In this document: positions 1-64,000 of the stretch, piece after piece | How positions within the stretch are numbered: the first letter of the stretch is position 1 | Layout of the letters: each line of letters starts with the position of its first letter | NCBI GenBank assembly: GCA_034231615.1 | Contig: CM067306.1 | Location: 64,135,790-64,199,789, forward strand | DNA: 64,000 bases | Origin: Meghimatium bilineatum | Lineage: Eukaryota; Mollusca; Gastropoda; Stylommatophora; Philomycidae | Direction: 5' to 3' | The notes under the pieces: model-generated | What the model saw: the letters and a program-made list of their open reading frames with translations, nothing else | What the model was told of the DNA's origin: nothing | Databases searched by the model: none | Made by a program: the position numbers and the translations under genes

Positions 1-390
1 AGCTAAAACAAGAAGAATTGTTATAGCAACACTCCGCTACCAATATCAAACATGGTCTTTAACAACCTCACCGCAGAGGAAAATCGTTACATGTGAAATG
101 AAGTGTCTGAATTTACTAAATGGTTACTGAAATAGATGAAATAAGAAATGATTAAATTAGTAAAAGAGTTGCTATAATATCTTGTATTGAACATATTGAA
201 AGACTGCATATTTAAAGTAAAATGGTTCGGTCACCTTATGAGAATGAACCCAAACCAAATACCAATAGGAGCGTATAGCCAAAAAAATATCCGAGCATAA
301 TAATAAGAAAACGGTGGATAGAAAACATCAAGATATCCTTGAACATGGAATTAAACAACTAAAGCTCCCACGCCTAAGCGGCAAGTGTGG
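1..390 (+). mobile_element. LINE 3' remnant
   Basis: Degenerate end of a reverse-transcriptase ORF ([22 protein letters not shown]-like readings) followed by AAGAAAACGGTGGATAGAAAAC and AAAGCTCCCACG. The same sequence occurs on the minus strand at 47.2-47.6 kb, so both derive from one LINE family. Stops and frameshifts are present. Confidence 0.65.
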
Positions 391-930
391 ATACAATTAA
401 CCATCATTAACCATCAGACAGTAGACAATAAGGTATCAATATAAGGTATATATGATTTTTGAATATATATCATATAATATAAAGATGTATATATATAAAT
501 ATATATATGCACTATATGATTGTGCACTATTTATCCTGTATGTATGACATGAATGTGCACTATTTATCCTGTATGAATGATATGAATGTGCACTATTTAT
601 ACTGTATGTATGATATGAATGTGCACTAATAAAACATATCTTCCATTAGAGCGAGGAGCAAAGGTCTGCTAGTTTTAAGAAGCGTATTAATATTGCTACA
701 AAGTCATAACAATTGTTTATCTTGTCGACATTTACATATTTAGCATATTTTTCAATGCAGACAAATAGATACAATTTATCAGTTGTACCTGACTCGGAAT
801 AGATACAATTTATCAGTTGTACCTAACTCGGAATAGATACAATTTATCAGTTGTACCTAACTCGGAATAGATACAATTTATCAGTTGTACGGATTTATAC
901 CTGGCTCGGAATAGATACAATTTAACATTA
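390..930. repeat. AT-rich tract and two tandem arrays
   Basis: An AT tract (about 440-515) is followed by a 33-bp unit (TGTGCACTATTTATCCTGTA...) about 3.3 times at 521-628. A 34-bp-type unit (AATAGATACAATTTATCAGT...) occurs about five times at 764-930. No gene is visible. Confidence 0.8.
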
Positions 931-949
931 GTACTGAGTTATACCTGGC

Positions 950-1110
950 TCTCCACCGAAGACGATGTGTCGGGCTATTGGCGCAAATAAAAAACACAAC
1001 GCAGTTCCATTGTCTGGACTACATCCTTCTGGAAATCTAATAGGACCATGGTCCTGCCACAAGAGATATCCAGTGGGAGTTTGAGAAAACCACTGAAGAA
1101 GAAGAATACC
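950..1110 (+). mobile_element. SINE A copy
   Basis: Diverged copy with GATGTGTCGGGCTATTGG, GTCTGGACTACATCCTTCTG, GTCCTGCCACAAGAGATATC and GGGAGTTTGAGAAAACC, ending GAAGAAGAAG. Confidence 0.75.
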
Positions 1111-1252
1111 TGGCTCGGATAAGAACTTGGAATATTTCCTAATGGACACCGTGGATCAGCAGTCATGATTTTTGTTTCAAGACTGATTGGACGTGTAATA
1201 TGAGCAGACGGGGCCTATGTTACCGTGCCCTACTCTATAGGATGATCCATAT

Positions 1253-1439
1253 TATATAGAATGAAACAAACAACCCCATGCCAAGAAACTATTTTTGTTA
1301 TATAGAATGAAACAAACAACCCCATGCCAAGAAACTATTTTTGTTATATAGAATGAAACAAACAACCCCCATGCCAAGAAACTATTTTTGTTATATAGAA
1401 TGAAACAAACAACCCCCCATGCCAAGAAACTATTTTTGT
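1253..1439. repeat. 46-48-bp tandem array with growing C run
   Basis: Four copies of TTATATAGAATGAAACAAAC... The C run within the unit is 4, 4, 5 and 6 in successive copies. An open frame on the minus strand here arises only from the repeat. Confidence 0.85.
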
Positions 1440-2275
1440 CGTCAATTGCGCAATGAGTGGCAGGTAACTGTGTCGCTATTCTTCCCTGTTGGGCCACGGT
1501 AACACTCGGGCGAGATCACGATTGAAGTAGTAAATTTATATTGCATACATTTTAATATAAATTTATTAGTTAAAAAAAAGAAACAATTTTATGTTTTATG
1601 ACATGACTAACATTGCTCCATCTATAAAACTGAACAACATATTATGAGTTTCAATGTCATAAACTACCAGATGTGATTTCATCTTTTAAAGAAAAGTTCA
1701 TACATTTTCTCTAGATTTGATATGATCCATTTAATTCTGAAGCTATTCAATAAAAGAATACCAGGTAATGTAGCTAATATTCACAGAACATTTTGACATC
1801 AGGCAAACATTCATCATCGTAGGTTGACGTTCATATGTTTCTATATGTAAGATTACTTGGAAGTTGGAAAAAAATTGTACTCTATCCCAAAGCATGAAAA
1901 CAAACGTTTGGTCAAAACTAGACTTCAATTTTCTCTATGAATAGTGTAACTGTATGGAAATTTATGCATCAAACAGATACTGGTGTGATAATCATTGTTT
2001 CAAGTACAACCTTGATTCATTGTTGTTTTTTTACCAATACAAATACGCCTGGTAGAGGTTAAATCTTTATTAATTTTTTCTGTTGAAATATCAAACAAAC
2101 ACAATCTTCCAAAATGTAAACATTTTCTGTAAAAAAAAAATCAGATTTTCCAGGAACTGACTGAAGAATATGATTAATGTACACATACAAATATATTGTC
2201 CTTAAATCTATAATAACAGTAATGTATTTACTGAAAGCATTTCCTACATTATGTCTTGGTAGCGTAACCTATTCA
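1440..2275. other. No feature recognised
   Basis: AT-rich sequence with only short chance frames. A few bases at 1440-1510 resemble SINE B (GTTGGGCCACGGTAACACTCGGGCG). Confidence 0.5.
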
Positions 2276-2278
2276 GGG

Positions 2279-3300
2279 TATAACTATCACCCCAGCATGT
2301 ACAGTTGGTTGTATCAGGTTGTAGCTATCAACCCAGCATGTACAGTTGGTTGTATCAGGTTGTAGCTATCAACCCAGCATGTACAGGTGGTTGTATCAGG
2401 TTGTAGCTATCAACTCAGCATGTACAGGTGGTTGTATCAGGTTGTAGCTATCAACCCAGCATGTACAGGTGGTTGTATCAGGTTGTAGCTATCAACCCAG
2501 CATGTACAGGTGGTTGTATCAGGTTGTAGCTATCAACCCAGCATGTACAGGTGGTTGTATCAGGTTGTAGCTATCAACCCAGCATGTACAGTTGGTTGTA
2601 TCAGGTTGTAGCTATCAACCCAGCATGTACAGTTGGTTGTATCAGGTTGTAGCTATCAACCCAGCATGTACAGTTGGTTGTATCAGGTTGTAGCTATCAA
2701 CCCAGCATGTACAGTTGGTTGTATCAGGTTGTAGCTATCAACCCAGCATGTACAGGTGGTTGTATCAGGTTGTAGCTATCAACCCAGCATGTACAGGTGG
2801 TTGTATCAGGTTGTAGCTATCAACCCAGCATGTACAGTTGGTTGTATCAGGTTGTAGCTATCAACCCAGCATGTACAGGTGGTTGTATCAGGTTGTAGCT
2901 ATCAACCCAGCATGTACAGGTGGTTGTATCAGGTTGTAGCTATCAACCCAGCATGTACAGGTGGTTGTATCAGGTTGTAGCTATCAACTCAGCATGTACA
3001 GTTGGTTGTATCAGGTTGTAGCTATCAACCCAGCATGTACAGGTGGTTGTATCAGGTTGTAGCTATCAACCCAGCATGTACAGGTGGTTGTATCAGGTTG
3101 TAGCTATCAACCCAGCATGTACAGTTGGTTGTATCAGGTTGTAGCTATCAACCCAGCATGTACAGGTGGTTGTATCAGGTTGTAGCTATCAACCCAGCAT
3201 GTACAGGTGGTTGTATCAGGTTGTAGCTATCAACCCAGCATGTACAGTTGGTTGTATCAGGTTGTAGCTATCACCCCAGCATGTACAGGTGGTTGTAGTG
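2279..3300. repeat. 41-bp minisatellite, about 25 copies
   Basis: Unit TATCAACCCAGCATGTACAG... through TCAGGTTGTAGC, repeated head to tail with very little divergence. The main variant is CAGTTGG versus CAGGTGG. A few units have CAACTCAGC or CACCCC. The unit is not a multiple of 3 and is non-coding. Confidence 0.95.
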
Positions 3301-3589
3301 AGTTTCTTGGCTATCTACATTCAGTAGTTTGTTATTGCTTTCATGGTGGTCAGAACCATGTCGCTCTGTACCATGTTTGTTTATTATTTATTAAATCGGG
3401 GATTAAAGCATCTTGCCGATGTAAAACTCTTTCAACCTAAGACCAGAGTATATGGTGGTTATATCAAACCGTTTGATACGCTTTGTACCTCACTGTCACA
3501 GCTTATATATAGTCATTTTCAGTTGTTGATGTAGAAGTAGGGAAGAAGAAGAATTTGTTTCCTGATATCTTAACCGATGATTGTGTATG

Positions 3590-3590
3590 A

Positions 3591-3631
<41 letters not shown>

Positions 3632-3730
3632 TTAAAAATTATATATTTTATGAAGTACAGAAAGAAAGAGATGTTAACAATGAAGTACAGAATGAAAGAG
3701 ATGTTAACAATGAAGTACAGAATGATTAGA
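3590..3730. repeat. (GA)n microsatellite and 30-bp repeats
   Basis: A GA run of about 36 bp is followed by GAAAGAGATGTTAACAATGA-type units repeated about three times. Confidence 0.85.
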
Positions 3731-3784
3731 TATTGATAATGTAGACTTGACTGGTAATACAAAAACTAAATATCATAACTGGAA

Positions 3785-4072
3785 CAAGTTATAGTGTGTT
3801 ATTGGAGCCCTGAAATGGAGTAAAGAATAGTAACACTGTTAACTGTCATGTATGTCGTATGAGGAGAGTAAATAAGTTTTGTTTGGAGGAATGGGGGAGG
3901 GGGTTGTGTTTTTCTTCTCATGGAGGGTCAAATCGAAGTCGGAGATATCATGCAGACAGTCTCGGATATCCCATAATATGCTGTAAACCATGGGACAACG
4001 CATTCCATTCTCCGGACTACATCCTGCCGATCTGTAAGATTTTTTGAACAATCCTCAGAAGAAGAAGGCAGG
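3785..4072 (+). mobile_element. SINE B copy
   Basis: Contains AGAATAGTAACACTGTTAAC, ATGTCGTATGAG, CGGAGATATC, CATTCCATTCTCCGGACTAC and ATCCTGCCGATCTG, and ends in CAGAAGAAGAAG, as in the full-length copy at 9962-10241. Confidence 0.75.
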
Positions 4073-4079
4073 AATATGT

Positions 4080-4530
4080 GTTTATTGTGTCTCCAAATAT
4101 AATCAAGATTTATACCCAAGTATTACCGGGTAATTGTGTCATCAAATATAATCGAGATTTATACCCGGGTATTACCGGGTAATTATGTTACAGAGTTTTA
4201 GAGAATATGATATCAATCATGTGGTACTTTTCTACTGTATCAGCAAACATTTTAGGTGACACAGGATAGTGTGAATTATTTTTAACGTCAATTATCGATG
4301 AGATTGGGGGGGGGGGCGTATGAAAATTCTTGACAGTTATTGACATCAAAGATGGGAGTCAAAAATCGAGCGCACATTGTTGACTTGATTTATAGACAGC
4401 AATTAAAACATGGAGAGTATAGTCAGCCCACTCCGAAACCTTTTTTTAAAAAAACCTACGAAATATCGATGAAACATAATAGTGGTACCATTCTTTGCTC
4501 CTTTTTGGTGACAAAACGATACGGAGGCCT
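4080..4530. other. Unassigned; short tandem and a G run
   Basis: Two copies of a block containing TATACCC(A/G)(A/G)GTATTACCGGGTAAT at 4090-4185, and an 11-base G run near 4306. No gene is visible. Confidence 0.5.
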
Positions 4531-4602
4531 GGTGTTTTAGCCATGATCCTCAGGAACATACGACCTACTGAATAATGGGAAAAGAAGCCTTCGAAAATAA
4601 CA

Positions 4603-5045
4603 TGTGACTGATTTTCATTGGCTGTCACTCAAAGTACAATATAGTGATAAATGAAAGTTACAGGACTATTCAAATGAGTCATTAAGATTGTTTGTTTTCT
4701 AATTATACAATAGGCCTTATACCGTTGACGGTCACGGTTTAGGGTACGAACATTCACAAATAGAAAGATCACGTGATCTTTCACGTGATCTTTAACGGAA
4801 ACATTTACATTTCTAGCCAGTAACATTCATGAATGTTTTGTTGATAGATATAGGCAGTGTATTTTTCTCAATGTGTATTCATGGGTGTGTATGTGATCAC
4901 GTGTTGCACACATACAAGCATGGCCGTCTGTAATGTGGAGCTAATGGCTAATAGGAAATCAAGCATTTCTCATTTGACTATTCCCGTGATTTTCATTTTT
5001 CACTATGATTATACTTTGTGTGACAGCCAATGAAAATCATGGGAA
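4603..5045. mobile_element. Foldback/MITE-like element, copy 1
   Basis: Two arms of roughly 80 bases (about 4603-4680 and 4963-5045) are inverted repeats of each other, sharing GATTTTCATTGGCTGTCAC and CAAAGTA. About 280 bp lies between them with no coding frame. Terminal inverted repeats around a short non-coding core suggest a non-autonomous DNA transposon. A duplicated TCACGTGATCTT occurs inside. Confidence 0.65.
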
Positions 5046-5519
5046 TAATCAAATGGTCATTTTAACAAGCTTAATTGCCTCTTAGCAAACAGGTCCTGTT
5101 TTGTAGACGGACTTGGTTCTGGTCCCTTGACTTTTGCATTCCCCGTTAACTTCCTGCATTCGTCGATCAGTTCTTGGAAATACTTGAGTTTATTTTAAGA
5201 TCTTCACTCTCTAGCAGACTTTGTATTGGTCTCTATATTCAATATATTTTACACAGATAACAAGTTGAGAATACAAGTTTTCTAACTAGTCAAACATTTT
5301 ATGTATATGGTTTCTGTTGCGGTGTTTATAGAACGAATATTTCTGTAACTTCCAGCTCTGCACTTGGAGACAGTAAGTTTTTTTCAGTTGTAGTATTCAA
5401 TCCTCACGTAAATCAGACAAGCAACGTTCAACTATATAGTGAAGTGATTACGGTTACATCAGGTAGTATTGAAACTTCACTATTTGTAAGTTTGTTTTAG
5501 TGCTCGCTTGTTACTACCA

Positions 5520-5720
5520 ATGAGGAACTCATGTGAAGAACTAAAGTGAACGAAAGACTAAGAAAGCTCTAGTGCATGAAGAACTAAGAACACTCTAGTA
5601 CACGAAGAACTAAAAAAAATCTAGTACATGAATAACTAAAAAATTATAGTGCCTGAAGAACTAAAAAACTCTAGTATATGAAGAACTAAGAATACTCTAG
5701 TGCCTGAAAAACTATAGATA
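5520..5720. repeat. GAAGAACTAA tandem array (duplication copy 1)
   Basis: Degenerate units of about 23 bp built on CTCTAGT(A/G)CATGAAGAACTAA. Copy 2 of the duplication (8300-8600) has more units. Confidence 0.8.
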
Positions 5721-5729
5721 TTGCGTTTA

Positions 5730-6125
5730 ATATGGATACGACATACATTAAGAAGATCAACAGAAAACATTGTAAGACATACATTGTTCTACAACCCACA
5801 TGGAAAGAGGAACAGAGAAAGACCAAGAAATACAAAAAGGAAGGAATTAGATACAGAGACACCGTTAAACACGGATGTGTCAGGCCATTAAGCAAATAAA
5901 ACGCCAGCTCAATGCATTTCCATTCTCTGGACTATATTCTGCTTGGTGTCTAGTAAGGCCAGTGTCCTGCTACAAGAGAGATCCAGCGGGAGTTTGAGAA
6001 TGAACATTGAAGAAGAAGAAGAATATGGAAACACAAAGATTTGGTAGAACGTGGAAAGAATTGGAAGCTATAGCTAATGATAGGACAAGATGAAAGAGGT
6101 TTGTTGAAGACTTATGCTACGCGGG
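5730..6125 (+). mobile_element. LINE C-terminal remnant interrupted by SINE A
   Basis: Reads like the end of a LINE reverse-transcriptase ORF: a GKRNRERPRNTKRKE segment, then after the SINE (about 5873-6028) a GRTWKELEA and R-W-KRFVEDLCYAG-like segment. These match the common GKRKRGRPR ... DR-RWR-LV LINE ends. Premature stops are present. Confidence 0.65.
5873..6028 (+). mobile_element. SINE A copy nested in LINE remnant
   Basis: Has GGATGTGTCAGGCCATT, AAATAAAACG, TTCCATTCTCTGGACTA, CCTGCTACAAGAGAGATCC and GGGAGTTTGAGAATGAAC, and ends GAAGAAGAAGAA. An identical insertion at 8762-8914 shows it predates the duplication. Confidence 0.8.
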
Positions 6126-6529
6126 GGCTTAAAACATGTAGTTGACTTATTCAGTAAATTTGTTGTATATTCATCCAGTGGCTTGCTGTTATTGGTCTAG
6201 AAGGACTCGTCTAGTCCCCATGTTATTTATTTTAGTATTTCAGTAAAATCTATTTTGAGTTTAATTTTCACGTCACATAAAAAAATACAAATAAAAACTA
6301 AATGTTCAACAGAAATACAATATTACAGTATAAAGATATCTTAAAGAGAACAAGTAATTCCTCACACAATACCTTCACAATCTACTTAATGCTAACACCA
6401 ATCATTCTAAAAACTTGTTTATTCTTCTGTATAATGTGATCGTTACAGAAAGTTATTTTTACATGACACTCTCGGTTCTATAATAGATCATCTATTTTTA
6501 TTCCAATGTCATACTTTAATGATTTAAGT

Positions 6530-6745
6530 GATTACTTGATTCATTGAATGATTGATTGAGGTTATCACTTGATTCATTGAATGATTGAAGTTATCACTTG
6601 ATTCATCGAATGATTGAAGCTATTACTACTATGTGTATACTTATTTCACTTGATTCAGTGAATGATTGAATGTATCACTACTCATTTTTATACTTATTTC
6701 ACTTGATTCAGTGAATGATTGAATGTATCACTACTCATTTTTATA
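6530..6745. repeat. ATTCATTGAATGATTGA tandem array (duplication copy 1)
   Basis: Units of about 29-55 bp with CACTTGATTCA(T/G)TGAATGATT. The equivalent array in copy 2 is 9415-9580. Confidence 0.8.
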
Positions 6746-6774
6746 CTTATTTCACCTGTGTGTTAAGAAACATA

Positions 6775-6875
6775 AACATAATACACATCCGCCCGTATTT
6801 TGCCGGGACCAGAAAGGGGAGCAAGGAATAGTATCACGGTTAACCTGTCACGCGTGTCGTATGAGACGACAGGGG
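6775..6875 (+). mobile_element. SINE B head fragment
   Basis: ACACATCCGCCCGT, TTGCCGGGACCAGAAAGGGG and GTCACGCGTGTCGTATGAG match the 5' part of SINE B. It is repeated at 9610-9715 in duplication copy 2. Confidence 0.7.
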
Positions 6876-7117
6876 ATGCTCAACTGTCAGATATGGGATA
6901 AAAGCTCCAGTGTTTGGTAACAACCATAAATAGAAAATGGGTTGCTGGTGTAATACAGGGCAAATGTCAAAATAAATAAAAATAGGTATTTGTGTTACCT
7001 ATTAGCGTTACTCACAAGTCGATAAAACAACATATGACAACTTTCAGATATTTGGATGTGGGAGTAGACATCATTGATGTCAGCTATCATTTTTGTAGAC
7101 ATCATTGATGTCAGCTA

Positions 7118-7316
7118 TCTTTCTTCTTCTTCTGCGTTCGTTCTCAAACTCCTGCAGATTAGCAGGATGTAGTCCGGAGAACGGAATGCGTTGAGTAATA
7201 GTTTACTGCACTGCTGCGATATCTGCGCCTTTCGGTCTAACACATCCGACTTCATCATGGCTTTAGGTCACTGACCCTATATGGAATGGGACATCAACTC
7301 CATCCCATAACCTCCT
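7118..7316 (-). mobile_element. SINE B, truncated at the duplication junction
   Basis: The 3' two-thirds of SINE B in minus orientation, ending abruptly at CCATAACCTCCT where copy 2 of the duplication begins. The counterpart at 9962-10241 is intact. Confidence 0.85.
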
Positions 7317-7388
7317 GGTGTTTTAGCCATAATCCTCAGGAACATACGACCTACTGAATAATGGGAAAACAAGCCTTCGAAAATAACA

Positions 7389-7820
7389 TGTGACTGATTT
7401 TCATTGGCTGTCACTCAAAGTACAATATAGTGATAAATGAAAGTTTCAGGAATATTCAAATGAGGCATTAAGATTGTTTGTTTTCTAATTATACAATAGG
7501 CCTTATATCGTCGACGGTCACGGTTTAGGGTACGAACATTCACAAATAGAAATATCACGTGATCTTTAACGGAAACATTTACATTTCTAGCCAGTAACAT
7601 TCATGAATGTTTCGTTGATAAATATAAGCAGTGTATTTTTCTCAATGTGTATTCATGGGTGTGTATGTGATCACGTGTTGCACACATACAAGCATGGCCG
7701 TCTGTAATGTGGAGCTAATGGCTAATAGGAAATCAAGCATTTCTCATTTGACTATTCCCGTGATTTTCATTTTTCACTATGATTATACTTTGTGTGACAG
7801 CCAATGAAAATCATGGGAAT
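7389..7820. mobile_element. Foldback/MITE-like element, copy 2
   Basis: The same inverted-repeat element carried in the second copy of the 2.8-kb duplication. It has a single TCACGTGATCTT where copy 1 has two. Confidence 0.65.
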
Positions 7821-8609
7821 AATCAAATGGTCATTTTAACAAGCTTAATTGCCTCTTAGCAAACAGGTCCTGTTTTGTAGACGGACTTGGTTCTATCCCT
7901 TGACTTTTGATCATCATTCCCCGATAACTTCCTGCATTCGTCGATCAGTTCTTGGAAATACTTGAGTTTATTTTAAGATCTTCACTCTCTAGCAGACTTT
8001 GTATTGGTCTCTATATTCAATATATTTTACACAGATAACAAGTTGAGAATACAAGTTTTCTAACTAGTCAAACATTTGATGTATATGGTTTCTGTTGTTG
8101 TGTTTATAGAACGAATATTTCTGTAACTTCCAGCTCTGGACTTGGAGACAGTAAGTTTTTTTCAGTTGTAGTATTCAATCCTCACGTAAATCAGACAAGC
8201 AACGTTCAACTATATAGTGAAGTGATTACGGTTACATCAGGTAGTATTGAAACTTCACTATTAGTAAGTTTGTTTTAGTGCTCGCTTGTTACTACCAATG
8301 AGGAACTCATGTAAAGAACTAAACTAACTCTAGTGAACGAAATATTAAGAACACTCTAGTACATGAAGAACTAAAAAAAACTCTAGTACATGAAGAACTA
8401 AGAAAGCTCTAGTTCATGAAGAACTAAGAACACTCTAGTACACGAAGAACTAAAAAAACTCTAGTACATGAAGAACTAAAAACTCTAGTACATGAAGAAC
8501 TAAAAACTCTAGTACATGAATAACTAAAAAATTATAGTGCCTGAAGAACTAAAAAACTCTAGTATATGAAGAACTAAGAAAACTATAGTGCCTGAAAAAC
8601 TATAGATAT

Positions 8610-9010
8610 TGCGTTTAATATGGATACGACATACATTAAGAAGATCAACAGAAAACATTGTAAGACATGCATTGTTCTACAGCCCACATGGAAAGAGGAA
8701 CAGAGAAAGACCAAGAAATACAAAAAGGAAGGAATTAGATACAGATACACCGTTAAAGACGGATGTGTCAGGCCATTAAGCAAATAAAACGCCAGCTCAA
8801 TGCATTTCCATTCTCTGGACTATATTCTGCTTGGTGTCTAGTAAGGCCAGTGTCCTGCTACAAGAGAGATCCAGCGGGAGTTTGAGAATGAACATTGAAG
8901 AAGAAGAAGAATATGGAAACACAAAGATTTGGTAGAACGTGGAAAGAATTGGAAGCTATAGCTAATGATAGGACAAGATGAAAGAGGTTTGTTGAAGACT
9001 TATGCTACGC
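8610..9010 (+). mobile_element. LINE remnant with nested SINE A (second duplication copy)
   Basis: Duplicate of the 5730-6125 structure. SINE A occupies about 8762-8914. The LINE sequence and SINE breakpoints are the same as in copy 1. Confidence 0.65.
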
Positions 9011-9961
9011 GGGGTCTTAAAACATGTAGTCGACTTATTCAGTAAATTTGTTGTATATTCATCCAGTGGCTTGCTGTTATTGGTCTAGAAGGACTCGTCT
9101 AGTCCCCATGTTATTTATTTTAGTATTTCAGTAAAATCTATTTTGAGTTTAATTTTCACGTCACATAAAATAATACAAATAAAAACTAAATTTTCAACAG
9201 AAATACAATATTACAGTATAAAGATATCTTAAAGAGAACAAGTAATTCCTCACACAATACCTTCACAATCTAATTAATGCTAACACCAATCATTCTAAAA
9301 ACTTGTTTATTCTTCTGTATAATGTGATCGTTACAGAAAGTTATTTTTACATGACACTCTCGGTTCTATAATAGATCATCTATTTTTATTCCAATGTCAT
9401 ACTTTAATGATTTAAGTGATTACTTGATTCATTGAATGATTGATTGAGGTTATCACTTGATTCATTGAATGATTGAAGTTATCACTTGATTCATTGAATG
9501 ATTGAAGTTATCACTTGATTCATTGAATGATTGAAGTTATCACTTGATTCAGTGAATGATTGAATGTATCACTACTCATGTTTTATACTTATTTCACCTG
9601 TGTGTTAAGAAACATAAACATAATACACATCCGCCCGTATTTTGCCGGGACCAGAGAGGGGAGCAAGGAATAGTATCACGGTTATCCTGTCACGCGTGTC
9701 GTATGAGACGACAGGAGATGCTCAACTGTCAGATATGGCATAAAAGTTCCAGTGTTGGGTAACAACCATAAATAGAAAATGGGTGGCTGGTGTAATACAG
9801 GGCAAATGTCAAAATAAATAAAAATAGGTATTTGTGTTACCTATTAGCGTTACTCACAAGTCGATAAAACAACATATGACAACTTTCAGATATTTGGATG
9901 TGGGAGTAGACATCATTGATGTCAGCTATCATTTTTGTAGACATCATTGATGTCAGCTATC

Positions 9962-10241
9962 TTTCTTCTTCTTCTGCGTTCGTTCTCAAACTCCTGCAGA
10001 TTAGCAGGATGTAGTCCGGAGAACGGAATGCGTTGAGTAATAGTTTACAGCACTGCTGCGATATCTGCGCCTTTCGGCCTAACACATCCGACTTCATCAT
10101 GGCTTTGGGTCACTGACCCTATATGGAATGGGACAGCAACTCCATCCCATAACCTCCTTAGTCGCCTTTTACGACATGCGTGGAAGGTAAACAGTGTTGC
10201 TATTCTTTGCTCCTCTTTCGGGCCCCGGCAACACACGGGCG
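9962..10241 (-). mobile_element. Full-length SINE B with target-site duplication
   Basis: A 280-bp element flanked by the 13-bp direct repeat GATGTCAGCTATC (9949-9961 and 10242-10254). Read on the minus strand it starts near CCCGTGTGTTGCCGGGGCCC and ends GAACGCAGAAGAAGAAGAAA. The GAA-rich 3' tail and target-site duplication mark a retroposed SINE. No clear tRNA-type A and B boxes are visible. Confidence 0.88.
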
Positions 10242-10299
10242 GATGTCAGCTATCATTTTTGTAGATATCATTGATGTCAGATATCATTTTTGTAGACAT

Positions 10300-11250
10300 C
10301 ATTGATGGAAAAATTGTTCAACCTTCGGCGACTTCCAATAAAATTAAAGGTCAAATCACAAACAATAAGGGATCTCCTATTTGCCGATGTCTGTGCCCTA
10401 AATGCCAACTCTGAGGCTGATCTACAACGTAATATAGACAGATTCTCCAAAGCATGTACCAACTTTAAGCTTAATATTAACACAGAGAAAACAGTAGTCA
10501 TGTTACAACCAGCACCTGGCAAAAGCTATCTCGAGTCCTGTATAATGTTCAATGGCGTAGCTATGCATAACGTTAAATAGCGTAGCACTGACAGTTGTGA
10601 ATAGATTCACATATCTATGTAGTATATTATCACAAGATATCAGTTTGATGAGTGTACACAAGGATCGCGATGGCAAGCAGAACTTTAGGCAGATTTCACG
10701 CAACTGTCTTGCCTAGAAATGACATTAACCTACAGACTAAGCTGAACGTTTGCAGAGCAGTGGTACTTCCAATGCTGTTATACGCTAGTGAAACACGGAT
10801 TGTGTATGGACGTCATGTGAGGAAACACAGATTCACTGGGCAGGTCATCTTATAGATATTCCAGATCATCGCCTACCAAAGATACTTCTCTACTGTGAAT
10901 TTCGGAAGGGCATACGAGCTCAAGGTGGCAAAAAGAAGCACTACAAGGACGGATTAAAGACTTCACTAAAAACCTTTGAAATAGACCAAGATACATGGGA
11001 AGAACGTGAACAAAATATATCTACATGGCGATATACAGTCAAGAAAGACGGAGCATCTTATGAAAAGAGGAGAAGTGGAGCAGTTCAGAAGCGGAGAGTA
11101 GATAGAAAGTCACGTATAGACAAAATAAATGTATACAATGCTCATTCCATGTCCGATCTGTGCAAGAACTATTGCTGCCCGAATAGGGCTTATTAGTCGT
11201 TTACAAACGTATAATCAAGGACATAATGCTGAATTTTCAAAAATGGATGT
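10300..11250 (+). mobile_element. LINE reverse-transcriptase 3' remnant
   Basis: Readable in broken frames: RDLLFADVCALNA (palm YADD-type motif with DD changed to DV), LNINTEKTVVMLQPAPGK, TLGRFHATVLPRNDINLQ, VVLPMLLYASET, RAQGGKKKHYKD, and finally CPICARTIAARIGLISRLQT, a C2H2-like end. It is an inactive 3' piece of a non-LTR retrotransposon. The fragment at 55.1-56.0 kb is similar in layout. Confidence 0.85.
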
Positions 11251-11284
11251 AACAAATAGTCATCATAACTTGTGATGGACGAAC

Positions 11285-11500
11285 AAAATGAGGCGACTAA
11301 GGAGGTCATGGGATGGAGTTGACTGTCCCATCCCATATAGAGTCAAAGTGAGCAAAAGGTCATGCTGAAGTTAGATGTTCTAGGCTGAAAGGCGCAGATA
11401 ACTCGGCTAATCTGTAAATCGCGACACAAGAAATTCCGTTGTCCAGACCCACATTCTGCTAGTCAGCAGGAGTTTGAAACTGAACACAGAAGATAGAGAA
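11285..11500 (+). mobile_element. SINE B copy, 5' truncated
   Basis: Contains GGCGACTAAGGAGGTCATGG, GACTGTCCCATCCCATATAG, GGCTGAAAGGCGCAGATAAC and GCAGGAGTTTGAAACTGAAC. Confidence 0.8.
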
Positions 11501-11532
11501 GAACACAAATCATGAAAAACATCAACAATATT

Positions 11533-11865
11533 GTTATACTGTATTCATAAACTCTGAAATAATACGTTATACTGTATTCATAAACTCTGAAATAATACGT
11601 TATACTGTATTCATAAACTCCGAAATAATACGTTATACTGTATTCATAAACTCTGAAATAATACGTTATACTGTATTCAAAAACTCTGAAATAATACGTT
11701 ATACTCTATTCATAAACTCTGAAATAATACGTTATACTGTATTCATAAACTCTCTGAAATAATACGTTATACTGTATTCATAAACTCTCTGAAATAATAC
11801 GTTATACTGTATTCATAAAATCTCTCAAATAATAAGTTATACTGTATTCATAAACTCTGAATCAT
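11533..11865. repeat. 33-bp tandem array, about 10 copies
   Basis: Unit GTTATACTGTATTCATAAAC plus TCTGAAATAATAC. Some units carry an extra CT. It lies just upstream of the coiled-coil/MATH gene. Confidence 0.92.
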
Positions 11866-11911
11866 TTACACAATCAAACATTTGAACTGTGACCTCATCA
11901 CGTGACTAAAC

Positions 11912-13666
11912 ATGTCCTTGATATCAAGAACATGCGTTCTGTTTCAGGTCAAAATGGTGACCAGTGTGACAGAAGGGTTTACCCAAGTCATCAGACGTTT
12001 GGACCAGATGCAAAGGGAACAGTCACAAATGATGGAACGTTTGGTTACAATACAGAATATTCAAGAAATTCAGAGCCGGAAACAAAGTTCGATGGAAGGT
12101 CAACTTTCTGAGATGGCGACCAAACTTGAACAAGAGAAGATTTTCATGAGAGATCAACTGAGAGATGCTCAAAATGAGATCCTGGAACATCTCCAGCACA
12201 TTCATCCACTTCCTGGTGGTGCTTCTTTACAGGTGAACACAGGTCAAGTGTTACATCAAGAGACGCAGACTGTGTGTGGTGAAAATGATGTCAATGACGA
12301 GGTTAAAGTCAAACATCAAATACTGGAACAAGTAACAGACGTAATAGAAGATGAGGTCGTCGAGGTGTCACAAACATGTCAGGGGTTGTCCCGACAAATA
12401 GAAGGTGTATTTAAAGACAAAACAACTGGATTTGTTGCACAAGAGAGGGAGAAATTAATGACTTCTGTAGCGGAGCTTCATTCTATTCCAGATGTTATCA
12501 GAGGACATACGAGGGCAGAACTTGTTTGGTTAATGGAACAGGTCGATACAAGACTATCGGAAACTAACACTTCCGTTACGTCTGTTAATGAGAAATTGTT
12601 TGTGTTAAGCAGAGAAATGATTGAACAAGCTGACCAGACTAGACTGATGACTGAGATGTTAGATAAACAGAAGAAACAGATTACTAATAAACTAGACAAA
12701 AAACATGTAGACTTGATTGAGATGTTAGACAAACAACAGACACATATGACTGAAGAATTAGATAAGTATCAAAGAGAGATAATTGAAGAATTAACAAAAT
12801 CACAAGAACAGATAACTGAGATAATAACAAAAACAACAGAGACAATGAAAGAAGGCATGCTAAATCATGTGACCAGTTGTGAAGAAATAAGGGCAGATAA
12901 TTGGCAGAACGTAAAAGTAGATATTGAAAATATTAAGACATCGGTTACTTCCCTTAGAGAAATCGCTGACAAAATGGAGACCAACATGGCGGCTACTGTC
13001 CAGAAAATAGAAAGTCTGGAAACTTCTGTGACTGCCGGACAACAAACTGTGAGAGATGATTTAGTAATCAAAATACAACAACAGAATAACATGATCAAGA
13101 AACTGAAAGAATCTACTCTGGGAGTAAAAGATGACATAGACAGAGTGAAACGTCAGATGATTGCTGTCATTGAGAAAGAATCTCAACTTGTGAGAGACAG
13201 GATACAGGGTCCACTACCTTCTTTTGGAAAATATACATTTCATTTTTATATAGAGAATTTTAAAACTTTGGTCAGATCAGGGAAATATGTTCACAGCTTA
13301 CCGTGGTATATCAACGAGATGAGGTCGTGTGTTAAGGGTTCAGCGGGTTTTTTGGAGAATGGTGATTTAAGTGTATGGTTTATTCATGAACGTCATCCTC
13401 GTGAGGTAGGTTTACAGCCATGTACTACTAGTGGAACACTCAATGTCAAGGCTACCATCTGTGACATCTATAAGAAAACATTACCAGATGTAGAACTTGG
13501 GGAAAAGAATAAGTCTATGACAGAGAGTGGTATTTTATCTAACGGGATATGGGGTCGTGAGATAGGAGTGACATCATGCGATAATCTCATAATAAAGGGC
13601 TACGGAGACAAGGAGGGGTACTGGTATAAATCTTTGCTAATCAGGTTTGAAGTCACAGTTTGTTAG
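11912..13666 (+). CDS. Coiled-coil protein with C-terminal MATH/TRAF-like domain (584 aa, or 570 aa from the second Met)
   Basis: A single uninterrupted frame, by far the longest in the window. Residues 20-420 are rich in Gln, Glu, Lys and Leu with heptad-like repeats (several EMLDKQ-type units near 248-300), indicating a long coiled coil. Residues 435-584 look like a MATH/TRAF-C fold: an initial FYIENFKTLVRSGKY, a central LSVWFIHERHP strand and a final LLIRFEVTVC. The sequence TTCTGTTTCAG lies just before GTCAAAATGG, so the frame upstream of 11948 may be intron and the real start may be the ATG at 11954, which has a good context (A at -3, G at +4). By analogy with TRAF-type proteins it may trimerise through the coiled coil and bind peptides through MATH, but no RING or zinc fingers are visible. 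The role is unknown. An ATTAAA lies at about 13801. Confidence 0.8.
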   Translation: MSLISRTCVLFQVKMVTSVTEGFTQVIRRLDQMQREQSQMMERLVTIQNIQEIQSRKQSSMEGQLSEMATKLEQEKIFMRDQLRDAQNEILEHLQHIHPLPGGASLQVNTGQVLHQETQTVCGENDVNDEVKVKHQILEQVTDVIEDEVVEVSQTCQGLSRQIEGVFKDKTTGFVAQEREKLMTSVAELHSIPDVIRGHTRAELVWLMEQVDTRLSETNTSVTSVNEKLFVLSREMIEQADQTRLMTEMLDKQKKQITNKLDKKHVDLIEMLDKQQTHMTEELDKYQREIIEELTKSQEQITEIITKTTETMKEGMLNHVTSCEEIRADNWQNVKVDIENIKTSVTSLREIADKMETNMAATVQKIESLETSVTAGQQTVRDDLVIKIQQQNNMIKKLKESTLGVKDDIDRVKRQMIAVIEKESQLVRDRIQGPLPSFGKYTFHFYIENFKTLVRSGKYVHSLPWYINEMRSCVKGSAGFLENGDLSVWFIHERHPREVGLQPCTTSGTLNVKATICDIYKKTLPDVELGEKNKSMTESGILSNGIWGREIGVTSCDNLIIKGYGDKEGYWYKSLLIRFEVTVC

Positions 13667-13699
13667 GATGTATTCATATGAACTATTTCTCTCACTGTT

Positions 13700-15230
13700 C
13701 TCTCTTATTTCTCAGTGTCCCTCCATATATCTGAATCTCTCTCTATTGCAATCACACAAACAAAATACAGAATTCACTAACATAGATCAAATGTTGTGAT
13801 ATTAAAAGGCTACAGCATTATACTATGACAGACATGTACGAACAACGTTTCAGATAAAATGTCTGTTTTAAGCGGATAACGAATTGAAATCTCTACATAA
13901 ACAAATGAGTATACAAGTACAAACAAGGTGAGGGTTTGTGGTGTTTCCCGGGGAGCGGGGTGGGTATTTCTAATATTATAGATGTCTTCCTGTGATGTAC
14001 AAATCTTGTTCAAAAACTATCACGATTTGGTAGTTGAACTAGTATATTTTACATTCTTGCAGTTGAAGTAGTATATTTGACTTACTTGAATATGAAGTAG
14101 TATGTATGACGTCCTTGCATTTGAAGTAGTGTATTTGACGTACTCGCAGAAACAGATAGTAGTCATACAAAACTGCACTAAATCTCCATTGTTGTTATTG
14201 TGTCACTGAATCGCCGTGTTAGTTACTGGACACCTGAAAGTAGTAGAAACACCCAGTACACTTATAGAGACCCATGTCCAGTAGAAGCACCCAGTGCACT
14301 TATAGAGACCCATGTCCAGTAGAAACACCCAGTCCACTTACAGAGACCCATGTCCAGTAGTAACCCCCACAACACTTACAGAGACCCATATCCAGTGGGC
14401 ATATTGCGAGAGCTGTAAAACTTGACAAGACTATACAAGTATTTGTTTTGTGAATAATAATCGAAATTATTGCATAAGATTTGAACCAGGACACAGTCAA
14501 CTAAAGTTGATGTTCTCAAGTCATGCTGCTATGACTGTGACATAAGTTTAGTTATATCATGTGTGACTGTGACATAAGGTAGGTTATCTCTTGTGTTACT
14601 GTGACCAAATTTTGCTTCAAATATATTACTTCCAAGTATAGTCGTATTACTTTATAATTTGTCAATTTCTTCATATTTTGTCAAACTTGATATTTTGTCA
14701 CATTTAATATTTTTCAAATTACTTCATATTTTGTCACATTTCATATGTTGTCAAATTACTTCATATTGTGTCACATTTCTTCATATTTTGTCAAATTACT
14801 TCACTTGTTGTCATTCTTCAAATTTTGTCACATTTCTTCATATTTTGTCAAATTACTTCATATGTTGTCATTCTTCAAATTTTGTCACGTTTCTTCATAT
14901 TTTGTTAAATTACTTCATATTTGGTCACATTTCATATGTTGTCAAATTACTTCATATTGTGTCACATTTCTTCATATTTTGTCAAATTACTTCACTTGTT
15001 GTCATATTTCTTCAAATTTTGTCATAGATTGAGGGTAATAGTATTATAAAATATATAATTTAATATGGTGGTATGGAAAGATTCCACAACGCACCTATTG
15101 ATAAAAATGTAGGAGGGATGCAATTGACAAAAATATATTTAGTTCATTTATTATGACCGTATAGTGTAGTACAGTTTGATAGGAGTGAACAGATATAATG
15201 GTAACAATCCAGCTCCTGATTTGGTCGTCA
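13700..15230. repeat. Simple-sequence region with several degenerate tandem arrays
   Basis: Holds GAAGTAGTATATTTGAC-type units (14030-14155), a 36-bp unit around AGACCCATGTCCAGTAGAA (14235-14400), and a long run of TTCATATTTTGTCAAATTAC variants (14655-15030). Open frames here are by-products of repetition. No gene is visible. Confidence 0.8.
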
Positions 15231-15244
15231 GCGTAGTGTTATAT

Positions 15245-15850
15245 TGGCATACATGGTCCACTATCTTCTCTTGGATAAAATACATTTGATTTTTATAGAG
15301 AGAATTTTACAACTTTAGTCAGATCAGGGAAATGTGTTCACAGTTGACCTTGGTCAATGAGGTCGTGTGTTAAGGGTTGTGTGCAGTTTATAAATAATTA
15401 TAATTGTGATTTATATGTAACGTTTATTTATGGACGTCATCCTCATGAGGTAGTTTTACAGCCTGGTACTACTAGTGTAGCACTCACGGTCAAGGCTACC
15501 ATCTGTGACATCTTTAAGAAAACATTAGCAGATGTAGAATTTGGGGAAACATATGGATATTTCAGAGAGTGGCACTGTCTCTAACAGGGATTATGGGAGA
15601 TCTATAAGTATGACATGCGATGATCTCATAGCACAGGGCTACGGAAGAATGATGATCATCCAGCATAGGACCGGTACAGTCAGCAGAAGTGTGATTGCGG
15701 ATACACTCAAGGAGAGATCGGAGCAACTATGGACGTGTCCAGTTTGCAGTGATCATGATCCGATGACTAACTAACTAACTAGGGCTACGGAGACAAGGAA
15801 GGGTACATGTATAAATCTTTGCTAATAAGATTTGAAATCAGTTTCTCCCT
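15245..15850 (+). pseudogene. Decayed partial copy of the MATH-like domain
   Basis: Nucleotide-level copy of the 3' part of the 11.9-13.7 kb gene: FATLVRSGK-like start, MRSCVKG, YGRHPHEVVLQPGTTS, LTVKATICDIFKKTLADVEFG, then a stop. It has frame breaks and lacks the coiled-coil part. It is interrupted at 15646-15780 by a LINE tail, after which the match resumes (GYGDKEGYMYKSLLIRFE) until about 15845, where SINE A sequence begins. A short stretch matching the parent gene's stop region reappears at 16241. It lies in the same orientation as the parent, consistent with an old tandem duplication. Confidence 0.8.
15646..15780 (+). mobile_element. LINE 3' end with (ACTA)n tail inserted in the MATH pseudogene
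   Basis: A 135-bp insert flanked by the 11-bp direct repeat AGGGCTACGGA (15635-15645 and 15781-15791), a target-site duplication. It ends in ACTAACTAACTAACT. Its coding-like part (IQHRTGTVSR, SEQLWTCPVC) matches the 3' ends at 25.1-25.5 kb and 34.4-34.7 kb, so it is a 5'-truncated copy of the same LINE. Confidence 0.85.
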
Positions 15851-16240
15851 AGGATGGGTGTGTCGGGCCATTGTCAGAAATAATGCGATGGCACAGAACA
15901 TTTCCATTCTCTTGACTACATCCTGCTGAAAATCTATAGTAGGATCATTGTCCTGCTACAAGAGAGATTCAGCGGGAGTTTGAGAATGTGTCCTGCTACA
16001 AGAGAGATACAGTGGGAGTTTGAGAATGTGTCCTGCTACAAGAGAGATACAGTGGGAGTTTGAGAATGTGTCCTGCTACAAGAGAGATACAGTGGGAGTT
16101 TGAGAATGTGTCCTGCTACAAGAGAGATACAGTGGGAGTTTGAGAATGTGTCCTGCTACAAGAGAGATACAGTGGGAGTTTGAGAATGTGTCCTGCTACA
16201 AGAGAGATACAGTGGGAGCTTGACAATGAACGATGAAGAT
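15850..16240 (+). mobile_element. SINE A with internal 40-bp expansion (7 copies)
   Basis: The element starts GGTGTGTCGGGCCATTG and runs to the usual 3' segment. From about 15950 the segment GTCCTGCTACAAGAGAGATA...GGGAGTTTGAGAATG is repeated seven times with a 40-bp period. It sits inside the 3' end of the MATH pseudogene. Confidence 0.88.
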
Positions 16241-16332
16241 GAAGTCACAGTTTGTTAGGATGAAAATATTGTAGATATTTCTGTAAAGAGTTTCTCCCTG
16301 CCACTTTCTCTCTTATATCTGTGAGTTAAAAT

Positions 16333-16977
16333 TCTGCAATAATTATGATGCAGAAATCCAGGCAATTAGTGTGGCAGCTAAAAAACTGCTGAACTCCAAC
16401 TCTGACCTACAGCCTGTGGTATTCCTGACAGATGCAAGGTCAGTGCTTCAAGCTCTCCAGTCTGGAAAACTAACAGACTTAAAAAAACTACTTAGCGAAT
16501 TGTCTTGCCAGTATAGGATAACCATGCAGTGGATACCATCTCACTGTGGAATACCAGGAAATGAAAAAGCAGACCAACTGGCTAAAGAAGGTGCTGCCGA
16601 AGACCAACCAGATACCAATCACCTACCATCAGAAAAAACAGATGATCAAGTCAATAAGAAAGTCACAAACACCAACACAAGATGACTATCACATTATGAA
16701 CAGAGCAGAACAAGTTATAATTCTACGTCTCAGAACAGGACACAACCGACTCCGCAGTCACATGTATACAAAGTTCAAGATTGGCAACACAGCCATGTGT
16801 ACATGTGGACAGGCAGCACAGAGTGCCAAACATATACTTCAAGAGTGTTCTGAGCATGAAACGCTGAGACAGACATATTGGCCAGAGGAAACAACACTGG
16901 AATCAAAACTCTATGGGACACTGTATGAACTACAAAAGACAGTGAGTTTTATTAAGGAGACAGAATTACAGATATAG
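16333..16977 (+). mobile_element. LINE fragment: RNase H domain and C-terminal tail
   Basis: One frame encodes YDAEIQAISVAAKKLL, VVFLTDARSVLQALQ, ITMQWIPSHCGIPGNEKADQ and LAKEGA, the acidic and histidine motifs of an RNase H domain from a jockey/I-type LINE. A frameshift near 16670 leads into RAEQVIILRLRTGHNRLRSH, CTCGQAAQSAKHILQECSEH, the usual cysteine-rich tail. The 5' reverse-transcriptase part is missing. Confidence 0.85.
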
Positions 16978-16994
16978 ACATGTTTCAAGTGAAT

Positions 16995-17380
16995 GAAAGA
17001 AGAAAAAAAAATATCTTTGAGTCTCTTTCCATATCTCTTTCTCTCTTATATCTGACTCTCTTTCCATATCTCTTTCTCTCTTATATCTGTGAGTCTCTTT
17101 CCATATCTCTTTCTCTCTTATTTTTTTCTTGATCTTTCCCACTTATTTCTTGTGTCTCATTTTCTCTCTCTGTATCTCATTTATTTCCCTCTTTTTCTCT
17201 CTTATTTCTTTGTATCTCATTTTCCTGTCTCTTTTTTTCTCCCTGTCATCCAATTTCTCTTTTATTTTTATTTCTCACTCATTTCTGCTAGCTTTCCATA
17301 TCTATGTCCATTTCTCCCTCTCTCTCTCTCTCTCTCACACACACGCACACACACATATCTGTGTTATTACTTAATTTTTT
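16995..17380. repeat. CT-rich tract with 33-bp units and (CT)n(CA)n
   Basis: Units of TCTCTTTCCATATCTCTTTC at 17015-17120, then pyrimidine-rich sequence ending in a (TC)n and CA-rich run near 17312-17358. Confidence 0.85.
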
Positions 17381-17825
17381 GTTATTTTCATATAGATCAT
17401 AATATTTCATATCTGATTTAATTAAATTTCTCATGTTGTGTTATAGAACTCTATTGCATTTATACTTATTTGTATTAACCCTATATTACATGACATTGTT
17501 TTTATTTACAACATAACATTTCCACTCATATATCTTCATTTTTGTGTTCACAATTTTAACCGTTTAATGTCCTTTAAAGCCCTTTAATTTTTTTAAATTC
17601 ATGTGTCAAGATGAAACATGATTTCAGCCTATATGCTATTCTCCATGCATTTAAATTAGTTGAAGATATTTTTTTCCAAACAATTGTGCAAATATAAAAC
17701 AAATTTCTAAATTTTTTTAATATTTAAAAAACAGGATTTCGCTTTTGTTAGTGTTTTACAATGGAATATATAGTAGGACAATTGATAACACTCCAAATGT
17801 TAACAAAGTTTATGTACAACTCCCA
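17380..17825. other. No feature recognised
   Basis: AT-rich sequence without convincing coding potential. Confidence 0.5.
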
Positions 17826-18055
17826 GGCTCTTGTGAAAAACAATACTGCAGGGAACCAACAAAGGTGGAAGAAGCAGAGTAGGCGAAATAAAAGCAGGGA
17901 CAGACAACAAACAAGGACTGGACAAGATTTTTTCTTAATCGTCCGCATCCTTGAAGATCATTGGAGGACTCTGTGTGTTAATGCATACAATGTGGTATCT
18001 CTACGCCCCTGACTGTGTGTTAATGCATACAATGTGGTATCTCTACGCCCCTGAC
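17826..18055 (+). mobile_element. LINE 3' end remnant
   Basis: Reads NNTAGNQQRWKKQSRRNKS, WRTLCVNAYNVVSLRP. It matches the better-preserved tail at 50.8-51.1 kb ([15 protein letters not shown]). The last 41 bases are duplicated in tandem. Confidence 0.7.
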
Positions 18056-18074
18056 TGTGTGTGTTTATCTCCAT

Positions 18075-18360
18075 TATGGTCACTCCAATTAATCCACTCC
18101 ATTATGGTCTTCTCTAGGCTGTCATGGCGTTTGATATCATCAAAATATTGTAGTTTTCTGGAAAGAACCATGCTGTTTAGCCAGTTTTCTTTTACATTCA
18201 TTTTTCTGAGTATGGCTATATTGGTGATCTTTTTGATCCATGTTGTTCTGGGGATATTTCTGTAACATTTTGTTTCAAATGTAGCTATTTTATTTTACAC
18301 TTTGTTGGAGATTATTGATCAGTCATAGATCAAGGCAGATCAGTGGTGCTATTTTTTCCT
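18075..18360 (-). mobile_element. LINE remnant
   Basis: The minus strand reads IPRTTWIKKITNIAILRKMN, NWLNSMVLSRKLQYFDDIKR, HDSLEKTIMEW. This is the conserved region after the RT domain in CR1/jockey-like LINEs. It is degenerate. Confidence 0.65.
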
Positions 18361-19190
18361 CCCATTCTAGTCTCATGGTCAAAATTCTCAAACTCACATT
18401 AAAAACAACCATACAAAAAACAGCATCATCATATGATCAAAAAGAAATCAGAACAACACTGATAAATATTTTTATTTTATCAACATTACATCTTGTCTTG
18501 GATTAAGATAATTGTGATAGATCTCTCTATGTCCTACCAGTGTCTTTATTAACTTACATACAATTTCAAAACAATCAGTTAACAAGAATTCCAAAGTGAA
18601 ATAACATTGAAATATGTACCTACAAAAATAGCAATACAACAGCTGGTATCAAGAATCTAACTTGTATTATAAAAATGTCTGCTGCAGCAAGATACAAGAA
18701 CATGGTCATCTCCAGCTTCTGAAACTTGCTCCGACTAAACGGTCAGCCAGAGGCAAGTAGTGAAACCAGACAATACCATGTAAGCAGAAAGCAGATATGA
18801 TCGGGAGTAATACAGATAATTTTCAACTCATTATTTCTATTATAACAATAAAATATAAGTTTCACTCTCTGCGTAAGGTACTCAAAATACACTCCATTTT
18901 TATAGTAACTTATATACTGTCCAGTTCTATGATGGTCAGGGTACCGAGTTCGAATCCCGTCGCAGGTAATTGTGCATCCGTACCATTCAGAAAGCAATGG
19001 CACACTACTAAGTTTATTTATATAGTGAAATATATTCAGTAGTCTCCATAATTCATGACTGTGGCATATCAAGGATTATGGTGTTAGGCCTGTATAATCA
19101 ATTGAGACGTATTAACAGATGGTGTGGTCAGCATCGCGCCTGCCATTACTTTCCCAGAAGATCTAGTACCTATTTCATAAGGCTGGGACA
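18360..19190. other. No gene; isolated B-box-like site
   Basis: Mostly AT-rich. GAGTTCGAATCCCGTC at about 18950 resembles a Pol III B box, but no A box or cloverleaf could be drawn. Confidence 0.4.
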
Positions 19191-19199
19191 ACCCTATGT

Positions 19200-19350
19200 A
19201 ATGGTTTAGAAATATTAATCATGGAGGGGAAAGAGAATACGAGGCAGACCAATACTACGATGGACATATGATACTGGAAGAGGCTGGGCAGAATCCACGG
19301 GACCAAGAAACTTACAGAGTGGCAGTGAGGACAAAGTTCTATAAAGGACA
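19200..19350 (+). mobile_element. LINE C-terminal remnant
   Basis: Reads GKRIRGRPILRWTYDTGRGW, resembling the GKRGRGRPRLRWTDDI end of LINE ORF2. Confidence 0.55.
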
Positions 19351-19389
19351 CCACATAAAGAGATGTGGTCAGCTTAGGGAGCCTTTGAT

Positions 19390-19486
19390 GATTAAAACAT
19401 ATTTCCAGTTGAACTGGGAATTGAACCGTAAATCACCAGATAAGGAAACCAGTGCACTAACCACCGAGTTACCTCTGCCCCCATAA
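19390..19486 (-). mobile_element. tRNA-derived SINE head
   Basis: The minus strand has an A-box-like GGTAACTCGGTGGTTAGTGC and, about 40 bases later, the B box GGTTCAATTCC. A related plus-strand copy at 30366-30440 shares spacing and the following GTTCAACTG. Confidence 0.65.
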
Positions 19487-19639
19487 AATATATCCTGACA
19501 GAACATGAACAGCTTTTGAAGATAAAGAGTTAGAAAACAATAATCTATTCACGATAACATGTTGCAAATATTTCTTGTGTAGATGTTTCAGCACAGACAT
19601 AATTCATAAGAAAATTATCTAAGATAGAAAATTAGTACT

Positions 19640-20165
19640 GCAGGTAACCCAAAAAAGACCTAATACAGGTCATATCATTAAGTAATGACCTAATACTGGT
19701 CAAATCATTAAGTATTGCAGTAAATGTAGGTCAGAAAATGGTAAGAGCACATGATATATAGGTCAAAAAACGATCTCAGCAAATGACCTATATCATTGGT
19801 GAAAAAAAAGGACTGTAAATAAACCTATAGGTCACAAAATGGTCTTGGTAAATGACCTATAGGTCAGAAAATGGTATCAGTAAATGGTCTATATGTCAGA
19901 AAATAGTCTCTATTAAGAACCTATGATATAACGCAGGTCAGTAAAAGACATATAGGTCAGAAAATGGTACATGTATATGTAAATGGCCTATGCATCAGAA
20001 AATGGTATCCGTGAATGACGTATATGTCAGAGAATGGTCTCTATGAAGGATCTATAGGTCAGATAATGATATAACGCCAATCAGTAAAAGACCTATAGGT
20101 GAGAGAAATTATCTAATGTAGGTCACTAAAAGACCTAAAGGTCCGGCAATGATATAACAAGTCAA
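19640..20165. repeat. Degenerate repeat rich in AGGTCA/TGACCT
   Basis: About fifteen loosely spaced units such as GACCTATAGGTCAGAAAATG. AGGTCA or its complement recurs at least ten times, often in the palindrome ACCTATAGGT. No coding frame is present. Confidence 0.75.
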
Positions 20166-20471
20166 TAAAATACTATTAGTCAGAAAATGTTGAATGTTAA
20201 GAAATTAAACTCATCTAGAAACACAATGATGTAATATAGATGATGATGCTGTCCCTCCTCCTACACATGCAAGGATGAGTATGGTATGGAAATAGTCAAT
20301 TAGGTTTGGTGGTGTGTTTATCAGTCCATGTACGGCTGAGGAGTTCAATCCGTGTTTTGAACAAATCTGTTGTAGAGGGTGAACAAGAATGAATGTCTTG
20401 AGATCAAGGAAAGCAGTGTGATGCTTCCTTTCATGTTTGTCTTATTCAAATCACATGCAGCGTTCTACTGT

Positions 20472-20738
20472 GTTTCATACCCTACACTGATCTGATCACG
20501 CTAGGCTGGGTGGTCAAGATATGTTTTTCATACCCTACACTGATCTGATCACGCTAGGCTGGGTGGTCAAGATATGTGTTTCATACCCTACACTGACCTA
20601 ACCACGCTAGGCTGGGTGGTCAAGATATGTGTTTCATACCCTACACTGACCTGATCACGCTAGACTGGGTGGTCAAGATATGTGTTTCATACCCTACACT
20701 GACCTAACCACGCTAGGCTGGGTGGTCAAGATCTGTGA
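20472..20738. repeat. 53-54-bp tandem array, 5 copies
   Basis: Unit TTTCATACCCTACACTGA... GATCACGCTAGGCTGGGTGG TCAAGATATG. Confidence 0.92.
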
Positions 20739-20859
20739 TTTCCCACAAATAATAATGATGATCAGAAGAGAAAGTACTAGGGAATAGAACTAAACACATA
20801 CAAATATTTGCTTTGAAATGGCACAGCATGAGAATAATCTTTCATCAAACTCCTAATCC

Positions 20860-21060
20860 CTCAGGGTTGTAGCGGTGCCAGTCTGGAAACATCAGCACAA
20901 AAATTCAACCATGTCTCTGTTCTCAGTTTCTTAACTGTGGAGAATCTTAATTCTATCCAATCTTTAATATTATCAAACGACTTTCTTTGTCATCTTCTTC
21001 CACCCTCAACTGTTTAGTTTTAGAAAGGGAATCTTGTCAACCAAACCACACAAGTTTGTG
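20860..21060 (-). mobile_element. LINE ORF2 C-terminal remnant
   Basis: The minus strand reads GRRRQRKSFDNIKDWIEFSF, TETWLNFCADVSRLAPLQP, matching the usual RRGRQRKSWMDNIKDWTGL and APLRP LINE ending. Confidence 0.7.
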
Positions 21061-21164
21061 AATGTGTCACCAGCTCCATGAGATATTCTTATTCACCTGC
21101 AAGAGTATTTTATTCTGTAAATGTTGATTTTGTTTTGACTAACAGATACACAATAATCTATCTT

Positions 21165-21900
21165 GACATGTCTACGTCTCCTAACATTAGCACTTTGTAG
21201 ATCAAACTCAAAGATTGTCAAATTCATTACAGTTCAGTTGTTTGTCCATTGCATGATGATTATGACCATTTGTAGCATCCAGTACTGGATATTCTGTTTA
21301 AGACATGTTCTTGTACAGGTGGATAAGTCCTATGGTGGCCCAAAATGTCTTCGGACAAGCAATGATCATTTTCTACGGTGTTTCATATGTTTGTGTTGTA
21401 CTGATCAGTTTCCATTTTTGAGCTACTGTATTTCTCTCTTTACACAAGATGGAACATCTTTTTTTTTAATTGCAGTGCGCCATGTATCTGCTATGTGCAG
21501 CATGTTCTTGTGGATCATAGTTTATGCCAATTTCAGTGAGGTTTTTTAACAAACTCCTTGTAGCACTTGATTTGGCCACCTTGAGATTGCAAGCCTTTTT
21601 GTGTCTCACCAGAGAAGAGTACTTCTGGTAGATGGTGTTCTGACATGACTTGCCCAACAAATTTGTGACTATAACAGTAGTATCGATGTGAGGGATACTA
21701 GCTACTTTGAGGCGACTGTCGATACTAAATCAATGGATTGATCTGACAAACCGGGACATTAATGTGTTAAGGAAAACCTCATCTGCTCAGAAGATTTTCA
21801 AGTGTGAATCATGGTCGCACTCAAGTTTGCATGTGGTTGGTGTCAAGATTGGAACAGCGTGTAAAGAGAAGCATAACAGATATATGAGGTAGGTATGTCC
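21165..21900 (-). mobile_element. LINE reverse-transcriptase 3' remnant
   Basis: The best frame gives NLKVAKSSATRSLLKNLTEI and GINYDPQEHAAHSRYMAHC. A neighbouring frame reads HGGQIKCYKEFVKN-like. The layout matches the region before the final zinc-finger end of the LINE at 10.3-11.2 kb. Frameshifts are frequent. Confidence 0.55.
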
Positions 21901-23320
21901 CATGACAGCAACCTGTCAAGAGGATGAAGATAACTCTTCATGTACTAAGTCGTAGAAACTATTAGGTGAGGTTGGTCAGTTCTCTTCCTTGTTGTGTTTA
22001 CCTTCCCTAACTTATGCCATCAGATATCCATTTACAGCTGGATTAACTGGAGGAGCGGCCGTGTCAGGCAAGAAATCATAAGTCGGATGTTTTCTGAACT
22101 GAAGTGGTTTCGAACCTGTCACGCTGTGATCTGGTGACAGTAAGCAAGCTCTACTAGGTTACTGTGCTTCTCTATATATGAAGAGACTGATAAATCAACT
22201 GGAATTGTCAGCCGCTACACTCTGATAGATTTATTGAGATGGATATCAGAGCACCCATTGACTTGTCAGGTGTACAAAGATGATACCTTGCAGTCATATA
22301 CTTTTGAGTGGTATTTCCATTTCAAATGTGCACGCAGATTGTTTTGTAATTTCGCTGCAGTTACTACCCATTACCGATCTGTAATTGTTAAACAATTTGT
22401 AAACAATATTTCAAGTGATCTATGACGATATAAAAATTTAATATAACCATTATGTAGAAATAATAAATGTTAGATAAATGTTTAAATAATACAATTTGAA
22501 ATTTATGAGTAGGTAAAAAAAGCTGATATAGTGAAAATTAATACAGCACATTTTTTTAAATATAAAAACTACTATCAATTAAAAACGAAAAGACAATGTT
22601 GATCCCCACCCCCCTCCCTGCTGCTGTTATCAGATAGCACAGTGATGTTGCAGCAAGTGCAATGATATTGATTGTCCTTACATCCAAAATAATTATACAA
22701 AACAAATATTGCAGAAACCACTGTAGGAACATACATATTCTTTGAAACATTATTTCTGGAAAGAAGTCCCAGTAATCTACTACTGACAGCACAATACAGA
22801 CAGCAGTCTAGTCATGTAAATACGCTAATTTAAATCATGAAGATAAGTTTGATTTACATAAATTGCTCTCTGCACATGAGTTATCATCGCACATCGGACA
22901 AATAGATGCTCTGATTTCCATCTCAATAAATTCAAAAGAGTATAAATTATAATATTTTGTTAAAAATAGTTAAGCAAAAGTAAAATGCAGACCTTGCAGT
23001 TGTGTACATTTCTCTACGATTTTGTACATTTCTCTACGATTTTGTATTACATGGCAGTAAAATCTGATCAAACAGTGACTACATCAGAGAACTAAAAAAC
23101 ATTTTTATTGCCAGAAAGAAAGCTCAATCCAAACATAATAATGTTGAAGTTTTATTAAATTTATTAGCTATTGAAATTTATAACCTCTAAACCAAAATAT
23201 TAACATTTTTTCAAAAAAATCCTACTTTGGGTGTGCTTCTTGAGTAATGTCAGTGTGAATCTTTTCATACATCATATAATAGAAATCTTGTCTCACTCAT
23301 GCAGCACCTATTCTTAGTAG
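21900..23320. other. No feature recognised
   Basis: AT-rich sequence with short frames only. There is a two-copy 20-bp repeat (TGTACATTTCTCTACGATTT) at about 23005-23045. Confidence 0.5.
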
Positions 23321-23329
23321 TTAACTACA

Positions 23330-23478
23330 GAAGACGGATGTATCAGGCCACAGGTGCAAATAAAATTATGACAGCGATTTCCATTCTCTAGACTAAATTC
23401 TAGAAATGTAGATGTAGAACCAATTTCCCGCTGCAAGAGAACTAGTGGGAGTTTGAGAATGAACATTGAAGAAGTACA
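23330..23478 (+). mobile_element. SINE A copy
   Basis: GACGGATGTATCAGGCCA, GCAAATAAAATTATG, TTCCATTCTCTAGACTA, CCGCTGCAAGAGAACTAG and GGGAGTTTGAGAATGAACAT are present, ending GAAGAAGT. Confidence 0.8.
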
Positions 23479-23590
23479 GTCAAATCCCATCATAACAACT
23501 TGGTCCGGACTGACACAATATTTCTATAATAATAGAAATTAGTGATATATCATATACCGGTATACTAAATAAGAACTATTATTTTCAATA
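23478..23590. mobile_element. Possible pogo/Tigger-type terminal fragment
   Basis: CAGTCAAATCCCATCATAAC AACTTGGTC resembles pogo-type termini (CAGTCAAACCTCGTTATAACG). A matching fragment is at 46228-46268. The opposite end was not found. Confidence 0.4.
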
Positions 23591-23639
23591 GTCAAATGGT
23601 GAAACCTTGCATGGTTTGTATGTGTAGGGTGACCAGATT

Positions 23640-23825
23640 TTCTGTCAAGAACTAATAAAAGGTAACAGTCAAAGGTGGAAGACACAAGAGGACAAAGAAA
23701 AGCATGGGCAGACATCAAATACTGGACAGATCAAGATTTTTCTTTCCTCGCTCGTCCACAACGTTGAAGATATAAAACGCTGGAAGACTGTGTTGATGCA
23801 ATCAATGTGGTATCTTTACTACCAT
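23640..23825 (+). mobile_element. LINE 3' end remnant
   Basis: Third copy of the tail also seen at 17.8 and 50.9 kb. ACAGTCAAAGGTGGAAGA, TGGACAGATCAAGA, GAAGACTGTGTTGATGC and AATGTGGTATCTTTAC correspond in order. Confidence 0.65.
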
Positions 23826-23826
23826 G

Positions 23827-24195
23827 ACGAGTTATCAGTTTATATATAGGTAAATATACTGTATAAATCATGACACTGGTTATCAGTTTGTGACAGATAA
23901 ATATACTGTATAAATCATGACACTGGTTATCAATTTGTGACAGATAAATATACTGTATAAATCATGACACTGGTTATCAGTTTGTGACAGATAAATATAC
24001 TGTATAAATCATGACACTGGTTATCAGTTTGTGACAGATAAATATACTGTATAAATCATGACACGGGTTATCAGTTTGTGACAGATAAATATACTGTATA
24101 AATCATGACACGGGTTATCAGTATAGACAGATAAATATACTGTATAAATGACACTGGTTATCAGTTTATAGACAGATAAATATACTGTATAAACA
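23827..24195. repeat. 47-bp tandem array, about 8 copies
   Basis: Unit ATAAATATACTGTATAAATC plus ATGACACTGGTTATCAGTTTGTGACAG, in two parts. The last two units are shortened. Confidence 0.93.
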
Positions 24196-24224
24196 ATAAA
24201 GACCAATAAAATTGACTGCCAAAG

Positions 24225-24372
24225 ATGGATGTGTCAGGCCATTGGTGCAAATAAAATGGTGACGCAATGCATTTCCATTCTCTGGACTACATCCTGCTGG
24301 AAATCTAATAGGACCATAGTCCTGCTACAAGAGAGATCTTGCTGGAGTTTGAGAATGAACGCTGAAGAAGAA
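24225..24372 (+). mobile_element. SINE A copy, close to consensus
   Basis: GATGTGTCAGGCCATTGGTG, GCATTTCCATTCTCTGGACT, CATCCTGCTGGAAATC, GTCCTGCTACAAGAGAGATC, GGAGTTTGAGAATGAACGCT and GAAGAAGAAA occur in order. It is one of the clearest copies and useful for defining the family. Confidence 0.88.
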
Positions 24373-24384
24373 ATATAATTGAGG

Positions 24385-24845
24385 AATTTGAAAAGTGTTG
24401 TTGAAATAGCAACGTGTGTTGAAAATGTTGTTGAAATAGCAACGTGTATTGAAAATGTTGTTGAAATAGCAACGTGTGTTGAAAATGTTGAAATAGCAAT
24501 GTTGTTGAAATAGCAATGTGTTGAAAATGTTGAAATAGCAACGTGTGTTGAAAATGTTGAAATAGCAACGTGTTGAAAATGTTGTTGAAATAGCAACGTG
24601 TGTTGAAAATGTTGAAATAGCAACGTTGTGTTTAAAATGTTGTTGAAATAGCAACGTGTGTTGAAAATGTTGAAATAGCAACGTGTGTTGAAAATGTTGT
24701 TGAAATAGCAACGTGTGTTGAAAATGTTGTTGAAATAGCAACGTGTGTTGAAAATGTTGAAATAGCAACATGTGTTGAAAATGTTGTTGAAATAGCAACA
24801 TGTGTTGAAAATGTTGATGAAATAGCAACATGTGTTGAATATGTA
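24385..24845. repeat. 30/27-bp tandem array, about 17 copies
   Basis: Unit GTTGTTGAAATAGCAACGTG TGTTGAAAAT with a 3-bp-shorter form lacking one GTT. Both lengths are multiples of 3, so the minus strand stays open in several frames. This is not evidence for a protein. Confidence 0.93.
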
Positions 24846-25129
24846 TGCCCTATAAGAGGTATTCCACTGTATTACTTTTGTTTATTGCTCAATGTAAAGT
24901 GAGGTGTATTAGGGAAGAAAGTGGTACTTTCTATACAACCACTAGTGGTATGATGATGTAGGTAATCGCGGTGACAAAAGCAATGATATGGTTGTAGTAA
25001 CAGAGTGCTACAAGTATCTGTTTTCTGACCGATTCTATGAGTATGCTTTGAAACATTCAGTGGAAGCCACCGGTGGCTGGAGTCGATTACAAATTCTGTG
25101 CTGAAGAGAATTACCTTCATTTTTTACCT

Positions 25130-25465
25130 GAACATGTGGCTATTGGGGGGAAATGAGAGAGCAGATAGACTTGCAAGTGACTAATTGTTGTTTAATGGGC
25201 TGTATTGATATTTTGAATGTAGTAATTGATTTTGACCAGTTGGAAGATATGGAGTGTATTTCTTCTTCCGTATCTATAACTAGAATGCGGATTCTGGGAG
25301 TGAGGCGTCGTATTGCAAGAAACGAGCACCATAAAGGAATCAGAAGAGTTATCAACCAACACAGAACCGGAAGTTACTACATGCTGAACGATATACTAAA
25401 TATGAGATTGGAGCAACTATGGACTTGTCTGGTGTGCCTTGATGATCTGACGATTAACTTTTGTT
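25130..25465 (+). mobile_element. LINE fragment: RNase H end and C-terminal tail
   Basis: Begins with an NERADRLAS-like reading (end of an RNase H domain) and continues RRRIARNEHHKGIRRVINQH RTGSYYML, EQLWTCLVC. Related copies are at 15646-15780 and, on the minus strand, 34357-34690. Confidence 0.7.
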
Positions 25466-25484
25466 TATACTTTTCTATTTCAGC

Positions 25485-25625
25485 AATCATTCTGAAACTC
25501 CTGCTGGATTTCTCTTATAGCAGGACCATGATCCTACTATAATTCCAGCAGAATGTAGTCCAAAGAATAGAAATGTCTTAAGTTGCTGTTTTATTTGCAT
25601 CAATGGCCTGACACATCCGTCCCTG
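25485..25625 (-). mobile_element. SINE A copy
   Basis: The complement has GACGGATGTGTCAGGCCATT, GCAAATAAAACAGC, ACTACATTCTGCTGGAAT and TCCTGCTATAAGAGAAATCC. Confidence 0.82.
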
Positions 25626-26025
25626 TTTAAAGACAGTTTATACTTGTTTATAGTGTAAACAAGTTTATACTGTATTAAGTTATGTCATTATCAAGATAAA
25701 GGATGCTAACCCACGATGTCAGCATGAGATGTGCGGCTCCTTTTTATAACTATCTTACCTTTAAAAAAAACATGCTGTTTAAACCTACATCCTTAGGATT
25801 GAGAGATTGGCATTCTAACCACTCCACCAACAGTTTTAATTATTTACTAAGCTTGATAACATATATATTTGTATATGTACTAAAACTGTATAATTACAAG
25901 TCATTTTTGCAAAGTATAAGGTCCAGATTCCAATGAATCAAACCAATAGGGTAAAATATTTTTTTTTTAAATTGTGATCTACAGGGTGTCTAATAAAGTC
26001 ACTACATTGAAATTGAAAAGAAATA
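25626..26025. other. No feature recognised
   Basis: AT-rich spacer between the SINE A copy and the mariner element. Confidence 0.5.
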
Positions 26026-26027
26026 TA

Positions 26028-27299
26028 CAAGGGATGGTCAAAAAGTAATACCTCCTAATTTATAATTTAATTAAATAGGTACAAAAATAGATAAAACTCA
26101 TTTAGTATAAAGTCTGTACATCAAAAACGTATTTCTCAATGTAGTCTCTGTTATTTGTTACAGTTTTTCAACATCTTCGCACAAGGGCATGTATCCCAGC
26201 ACTGTAAAAATCAGGCTTTTTTCTTATACCAATTGTGTATGTCCTTTTTAAGGTTGTTGGTATCCTTAAATTTGATGTCTGCATAGATCTTCCTTTAGTG
26301 GTCCAAATAGATGGAAGTCTAAAAGTGCAAGATCGGGACTGTAAGGTGGATGTGATAATTACTGTTTATCTAAATTCTCCAATGGTGAATTTAGCGTGTG
26401 TGGCACGGCATTATCATGCAACAGTAGTACAGTAATCTGATCTTTTAATGGGTAAAGTCACAGAAGACGACCTCTAAACTTCTTCAAAGTTTCAGTAGAA
26501 CAGTCTGCATTATAACAGTCTGCATTATAACAGTCTGCATTCACTGTGTTCCAAGAAGTCATGAAGAATCACATCCTTCCGATTCCAAAACACGGAGGCC
26601 ATAACTTCTTTCTTGTCTGCTATGCTGTGCGATGCCATTCCATTGAAAGCCTCTTGAATTCTGGTTCAAAAAATGAACCCAAGCCTCATTGCCTGTTACA
26701 ATATTCTATAAAAACTAATTTCCTTCAGCTGATAAAGTTTCATAAGTGAAGAAGGTTAATGGTTTCCCTTGGTTTTCCTTTTTTTCTTAATGTCTATCAA
26801 CATTCTGGGCACCCAACGTACACATACCTTTGCATAACCCAGATCTTAAACGATGTTCTAGACACTACCTTTACTGATGGACAACGTGGCATGAATTTCA
26901 TCCATCGTTACCTGACGATAACCACAAATGATATCAACTCGATGAATATTGTGTGGTGTCAATGCAATAGATGGACAACCAGTCCATTTTGCGCCAACCA
27001 TTGATGATTGGCCTACTTTAGCTTCATCACAACGATGTACCCAATGTTGGACAGTGCAAACATTCTTTAAATGTTCGTGGATGCGAATTGGGGCTCAGCA
27101 CTGAGAGATTCTATGACATGTTGTTTTAACCGTATTTCTTTGGCAGCCATTTTTAAATAGTTACAGTGTTGTAATCTGTTAATGAAACAGGTAGGTTATG
27201 CTATACGGTGCAGAGGTGTTTTTGGGGATTCTCGCAAAAATAAATTGCACACCAATACAATATTTACTTAGATAAAAATTACTTTTGTACCATCCCTCG
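26028..27299 (-). mobile_element. Mariner-family DNA transposon, inactive
   Basis: Inverted termini CAAGGGATGGTCAAAAAGTA (left) and, complemented, CGAGGGATGGTACAAAAGTA (right) are each flanked by TA at 26026-26027 and 27300-27301. At 1272 bp it is near the usual 1.3 kb. The minus strand encodes a broken transposase: start at about 27150 (MAAKEIRLKQHVIESL), VTMDEI... LSISKGS, FKRLSMEWHRTA, TLKKFRGRLL, LLLHDNAVPHT and HPPYSPDLALLDFHLFGPLK. HDNA and YSPDL are the mariner catalytic-region signatures. Many stops and frameshifts make it dead, and CAGTCTGCATTATAA is triplicated inside (about 26497-26540). Confidence 0.93.
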
Positions 27300-27334
27300 T
27301 ATGTGATCAATGTGATGTCGTTCAATCAGATGTG

Positions 27335-27725
27335 TGCTGCCAGGGTGTGAAAGAGGAGCAAAGAATAGTGACAATGTTTCCTGCCATTCACATCATAAGA
27401 GGCAACTAAGGAGGTTTGAGGGGGAGTTGGCAGTACCATCCCATAGATGATCAAATGAGCCAGAAGCTGCACTGAAGTTGGATGTATCAGTCCAAAAGGT
27501 TCAAATATCGCAGCCATGCTGAAAATTATTCCATTCTCAAGAATACATCCTGCTAATCTGCAGGAGCTTGAGGCGAACACAGAGGGAGAAATTAAAGTAT
27601 GCTGAAATTAGGTGTGTTAAAAGGCACAAACATTGCAGCTCCGCTGTACAACTAGCAGCACAACGTACTTCACACTCTCCGTCTCAAATCTCGAGCTGAT
27701 TATTTGAGAACGAACACAGCAGAAA
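27335..27725 (+). mobile_element. SINE B copy and adjoining second fragment
   Basis: GAGGAGCAAAGAATAGTGAC, AGAGGCAACTAAGGAGGTTT, CAGTACCATCCCATAGATGA, AATCTGCAGGAGCTTGAGGC, then a second, more diverged 3' half from about 27600 ending GAGAACGAACACAGCAG. Confidence 0.8.
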
Positions 27726-27749
27726 AATGTCACTGAAAATTGTGTATTT

Positions 27750-27938
27750 CCATAGTCTAGTGTATAGAGTTACATAGAAGCCATAGTCTAGTGTATAGAG
27801 TTACATAGAAGCCATAGTCTAGTGTATAGAGTTACATAGAAGCCATAGTCTAGTGTATAGAGTTACATAGAAGCTATAGTCTAGTGTATAGAGTTACATA
27901 GAAGCCATAGTCTAGTGTATAGAGTTACATAGAAGCCA
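27750..27938. repeat. 31-bp tandem array, 6 copies
   Basis: Unit CCATAGTCTAGTGTATAGAG plus TTACATAGAAG, nearly identical between copies. Confidence 0.95.
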
Positions 27939-27939
27939 A

Positions 27940-28640
27940 CTGTTAACAGCAAAGTTAATTTGTATTTTTTTAGCTGATCAAAGAATGCTGCTAACTACTG
28001 AACAGAGCTAACCACTGAAAAAAAAGAGTGTGGCTGAACAAGTGTTTACACAAACGGAAGTAAATATACGGAAGATGTTATTTGAAAATTTGTACTAAGT
28101 TTCTGGATGTATATTTTCCAACATGTGGTGTAGAAAATAATCCATCATGCTACCCACTTACCCAGTGTGATTGGCACAAGCAGTTATGTTTTTTTCATAA
28201 ATTGTGCGCAAATGACGTCACGCAGATCTACAATAAATACCACAATTCATGTGCTGTAGTATTACTAGTAATGTAATTCAGTGCACAGAGACTTTATAGA
28301 CACCTTGTGTAAGTAACATCTCTTATAAGTCTTAAGATTTGATTTTGAATTTCAGCTATGAGGAAGTACAAACCATCATGAAAGGCGGCCACAGCAATAA
28401 TTTAAAGAAGACCAAATATAATGATCTTTTTCTTTCTTTTCAGTTTATACCCCTTTATGCCTTGCAGATTCAGGGGTAGAAGAGTTCTCTAGAGATAACA
28501 TTTTTGTGTGCTTCATTATGTGTTTCGTTGACTTTTATTTCTGTAATCCATCATTTTCAAGGTCTGCCACTAGCTTTGTATCCATTGTGTCTGTATAGTA
28601 ATGCTTTTTTTCAGGGGAACTATGTGATCGTAGTCTGGAA
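27940..28640. other. No gene; shared dispersed repeat near 28450
   Basis: The stretch with CAGGGGTAGAAGAGTTCTCT at about 28470 recurs near 60410 (CAGGGTAGAAGAGTTCTCTG), so it is a dispersed repeat of unknown class. Confidence 0.45.
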
Positions 28641-28649
28641 GCATGCGGA

Positions 28650-28880
28650 AACCACTTAATGTTTTCTGATGTAATCCAGAATTGGCATTGTGTTTGTTAG
28701 TCTTCTGATATTTTCATTCCTGATTCTGTCTCTTATTGTTACTCCAAGGATGCTACGTAGACAAGTCATTTCTGTTGTAACAAGTTTTCTTTTGGATTCT
28801 GCTGTTAGTATCCACATTTCACATTGGTAGCATAGTAATAGTACGATGATCGTTTTATATAGTGCAATTTTGGTGTTCAT
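28650..28880 (-). mobile_element. LINE reverse-transcriptase fragment
   Basis: An open minus-strand stretch reads TKIALYKTIIVLLLCYQCEM WILT, RKLVTTEMTCLRSILG, RIRNENIRRL. This is the post-palm YKTI-P-L-Y--E-W segment of LINE reverse transcriptases. The flanks do not continue it. Confidence 0.8.
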
Positions 28881-28904
28881 GTTCACATATTTTTATGTGA
28901 AGAT

Positions 28905-29260
28905 ATATAATGGAAGATGACAGATATTATCATTTGTTCAGAAGAGAAAAGGTTATCTTGCTGCATCTCAGAATTGTTCACACAAAAAGACACCACTTGC
29001 ACATCAAATTGTTCACACACACAAAAAAAGACCACTTGTACACCAAACTCAGTACAAAAACAAGTAGTTCTCGTTATTGCAGCCTGGCAAACTTTGCACC
29101 TCTACATATTTTATTGGACTGTCCCCAGTAAGCAAACTCGAGGAGAAAGACATAGCCCACATTGACCAGTTGTGAAGCACTGTATGGTAAGTGGACACAA
29201 AAACTGACATCAGATGACCGGTATATCACAGAATCTGAAGTCCCATTCTGATTAGGAGAT
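28905..29260 (+). mobile_element. LINE C-terminal tail remnant
   Basis: HLFRREKVILLHLRIVHTKR and CSLANFAPLHILLDCPQ match the FRREQ-ILRLRTGH ... HLL--CP tail that follows RNase H in jockey-like elements (compare 16.7-17.0 kb). Confidence 0.65.
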
Positions 29261-29344
29261 GATTGTTGAGAAAGAATGTCTGTTAACCATATATTTTTGG
29301 GTATTTCTCAACAAACTACTACACTTCTTGGTAGCAGTCAAAAC

Positions 29345-29640
29345 ATACAGGTGTAGATGTTGCTGCAGGCACAGCGAAGTAGATGTTGCTGCAGGCAAAG
29401 AGGTGTAGATGTTGCTGCAGGCAAAGAGGTGTAGATGTTGCTGCAGGCAAAGAGGTGTAGATGTTGCTGCAGGCACAGAGGTGTAGATGTTGCTGCAGGC
29501 ACAGAGGTGTAGATTTTGCTGCAGACACAGCGAAGTAGATGTTGCTGCAGGCACAGAGGTGTAGATGTTGCTGCAGGCACAGAGGTGTAGATGTTGCAGA
29601 CAGAGGTGTAGATGTTGCTGCAGACACAGGGGTGTATATG
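29345..29640. repeat. 26-bp tandem array, about 11 copies
   Basis: Unit AGGTGTAGATGTTGCTGCAG GCA(C/A)AG, each copy with a CTGCAG site. The minus-strand frame made of it is an artefact of repetition. Confidence 0.93.
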
Positions 29641-29899
29641 TTCTCTCCACCCACAATTTTAATATGAGCTATCTTCATCACCTCTGTCATCAAACAGTTT
29701 TGAACAACTTTTCTATTATCTTTCACTGCCTGTTTTTAATTTTATCTTTATGTGAAACAAAAGCATTGGGCCCCTTTTCCACACGAGAAAAGCTCAATCC
29801 AGATCTTCAATCCAAACAAGGTTGCCCAACTCTGTGGTGGTAGAGAAATTATCTGGGTGTATGTCTGCTGCCAAAGTCATTTTGAATTATAATTTTATT

Positions 29900-30030
29900 T
29901 CCCATTTTCAGACTACCACTGGATTTCTCTGGTAGCAGGAAAATTATCATACTTGCATTCCAGCAGGATGTAGTCCAGGGAGCGGAAATGTGTTGGTTTT
30001 ATTTGAGCCAATGGTCCGTTACATCCGGTT
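29900..30030 (-). mobile_element. SINE A copy, diverged
   Basis: Complement of CCACTGGATTTCTCTGGTAG CAGG, TTCCAGCAGGATGTAGTCCA and CAATGGTCCGTTACATCCG. Confidence 0.75.
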
Positions 30031-30365
30031 TTGGTGCTGTAACTAATACTTTCAGTGATTTACCACTTTCACTGAACAGTGGGTATCTGCAGCCATATCA
30101 CTAGAGGGCAAGCTGTATGAGAGAAATGGTTCGCATACTATACACTGGGACACCAACCTATGAGCTAACCAGTCATGTATGCTTGACTTTTTTGGTCATT
30201 ATAGGTATCACTTTGTAATCAACATAGGCAAAGTTATTTTTATTATTTAATAAGATGTGTCTTTTCAATGTGTTTGATCAAATAATTCACTAACTCACGA
30301 AGCAATGTTTGAGATAAGCATTTTGGTTGCATAACAATTAAATCTGTATATTTGTACGCCGACCT

Positions 30366-30440
30366 AGGGCTTAGGATACCTAAGTGGTTAATGTAATGCT
30401 TCCTGCTTCGATCATCCAAGCTTCAATTCTGAGTTCAACT
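30366..30440 (+). mobile_element. tRNA-derived SINE head
   Basis: GGATACCTAAGTGGTTAATG (A-box position) and AGCTTCAATTCTG (B-box position) line up with the minus-strand copy at 19390-19486, including the following GTTCAACTG. Confidence 0.55.
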
Positions 30441-30689
30441 GCACATATATTTTAATCGCCAATGGTACCTATGTTGACCCAACTTAAGGAAATGGGTACC
30501 AGACATTTTTGGAAAATAAAGGTGACGTGCGATGCTGGACACATCTATTAATAAAATGTTATTGGATAAATAAAAATATGCACTTAACGCCCAAGCCCAG
30601 ATACACCTCAGGTGTGAATATGGAAAACTTTGACTTATTTTTTGCAATGCTGACCATTATTTCAATTCACAACTAAAGGACACACACCT

Positions 30690-31180
30690 AGTTTAAATGA
30701 ACCAACTTAACAATCCTAGGTTCGTCAGATTTCACTACCCACTGATAACATCCTCCATTTGGCATCATCATTTGAAAAGCTGTTGTTTAAAACTACAGAC
30801 TAACATTTTACTATGTCTAACCACTAGAAAAATGTTTTACACCATCACTAACCATATAGCTACAAAAACATTCTTATCACTTGGCTACACCAGCATTCTG
30901 AGTGCATGAGCACTCTAACCACTTGACAACACCAGCATTCTGAGTGCATGAGCACTCTAACCACTTGACAACACCAGCATTCTGAGTGCATGAGCACTCT
31001 AACCACTTGAAAACACCAATATTGTAACCTAATTTACACAACCACTCCAATGATATTACATCAGAATAGTAACCTTTTTACACCGGCATCATAACCACTT
31101 TACACCATCACACTAACCATCTTACACCAGTACTTTAACCACATAATACAAATAATAACCACCCGACTACACCAGCACTC
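30690..31180. repeat. Degenerate CACTAACCAC-type repeats with a 41-bp triplicate
   Basis: ACACCAGCATTCTGAGTGCA plus TGAGCACTCTAACCACTTGAC occurs three times at 30888-31010. Looser ACACCA...CTAACCAC units lie on both sides. Confidence 0.8.
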
Positions 31181-31199
31181 ATGTTATCATGTGCTATTA

Positions 31200-32940
31200 A
31201 TTGTCTAGATAGTTTAAAGCAAGTTGAGATAAAAGGGTATGTCCCATGTCAACAACCTGTCGTCTGGGATGAAGATATTATATATCTTTTCTACATGCAA
31301 ATATTTGCACACACAAATTCTACATTACAGACGACAATGTTTCAACTAGCAAAAATAACACTTCTAACCAAACTCAATTCAACGGAATAAATAAATATCC
31401 AGAAGAAAATGAAACATCTAATATAACAAACAGTAAATATAGGTAGGAAGCAAAAAAACAACAATTCACAAACATTAATTTCTAATCATGATTTTCTTTA
31501 TCAAATTGTCACACATAATTATTACATATTCATCAATGGAAACAAGATACTAACAACGAACTGAAAGTAAATTCATGTACAGTAACTAGCAGAAACTTAT
31601 ATCCAAAATTTAAAGAAAATAAATGTACAGCATCTGACAGAATTTCTATTGAAATTTAAAGAGGATAGATTTACACAATCTAGCAGAAAAAACTATGTTT
31701 TAATCGCGCACACAAATTATGACATAATTAACACTTTTCTGAACTGACCAAATGTATTGACCAAATTTGACTTTAATTTCCATTACATGTCTTTGGTGAA
31801 AGGGCAACGGCCGCCCAAGATGCCGTTGGACAAAAAACATTCAAGAATGCCTGCACATGTCACTAAAAGAGGAAGGAAAACTTACTCAAAACGTATTCAA
31901 ATACATCCGGAAAATGTAAACATTCATTATAATACATAGAAAATTTCTTAGCTCTTTGTCATGAGTTTGATTTTTTTATGGATTTCTAATGGTGGTGATG
32001 TCCGCGTCTCAGAAATGTGCAAACACCCTCTGTAACAGGAGATGAGTCCACTTTGGATTGCTGGTCAGAATAGTGTTAAGCATTCACAGAAAAAAAAAAG
32101 AATACTATAGGACATTTCACAAGCTTTGCCCTCAAACAAAAGTATCATCTGATTAACCATCTAACATATTAATGCCATTTTTACATGTTATTTTAGGTTA
32201 AGTGCAATAAGTATATACTTTATATCTGTGCATGTGCCCAGTTTTTATACACAAATGAAATCCTTCGATCTTTGTTGGAGTACTAATTAGTGTGTCTCAA
32301 GAACAGAAATTTTACCAATTCAGATATTACACAGGATACCTTTTTAATACCACCTGTCTTGTGTTTAAGAGTCCAAAATAGTGCAATTTCATGCTTAAAT
32401 CATGCCAATTGTGATAAACCAATCATGTGTAAATGAGGTCGTATGGCTGTATAAAATGTGTGCAAGATGTGTGTTGACTAGTATATCTTTGGTATATAAT
32501 GCAAATAAATGGAAAAAAATTAAAAAATTAATTCATGAGGTCCGTACTATTTGAAATTCACACAAATTGTCAATTAAATGCGTTATATATGTGCTCTGAT
32601 ACCATTTTGATGTTGGTCAAAGCTAGTGAAACATGCTATAATAAGGGATTCACATTGCAGACTCAATAAATGTACGATGTCTAGTAGAAAGTTCTCTCTT
32701 CCAAGATTTAAGTTTCAGTTAATACTATCAAACAAAACAGATTGTGTTTAGCTGTATGTAAAGGAAAGAAATAACATGGCTATAAGTACATTCACTCACA
32801 GCCAAGTACATTTTGTTTAGAAAAATGTTTAACCTGCATTTAAGATGAGAATAGGGTTTACAAAAATACCTATATGTACTATTACTGTCTGCATTCTGTA
32901 CTGGACCTATAGCAGGTTACCACTTGTAGACAAACAAATG
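31200..32940. other. Downstream flank of the desaturase gene; no gene recognised
   Basis: AT-rich sequence that should hold the FADS 3' UTR next to 32947. I see no unambiguous AATAAA on the minus strand close to the stop. An ATTAAA lies at about 32342. Confidence 0.45.
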
Positions 32941-32946
32941 TACATA

Positions 32947-33013
32947 TCAGGAAGTGGTGGCATGGTAAGCTTGATATGTCGAGTACCAAAGTTCACCAGA
33001 GTGCTTCAGGGAC
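32947..33013 (-). CDS. FADS2-like: FADS exon 11: C terminus and stop
   Basis: Completes Arg422 and encodes [17 protein letters not shown] and four more residues, then TGA. SLK-SGE-W matches the FADS C terminus. The acceptor is TGTTACAG. I could not fix a poly(A) site in the AT-rich sequence that follows. Confidence 0.93.
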
Positions 33014-36000
33014 CTGTAACAACAGATACAAACACAAGAATATTATCATAGAATTCTTCTTCTTCTTCAGCATTCAATGTCAAGCTTAACAACAATTGTA
33101 CTTACATAAAACACAGGCTTATAATTGCTTCAATCAGACACGACAGACTATAACTAAAACTAGTGGGTAATGATGTGCACACATGAAAACATACACATTA
33201 CAATACACAAATCATATTCAACGTTTCAACCAAAAGGTCTTTATCAAGATCTACACAAAACATCAAAAGACGACAAATGGAAAAATTATCATAACAAACA
33301 AACGTATCCAACGGGAATATGGAAATGAGATGTCGGAAAGTCAGGAAGTACATAAAAAACAAATATATGTGGAAATGAAACAAACAAAAAGATGAGTAAA
33401 TGACGGAACAAAAAGAATAAAGACAAAGACCACACCAATCCAGTACTAGACATAAGAGTGGTCGGAATTGAGTCCAAAAGGCTTGAGTGTACCCAATTAA
33501 AAAATGAGACGATTTTCTAGAGCGTACCTAGATCTATCTTCGGTGTTGCTGGATCTGATGGCAATGACCTGAATATCACAAGCACCATGATGACCATCGC
33601 CGTTGAAGTCTGTGGCCACAGGAGTGGATGTTCTGTGCTTCAAAGCTCATATAGGTCAAAGTGACCCAGAATCCATGCTAAAGTCAGAATTGTCAAGCTA
33701 AAAGGTGCAGATATCACAGTAAACATTGCCACAACACATTTCTTTCTCTAGACTACATCCTGCTAATTGCATGAGTTTTAGAACGAACGCAAAAGATAGA
33801 CCATGTAAAAGATTGACCACAGAAATCAAAGAAGCCACAGGAACTATCTTATAAACAGCACACAAGAAAGCCATCTCCAGAGAACTTTTCTACCCCTGAC
33901 GCCGCAAGGCAAATAAGGGCCACAGCGTATAGATATATGGATGGATGGATCGATGGATGGATAGCAGAGGATGCTGCATGAGATTGCCCAACAATCTACA
34001 ACACCGATTATGATCAAAGATGGTAATAGTGGTAACTGTTGAGTGGTAACATTGAGTGGTAACTGTTGAGTGGTAACTGTTGAGTGGTAACTGTTGAGTG
34101 GTAACTGTTGAGTGGTAACTGTTGAGTAGTAACATTGAGTGGTAACTGTTGAGTAGTAACACTGAATGGTAACTGTTGAGTGGTAACTGTTGAGTAGTAA
34201 CATTGAGTGGTAACTGTTGAGTGCTAACTGTTGAGTAGTAACATTGAGTGGTAACTGTTGAGTAGTAACATTGAGTGGTAACTGTTGAGTGGTAACATTG
34301 AGTGGCAACTGTTGAGCTCATTCCAAGTTCTGAAAACTGCATATGTTTTGTAGATGTTAGCAAGTCATCAGATCATGACACTTCGGACAAGCCCTTAGGT
34401 GTTCCGATCTCATATTCAGCATGTCCTTCAACATGTGATAACGGACTGTTCTGGTATTTTGTTGGTTTATAACTCTTCTATTCATTCCTATATACCACAG
34501 GTTTTTAGCAACTCCCCGCTTCACTCCTAGGTCCTGCATTCTAACCATATCCACAGTATCTTCCACAACTGGGTCCAACTCAGAGATTACATTCAATATA
34601 TCAGCATAGTCTATTGAACATACCATTAGTCACTGTGACCATGCTGGCATGTCCGCTCTTTCATTCCGCTCAACATCCACATCTCCAGGTACAAAAGTGA
34701 AGGTAAATCTCTTCAGCAGAGGTTGTTTCATCGACTACAACCACTGGCCGGTAGATAGCCAATCTTTCACAGCATAGATTTTGTATAGATGTTGTGTGGT
34801 GTTACATATCATGTTTGTAATTGTTGACAGAACCAAATAATAGAGAAGTGATTACAAATAATACATGTATAATACAAGGGTTCTTAAACTATGAGACATA
34901 CCTAACAATATCTGCAAAAGCAGTGCTCAGTGGTTTGACCTGGTATGAGACGCCATGTTTCTCACAAAGAGACTTTACCAAGGGAGCAATCTTGTGTAAA
35001 TTGTGACGAGGCATTGTTGGGAACAAACTGAAATATAAAAATTCATGTTATTGACAGTACAATTACTTGAATCAATTACCAAATGGGCTACATATGAGGG
35101 ATGCACACTGTCCCAAGACTAGTTGTGAGGGTGGGGGGGGGGGGGGGGGGGTAAGACTTAAAGTCTAGTTGATTCTATATCTCCATCAAAGATGTTTTCT
35201 TGGACTGTATACACTTACTCCAGCGCTCCTATCACTAAACAAAGTATCACTGGAGATACTTTTCACAACAGTCCTCATTTGTCTCATCAAGTCGGGATTG
35301 AATCTCCTCACTGGTTGTTTTTTGGTCAAGACAAAAACATTTTATTTTTTTCAAAATGTGTGATAATCACATTCTCTGCCCATTTATATTTCAAAATGAA
35401 CTTGTGATAATCACATTCTCTGCCCATTTATATTTCAAAATGAACTTGTGATAATCACATTCTCTGCCCATTTATATTTCAAAATGAACTTGTGATAATC
35501 ACATTCTCTGCCCATTTATATTTCAAAATGAACTTGTGATAATCACATTCTCTGCCCATTTATATTTCAAAATGAACTTGTGATAATCACATTCTCTGCC
35601 CATTTATATTTCAAAATGAACTTGTGATAATCACATTCTCTGCCCATTTATATTTCAAAATGAACTTGTGATAATCACATTCTCTGCCCATTTATATTTG
35701 AAAATATATATACTAAATTATAATGTAAATATATTTAAAGTACTATTTCGTGTGTGCAAATAAAATTATTTTATTTTAACCTTTAGCAAGCCAGATTAAA
35801 AAATACGAAACGTCTTCCTGCCACCGGATTCTTTTTTGAAAATTTGCATTATTGATGGTGACTGTTTTGAAAATGTGATAATTTTTTGGTTGTTAGAGAT
35901 ATTTAAATAATATTTGCACATATAAATAAAGAATTGAATTATGCATATATTGGTGTAATTTATGTACGTGTGTGTGTGATACCAGACGTATGAGAAAGTG

Positions 36001-39000
36001 GTAAAGACGTTTTTCACAAAAAACATATATTTTATAACAAATAAAGAGGGAAAAAATAAGAAAAAAAAATAACTTTCCTTACATATCGAATTCCTGGCAA
36101 CACTGTCAACTAAATCACGTAAATCTGTTGTATTTATGTTCTTTCACTGCGAAATTATCAAAATATAGCCGGGGGAACTGTATAAAACATGTAGATTTGC
36201 AGTAAAATCGTTCTTTGAGCTTAGGCCTAGAGTTATTTTTTCTGCCACTTCAAAATATTCGATATCAAACGTACAAGTCCCCAAACCAGCACGGCATTCT
36301 GTATATTCACTGCTGTGAAACTAAATAACCTAATAATCCATGATTCAATGTTATTTTATTCGAAATACGATGAAATAAAGGTCTGTAAAACCGATCCATC
36401 ATCATGGCATCGTACCGGTGTACAGATGTGGTCAGATTAATTGCTCTTAAACTTTTACGAATAGCCAGCCATTCTCAAAAACGATCATGTCGGAAGTGGG
36501 GGATGTACCGGCTTCGATTGCGCATGTCCCCAGCTATGTGCACGGAGTGTGGTACGTGTAAATCTCACGATAATCTCGCTGGGTGGGACGGCCCGCCATC
36601 AGCGCGCGCGGCCATTTTGTTTTTCGGCAGCTGGATATCATATCGGCTCGGTGAAGGTTAAATCACAATTTAATTCTGTCCAAACGCTAAAAATACTCCA
36701 GGAGGAATCAGTTAATAAGCACTAAATAATTTTACATGATGGTTTGGATTGAGTGACAACTGTATTCAATGACTACAAGGTATGTTTTAGTTTCAAAGCA
36801 ACTACTAACACTAATAGCCTAGTACTAAATGAATAACTCTTACATACAGCAAAACTGCAACAATGGTAATGTTTGTGATTATTTTAAACAAAAAGACAAT
36901 GTCAAAGTTAGATGTGTATGGCCATTGGCTCAAATAAAACGGTGACAACACAGTTCCGTTCTCTAGATTACATCCTGCTGGAAATCCCATACGACCATTG
37001 TCCTGCTATAAGACATCCAGAGGGAGTTTGAGAACGATTGGGAAAATAAAATAGAAAATTAAGCCACATGCGGGAAAAAATAATACTTACTGGTGTTCAA
37101 TCTGAAAATTGAGGTGTCCTGTGAACCAATCATTGAAGAAGTTTTGTTCCACGTTACATGTAGCCTGTAGCTGGAGGTTGAGCCAAGGAAGGGCGGTGTC
37201 ATAGTTAATCTCCATGGGGATGTGATTAGATTGTGCAACCCATGTAAACCAATGGCTCTCTAGACATCTGGATAATAATGTAGAGATTAAACAATGGCTC
37301 TCTAGACATCTGGATAATAATGTAGAGATTAAACAATGGCTCTCTAGACATCTAGATAATAATGTAGAGATTAAACAATGGCTCTCTAGACATCTGGATA
37401 ATAATGTATAGACTAAAAGTTAAGTTATTATTATTAATAATTGGAAAGATGTGTTCCCAGTGAGTAGCTAAAATTCATTACCCAGTGCCAAGTTTTGCCT
37501 TTTACAAATAGAACGAACACACAGATTCAATGTCTCGACAACCAGGCCTCTGCCAAGATGATGACAAACACAAAAACTAGAACTAGAATAGACAAGAATT
37601 ACATTAAAGGAAAGCATGTGTCTATGTTGTCATAGGAAAAATAGATGGAAGTAGAGTTTAACATAAATATAAGCTGCATGCTGGGACACGTAAGTAGATC
37701 ATGTAAATGTAGAGACAGATATTGAGAAGTCAAAGTTCACACAAGACAAAAAACATTACCACAATAACAATAACTGAACTTGTTGGTTGAGAGCAATAAC
37801 AATCACTGAACTTGGTTGAGAGCAATAACAATCACTGAACTTGTTGGTTGAGAGCAATAACAATCACTGAACTTGTTGGTTGAGAGCAATAACAATAACT
37901 GAACTTGGTTGAGAGCAATAACAATAACTGAACTTGGTTGAGAGCAATAACAATAACTGAACTTGGTTGAGAGCAATAACAATCACTGAACTTGGTTGAG
38001 AGCAATAACAATAACTGAACTTGCTGGTTGAGAGCAATAACAATCACTGAACTTGCTGGTTGAGAGCAATAACAATCACTGAACTTGTTGGTTGAGAGCA
38101 ATAACAATCACTGAACTTGTTGGTTGAGAGCAATAACAATCACTGAACTTGTTGGTTGAGAGCAATAACAATAACTGAACTTGGTTGAGAGCAATAACAA
38201 TAACTGAACTTGGTTGAGAGCAATAACAATAACTGAACTTGGTTGAGAGCAATAACAATAACTGAACTTGCTGGTTGAGAGCAATAACAATCACTGAACT
38301 TGCTGGTTGAGAGCAATAACAATAACTGAACTTGTTGGTTGAGAGCAATAACAATAACTGAACTTGTTGGTTGAGAGCAATAACAATAACTGAACTTGTT
38401 GGTTGAGAGCAATAACAATAACTGAACTTGGTTGAGAGCAATAACAATAACTGAACTTGGTTGAGAGCAATAACAATAACTGAACTTGCTGGTTGAGAGC
38501 AATAACAATAACTGAACTTGTTGGTTGAGAGCAATAACAATAACTGAACTTGTTGGTTGAGAGCAATAACAATAACTGAACTTACTGGTTGAGAGAACTA
38601 ATGTTGGAAATAGTAAAATGACATAAGTTTGCATGGTTTAAACATGTAATGTGACACAATTTGCTTTAAAAGATTTACTGAAAGGAATGAATAAGGTGGA
38701 AGAAGAAGAGGTGTATAACTCAGTTAAAATTGACTTTTTACCCCCCAACATACGTAGTAGCCTATTTGTGACATGCATGTCAGGTAACACTGTTGCTATT
38801 CTTTGCTCCCTTTACAAACCCCTGCAACACATTGGCATATTTGAATCGTCTAACTGTACAATTCACTAGTTAAAAGTAATACTGTAATATTTGTGAACTT
38901 TGATCCAGCACATCCACTTTTTCCCCTTAAATTCATCTACTTTTTCTCTTGTTCAAAGCATACGCTTATGTAGATTATTTCACTGAACAGTATCTGCGGT

Positions 39001-42000
39001 CACCAGCTCAGATGACACAGGGATAAATACTATTATTAATGTAATATTGTTACAAGCTAATCTACCAAATAACCAATGAAAAAGAAAGTAATAAACAAAG
39101 GAACAAGGATTTTTTTCTATGTTACAGCCCATCAAGGACCTTTATCAAGAAACAAATATAAACCGGAAACAAATACAAACAGGAAACAAATACACAAAAA
39201 TATTAAATTATAAATGCACAAAGATTTATAATAATTTCATCTCCATGCATCAGAAACAATCTTCAGAGGCAGAGCTTGTTCATTAAAGCTGTTGCTGATA
39301 ACCAATTTTTCCACTTGTGGAGTGATACAGTGGGTAATTCTGTAAAATATGTTGTGTGTTTTACGTAGATCATCCACAAAGCACATATCAGCGTCATCAA
39401 TCTCAAAATCCTACACACTGTTTGAGTCTGTATTGTGGGTGTGGCATGTTCTCAATCTTCTATGTTCGCTCTCTGATAACCAACACGAGAGTTTGTGTGA
39501 TTTCCACCGGGGAGTATGAAGAGCTGTGCTGTAAATTTCACAGCAGATCTGCGTTATTTGGTGCTTTCCAACCCCGCACATATTTTTTCAGCATGTTCTC
39601 ATTCGCTCCTTTCTTCCCAGCATTTAGATAACGTCACTATGGGAAGATGCTGGATGTCATTACAGCCAATATTCAATGGGGGAGATGGCACCTGATGAGT
39701 TATAACTTCATGGATGTGTTTTGTTATATTCTTGTTCATGGGGGCTTTTAGTTTTAAATGTATTTTCTGTGAGTTTCTATAAGATGAGATAATCAACCCT
39801 CCTTGGTTGCTTATTACAACATGCATGGCAAGCTACAGCATTACTATTATTTGTTTCATTTTCTACACAGGTAACCTGAAATTTTGCCCATGTCCGTCTA
39901 CAATACAAGTCTTAACAGTTTGTATGTAAACCTCCACTCTGCAGAGGCCTATTTTGACCAATGGACAGAAAAACACCATCATACGCTATTGCGCGTCACT
40001 ACGAGAGGCTACTCACGTATGTCACCAACTAATGAAAATAACAAAATAGCCTCTGATAGTGACATGTAATTAGGTAGTGGTAATGTTTCTGGCGATAGGT
40101 AACAAAAAAGACAGCAGAGCAGATTATTACATATGGCCAGTTAGGACTTCTGTTGATGGGCGTGAACTTATTCGACCAGTTAGGACTTCTATTATAGATG
40201 GCCATGGATTTTGCTAAAAAAACCAAAAAGATAACTGATTTTCCTATAAAAAAAACCAAAAAGATAACTGATTTTGCTAAAAAAAAACACAAAAAGATAA
40301 CTGATTTTCTAAAAACAAAACAAAAAGATAACTTACCTAAACGAGAAGTAGAAGGCAACAGCACCCCAAAAACCCAACAAGGGCGTATATAGAGTGAAGA
40401 ACTTGACAAAGAAAATCATAACCATCAGTAGATCCTGTGGGATGACACACATACAGTAAATATACAGAAATGTGTACCAGAAATAACGTTCTTTTCAAAT
40501 TAGTTAACAAAATATTACTGATCTCACTACACTCAGGCAGACTCTGGCTGTTCATTTCCTTTTATCAGATGATGGAGGGCAAGCAAGATGCTCAATCAAG
40601 CCCCTGACCTTCACAACAGAATATGCCGTGATGAAAGCTGTCAAGTCTTGACCTGTCCTCCAGGTCGTTCCATGTGATGATGTTCCTCCTTCACAAATGA
40701 AGATGACCACGACATTGGAAAGGAATCAAGTTAGGTTTGATTGTTTGCAGTCATCGGATAGCGAATGAGTCTAATCTGGGCTCTGAAACATCTGTTGCAG
40801 TGTCTGTGGTTCTTCAGATGAGGGAAAACAGCCAGATCTCTCCTTTATTTTTGTTTCTTTTTAAATCATTTCCAATGTTCTATCCTGTCCTTTTAATACT
40901 CACACTGGTCTGACCACGGCTGGACATTCAAGAACTGTGGTTCCCCAAGCAGTCAATCCTGCAGTGCTTGAAATCTTCAATGTGATGATAATGCCACTAC
41001 AATTTCCATCATTTCTCTTCTTTGAATTGTAAGGCTGATAGTTCTTCCATCATAACTCTCCTCCAAGTTGTAAGGCTGATAGTTCTTCCATCATAACTCT
41101 CCTCCAAGTGTAAGGTTGATAATTCTTCCATCATAACTCTCCTCCAAGTGTAAGGTTGATAATTCTTCCATCGTAACTCTCCTCCAAGTTGTAAGGTTGA
41201 TAATTCTTCCATCGTAACTCTCCTCCAAGTTGTAAGGTTGATAATTCTTCCATCATCTCTCTTCTCCACATTGTAAGGCTGAAAATTCTTATAACATGTA
41301 AACGTCCCTTGTCATTTCAATAACATTTATGGGGAATAAGTCCATGAGAATGTGATTAAAGTCGATGAATATCGCTGACAATATTTTTGCCAGGACATGC
41401 TGGTGTTCGAGGAAATAAATGTGGGATGACTTGCTGGTATGGCTACCATAGGGGATCACAAAAGCAATGGACGGAGTAGATTTGTTGAATGTTCTTAGGG
41501 AATATGAATGATGTAACTAATGCTTGTGAATCTGAAACCCTTATCAAACTACAGGATTATGTTATTAAGGGTGTGGCTTAACAAGAACATTATGCAGGTG
41601 ACCAGAGGAGTGGTTAGTAGCTATACTTTTAGGTATATATGAAGACATCCAATCCTTCATGGAATGATTCAATGTGCAGTGAGAATGATCATTGGACTAA
41701 CTAGCTAGCTAACTTACCATCCATGCTTTCCTAGAGAAGATGTATTTGAATAACATAATCTGGAAGTAGACTGGAAACAGGAGTGGAGGTCCAACTGTGA
41801 ATAAAATATATAAAATGCTCATGTAGGTGAAGTTTTAAAAATATAATCTCAAAAAACAAATGATTGACATCTCTGGTTTTCTCATACATGTCATCTGTCT
41901 CAACAGCACAACATACTGCCTGCTGACAATATCACTATGTGCATGTAAGTGCTAATTGCTAAAGACCTCAGAATAATGCAAATCTCCACCATGACCCTCA

Positions 42001-45000
42001 TAAACCCAAGGATAATGATTTGGCCAGCACCCACAGTTACAATAAAACATGAGACGTACAATGTATTCCCTCTAATTTTCTACTGTAATTTAGCAATTCT
42101 CCTGACAACTCTGTCCTATAGGAGTAGATTTGGCTTTGGTAGTTTTCTTTCAGATCCTGCTTGGCTCAATGTTGCTGAATGATACAATGCTACTATCTGT
42201 GTATACTTTTATTCCATGGTGTACTTTCCCTAGCACCGAAGTACGAGTTACAAGCATCCCTGTCCCCCAATACAAGTGAATAATTATCAAATAGAGGACA
42301 TTACGGGCTAATACGTCAGGCCAAGTCCTGAGAGAGAAGAAAACGTATGCATAAAATATGTCCACCAATTCATCTTTTACCTGCAAGCTATTCTCTTTAC
42401 TGTTGTTCATCCGTCAGAGTCAACGATGATCATTTAGCTCAACTGGGATGATGTTGTAGATGTCTGAGGTGTGTTCAACTGTGACTCTGAGAGCATGTGT
42501 GGGAAGACTCAGTTTGGAATTGCGCACTCTTGCCTTTCTTCTAGCACATTATTGTTGGTATTGTTTCTCTGATGTTCTGAGAAAATCTTGATTCTGCAAC
42601 GCTAGTTGGATATGTCTTGCGCAACAAGTCCCTCCCATGAATTTGTATCTATATTGAAGCTTGTCAGTGATGTCTTCAGAGTGTCTTTGAAACACTTCTT
42701 CTGCCTTCCAGCCTCGCAGGAGTCAGCCTGGAGTTCCTGATATATCAGCTTTTTTGGCAGACAGTTTTTGATCTTTCATGCATCCTGTCCAGCGTGTCTG
42801 TATGTTCATCAACATTTTATGTGTTTACGGGTTTAGATTTTATCACTACTTCACTGTCTGGTACTTTATCCCACCAATGAAAGTTGACTATGTTATGAAG
42901 ACATAGGTGAAAATAATTAAGTGTCTGGCATATACTTCCCCATGTTTCACAGGCATCCTCTCCGCTAATGGAACTGTGGCTCTACAACTATTTACACAAT
43001 TGGGCTGATGGGATCTTAATAAATTCGTTGAGGAGCATGTTTCGATATTAGGAGTGAAATTACTGAGCCCAAATAAGTTCAAGAGATTTCATTATACATG
43101 TGTTCCCGAATACTCTGTCCCTTTCTTTTGAGCTGCTAGCTGTCTGCTGAGAGTATCGCTCACAGCACATAACTCCATAACTCCAATGATACTTACAGAT
43201 CACTGAAGATATGAACATTCTGAAGCCTGATAAGCAACACGGAAAATTATTTGACTACACAATGTCATGTTTATCGACTTGCTTATGGACACCTGCATAT
43301 AGAAACATCAAAAATACACCTGCATATAGAAACATCAAGGATACACCTGCATATAGAAACATCAAGGATCCATCTTTTTATAGACACCTATCAAATTTGT
43401 GTCAAAGAAACCAACTTTAGTCAAAGAAACAAAGGTCAAGCATACTGACAAAATGATATGGATTATGACTAGGATACAACCACAACACACACTTCAGGAT
43501 GCTTGCATCAATTTATCTTTTATTTGCCCGGTTGCGTGACCACTTCACTAGAAGGCACTGCTCATGAAATGTACCACCAGCACACAGGAAGTGTGAATGA
43601 ATTACCTTTTTTTAGGTAGTTGAAATGTATATATGGAAATATTCAGTGCTCAGACATCTTCAGATTTGCTCACATGAGAACAAAATTAGAGGCAATATTG
43701 CACTGCACTCATCCTTACACAACTGTTGACCACCATCTTTTTTAAATGTCCAGCAATGGATATTAGAACAATTCTTTTACCTCTATGGTCAGATAAATAG
43801 AACACCCTATATGGAACAAAACAACAGCTCACAAAATAATGCAAATATCACACAATGGCATTTATGTCAAAGGGCATTAGTCAAACAGCTGGATCAACAA
43901 CCATCCAGCCATCTGCAGTTTCTGGTCTAGCACCGACTAGGCAGCTAAGCTTTATGGGTAATGCTGTGAATAATGATGCTGATTTCAATTCAACAAACCT
44001 TCACCTTATGACAATCAAGGACTAGAGAAAATGAAGATTGAGAAAATGCAAATGAAATTCATTGATAACTTGTTCAAGCTCTAATTTCCCTGGTGTTCTG
44101 AACTGTCAAAATCAAGTTCTATTCAATTCGTGTATACATTGATTTCTCTGTGTGCACATACTCTCACTAGACAGGAATCAGCAAACATCTCTCATAATAA
44201 AAATGTACTCACGGAGAAAGAAATAATAGTTCTGCCAGTTATATGGCATGCTGTTCTTCCACTCCTTTGCAATCTGGACCGGCATATTCTCACCCACGAC
44301 AAACAGTGCCTCAATGCGGACGTCTGGATCCTTGTCCATCTGCAAAGGATGAATACTAATTGTATTACAAGTCTATCATTCAATTTAAAAAAATTAAAAT
44401 AAAAGCACTCAAAATTCAAGCTATTTCTTTAAATCTTAGAATTGAACTAAAAACATAAATTTCAATTTTCATATTTCTTAGAGCAATGCAGATGCTCTTT
44501 ACTATGTTTGCATTAAATCCCAGGAATGTCACTGAAGACGGTTCTGTCAGGCCATTTATGCAAATAAAATGGCAACAGCGCATTTATATTCTCTGGACTA
44601 CATCTTGCTGGAAATCTAGTAGGACAAAGGCCGTGTACCACATGTGTCTCTGCTTATTTTGGGATTATGTAACATAAATATTATATCAACAATTAATTTA
44701 AATATTCATTTTTAGGGCTAGGGTTAGTTATGTTTTACACAATCAACCCTAATCCTAAATAAATTTATATTTAAATTAATAAATGATAAACATAGCCACA
44801 GGAAATAATCAAATAGAGGGACACGGATTCCAAACCCAAACCATGCATTCTGCTCTCCAAACTACATGAAACTGTAGGAGTTAGAGAATGATAGAAGATA
44901 AGCCACAAAAAGATCCTACGGTGGACATTATAAGTTATGCTGGAGCCTTTTCTAAAGCATTAAAAATAATCAAACAGCATGGTAACACTGTAGTAAAAAC

Positions 45001-48000
45001 TTACCACATTTGGTTTGGCATGGTGCTGGTAGTGCATGTGATTCCACCACATGGGGGAGGCTCCCTGGGGAACAGATACAACATATTAATACATGTATTT
45101 ACATTGGCAGTATATTCTATTCAGCATGTAGCCATCAACACAGGATGTTTTAGCTGTGATGATTTTTTTAGGTAATATAGATAAGTTCAGTAGTCTGCTA
45201 TTGCTTTCTGAACAGTCCGGATACACAATTACCTGTGACGTGATTTTAACTGGCTCCTTGACCGAATAGACGCTCTCTAAAACCTGCAGCAGCAAAGGAA
45301 GTACATTTAAACTGATACAGTATTATAAATTTTGGTCCTTTCCCTGAACACATGCCTATCAATTATTTCCCTTGTTCACGATTCCAAGAAACAAATTTAA
45401 TACAAAAGCAGTCATTGTGACGAACTTTGTATTGGAAAGAAAATGTTATGATGGTACAATTATTTATTTTGAAAATGAGATATTCGTCACAATAAGATGA
45501 GAATTAAGAAAACTCGCTCGTTTTAAAATCTATCCATTTTTTTGTTCTAATATCCTATGAAGCACCGGTTTCCAAAGGTGATTAATAATTTAGTCTCATT
45601 GCTTGTGTGAATGTCCAGCTTTTAATCTTTATGTCAATACAGCTAATCATACACAACCAAATAGTAGCAAGTTTTCATTTAAGTGGATGTCTGCATACAA
45701 AATGGTGGAACATGGCTTTCACCCCCCCCCCCCCCCCGTGAGCATGAGAAGCTTCACAAAGAATTGCATGAAGCTGAGAGCCAAGTCTTTTGTATATGAA
45801 AAACTTCTGGAAAATCTCCCCCCCCCCCCTTCTGGGAAACGAGAATCAACGCTAGTTAACTCCTGTGGATAAAAACAGCAGACAAATCCTATTTTATATG
45901 AGCCAAACAGAATTATAAAAATTGAAACAACAAAACTGAAGAATGTGCAAAAACAAAACTGTAACCAACATATCAAGTCTCACCTGCAACATTTCTAAAA
46001 CCTTCCAAATAATATCTACGAGCATTGATTGTCTAAATGGAGGCAAATTAACCAATCAATGATCAGACAATTTATATATTAACACCCTCTTGAAACAATA
46101 GCAACATTTGTGTTTATTTTTCTTTTCAAAGCAACACTTTGCAGTCAGATTTATTTACTACATTTGCTATGTTTGTTATCTCCATGTTATTATTTATATT
46201 ATTATTATTTATTACCTCTACATTATTGTGGTCAAATCCCATTATAACAACTTGGTCAGGACCACTAAACTATTTACCAGGTATGTAATGTAATTATATA
46301 ACCACATGGAAAGGCAAAAAGGTGTAGAATGAACAGAGAGTAGGAAAGTAAGTTTTGAACGTATGGAATAAGAGTTTTAGTTACTGTATAAAAGAAACAA
46401 GATACTATTTGTTATTGTATTAAAAAAATATATATATTTATACTAACTATACATTTAATTTAAAAAGAAAAAATTAATAAATATTTTTTAATCATAAAAA
46501 AATTTATTGTAAAAAAATATATTACCCAGAACCAGCTCAAGATTTCCAACACCTCAATTTTTTTTAAAAAGTCCTTAGGACTACATCCTACTCCCAAAAG
46601 TTATTGTCCTGATCAGCACACGCAGACCAGATCCCAGGTTAAACTACCAGTCTAAAACAGGAAAACCCAGGTCATTCGGCCACACAATATGCCCCAGTAA
46701 AGCCACAGGAAAACCATTCCAAGGTTAAAAAGAGAGCATCTTCCACGAGCAAGACAAAACCACCAGTTAACAAACAAACAAATGTAATAACAGAAATTTG
46801 CTACATACAGTAAAAATAATAAAGAACACAGATAATTGAGATTGTGAAAAAGTGTTGTTGAATAAAGAAATTTGTGATAAAAGTTTCCGCTATAGAGATA
46901 ATTCACTGTATTTATATTACTATTTGCTACTGCTATATTATCTATAGAGATAATTCACCGTATTTATATTACTATTTGCTACTGCTATATTGTTTATACT
47001 AGTCCGTTACTCTTATCATCATCATCATTGACTAGCATGGACAATCATATTTTCTCACAATGTCAACCTCGATCTCTCTAGCCTTCTATTCTTGCCTGCT
47101 GTAACTATGTTCGCCAGACATCTTTGCCTCACAACATGCATGAGATTGTCTTTTTATCATTATTAACTAATGTTTCCCCAGGTGAATGATGGTTGATCGT
47201 ATTCACACTTGCCTTTAAACGTAGAAGTGGGAGCTTAAGCTGTTATTCCAAGGAAAGATGTGCATTTAGTCCATGTTTGTTCAAGGCTATCTTGTTTTCT
47301 ATCCACCGTTTTCTTGGTCTACTTTTGGCTTTACACCCAGATATTCTTTTGTTATATGCTCTTATTGGTATGGGTTCATTCTCATAAGGTGACTGAACAA
47401 TTTTACTTGCAGTATTTCAATATGTTCAATACATAATATTATACCAACTCTTTTCCTAATTTTGTCATTTCTTATGTTATCTAGTTTAGTAACCATTGCA
47501 GCTTTTCTCCGACCCTTCATTTCACATGTAACAATTTTCCTCTGCTGCAAAGCTGCTAAAGACCACGTTTGACATTGGTAACAGAGTGTTGGTATAAAAA
47601 TTGGAGATATTATGTCTTTCGATTTCCATCTTGATCTTTTGGTGAAGAAGTAATGGTGAACATTACTAATAAGTAATTAGTAATAATCAGAAGTAATTGG
47701 TAGGTCACTGTGTTTGCTTTCTGGCACCTTGTTTCTATTTCTCTGTCTAGTTTTCCATTTTCTGAAAAAAATGCCTAGATATTTAAATTCTTTGACTTGT
47801 TTCACTTTGGTGTTATCTACTGTTATATCCATTGATGCTGCAGACGTGTTAATTTTCATAACTTCTGGTTTTTTTACATTAATTTTCATGTTGTACTTCT
47901 GACATGCTAATAGCAATGCATTGATATAAATTTGCAAATTTTTGCAGTAAACCTCCCAACATATGTCACCAAGATTCTGAAGTCCTTTCCTCTTTCTGTG

Positions 48001-51000
48001 TTTCACTATTCAAAAATAGTTTCTACAAGCAATTTCTGTTTCTAGGGGCTTGTAAATTTTTTTAATTATTTATAGAAACTTGTTCTGCTTTCTCAGGCTC
48101 AATTATTACTTTATGATTTATGGATTATTTATGATTTCCAATGTGTCAATTTTTATGATTTAACCTGTAGCAACCCGTAGTCTAAAAATTTAATCTAGCA
48201 ATAGACATCTGACATCGACAAATATCTACATCAAGGTAGCCATTTGTATTTAAAAGTTTTCCGCAGCAATATAAATACGAAGTCGTCATTTATTCAACCT
48301 TTCACGTTCTGAAGTCGAACTGTGTAGGGCTAGCTTCAGTGCTGCCATTTTTTGCTATTTCTTCACAGGTTATGATTCAGAAAAGGATGAATTTTAAAGC
48401 TTTAGTGTTCATGTTACTTTAGATTAACGTATGGTGTTTGAGAGAGAGATATTTATAATATTTAATAGTAATGTATAATGGAAGTAATTTACAATTAGGA
48501 ATTTGAGGAGCTTTGCTTTATATAACTAGATCTACTCGTTACCTTGATGTGGTAGGTTCTTTGTGTGTGTTTGTCCAGATTCTTGATTTTGGTCATACAC
48601 AACATAACACTGACACACACAAGCAAATAACACCTTCAAATCATATCAGTATTCATTTATCTCTAAAACTCCGAAATTGAAATCAATAACTCAATGAATA
48701 AGAACGTTATGTCAAAAAAATTAAATGTGCAGAAAAACCAGAAGTCATGAAAAAATGGCAGGATGTCAAGAGAAAATATGCGCTTTTTTTAGCTGGGCTG
48801 CTACAGTTTAAAGATAATGTGAATGATTTATAGAAGCTTGTTCAGCATTCAAAGAGTTATGTCACTTTATAATTATAATGAGAACCCCCATCTGTAAAAT
48901 TATCACCAAAATGTTTCTGTACTTTGGAACTTTCCCTGTAGACTCACCTTAAAATTATACTCCTCAGAAGTCACTGAAGATAATTAGCACAACAAGCATT
49001 AAAGAAGGAAATGCTTCACAACAACAAAAAGTTAAAAAGCATGCTGATAGAAGTTATACTGACAGGCAAGGAATACTATAAATATAAAATACAAATTGAA
49101 TTTGAATTACTTTTAACGATCTGTGGATAAATTAATACCGTTCACTCATAAGGAAAAAAAATCACAGAGACCATTTCGTAGCAGAAAACATATATCAGAC
49201 CAGTGGTTCTCAGTGTGTGTATGCCACATGGATCCCTTACAGGATGCTGATACTTGCATAGGAACCAAAGAGAAACTTTTTGAAATTGAGGGGACATAAA
49301 AAGGATATCTTTTGTATGATAAATATGATAATTGAAATAGCTTAGGTGCTATACATAAACTAGTGGACAGGGTCACAACTTTTAATGTCAGGCGCGGACA
49401 CTGTGTGCGCATCTTTCGTGTCCACTCGTACAAAAAAAAATGGCTAATGTAATCGATGTCTGTCTCTGAGCTTGCCAGCTACTGAGAAAGATGCTGTACA
49501 CTTTTTACAAACACGAGGAGTGCTACAACAGGACAAGATGTGCGGTCAGGGTCATCCAATGATCTTATTGTACAACAATGATGGACAGATTCAATGGAAA
49601 TGCAATGTAAGGCGACACAGCCAGCGCATAAATGCAAAGGTTGGCACATGCTTGCAATGCACAAACATGTTTGTAAAAATATGCTGTTTCATTTATAGAT
49701 GGGCTTTCGAGATGACATCTGCCGACTCGTGCATTCGTGAACTACAGATTAGCAAGACAACAGTTGTTGAATGGAACACATTTATGTGTGAAGTTTTTGT
49801 CTACAGTGTCCACGAAATGATTGTCAAGGTAGATGAAAGTCTATTTATCAAAAGAAAGGCAAACTCTGACAGAGTGTTGCCTCAACAATGGGTATTTGGT
49901 GGCCTATGTCGTAAGACAAAGGATGTTTTCTTGCTGCAAGTGGAAGATAGAAGTTTCGCTACCTTAATGAAGGCGATTGTTGACAATGTTGAGCCTGAAT
50001 CATTGATATATTCCGATTGTTGGAGAGGATATAACAGTACTGAGATCGAGAGAGCAGGATTTGTGCATCTAACAGTGAATCACAGAAACAACTTCGTGGA
50101 TCAGGTAACCAGGGCCCATACCCAAACAGTGGAGCAAATTTGGGGAAGTGCAAAATAAGAAACACCGTGGAACAGCACAGCATCACTTAAACAGCTACCT
50201 AGCATAGTTCATGTGGCGATCTAGGCTCCAGAACAATGTCACTCCTTTCTATGCCATATTTGAGGAAATTAGTAGATACTGCGACCTGTGTAGCCACCCA
50301 TCCCCATCAATCCACTAACGCCCATCCCTACCCATCGGCTACACTGTTCCAAATCCTAACCACAACACTGAAAGTGGCCCCCACCTAAATACCTAACCAA
50401 CCCATAACCATAAATATCTCCCCCCCCCCCCACAACACAAAAATATGCAATGGGACATAATAAATGTCAATGTTAATGCTAACACTGGTTAGTTGCCCTA
50501 ACTGCACTCATCAGTTCCGCTGAAATGAAATATCCGAACAAAAGTTTGTTCCTCTAAATATGTGTCCATTGATTCTTGTATAGTACCAAAGTTTAAAACC
50601 CTCAATGAATCTTGGCCATTTTATGGTGCTAGGGAATGTGTTAGAAAAGGGAGTCAGGGGCCAATGGAGGTTAAGAACCACGTCATTAGATGCTGTAATA
50701 ATATTGAATGAAAAATATGTTTGCAAACAAAAACTTAACCGTTGTCACACTATCCACGACTATAGTCAAAAGATAAAACATATTTTCTGTAACTGCGACT
50801 ATAGCCGCACATACCTCCACACCTCTTTGAACAAAAATATTGTGATAGAAATAAAACTAGCATGGTTCGGACATGTATGCAGGCACGATTCCTGGTCAAA
50901 AACAATACTGCAGGGAACTGTTGAGAGAAGCAGAGGAGGACAAATAAAGACATGGACAAACAACATCAAAGAATGGACAGGGCAAGATATTTCCACACTC

Positions 51001-54000
51001 ATCCGCATCACTGAGGATAGAATTCGCTGGAAGACTCTGTGTGCTGAGGCATCCAATGTGGTACCCCTTCGACCCTGAAGGGTTATGGGTTTATTGATAT
51101 TGATTGATTTTGATTGTAAAAAAAACTTTATTCACCCGGCTAACAGAGGAGCTGAAAGTAGATCTAATTAGCTTCCATATATCTTCTGCAGATTTTTACA
51201 GCAAACTAATCTCAAAGGTTCTAAAAGTGTATATCCTAAGTGAACAGACATAGATTCTATCCAGTTATTATGAAATATTTGCTTTTACACAACATTATGA
51301 GACCGTATAAATTCTTTAACCACTAAATAAATATGAAGACAGGGGTCTTGCTGCGCTTACAACAATGGTAGCTGTGAACCTGAAGACAGGGGTCTTGCTG
51401 CGCTTACAACAATGGTAGCTGTGAACCTGAAAACAGGGGTCTTGCTACGCTTACAACAATGGTAGCTGTGAACCTGAAGGAGAAACTATTTGTTTTTCTA
51501 TAGCATCAAAAATACCCCCTTCGAGTAGAGACATTCCTCAATAGGCAATGCACTAAGCCGAAAGCTGAAGTCTCCTGGGTATGAAAGAAAGCTCAAGAGA
51601 AGCCACCCCACTGCACATAGGAAGTAATAGCAAAATACTTGCAATTCCTGGGGATAGCAAACAAATATAACATCAGCAATGTTCCCTCTGAGGTGCGCTG
51701 ACATGTTACTAGCAGGCCCTGCTAAGAAAATATACCGCCCACGAGATACTCACATGGAAATATTTACAGCTCAGACAACTTCAGATTTGCTCATCAAAAG
51801 TGGAGATGTTTAGAGGGAACATTATATCCTATTATGCTATATCCTATATGCTATATATCCTATTATGAACTGTGTATCCTTATACTATCCCAAGTTATCC
51901 CCGTTAAGGACAGCTACTTGGCATAAAGATATGGGCTAGCCTGGCAACCAGAGACTGGGAACTAAGACTGACCAGCCTACCGATAATGGGCTAGCCTAGC
52001 AACCTGAGACTGGAAATTAAGACTGACCAGCCTGCCGATAATGAATGCAAAAAGGTAAGATGCAAAGGTACTAAAAAAAGGTAAGAAAAGAAAGGTACTA
52101 TGCAACAGTACACTTTTAATAGACATAACTATGTAGTGAGGCTTATCTTGCAGTTAAAATCCCTCCAACATTCATCTTACAGTAATATATTCACATTTCT
52201 CATTCTCTGGATCACATCCTGCTGAAAATGTTGTTGGGCACTTGTTCTGCTATAACAGAGATCCGGTGGGAGTTTGTGAACGAACGCCCAAAAAACAATA
52301 TGTTTACATGATGTATGTTCTGTTGTTCCCCACTCGTGGGTTAAATCTATGTCTTGTCTCAATTTCTTACTATTCTATAAAATAATCCCCATGGATGATG
52401 TAGAGATGCTTGTTTTTGTTTGAGTTGTATTTATATTATCCTTCTTTGTTCATAATTGGTTGACTATTATTATAAGTAAGCAAGGCCACTAACATTTTTA
52501 AACATCTAAGACCACACATCATCATGAAATGTCAGAATATGTTCAGCCCCCCAAAAAAAGTTAATGTCCATCCATCTAAAATTCATATGCCCTAATTTGG
52601 TGAAACTAAACTTTAGTTTGAGAAAATTGTACTAATTTCTACTTTTCTATTGCATATTTTAAAATTATTCAACTTTGTAATAAATTTACCTTAATAATTC
52701 CCACAGAAAAATAGTGTAAGGCATGATTCCATTTGCTGCGTTTGAACACAGATAAATGGCCAAAATCATGCTGGATCCATCCAACTTGAGCCTAGAGAAC
52801 AAAACAAAGTGTTCAAATACAAACAAAATTAAGGAAAACTGAAATATAATAATAATAAAACACATAACCTGTTAGGGTTGTAGGGGGGGGGGGGGGGTGT
52901 CGCAGTGAGACATTGGGTGCAGAAAGATCTCCATGCATCTATTCTCTACCATTCTGATGTGTTTGGAAACTTCATAACCTGTCCAGTCCTTGATATTTTC
53001 CTGCTATGCCTTCTTCTTGTCACCTTGTCTTCTTCCACCCTACACCGTACTTTGAAGAACATCTCGTCATCAAGGACTATCTCATCACGTGCCCGTACCG
53101 TCAAAGTTTCACTGAAATATATAGTTTATCTATTAAACAAATGTTCAATTCCCTGTGAAGCACCTGTCTGCAACAAACCTCTATCTTTGCCCTATCTCAG
53201 CTATTACTTCCATCTCTTTCCGTATCCATGCCATAATCTTTCTGTCTCGGATGGTTGGGTTATTTTTTTTTCCATCATATTGTATGAGTCATGGGATGTT
53301 AAACTTGCTTGGGTTTGTTTTTGTACAGTGTTGGGTAGCAAACTACATGCCCAACCTCCCTAGCCACTAAGATTGGTATTAAGAGTGACAGGATTAAGTC
53401 CTAGGGATCTTTCTTCGAACTACATCCGATTGATCTGTAGAGGTTTGAGAATTAACGCAGAAGATGAGTGTTCTGAATATCTGTTCACATATCTCTCTGA
53501 AAATTAATACACAAGCTTGATAAGTGGAGGTTTTTTTAAACATTCATTCTCAAACTCCCACTTGATTTCTCTTGTAGCAGGACAATGGTCTTACCAAATG
53601 TCACATGGGATCTAGTTCACAGTCTGGAGAAAAATTGTGTCAATAACAGGACAATCTGACTTTAGCAATGCATGAGTATGTTCAGTGTTTTACCAAGCAC
53701 ACTGAACATCCACAGTAATATTGCTAGTACGCCAACCTGTGTATCACAACTTTACTTTACCAGCTCGCTTGCATTTAAAAAAAATTTTTAAACTAACTAT
53801 TTAGCTAAAACTGCTGAGAAGGTATGTGTTTTCTAGCTAAAACTGCTGAGAAGGTATGTGTTTTCTAGCTAAAACTGCTGAGAAGGTATGTGTTTTCTAG
53901 CTAAAACTGCTGAGAAGGTATGTGTTTTCTAGCTAAAACTGCTGAGAAGGTATGTGTTTTCTAGCTAAAACTGCTGAGAAGGTATGTGTTTTCTAGCTAT

Positions 54001-57000
54001 CTCTTTGAAACTAAGATAAAATTACTTCCTATTTTAGCAGAACCAACTGCTGTTGGGTTGACAAATGTTGGGACAACCTGTGAAAATGTTTCTGATGTTC
54101 ATTCCTGAAACTCATCTGATCTCTGTTGTATTAGGACAGTAGTTAGCAATACTTAATAATCAACATGATGTAGTCCAGACATCGGAAATGTGTTGTCGCA
54201 CTTGATTTGCTCCAATGATCCAACACGTTTGACTTCAGTAATTTTAACTAATACTTTCAGTGTTTTTATTATTTCCATCAAACGGTAAACATATGTAACC
54301 ATATCGTTGGTAGACTAGCCGTATGAGAGAACTAGTTCCCATAATATGCGTTGGTCTCAAACCTAGCTACACTCAAACTTGTTAGGCCTATTTGTGACCA
54401 CCTGCATCATTATCGACACAGCCGCCTACTCTGAAAACTTTTAATTCATATGCAACTTCAGAATATTATTTACCTCTACTGTGGTAATCAACATCAGCGA
54501 TACTAAATACGGTATCCAGTTGGTGCCAAAATAGTACAGCACTGCCCACGCTGCGAAGTCTAGGAACAGGATGTGAAACAGATGGAGGGAAAAGAACAGG
54601 AGATGTGGCTTGAAGAGATCCTGGCAGGATAGAGAAACATAATCACTTTATTCATATATATATATATATATGCAAAAAATATTTAAATTGTAACGCACAG
54701 TAAGTACAAGGATATCCGGTACCTCGCACGTCATAGTTATTTCACTTGGGCTATAAATATCTTGTGACCAACCTTTTTTTTTAAAGGAAACTACATAAAG
54801 ACGCTCAATTTTTCAGAAATTTTTGAGAGTAAATGCATACTTTCCTGTAAAAGAGTATATGAATCTGCCATTTTTGTCAAGCATGGGACACTGATATTTT
54901 GGGAAATACCTCACATTGAAGTAATTCAGAATTTAGTGCTTATAGGTAGGCCCTATCTTAAAACCATAATATTCACTTGTATTTTTTGTCAAGAACTGTC
55001 AAATACTGGATGTTTCCCATTAAGGAGTTGCAGGAAGGATTTTGTAGCTGTGTAATTTTTCAAATTTTTAAATATGGTAAATGTTTCAATCTTCAATGTT
55101 TGCAAGCCAAAACGAAGGTGTAAGACACAATGGTCAGGGAACTCCTCTATGCAGATAAGACTGCGCACTGTATGCTGATTCTGCAGACAATATGCAGTCA
55201 CCCTAAACCAATATGCTGAAGCCTACGCCAACTTTGATTTCACGATCAATATAAAGAAAACAGAGGTCATGTTTCAACCCATACTAAACAAACCACACTT
55301 AAATCCCCACTTGAATGGATCACAAGAAGATCTTCAAACAGTCAATAATTTCACCTTTCTGGGAAGCACTCTCTCACAAGATGTAAACATTGATACTGAG
55401 GTAAGCAACATTGCGAAAGCTAGTGCCACATTTGGAAGACTGAAAAAAATGTATGGGAAAGAAGGGGAATAACTACCGCCACCAAACTCATAGTTTACCA
55501 ATCAGCAGTAATATAATCAGCCCTTTATGCCTGTGAAACAAGTACAGTATATGCCAGCCATGCTAGAAGACTCATCCACTTGCACCTAAGCTGCCTTCAT
55601 AAGATACTCAACATTAATTGGTGGAATAAAATACCACAGTGAAGTACCGATGAAATCTAAGTCGTTCTGTTATATGGAGAATTCCAGACTGGTTCCCGCA
55701 AGGCCAGAGAACAGAAGAAGCGTTTTAAAGACACTCATAAGACATCACTGACCCACTTCAAAATAGACACAAATTCATGGGAGAATCTTGCATAAGGCAG
55801 ATCTGATTGGCATCACAGAATCAAGAGCGGTGCAGCAGCTGCAGAGAACCTCAGACTCAACGATGCACAACAGAAGGCAAGAAGAAAGGCAAGAGCTGCT
55901 CAACATCCCACAGACTCCTCCCACATATGCTCAGAATGTGGTAGACAATTCCAAGCACCCATAGGACTCAATAGTCACAGTCGGACACACCGTAGACATC
56001 ATCACCCCAGTTGAGCAGAATGGTCATCGTCGACTCCGACAGATGAACAACATTCACTTCTAATTTAGACAGCATGTGTGTGTTAAGTTTTATTCAGTTC
56101 TCTGATCATTTCTATGTTCATATGTGTAAATTTTAAGAATGTTAGACATTGCCCGAAAGATGCAAATAATTTTTAAAGACTTTGACATTGCTGATATCGG
56201 CCATACAGATGTTCTATATTTTATTATAGGTCAGTGAAAACCATCATATTCACTTGCAATTTAGATAGTATGCATTTGTTACTAGCTTTATTAACCCTTT
56301 CAATCCCGGCCGACCAGGGAAAACTATGGGCTTCATTCCAGGGCAAGGAGAATAACTCCCAGAGTTATCTAAAATATTCTGAAAAATCAGTAATTGTGCA
56401 AGAAAATTAATATAAAATAAAATTTGCAATGAATTTTTATGACTAAAGTCCAATTATTAGATAAATGGAAGAGGTACTGATCTGTGAGCATATCTTTGTG
56501 AATGCAATGTAAGACAGGTTTACTTGTCATGTAACATGCCAGAGGAAAAAAATAAGCACCAGTTTCCTGTCAGCTTCAATTACTTGTGTCAAATTATTTG
56601 CTGATAAATGTTCAAATTAAAACTGCAAAGCAGTCTCCCACACAACATGACAACAACATTCTGTGACTGTTTACTCCAAATATATAGGCCTAGTTCACAT
56701 AAAGAAATCTCCAGATATCTTGTGAAACAGGTTTGCAAAAAGGATCTAGTTTTTCTGCAAATTTTGATACCAGCATACAAATGTGTTTCTTCTGTATCTA
56801 CCTCAAAAGATCGACTCATGTATAAATAGTGAAAGATAGGGTTAAAGCACGTCAATTAGGCAATTCTCTTCATAATGTCTACTATTGAACTTTGTTCTGA
56901 TTCTTCTACATTCATACCCACACTCCTGCAGATAAGCAGGATATAACCCGGAGAACATTTCATGGCCTTGTGCCATGATGTAACAACTTTGTAGCAATTA

Positions 57001-60000
57001 TCTGCGCCTTGCAGCCTGACACATCCGGCTTCAGTCACTTTGACCCTATATGGGATGCGACAGCCAACTCCACCCCATAACCATAGTCACCTCTTATGAC
57101 ATGCATGGAAGGTAAACAGTGCTGCAATTATTTTCTCCCCCTTTCAAGCCATTCCAATACGCAGATGTTTGAATTTTGTAAAACACGTCTAGTTCATGAT
57201 CCCATTATTGATTCCAAAAACAACTGATTGTTACAATATTTTGTGTTCCCAATAGGGACTTCCCAGAGCAGTTTATAACTTTATTTCAACTACCTGCTCG
57301 TTCCTACTAAGAAACTCCAGAATCACTAAATATTGCTTGATTTCAAAAAGTCTCTTCAGCAGTCTATTTAACTGAATAGTAAGCCATAGAATACTAAAAG
57401 ATCAGAGATTATAGAATGTTAGATCCAGATAGTTGGAAACAGGTAGTGACTACAGCAAAACTGTAATCCAACACGTGATGGGATGACTTTCTGTATGCAA
57501 CAAACAGTCCATACGCTGTACTTTAAACCTAATAAGATGGGTGTATCTGGTATTAGAATAAATCATGTATGTTAATGGCATCCTGCATGCTCATATTTAT
57601 CCCATATTGTGGCGGCACATCAACGCTGATTAAGTTTCATGTTCTTAGTACACTGATATCTTGCCACGCCTGTCCTCCTCCACTGCCTGCAAGTTTCACC
57701 TATAACAGGCGAGGTCTTTAGCAGTGAACTTGTTTTAAGGCACACACAAGTCTCGTATAACAATAACTTCTGAGCTGAATTGCAAAAACTGCACATCCGC
57801 TTGCAGTACTTTGTATTGGTAACTTTAAAACCACATACATAAATGCTGTATTAGTCAATGGATGCCTGCGTAAATGATAAGACTACCAATGAAGAACTCA
57901 TGACAAGAACTAAAAAAAACTCTAGGCTAAGGAAACTGCTCTGGAGATAGAACATAACATTCAGAAAGCCACAGAAAGCCATTGTTCTGGGACACACAAG
58001 GAACAAGAAATATTTGGAGTAAAGAATTATATTTACACTATAATTCTAAATTAGATTTAGAATTATAAAAGACACAAAGGCATTGTAAAACATGACAGAG
58101 CAAGAAGTAACAGCTACAGATAAGACAGGTTGGAGGTTTGTTAAGACCTATGCTCCACATGGAGCATATTATATTTATAGATGCTGTAGTATTACCTATA
58201 AACTGAACTAGAATCTGTTTACTTTCCAAATACCATTTAAATCTGCAATCAGCTATTCTCTCCAACTTGTGAAACTGATCAGTCAGTAGCTGGATCCTTG
58301 GTCTTGCATCTTCTTTTCTTTATAATGAATCTCTCCATAGGTGAAGTGTTTGTTTTTATTTTTTATTTCAGCAAGTGGTACATTACCATACTTCACTTGA
58401 GGACTGGACAGAATAGACTGAACCCACACAGGATGTGACTGTCTGCTACACCACTGTTGAGGCTTTTGTGCAACAAATAAACAGACTTCTGAGCATATAT
58501 CCTCCAAACTGTCCCCAGTATGAATAAATGAAAGAGACAAGTTGGCCCAATGAATGAACCCCTCCCATCTCCGTATTAGCTGTCATGTGAATGTCAATAG
58601 TGCCGTTCTCACTCTGTATTTTTGTGTGTGTACGTTACTTAGTTATTCCTCTAGGGCCAAAGACGGCACATATGGCATGTGGTCTTGATTTATATGTTTC
58701 CAGTGATTAGCAAAACTGTATTACCCTGTGCCAAACTTTGTATGCTTGATTTTAGTTTTGCTGCAATGAGTACATATCAATCTTGAAACCTGCAAACAAA
58801 GATATATAGAACCTAAGAAGAACCCCAAACTGTAGAGTTTTACCCATAAGACTTGTCTGACATTGTAGACATCAAATAGTGAACAAAAGCAAGAAAATAC
58901 ATAAATAATTGAAACATATTCTGTATGGGACAGCCAACTTTCAACGATTGTGCAAGCCATAAGGGAAGCAGTACTTTGTTTGTTATTTTTCATATACATT
59001 TTCATGTACTACTCTCTTGCATATAGCAGTTTACTATTAATTTTATTAGTAACAGTAACAAGAGTAGCATTATCTATCCTTGATTTTATCAAGTAACATT
59101 TATCCTTGATTTTATCACTTCTTATTTTTGTTAATGCTGCATTCTCTACCTACTATGACACTTTGGTTATTATGTATTGAAAAAAGAATCACCTCCTTGT
59201 ATCTCTAGCTTGGTTTAAGACTGTCATGTGAGAATGTCATGTGCAGTGCTACCAGAAGTAAAAGACTATCCAACTGGTTATGTCACACCCTACGGCCACA
59301 TGAATAGCCACATGAATCAGACAGCCATTGGGGGCTTGTAAAAGCTATGGAAATGTCCTCATCAAGGAGAATACCGGAAGTAACACAAATATGGAGATCT
59401 GAAAGTTAAACTTCCTTGCATGGGATAGGAGACAGGTTAAGACTGGAGATGGCAATTGCTTCACTTCTTTAGTTGAAACTTATGACATGCATCAAAGCGA
59501 AAGTGTTGTTAAACTTTGCTCCCCTTTCAGATCTTGGCAACACATGGCAAGTAGATATTTAGAAAAGATGATCCGAGTGAATGCAAAAGCATTAAATGTT
59601 AGCAACCTCCCTGTGGTTGAAACACCAGGGAGAATAGTATTATAATAATAGTTGTTTACAACTACATATGATATTTTCTATCAAATGTTTACAACTACAT
59701 ATGATATTTTCTATCAAATGTTTACAACTACATATGATATTTTCTATCAAATGTTTACAACTACATATGACATTTTCTATCAAATGTTTACAACTACATA
59801 TGATATTTTCTATCAAATGTTTACAACTACATATGATATTTTCTATCAAATGTTTATAACTTGCATTCAAAGCAACACGGCCCATCAAGCTACCACTTGT
59901 CATTACAACCATACTAGCAAGTTCATCTATTCTTTCACATCCACTAATATTTGCATGTCCATACATAAATCTACACTTAAAAGTTTACATACCATCTTTT

Positions 60001-62428
60001 CAGCAGTTTCTCGAAGTTCTCTGAAGTCTCTGTCTATAGGTAAGACTTCTTGTAGGGATTCCTTTAAACTACCTATGTGAATTGGCTTCATGTATTTCCT
60101 AACAAAGTCAAGGTCATTATGAAATGCTCTGAATGCATCCTGTGAAAATAAACAATATTTTTAACATACAGAATTGTAATTCTTAATATAAAACCTATAG
60201 TAGGCATTATTTGAACAATGAGACAATGGTAGGTAACTCCCAGAAGATTCCTCTTAAATGAATCCTAACAAGTCCGTTGATTAATTTTGGGTACAAATTG
60301 TGTTTACTTTTATATAAATATTTTGTAAGACAAAGCCTCAGTATCAATATATGTATAAACATGCCACCTTTGTCACTATCTATTCGCTAAACCCTTTATT
60401 TCATGTGAGCATCAGGGTAGAAGAGTTCTCTGGAAATGGCCCTCATTTGTCATTTGCTAGAAGAGATGATGGTGGAATCATTCCTTTAGCTGTGAGCAGG
60501 TAGTTTTTGACAGTCCAAAGCTTTTCTGATTAAAACAAAGGTTCATCTCAGTTGAGTAACCGAGTTGACAGATTCATATACGGTGTGAATGATCACTGAA
60601 GAAGATATGTGTTGTCTCAAAGACAAGGTTTCACTAAGTTTTTGGATGCATGTTTAGTCCCTAATGGGAGGCATTCCAGTATGACAGTATCGCAGGATCA
60701 CCATGTCCTGCCAGGAGCAGTGCTGCATATACGTCTGTGTCAACCAGTCCATCATTCTTCTGTCTGACCTGTTGACCCACATGTAGTGTTGGCATACATT
60801 CCTCGCCACCTAGGATCTGTCACATGTAGTGTTGGCATACATTCCTCGCCACCTAGGATCTGTCACATGTAGTGTTGGCATACATTCCTCGCCACCTAGG
60901 ATCTGTCACATGTAGTGTTGGCATACATTCCTCGCCACCTAGGATCTGTCACATGTCGTGTTGGCATACATTCCTCGCCACCTAGGATCTGTCCCATGTA
61001 GTGTTGGCATACATTCCTCGCCACCTAGGATCTGTCCCATGTAGTGTTGGCATACATTCCTCGCCACCTAGGATCTGTCACATGTAGTGTTGGCATACAT
61101 TCCTCGCCACCTAGGATCTGTCACATGTAGTATTGGCATACATTCCTCGCCACCTAGGATCTGTCACAAAAGGGGGAAAGGTACAATATCCACTGATCTG
61201 TATCTTCATCATTCATGGACACCCTTTGACAGAAAGACAAGACATGCAGTGGCAATGATATTTTTTCACAGATGACAAGTTGTCAGCCTATCCCCCAACT
61301 TTCTTAATCGTCCCTACAGTATCCCTGGAAAGAAATCCATTACCCTATTCCATGTACCCAGAACTAGAAATCCAGGTCCCATTGCCACACAGGCAGCAAG
61401 AAGAGATAATAAGAGAGTATACAGCGGTAATGGTTCTGTTTAACAACAAACTATTCTTCTACATTTGTAATAGCATGCACAGTTTTCTGTTTGTGATTTG
61501 TGTTGCTAGTTTATAATTTTTGTTCCAGCAAAACTGAATATTTTCTAATCCGCGTGGTTAACAGGATCTAGTCCAGAAAATGGAATGTTTTCTAACCACC
61601 TGGTTAACAGGATCTAGTCCAGAAAATGGAATGTTTTCTAACCGCCTGGTTAACAGGATCTAGTCCAGAAAATGGAATGTTATTAACTCGACACATTCAA
61701 CTATAGCATGGCTTTTAGGTGCTTAAATCTTTAATAGGGTGGGACAGACAACACCACCTCCAACCATACTTAGTTGACTCTTATGACATGCATGCAGGTC
61801 AGTGTTGAAATTTGTTACTCCTCAAATGTGGGGGTTAGGGTTTTAGAAGATTTATTTCTATAACAAGTAAGGAATGTATAACCGTCTTGTCTGCAAGCCA
61901 AGTATCGTTTAATCTTCTAGCATGTTACACTCTTGATGTGTCAGTATGTTGCCTGACCCTAAAGGGGAGCAAAAAATAGTGACACTGTGACCTGCTATGT
62001 CGTAAGAGATAGTTCAGAAGATTCAGAGTGGGCTTGACTGCTCCATCCTACAAAGGGTAGAAGGGATCCAGAAACAATGCTGAAGTCAGATCTGTTGCGT
62101 TGAAAGGTACAGATATCGCAGCCAAAAGCTTCACCTACTTCCATATAATTTTCAGTTGCCATAAAACAAAAATCCTACAACAATAAAAAATGTGCACGCT
62201 CACGCACAAACATGAGCTACTCACTGTGGCATCTTGACCTGCATAATGACCTATAACCTTAGGTCCACCTGGATGACGTTTGGACCAAGTGGTGATATTG
62301 TAGACTTGACCATCTATGACCAGCCATTTTTCATTTGCTGTTTTGTCTTTGACATCATCCCATGTATATTCTGGTAGCTGCCTCTTAACCTCCACCCCAT
62401 TTGACTCCCCTTGGCCTCCTTTCCCCAT
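32947..62428 (-). CDS. FADS2-like: Front-end fatty acyl desaturase (FADS/Fad type), complete 11-exon gene, 443 aa
   Basis: This is a membrane desaturase that adds a double bond between an existing one and the carboxyl end of a fatty acyl chain, using electrons from its own cytochrome b5 domain at the ER. Exons in order are 62428-62225, 60139-59993, 54620-54474, 52791-52690, 45064-45005, 44339-44213, 41794-41718, 40434-40337, 37267-37091, 35027-34902 and 33013-32947. All introns are GT-AG and phases match throughout. Residues 1-100 form the cytochrome b5 domain with HPGG at 52-55 and a likely second haem ligand at H75. The histidine boxes are HDFGH 174-178, HYQHH 211-215 and QIEHH 376-380. The length of 443 is typical of the family (about 444). 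The start is the first ATG after an in-frame TGA 21 bases upstream. The sequence CACATAG just before it could be a splice acceptor, so a non-coding 5' exon may lie further upstream. Regioselectivity (delta-5, -6 or -8) cannot be read from the sequence. Confidence 0.95.
33640..33800 (+). mobile_element. SINE B copy in FADS intron 10
   Basis: CATATAGGTCAAAGTGACCC, AAAGGTGCAGATATCACAG, CTAGACTACATCCTGCTAAT and GAGTTTTAGAACGAACGCAA match the SINE B 3' half. Confidence 0.75.
34035..34315. repeat. 14/13-bp tandem array in FADS intron 10
   Basis: About twenty units of GAGTGGTAACTGTT, with shorter GAGTGGTAACATT forms interspersed. Confidence 0.92.
34357..34690 (-). mobile_element. LINE 3' fragment in FADS intron 10
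   Basis: The minus strand reads NERADMPAW (RNase H end) then [39 protein letters not shown] and [15 protein letters not shown]. Homologous to 25130-25465. Confidence 0.72.
34902..35027 (-). CDS. FADS2-like: FADS exon 10
   Basis: Completes His380 and encodes residues 381-421 ([18 protein letters not shown] to FADIV) plus two bases of Arg422. LFPTMPRHN following QIEHH is a family signature. The acceptor is ATATTTCAG and the donor GTATGT. Confidence 0.95.
35360..35700. repeat. 44-bp tandem array, 8 copies, FADS intron 9
   Basis: Unit GTGATAATCACATTCTCTGC plus CCATTTATATTTCAAAATGAACTT, almost invariant, which suggests a recent origin or homogenisation. A 16-base G run at about 35133-35150 lies nearby. 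Confidence 0.95.
36400..36665 (+). promoter_or_regulatory. CpG-rich, promoter-like segment inside FADS intron 9
   Basis: In an AT-rich region this stretch has many CpGs, including GCGCGCGCGGCCATTTTG, which contains a YY1-type GCCATTTT core. An 85-codon frame overlaps it but matches nothing I know. It could be a promoter or enhancer. Confidence 0.3.
36900..37040 (+). mobile_element. SINE A copy, FADS intron 9
   Basis: TTAGATGTGTATGGCCATTG, GCTCAAATAAAACGGTGACA, CCGTTCTCTAGATTACATCC, TGTCCTGCTATAAGACATCC and GAGGGAGTTTGAGAACG occur in order, ending near the exon 9 donor. Confidence 0.82.
37091..37267 (-). CDS. FADS2-like: FADS exon 9: third histidine box
   Basis: Encodes the last base of Arg321, residues 322-379 and two bases of His380. 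It reads [19 protein letters not shown] and ends GHLNFQIEH, completing QIEHH. The acceptor used here is TTATTATCCAG and the donor GTAAGT. The acceptor and the first 18 exon bases are repeated three more times immediately upstream, described separately. Confidence 0.95.
37250..37411. repeat. 42-bp tandem array duplicating the exon 9 splice acceptor
   Basis: Four copies with a 42-bp period, at 37250, 37292, 37334 and 37376. Each carries, on the minus strand, ATTATC(C/T)AG followed by ATGTCTAGAGAGCCATTG, the first 18 bases of exon 9. The copy nearest the exon is the one that continues into it. Confidence 0.93.
37765..38597. repeat. 29/33-bp minisatellite, about 27 copies, FADS intron 8
   Basis: Unit GAGAGCAATAACAATAACTG AACTTG(TTG)GTT. 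Two length forms (with or without the extra TTG/CTG) and AATAACTG/AATCACTG variants are intermixed. Long minus-strand frames in it are artefacts. Confidence 0.94.
38765..38840 (-). mobile_element. SINE B 5' fragment
   Basis: The complement of ACATGCATGTCAGGTAACAC TGTTGCTATTCTTTGCTCCC matches the SINE B head. Confidence 0.65.
38850..40190. other. FADS intron 8: possible Penelope-like end, otherwise unassigned
   Basis: On the minus strand, near 39120-39180, CTTGATAAAGGTCCTTGATG GG resembles a motif at 33220-33260 (CTTGATAAAGACCTTTTGGT complement). A SINE B scrap lies at 39800-39870. No gene is visible. Confidence 0.35.
40198..40332. repeat. A-rich 30-bp-type tandem, 4 copies
   Basis: Units of AAAAAGATAACTGATTTT separated by variable A-rich runs, ending next to the donor of FADS exon 8. 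Confidence 0.85.
40337..40434 (-). CDS. FADS2-like: FADS exon 8: transmembrane segment
   Basis: Encodes residues 289-320 plus two bases of Arg321 ([13 protein letters not shown] to AFYFSF). It is strongly hydrophobic. The acceptor is CCCACAG and the donor GTAAGT. The exon ends in phase 2, matched by exon 9. Confidence 0.93.
41025..41285. repeat. 41-bp tandem array, 6 copies, FADS intron 7-6 region
   Basis: Unit ATAATTCTTCCATCGTAACT plus CTCCTCCAAGTTGTAAGGTTG, with two copies short by two bases. It lies inside FADS intron 7's 5' neighbour sequence between exons 8 and 7. Confidence 0.92.
41718..41794 (-). CDS. FADS2-like: FADS exon 7: transmembrane segment
   Basis: Encodes the rest of Leu263 and residues 264-288 ([15 protein letters not shown] to SRKAWM). 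The GPPLL-PVYFQ pattern is typical of FADS proteins. The acceptor is TTCACAG and the donor GTAAGT. Confidence 0.94.
42415..42830 (-). mobile_element. LINE 3' remnant in FADS intron 6
   Basis: The minus strand has GAAGTGTTTCAAAGACACTC, ATAGATACAAATTCATGGGA and AGAAAGGCAAGAG, then CATGCTCTCAGAGTCACAG. This matches the LINE end at 55.6-56.0 kb. Confidence 0.7.
43288..43382. repeat. 27-bp tandem array, 3-4 copies
   Basis: Unit ACACCTGCATATAGAAACAT CAA(G/A)GAT. The same period keeps short frames open by chance. Confidence 0.9.
44213..44339 (-). CDS. FADS2-like: FADS exon 6
   Basis: Encodes residues 221-262 plus the first base of Leu263, starting [17 protein letters not shown]. The KDPD motif follows the second histidine box in this family. 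The acceptor is CCTTTGCAG and the donor GTGAGT. Confidence 0.94.
44535..44630 (+). mobile_element. SINE A fragment, FADS intron 5/6 neighbourhood
   Basis: CTGTCAGGCCATTTATGCAA, ATAAAATGGCAACAGCGC, TTCTCTGGACTACATCTTGC and TGGAAATCTAGTAGGAC. The 3' end is missing. It lies in intron 5, after exon 5 and before exon 6 on the minus strand. Confidence 0.75.
44692..44780. repeat. Perfect-like inverted repeat with telomere-like motifs
   Basis: Arms 44692-44728 and 44742-44780 pair with few mismatches around a loop of about 13 bases. The left arm has TTTAGGGCTAGGGTTAG and the right arm CAACCCTAATCCTAAA, flanked by complementary AATTTAAAT-type AT tracts. Confidence 0.7.
45005..45064 (-). CDS. FADS2-like: FADS exon 5: second histidine box
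   Basis: A 60-base exon encoding residues 201-220, [20 protein letters not shown]. It carries the second di-iron box (HYQHH) and the AKPN motif conserved in front-end desaturases. The acceptor is TTCCCCAG and the donor GTAAGT. Confidence 0.95.
45300..47190. other. FADS intron 4: low-complexity sequence, no gene
   Basis: Contains C runs at 45722-45737 and about 45819-45828, a pogo-like fragment at 46228-46268 (GTCAAATCCCATTATAACAA), AT-rich tracts, and a two-copy 55-bp repeat at 46890-46995. Confidence 0.5.
47190..48010 (-). mobile_element. LINE reverse-transcriptase fragment in FADS intron 4
   Basis: The minus strand reads [31 protein letters not shown] and [14 protein letters not shown] (the RT motif after YADD), then [46 protein letters not shown]. 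Its 3' part matches 1-390. It is degenerate, with a break near 47.6 kb. Confidence 0.8.
48010..49380. other. No feature recognised (FADS intron 4)
   Basis: AT-rich intronic sequence without coding or repeat structure that I can support. Confidence 0.5.
49472..50290 (+). pseudogene. Merlin-type (ISXO2-like/DDE) transposase, broken, in FADS intron 4
   Basis: A 228-codon frame resembles Merlin (IS1016-type) transposases. It has an N-terminal zinc-ribbon-like region (MCGQGHPM ... WKCNVRRH), then [13 protein letters not shown] (first D), [35 protein letters not shown] (second D), [12 protein letters not shown] and [10 protein letters not shown] (E). The frame ends at a frameshift near 50150. A neighbouring frame continues with [17 protein letters not shown], a stop and [10 protein letters not shown], the usual C-terminal YL-EFMWR motif. 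It is inserted opposite to FADS. I could not identify terminal inverted repeats. Confidence 0.88.
50800..51078 (+). mobile_element. LINE 3' end, best-preserved copy of its family
   Basis: Open frame ending [63 protein letters not shown] and a stop. This is the classic C terminus of a LINE ORF2. Other copies are at 17.8 and 23.7 kb. Confidence 0.82.
51335..51480. repeat. 48-bp tandem array, 3 copies
   Basis: Unit GAAGACAGGGGTCTTGCTGC plus GCTTACAACAATGGTAGCTGTGAACCT, in two parts, nearly identical. Confidence 0.9.
51935..52040. repeat. 57-bp direct repeat, 2 copies
   Basis: ATGGGCTAGCCTGGCAACC and ACTGACCAGCCTGCCGATA frame both copies. Confidence 0.8.
52185..52290 (+). mobile_element. SINE A 3' fragment
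   Basis: TCATTCTCTGGATCACATCC, TGCTATAACAGAGATCCGG and GGGAGTTTGTGAACGAACGC. Confidence 0.72.
52690..52791 (-). CDS. FADS2-like: FADS exon 4: first histidine box
   Basis: Encodes residues 167-200 ([16 protein letters not shown] to SVGIIK), 34 codons in phase 0. It contains the HDFGH di-iron ligand box. The acceptor is CTCTAG and the donor GTAAAT. Intron 4, downstream in the gene, is the longest at about 7.6 kb and holds the Merlin remnant. Confidence 0.95.
53530..53640 (-). mobile_element. SINE A fragment
   Basis: Complement of TTCTCAAACTCCCACTTGAT and TCTCTTGTAGCAGGACAATG. Confidence 0.7.
53808..53998. repeat. 32-bp tandem array, 6 copies, FADS intron 3
   Basis: Unit AGCTAAAACTGCTGAGAAGG plus TATGTGTTTTCT, almost invariant. 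Confidence 0.95.
54095..54235 (-). mobile_element. SINE A copy, diverged, FADS intron 3
   Basis: Complement of CATCTGATCTCTGTTGTATT AGGACAG, ATGATGTAGTCCAGACATCG and TTGCTCCAATGATCCAACAC. Confidence 0.68.
54474..54620 (-). CDS. FADS2-like: FADS exon 3: first transmembrane segments
   Basis: Encodes residues 118-166, starting [16 protein letters not shown] and ending LMLITTVE, 49 codons in phase 0. The acceptor is CCTGCCAG and the donor GTAAAT. It is rich in hydrophobic residues and fits the first membrane-spanning hairpin of the desaturase domain. Confidence 0.95.
54655..55135. other. FADS intron 2: (TA)n and unassigned sequence
   Basis: A TA repeat at about 54652-54672 is followed by AT-rich sequence with no recognisable gene. 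Confidence 0.5.
55140..56045 (+). mobile_element. LINE reverse-transcriptase 3' remnant in FADS intron 2
   Basis: Broken frames read [19 protein letters not shown] (YADD-type box, second D replaced by K), [57 protein letters not shown], a [18 protein letters not shown]-like stretch and [18 protein letters not shown], a C2H2-like end. It has the same layout as 10.3-11.2 kb but is a different family member. Confidence 0.85.
56895..57170 (-). mobile_element. SINE B copy, near full length, FADS intron 2
   Basis: Complement of CACTCCTGCAGATAAGCAGG, ATCTGCGCCTTGCAGCCTGA, CACATCCGGCTTCAGTCAC, CTCTTATGACATGCATGGAA GG and TTTTCTCCCCCTTTCAAGCC. Confidence 0.82.
57180..57880. other. No feature recognised (FADS intron 2)
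   Basis: Ordinary intronic sequence; no frame or repeat that I can support. Confidence 0.45.
57885..58165 (+). mobile_element. Diverged copy of the LINE remnant from the 2.8-kb duplication
   Basis: ACTACCAATGAAGAACTCAT, AAAAAAAACTCTAG, CCATTGTTCTGGGACACAC, ATTGTAAAACATGACAGAGC and GGTTTGTTAAGACCTATGCT run in the same order as 5513-6120. A 27-base palindrome (ATAATTCTAAAT around TAG) is at 58040-58067. Confidence 0.55.
58170..59470. other. No gene recognised (FADS intron 2)
   Basis: Short frames at 58283-58540 and 58721-59005 (minus) match nothing I know. Confidence 0.4.
59648..59856. repeat. 33-bp tandem array, 6 copies, FADS intron 2
   Basis: Unit TGTTTACAACTACATATGAT ATTTTCTATCAAA. Its 33-bp length keeps three frames open. 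It lies about 140 bp from exon 2. Confidence 0.95.
59993..60139 (-). CDS. FADS2-like: FADS exon 2: end of cytochrome b5 domain and linker
   Basis: Encodes residues 69-117 ([13 protein letters not shown] to RETAEKM), 49 codons in phase 0. The acceptor is TTTTCACAG and the donor GTATGT. The histidine in AFHND is the expected second haem ligand. The segment [12 protein letters not shown] matches the FADS linker between cytochrome b5 and the desaturase domain. Confidence 0.95.
60200..60770. other. FADS intron 1: dispersed repeat, no gene
   Basis: CATCAGGGTAGAAGAGTTCT CTGG near 60410 is shared with 28470. Otherwise unassigned. Confidence 0.4.
60781..61168. repeat. 43-bp tandem array, 9 copies, FADS intron 1
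   Basis: Unit ATGTAGTGTTGGCATACATT plus CCTCGCCACCTAGGATCTGTCAC, in two parts, with very few variants (GTC(A/C)CATGT, one CGTG). Confidence 0.95.
61540..61830 (-). mobile_element. SINE B copy with 46-bp internal triplication
   Basis: The complement matches SINE B (ACACATTCAACTATAGCATG GC, GGGTGGGACAGACAACACC and CTCTTATGACATGCATGCAG are in order). The segment GGATCTAGTCCAGAAAATGG AATGTTTTCTAACC is repeated three times at 61545-61685 with a 46-bp period. Confidence 0.78.
61935..62145 (+). mobile_element. SINE B copy in FADS intron 1
   Basis: TGCCTGACCCTAAAGGGGAG CAAAAAATAGTGACACTGTG, CTGCTATGTCGTAAGAGATA, GACTGCTCCATCCTACAAAG and AAAGGTACAGATATCGCAGC occur in order. The 3' tail is missing, 80 bp from exon 1. 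Confidence 0.8.
62225..62428 (-). CDS. FADS2-like: FADS exon 1: cytochrome b5 domain
   Basis: Encodes residues 1-68, starting [11 protein letters not shown] and ending HYAGQDAT. It carries LPEYTWDDV and the haem-binding HPGG motif of fused cytochrome b5 domains. It ends in phase 0 at the donor GTGAGT. Intron 1 is about 2.1 kb. Confidence 0.95.
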
Positions 62429-63640
62429 AGCTATGTGCAGAAATGATCAAAAGTTTACTATTTTGAATTCAAAACACAGGATTTTCCGATGTGGTTGTTA
62501 TCTGTTGATGGTTCACCTGTTTATGCTCCCGAATTACCTGGAGCACTATGTGAACACTACTTTCAAAGTCAAACTTCAATTACTCTGAAAATACACAAAA
62601 TATAAATATTTGTGAATGTATGTAATGTGAATAAAATGTTAGTTCTTTTTCATCTTCATTCATTGGCAATTCAACCACTGATGCCATTCACTCTTAATAT
62701 ACTGTATGTCTTAAGTACATACTTGGCATTGAGAGAACAAAAACGATAATGACTAGAAAAGTAAATCAGTCTTACAAACACATTCAGTTCAACAACACAG
62801 TATTATGATAACAAATGACTCTTACTCTTGTGGGCACACTGAGTTCAACATCACCGTTTATGAGAACTAATTCAAAAACATAGCTTATATAGTGAGGGTG
62901 TCCATAAATTATTCACCCCAATAAACTTGGAAATGTATGATATTAGAAGGTATCATATAACATTTACAACAGATGGGATGATAACAAATTGAAAATAAAA
63001 ATTATATGCAAATATATGTCGCCCAAATCTCCATGACATCTTCCTAATCAGACAGATTATAATAAATATTTAAGTTGCAAGTTATCACATTACAGACAGA
63101 CACACCTAGAACAAGTGATGGAAAACCATACAACATATTGTATCCACTGCAAACAAAACTGTAGATTAAACAGTAAAACGCCATCTTGAATGTCCAGCAA
63201 AGCAAGGCTCTTAGAAATGATTATCACAAACAAACCCTACAATTTTTATCACTATTTACACAGAAGCCAAAGAAGAAGTATCTTTCACTACCTAGCACTC
63301 GGAAGAAAAACAATATCTTAATCCCAGAGAGTGAATAATTAAGAATAATAATCATTAAAGATTTGCTGAAGTCAAAACGGGAGACACAAACAGTAATATT
63401 GTGCTGATGTTCACGTCATCCTTCATCAACATAAAGTATCATCTCTGCAATGAAGGTTTGATGCAACGGACATCGTCTATCTTTTTTCCTTGGTGGTGCA
63501 CTCTGCTAGAATGTATCCTGTCCATTTCATGTTTACTTCAAACCTGTATCTCCCTACTCTTGTTCACCATCCCAACTCTACCTTCATAGAAAGTCTTCAA
63601 AAATTAGTCAAGTCAGTCTGTTTATATGTTCAAAAATAAG
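62429..63640. other. Upstream region of the desaturase; no gene recognised
   Basis: Should hold the FADS 5' UTR, and perhaps a non-coding first exon and promoter. No TATA box or CpG-rich stretch stands out. Confidence 0.45.
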
Positions 63641-63644
63641 TCAA

Positions 63645-63735
63645 GTCAGAATTCCTTCTCAAATTCCCACTGGATCTCTTGTTACAGGACTCATCACCAT
63701 TTTATGTGTGCCAATGGCCTAACACATCCAGTGTC
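63645..63735 (-). mobile_element. SINE A fragment
   Basis: Complement of CCTTCTCAAATTCCCACTGG ATCTCTTGTTACAGGAC and GTGCCAATGGCCTAACACAT CC. Confidence 0.72.
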
Positions 63736-64000
63736 CACATTTCTGCTTTTTCATTATCAATAATATCTCTGAAGCATATATTAATGTAGAGTACATGTCA
63801 TAAGATGTAGTTAAGGATTAAGGTAAAGTTGGCTACCTGACACCATAGAATGTTACCCCAAAATACAGTGCTGTAGTAGATCGTATTCTGCTGGTAAATA
63901 ATAAATAAAGTAAAAAGGTTACCAGAAATACCTAACTATCGATGTAAAACAAAAGTAAATAAGAATAAAACAGAGGACAAGGACAATTATCCACGTATCG

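Follow-up and report, generated by a model that had tools for sequence, protein, structure and literature searches.

The desaturase gene and its repeated acceptor

The window, i.e., the whole stretch of 64,000 nucleotides analysed here, contains a front-end fatty-acyl desaturase gene in which all ten introns have GT and AG ends (Table 1). Front-end desaturases are recognized by three histidine boxes, the last of the form QxxHH, and the spliced protein carries HDFGH, HYQHH and QIEHH, together with an N-terminal cytochrome b5 domain whose HPGG motif is encoded in exon 1. Pfam matches to this product were strong for both Cyt-b5 (6.8e-21) and FA_desaturase (4.9e-36). Exon 9 specifies CLESHWF...QIEH and ends two bases into the codon for the last His. 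Among solved structures, 58 sequences matched the full-length protein up to an E-value of 1, all within the cytochrome b5 part, and exon 9 alone matched none up to an E-value of 0.1; an NCBIfam search likewise returned no family up to an E-value of 0.1.

The acceptor of exon 9 lies within a tandem array that is far beyond chance in itself (TRF period 42, 96% matches). Read on the minus strand, each unit consists of 24 intron bases ending in AG followed by the first 18 bases of exon 9, which gives four acceptors with first exon bases at 37267, 37309, 37351 and 37393, each followed by the identical 18 exon bases. Compared over 42 bases with the innermost copy, the outer three differ at 0, 1 and 2 positions; the AG stands at the identical place in all four (i.e., the splice signal is kept), and the copy at 37351 carries ATTATCTAG. 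Elsewhere in the window, the unit found only chance-like matches of 10-12 bases. Joining exon 8 (40434-40337) to the four acceptors in turn yields predicted proteins of 443, 457, 471 and 485 aa with a terminal stop only, each step adding a 14-residue peptide repeat. An earlier note on this DNA had described a four-copy, 42-bp array on the exon 9 acceptor of a desaturase, with these four acceptor positions, one variant copy, and a stop-free reading from every upstream acceptor. All of this is borne out by TRF, the unit comparison and the spliced frames, and its gene identity, exon number, frame and repeated peptide were right as judged from the spliced protein and Pfam.

Table 1. Positions of the desaturase gene, the repeated acceptor and an adjoining array in the window.
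Feature	Position	Strand	Basis or remark
Front-end fatty-acyl desaturase gene, 11 coding exons, 443 aa	32947..62428	-	Splicing, Pfam
Exon 8, ending TTTAG/gtaagt	40337..40434	-	First A of exon 9 completes Arg
Exon 9, canonical acceptor, first exon base 37267	37091..37267	-	Frame and phase, three paralogous exons
42-bp minisatellite, 4.1 copies, across the intron 8/exon 9 acceptor	37245..37417	-	TRF and unit comparison; mirage-type junction array
Extra unit 1, in-frame acceptor, first exon base 37309	37268..37309	-	Spliced frame, acceptor scoring, unit comparison
Extra unit 2, acceptor CTAG, first exon base 37351	37310..37351	-	Lowest of the four scores
Extra unit 3, outermost acceptor, first exon base 37393	37352..37393	-	
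33-bp array, 3.7 copies	40216..40333	-	Starts at the fourth base of intron 8; adjoins the exon 8 donor without crossing it

Repeats of other kinds surround this locus. Four arrays occupy 1148 of the 3069 bases of intron 8, and a dispersed element of ~140 bp (36900-37040) recurs many times in the window (24217-24358, 964-1087, 15859-15986, 25470-25617 and others), its longer matches being 68-80% alike. At 15949-16228, a 40-bp part of one copy of this element has been expanded to seven tandem units.

Ancestral acceptor and splice-site choice

We searched the exon 9 peptide against the window's own genome (1.61 Gb, 32 contigs) and obtained five matches, corresponding to the window itself, three paralogous exons (on contig C8, 86% identical; C7, 68%; and C9 at 59.49 Mb, 61%) and one broken fragment. 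The three paralogous exons have their acceptor immediately before LESHWF and in the same phase as exon 9, and none of them has a tandem copy across this acceptor; the 3.2 kb surrounding the C8 copy are free of arrays by TRF. Since the paralogues splice, as predicted, directly before LESHWF, 37267 is the ancestral and canonical acceptor, and the other three were added to it.

In a matrix built from the nine other acceptors of the gene, which score 6.0 to 12.6, the four sites score 6.3 (37267), 6.3 (37309), 3.2 (37351) and 6.1 (37393), these values being a rough guide only because an AG at 37498 scores 6.6 though its use reads into a stop. The exon 9 acceptor is thus weak for this gene. The AG-free stretch measures 28 nt at each of the three inner sites, with a branch-point-like TTAAT at -20, and 17 nt at the outermost, where the branch-point-like motif, TTAAC at -27 (about 37420), lies outside the repeat. 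Each unit could hence be a self-contained 3' splice site. With a branch-point-like motif of its own before each acceptor, the upstream acceptors should be able to compete, and leaky use of them appears quite possible from these signals. In competition between duplicated splice sites, as studied by Reed and Maniatis, proximity and exon sequence reportedly both matter. Under the AG exclusion or scanning rule, as described in the available part of PMC1431707, splicing uses the first suitable AG downstream of the branch point; by this rule, the branch point of 37267 should be in the adjoining upstream unit, and the TTAAT at -20 of this acceptor sits within extra unit 1. RNA structure hiding the upstream acceptors was considered and rejected, the fold being ordinary (z -0.84, with 36 of 200 shuffles at least as stable). 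The array was also considered as a NAGNAG tandem acceptor, which was rejected on its 42-nt spacing.

Chance and recurrence of junction arrays

To judge the position of the array, we counted merged arrays with a period of at least 10. The window holds 53 of these (16.1% coverage) and the gene span 18 (12.3%), and in eleven 10-kb pieces of the genome, taken at round coordinates from seven contigs, 51 arrays account for 11.3% of bases (0 to 27% per piece). Under random placement, 2.46 of the 20 splice junctions would fall within an array, vs. one observed, and in 6,225 of 20,000 circular shifts one or no junction did so; exon bases are strongly avoided (23 overlapped vs. 164 expected). That an array falls on a junction of this gene is therefore no more than chance. 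The frame can be assessed in a similar way, by enumerating all duplications of 20-60 bp that extend at least 8 bases to each side of the gene's ten acceptors. Overall, 34.8% of these are in frame and 23.7% both in frame and open (2,434 of 10,250), so that the in-frame, open state of the window's array is close to chance, a coincidence of a kind expected about once in four.

Exon edges were scanned in four desaturase paralogues (38 exons within the fetched stretches, i.e., 11, 10, 10 and 7) and in 20 P450 exons taken from 93 Pfam matches. The edges of the three other desaturase genes were placed by hand from tblastn, their first exons lying partly outside the stretches; the P450 exons were chosen as partial, multi-exon matches rather than at random, and their edges are those of the Pfam matches, junctions beyond which were missed. 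Besides the window's array, this small sample held six clear junction-spanning duplications, three in one desaturase paralogue (hereafter paralogue B; C9, about 59.46-59.50 Mb) and three in P450 loci. The C8 and C7 paralogues had no junction duplication in their 17 exons, with array coverage around them of 3.8% and 18.7%, respectively. Tandem copies of splice junctions thus recur at several sites in this genome, a general finding worth following.

Every one of the eleven exon peptides finds a match in paralogue B, though the last match is weak (E 0.033), that to the second peptide is confined to its first part, and no intron separates the fifth from the sixth; the gene model of paralogue B is the putative one given by these matches. 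Its exon 7 acceptor, at about C9:59480241, lies inside an old 47-bp array (L011:2048-2272; C9 about 59480047-59480271), in which one of the four upstream copies reads TTTCAA (junction AG lost), one AAG and two CAG. Its exon 9 donor, at about C9:59485528, begins a 30-bp array of 9.6 copies (L011:7511-7790; C9 about 59485510-59485789), where either reading through the first donor or using a later one would lead to an immediate stop, and its exon 4 donor is repeated once, 49 bp further along. The P450 cases are donor repeats of 44 bp (L042, 5.2 copies), 23 bp (L046, 2 copies) and 89 bp (L040, 2 copies). Not one of the six is both in frame and open. A weaker P450 case (L049, 21 bp, 2 degenerate copies, likely an acceptor) does have both properties. 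At another three P450 loci (L034, L036, L050), the match has an array no more than 60 bases away that does not cross its edge. With the window's array added, the in-frame, open state is found in 1 of 7 clear cases (2 of 8 with L049), and among acceptors alone in 1 of 2 (2 of 3 with L049) against 24% expected, counts that are too small to show a departure from 24%.

Two further observations were made during these searches. Near paralogue B, there is a second exon 9 piece, which has an internal stop; after it come 45 copies of a 27-bp, donor-containing unit (L011:9004 to L012:about 270), and this piece was left out of the count of junction cases. The only COX1 match found in the genome is a fragment at L033 (C2, about 121989805-121990428) that, being inside a 122.7-Mb contig, is a nuclear copy of a mitochondrial gene; its 14 ATA, 3 AGG and 5 TGA codons are sensible under the invertebrate mitochondrial code (AGG = serine). 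Amphioxus genomes are close to 0.5 Gb in size, and AGG is not known from amphioxus mitochondria; given these codons and the genome size of 1.61 Gb, the host is probably a protostome rather than a cephalochordate.

Interpretation and known systems

Taken together, we consider it most likely that the array is a neutral minisatellite of the type called mirages in amphioxus, with 37267 as the main acceptor and the others silent or used at a low level. A local tandem duplication would have copied about 24 bases of the intron end and 18 bases of the exon start, and the unit would then have multiplied within intron 8 of this minisatellite-rich genome. The copies precede the true exon start, so that the protein would stay intact as long as the innermost acceptor is used, and 37267 presumably dominates over the others. 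The array, the gene model and its frame, the ancestral acceptor, the minisatellite density and the further junction duplications are shown by the analyses above, and we infer the order of these events, the acceptor in use and the neutrality of the array; the matrix does not favour 37267, three of the four sites scoring 6.1 to 6.3, which speaks against this reading.

In the main alternative, the upstream acceptors are used appreciably, producing desaturases 14, 28 or 42 residues longer, with copy number tuning the isoform mix between individuals. The three upstream acceptors are in frame and free of stops, each has a YTNAY at usable distance, two of the three score like 37267, and AG scanning as outlined in PMC1431707 would work in favour of an upstream acceptor, provided that the branch point used is upstream too. 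However, 23.7% of such duplications should be in frame and open, as against 1 of the 7 clear cases here, donors included. The insert would also stand just before the conserved LESHWF, is absent from the three paralogous exons, and splits the Pfam match: the canonical form matches FA_desaturase in a single stretch (125.2 bits) and the form longer by 42 in two (110.6 bits). Furthermore, the amphioxus mirages are reported not to disturb splicing in the portions available of PMC3087553 and PMC3902484. Appreciable use of these acceptors is thus unlikely. The earlier note had viewed the array as a minisatellite creating in-frame isoforms; the in-frame, open potential stands, but the production of isoforms is unsupported, given a frame near chance, none of the six other cases being in frame and open, and apparently undisturbed splicing in amphioxus. 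A broader version, in which this genome, probably that of a protostome, has junction minisatellites in many places and the desaturase does use its repeated acceptors, so that a copy-number-variable array sets the length of this membrane enzyme in 14-residue steps, seems to us quite unlikely.

Near-identical tandem units are hard to assemble, which favours an assembly error in copy number, the true allele having fewer or more units. One amphioxus mirage was apparently assembled aberrantly in the draft genome (PMC3087553, in its available text), but the copies here are not all identical (0, 1 and 2 differences) and similar arrays lie at other junctions of the same assembly, so that such an error is highly improbable. 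That selection keeps the array as a splicing buffer or a step to a new intron is hardly credible: although intron gain has been proposed from mirages (PMC3087553) and inferred by tandem duplication in Drosophila (PMC2891723) in the sections of these articles at hand, the 0, 1 and 2 differences of the outer copies are far too few to show constraint and the RNA fold is ordinary (z -0.84).

Near-identical splice sites in tandem amount to a natural experiment in how the spliceosome selects one copy among several. In the present sample, reading frame and homology place the protein-preserving site at the last copy of acceptor arrays and at the first of donor arrays, and in both it bounds the original exon. 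If these sites are the ones used, this would be easier to reconcile with exon definition than with simple scanning from the intron side. The present sample holds in-frame, out-of-frame and stop-containing versions, for comparison within one RNA-seq set.

Among known systems, the closest are the amphioxus mirages, tandem repeats over exon-intron boundaries described, in the accessible part of PMC3087553, at both exon ends of globin genes (those with mirages being BflGb6 and BflGb9) and in Adh3, where units measure 10-72 bp. One mirage there has 6 and 3 units on the two haplotypes of one gene, and the Adh3 data and globin RT-PCR suggest that regular splicing is undisturbed; PGBD5 and troponin C are further amphioxus mirage genes (PMC3902484, as far as its text was available). 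As in these descriptions, the window's array spans a junction, keeps the AG/GT signal and has a unit (42 bp) within the Adh3 range, and both acceptor and donor sides are affected in this genome; in structure, the array matches a mirage. Unlike them, its host is probably no cephalochordate, its four acceptors are all in frame and open, and it is known from DNA alone. NAGNAG tandem acceptors are similar in that neighbouring in-frame acceptors could add codons, but here they are 42 nt instead of 3 nt apart, with a separate upstream sequence for each. Beyond amphioxus, our literature search, with most subscription journals outside its coverage, brought up junction-spanning minisatellites only in human, where variable internal tandem repeats in segmental duplications have 30-bp units and four repeats on average (PMC2812944, from the portion available). 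As described there, these too are minisatellite-sized, alter gene structure and in some cases lie at an exon-intron boundary; they were found by transcript-genome comparison and linked to new introns, whereas ours come from genomic sequence. If the host of the window is a protostome, mirages are not restricted to amphioxus.
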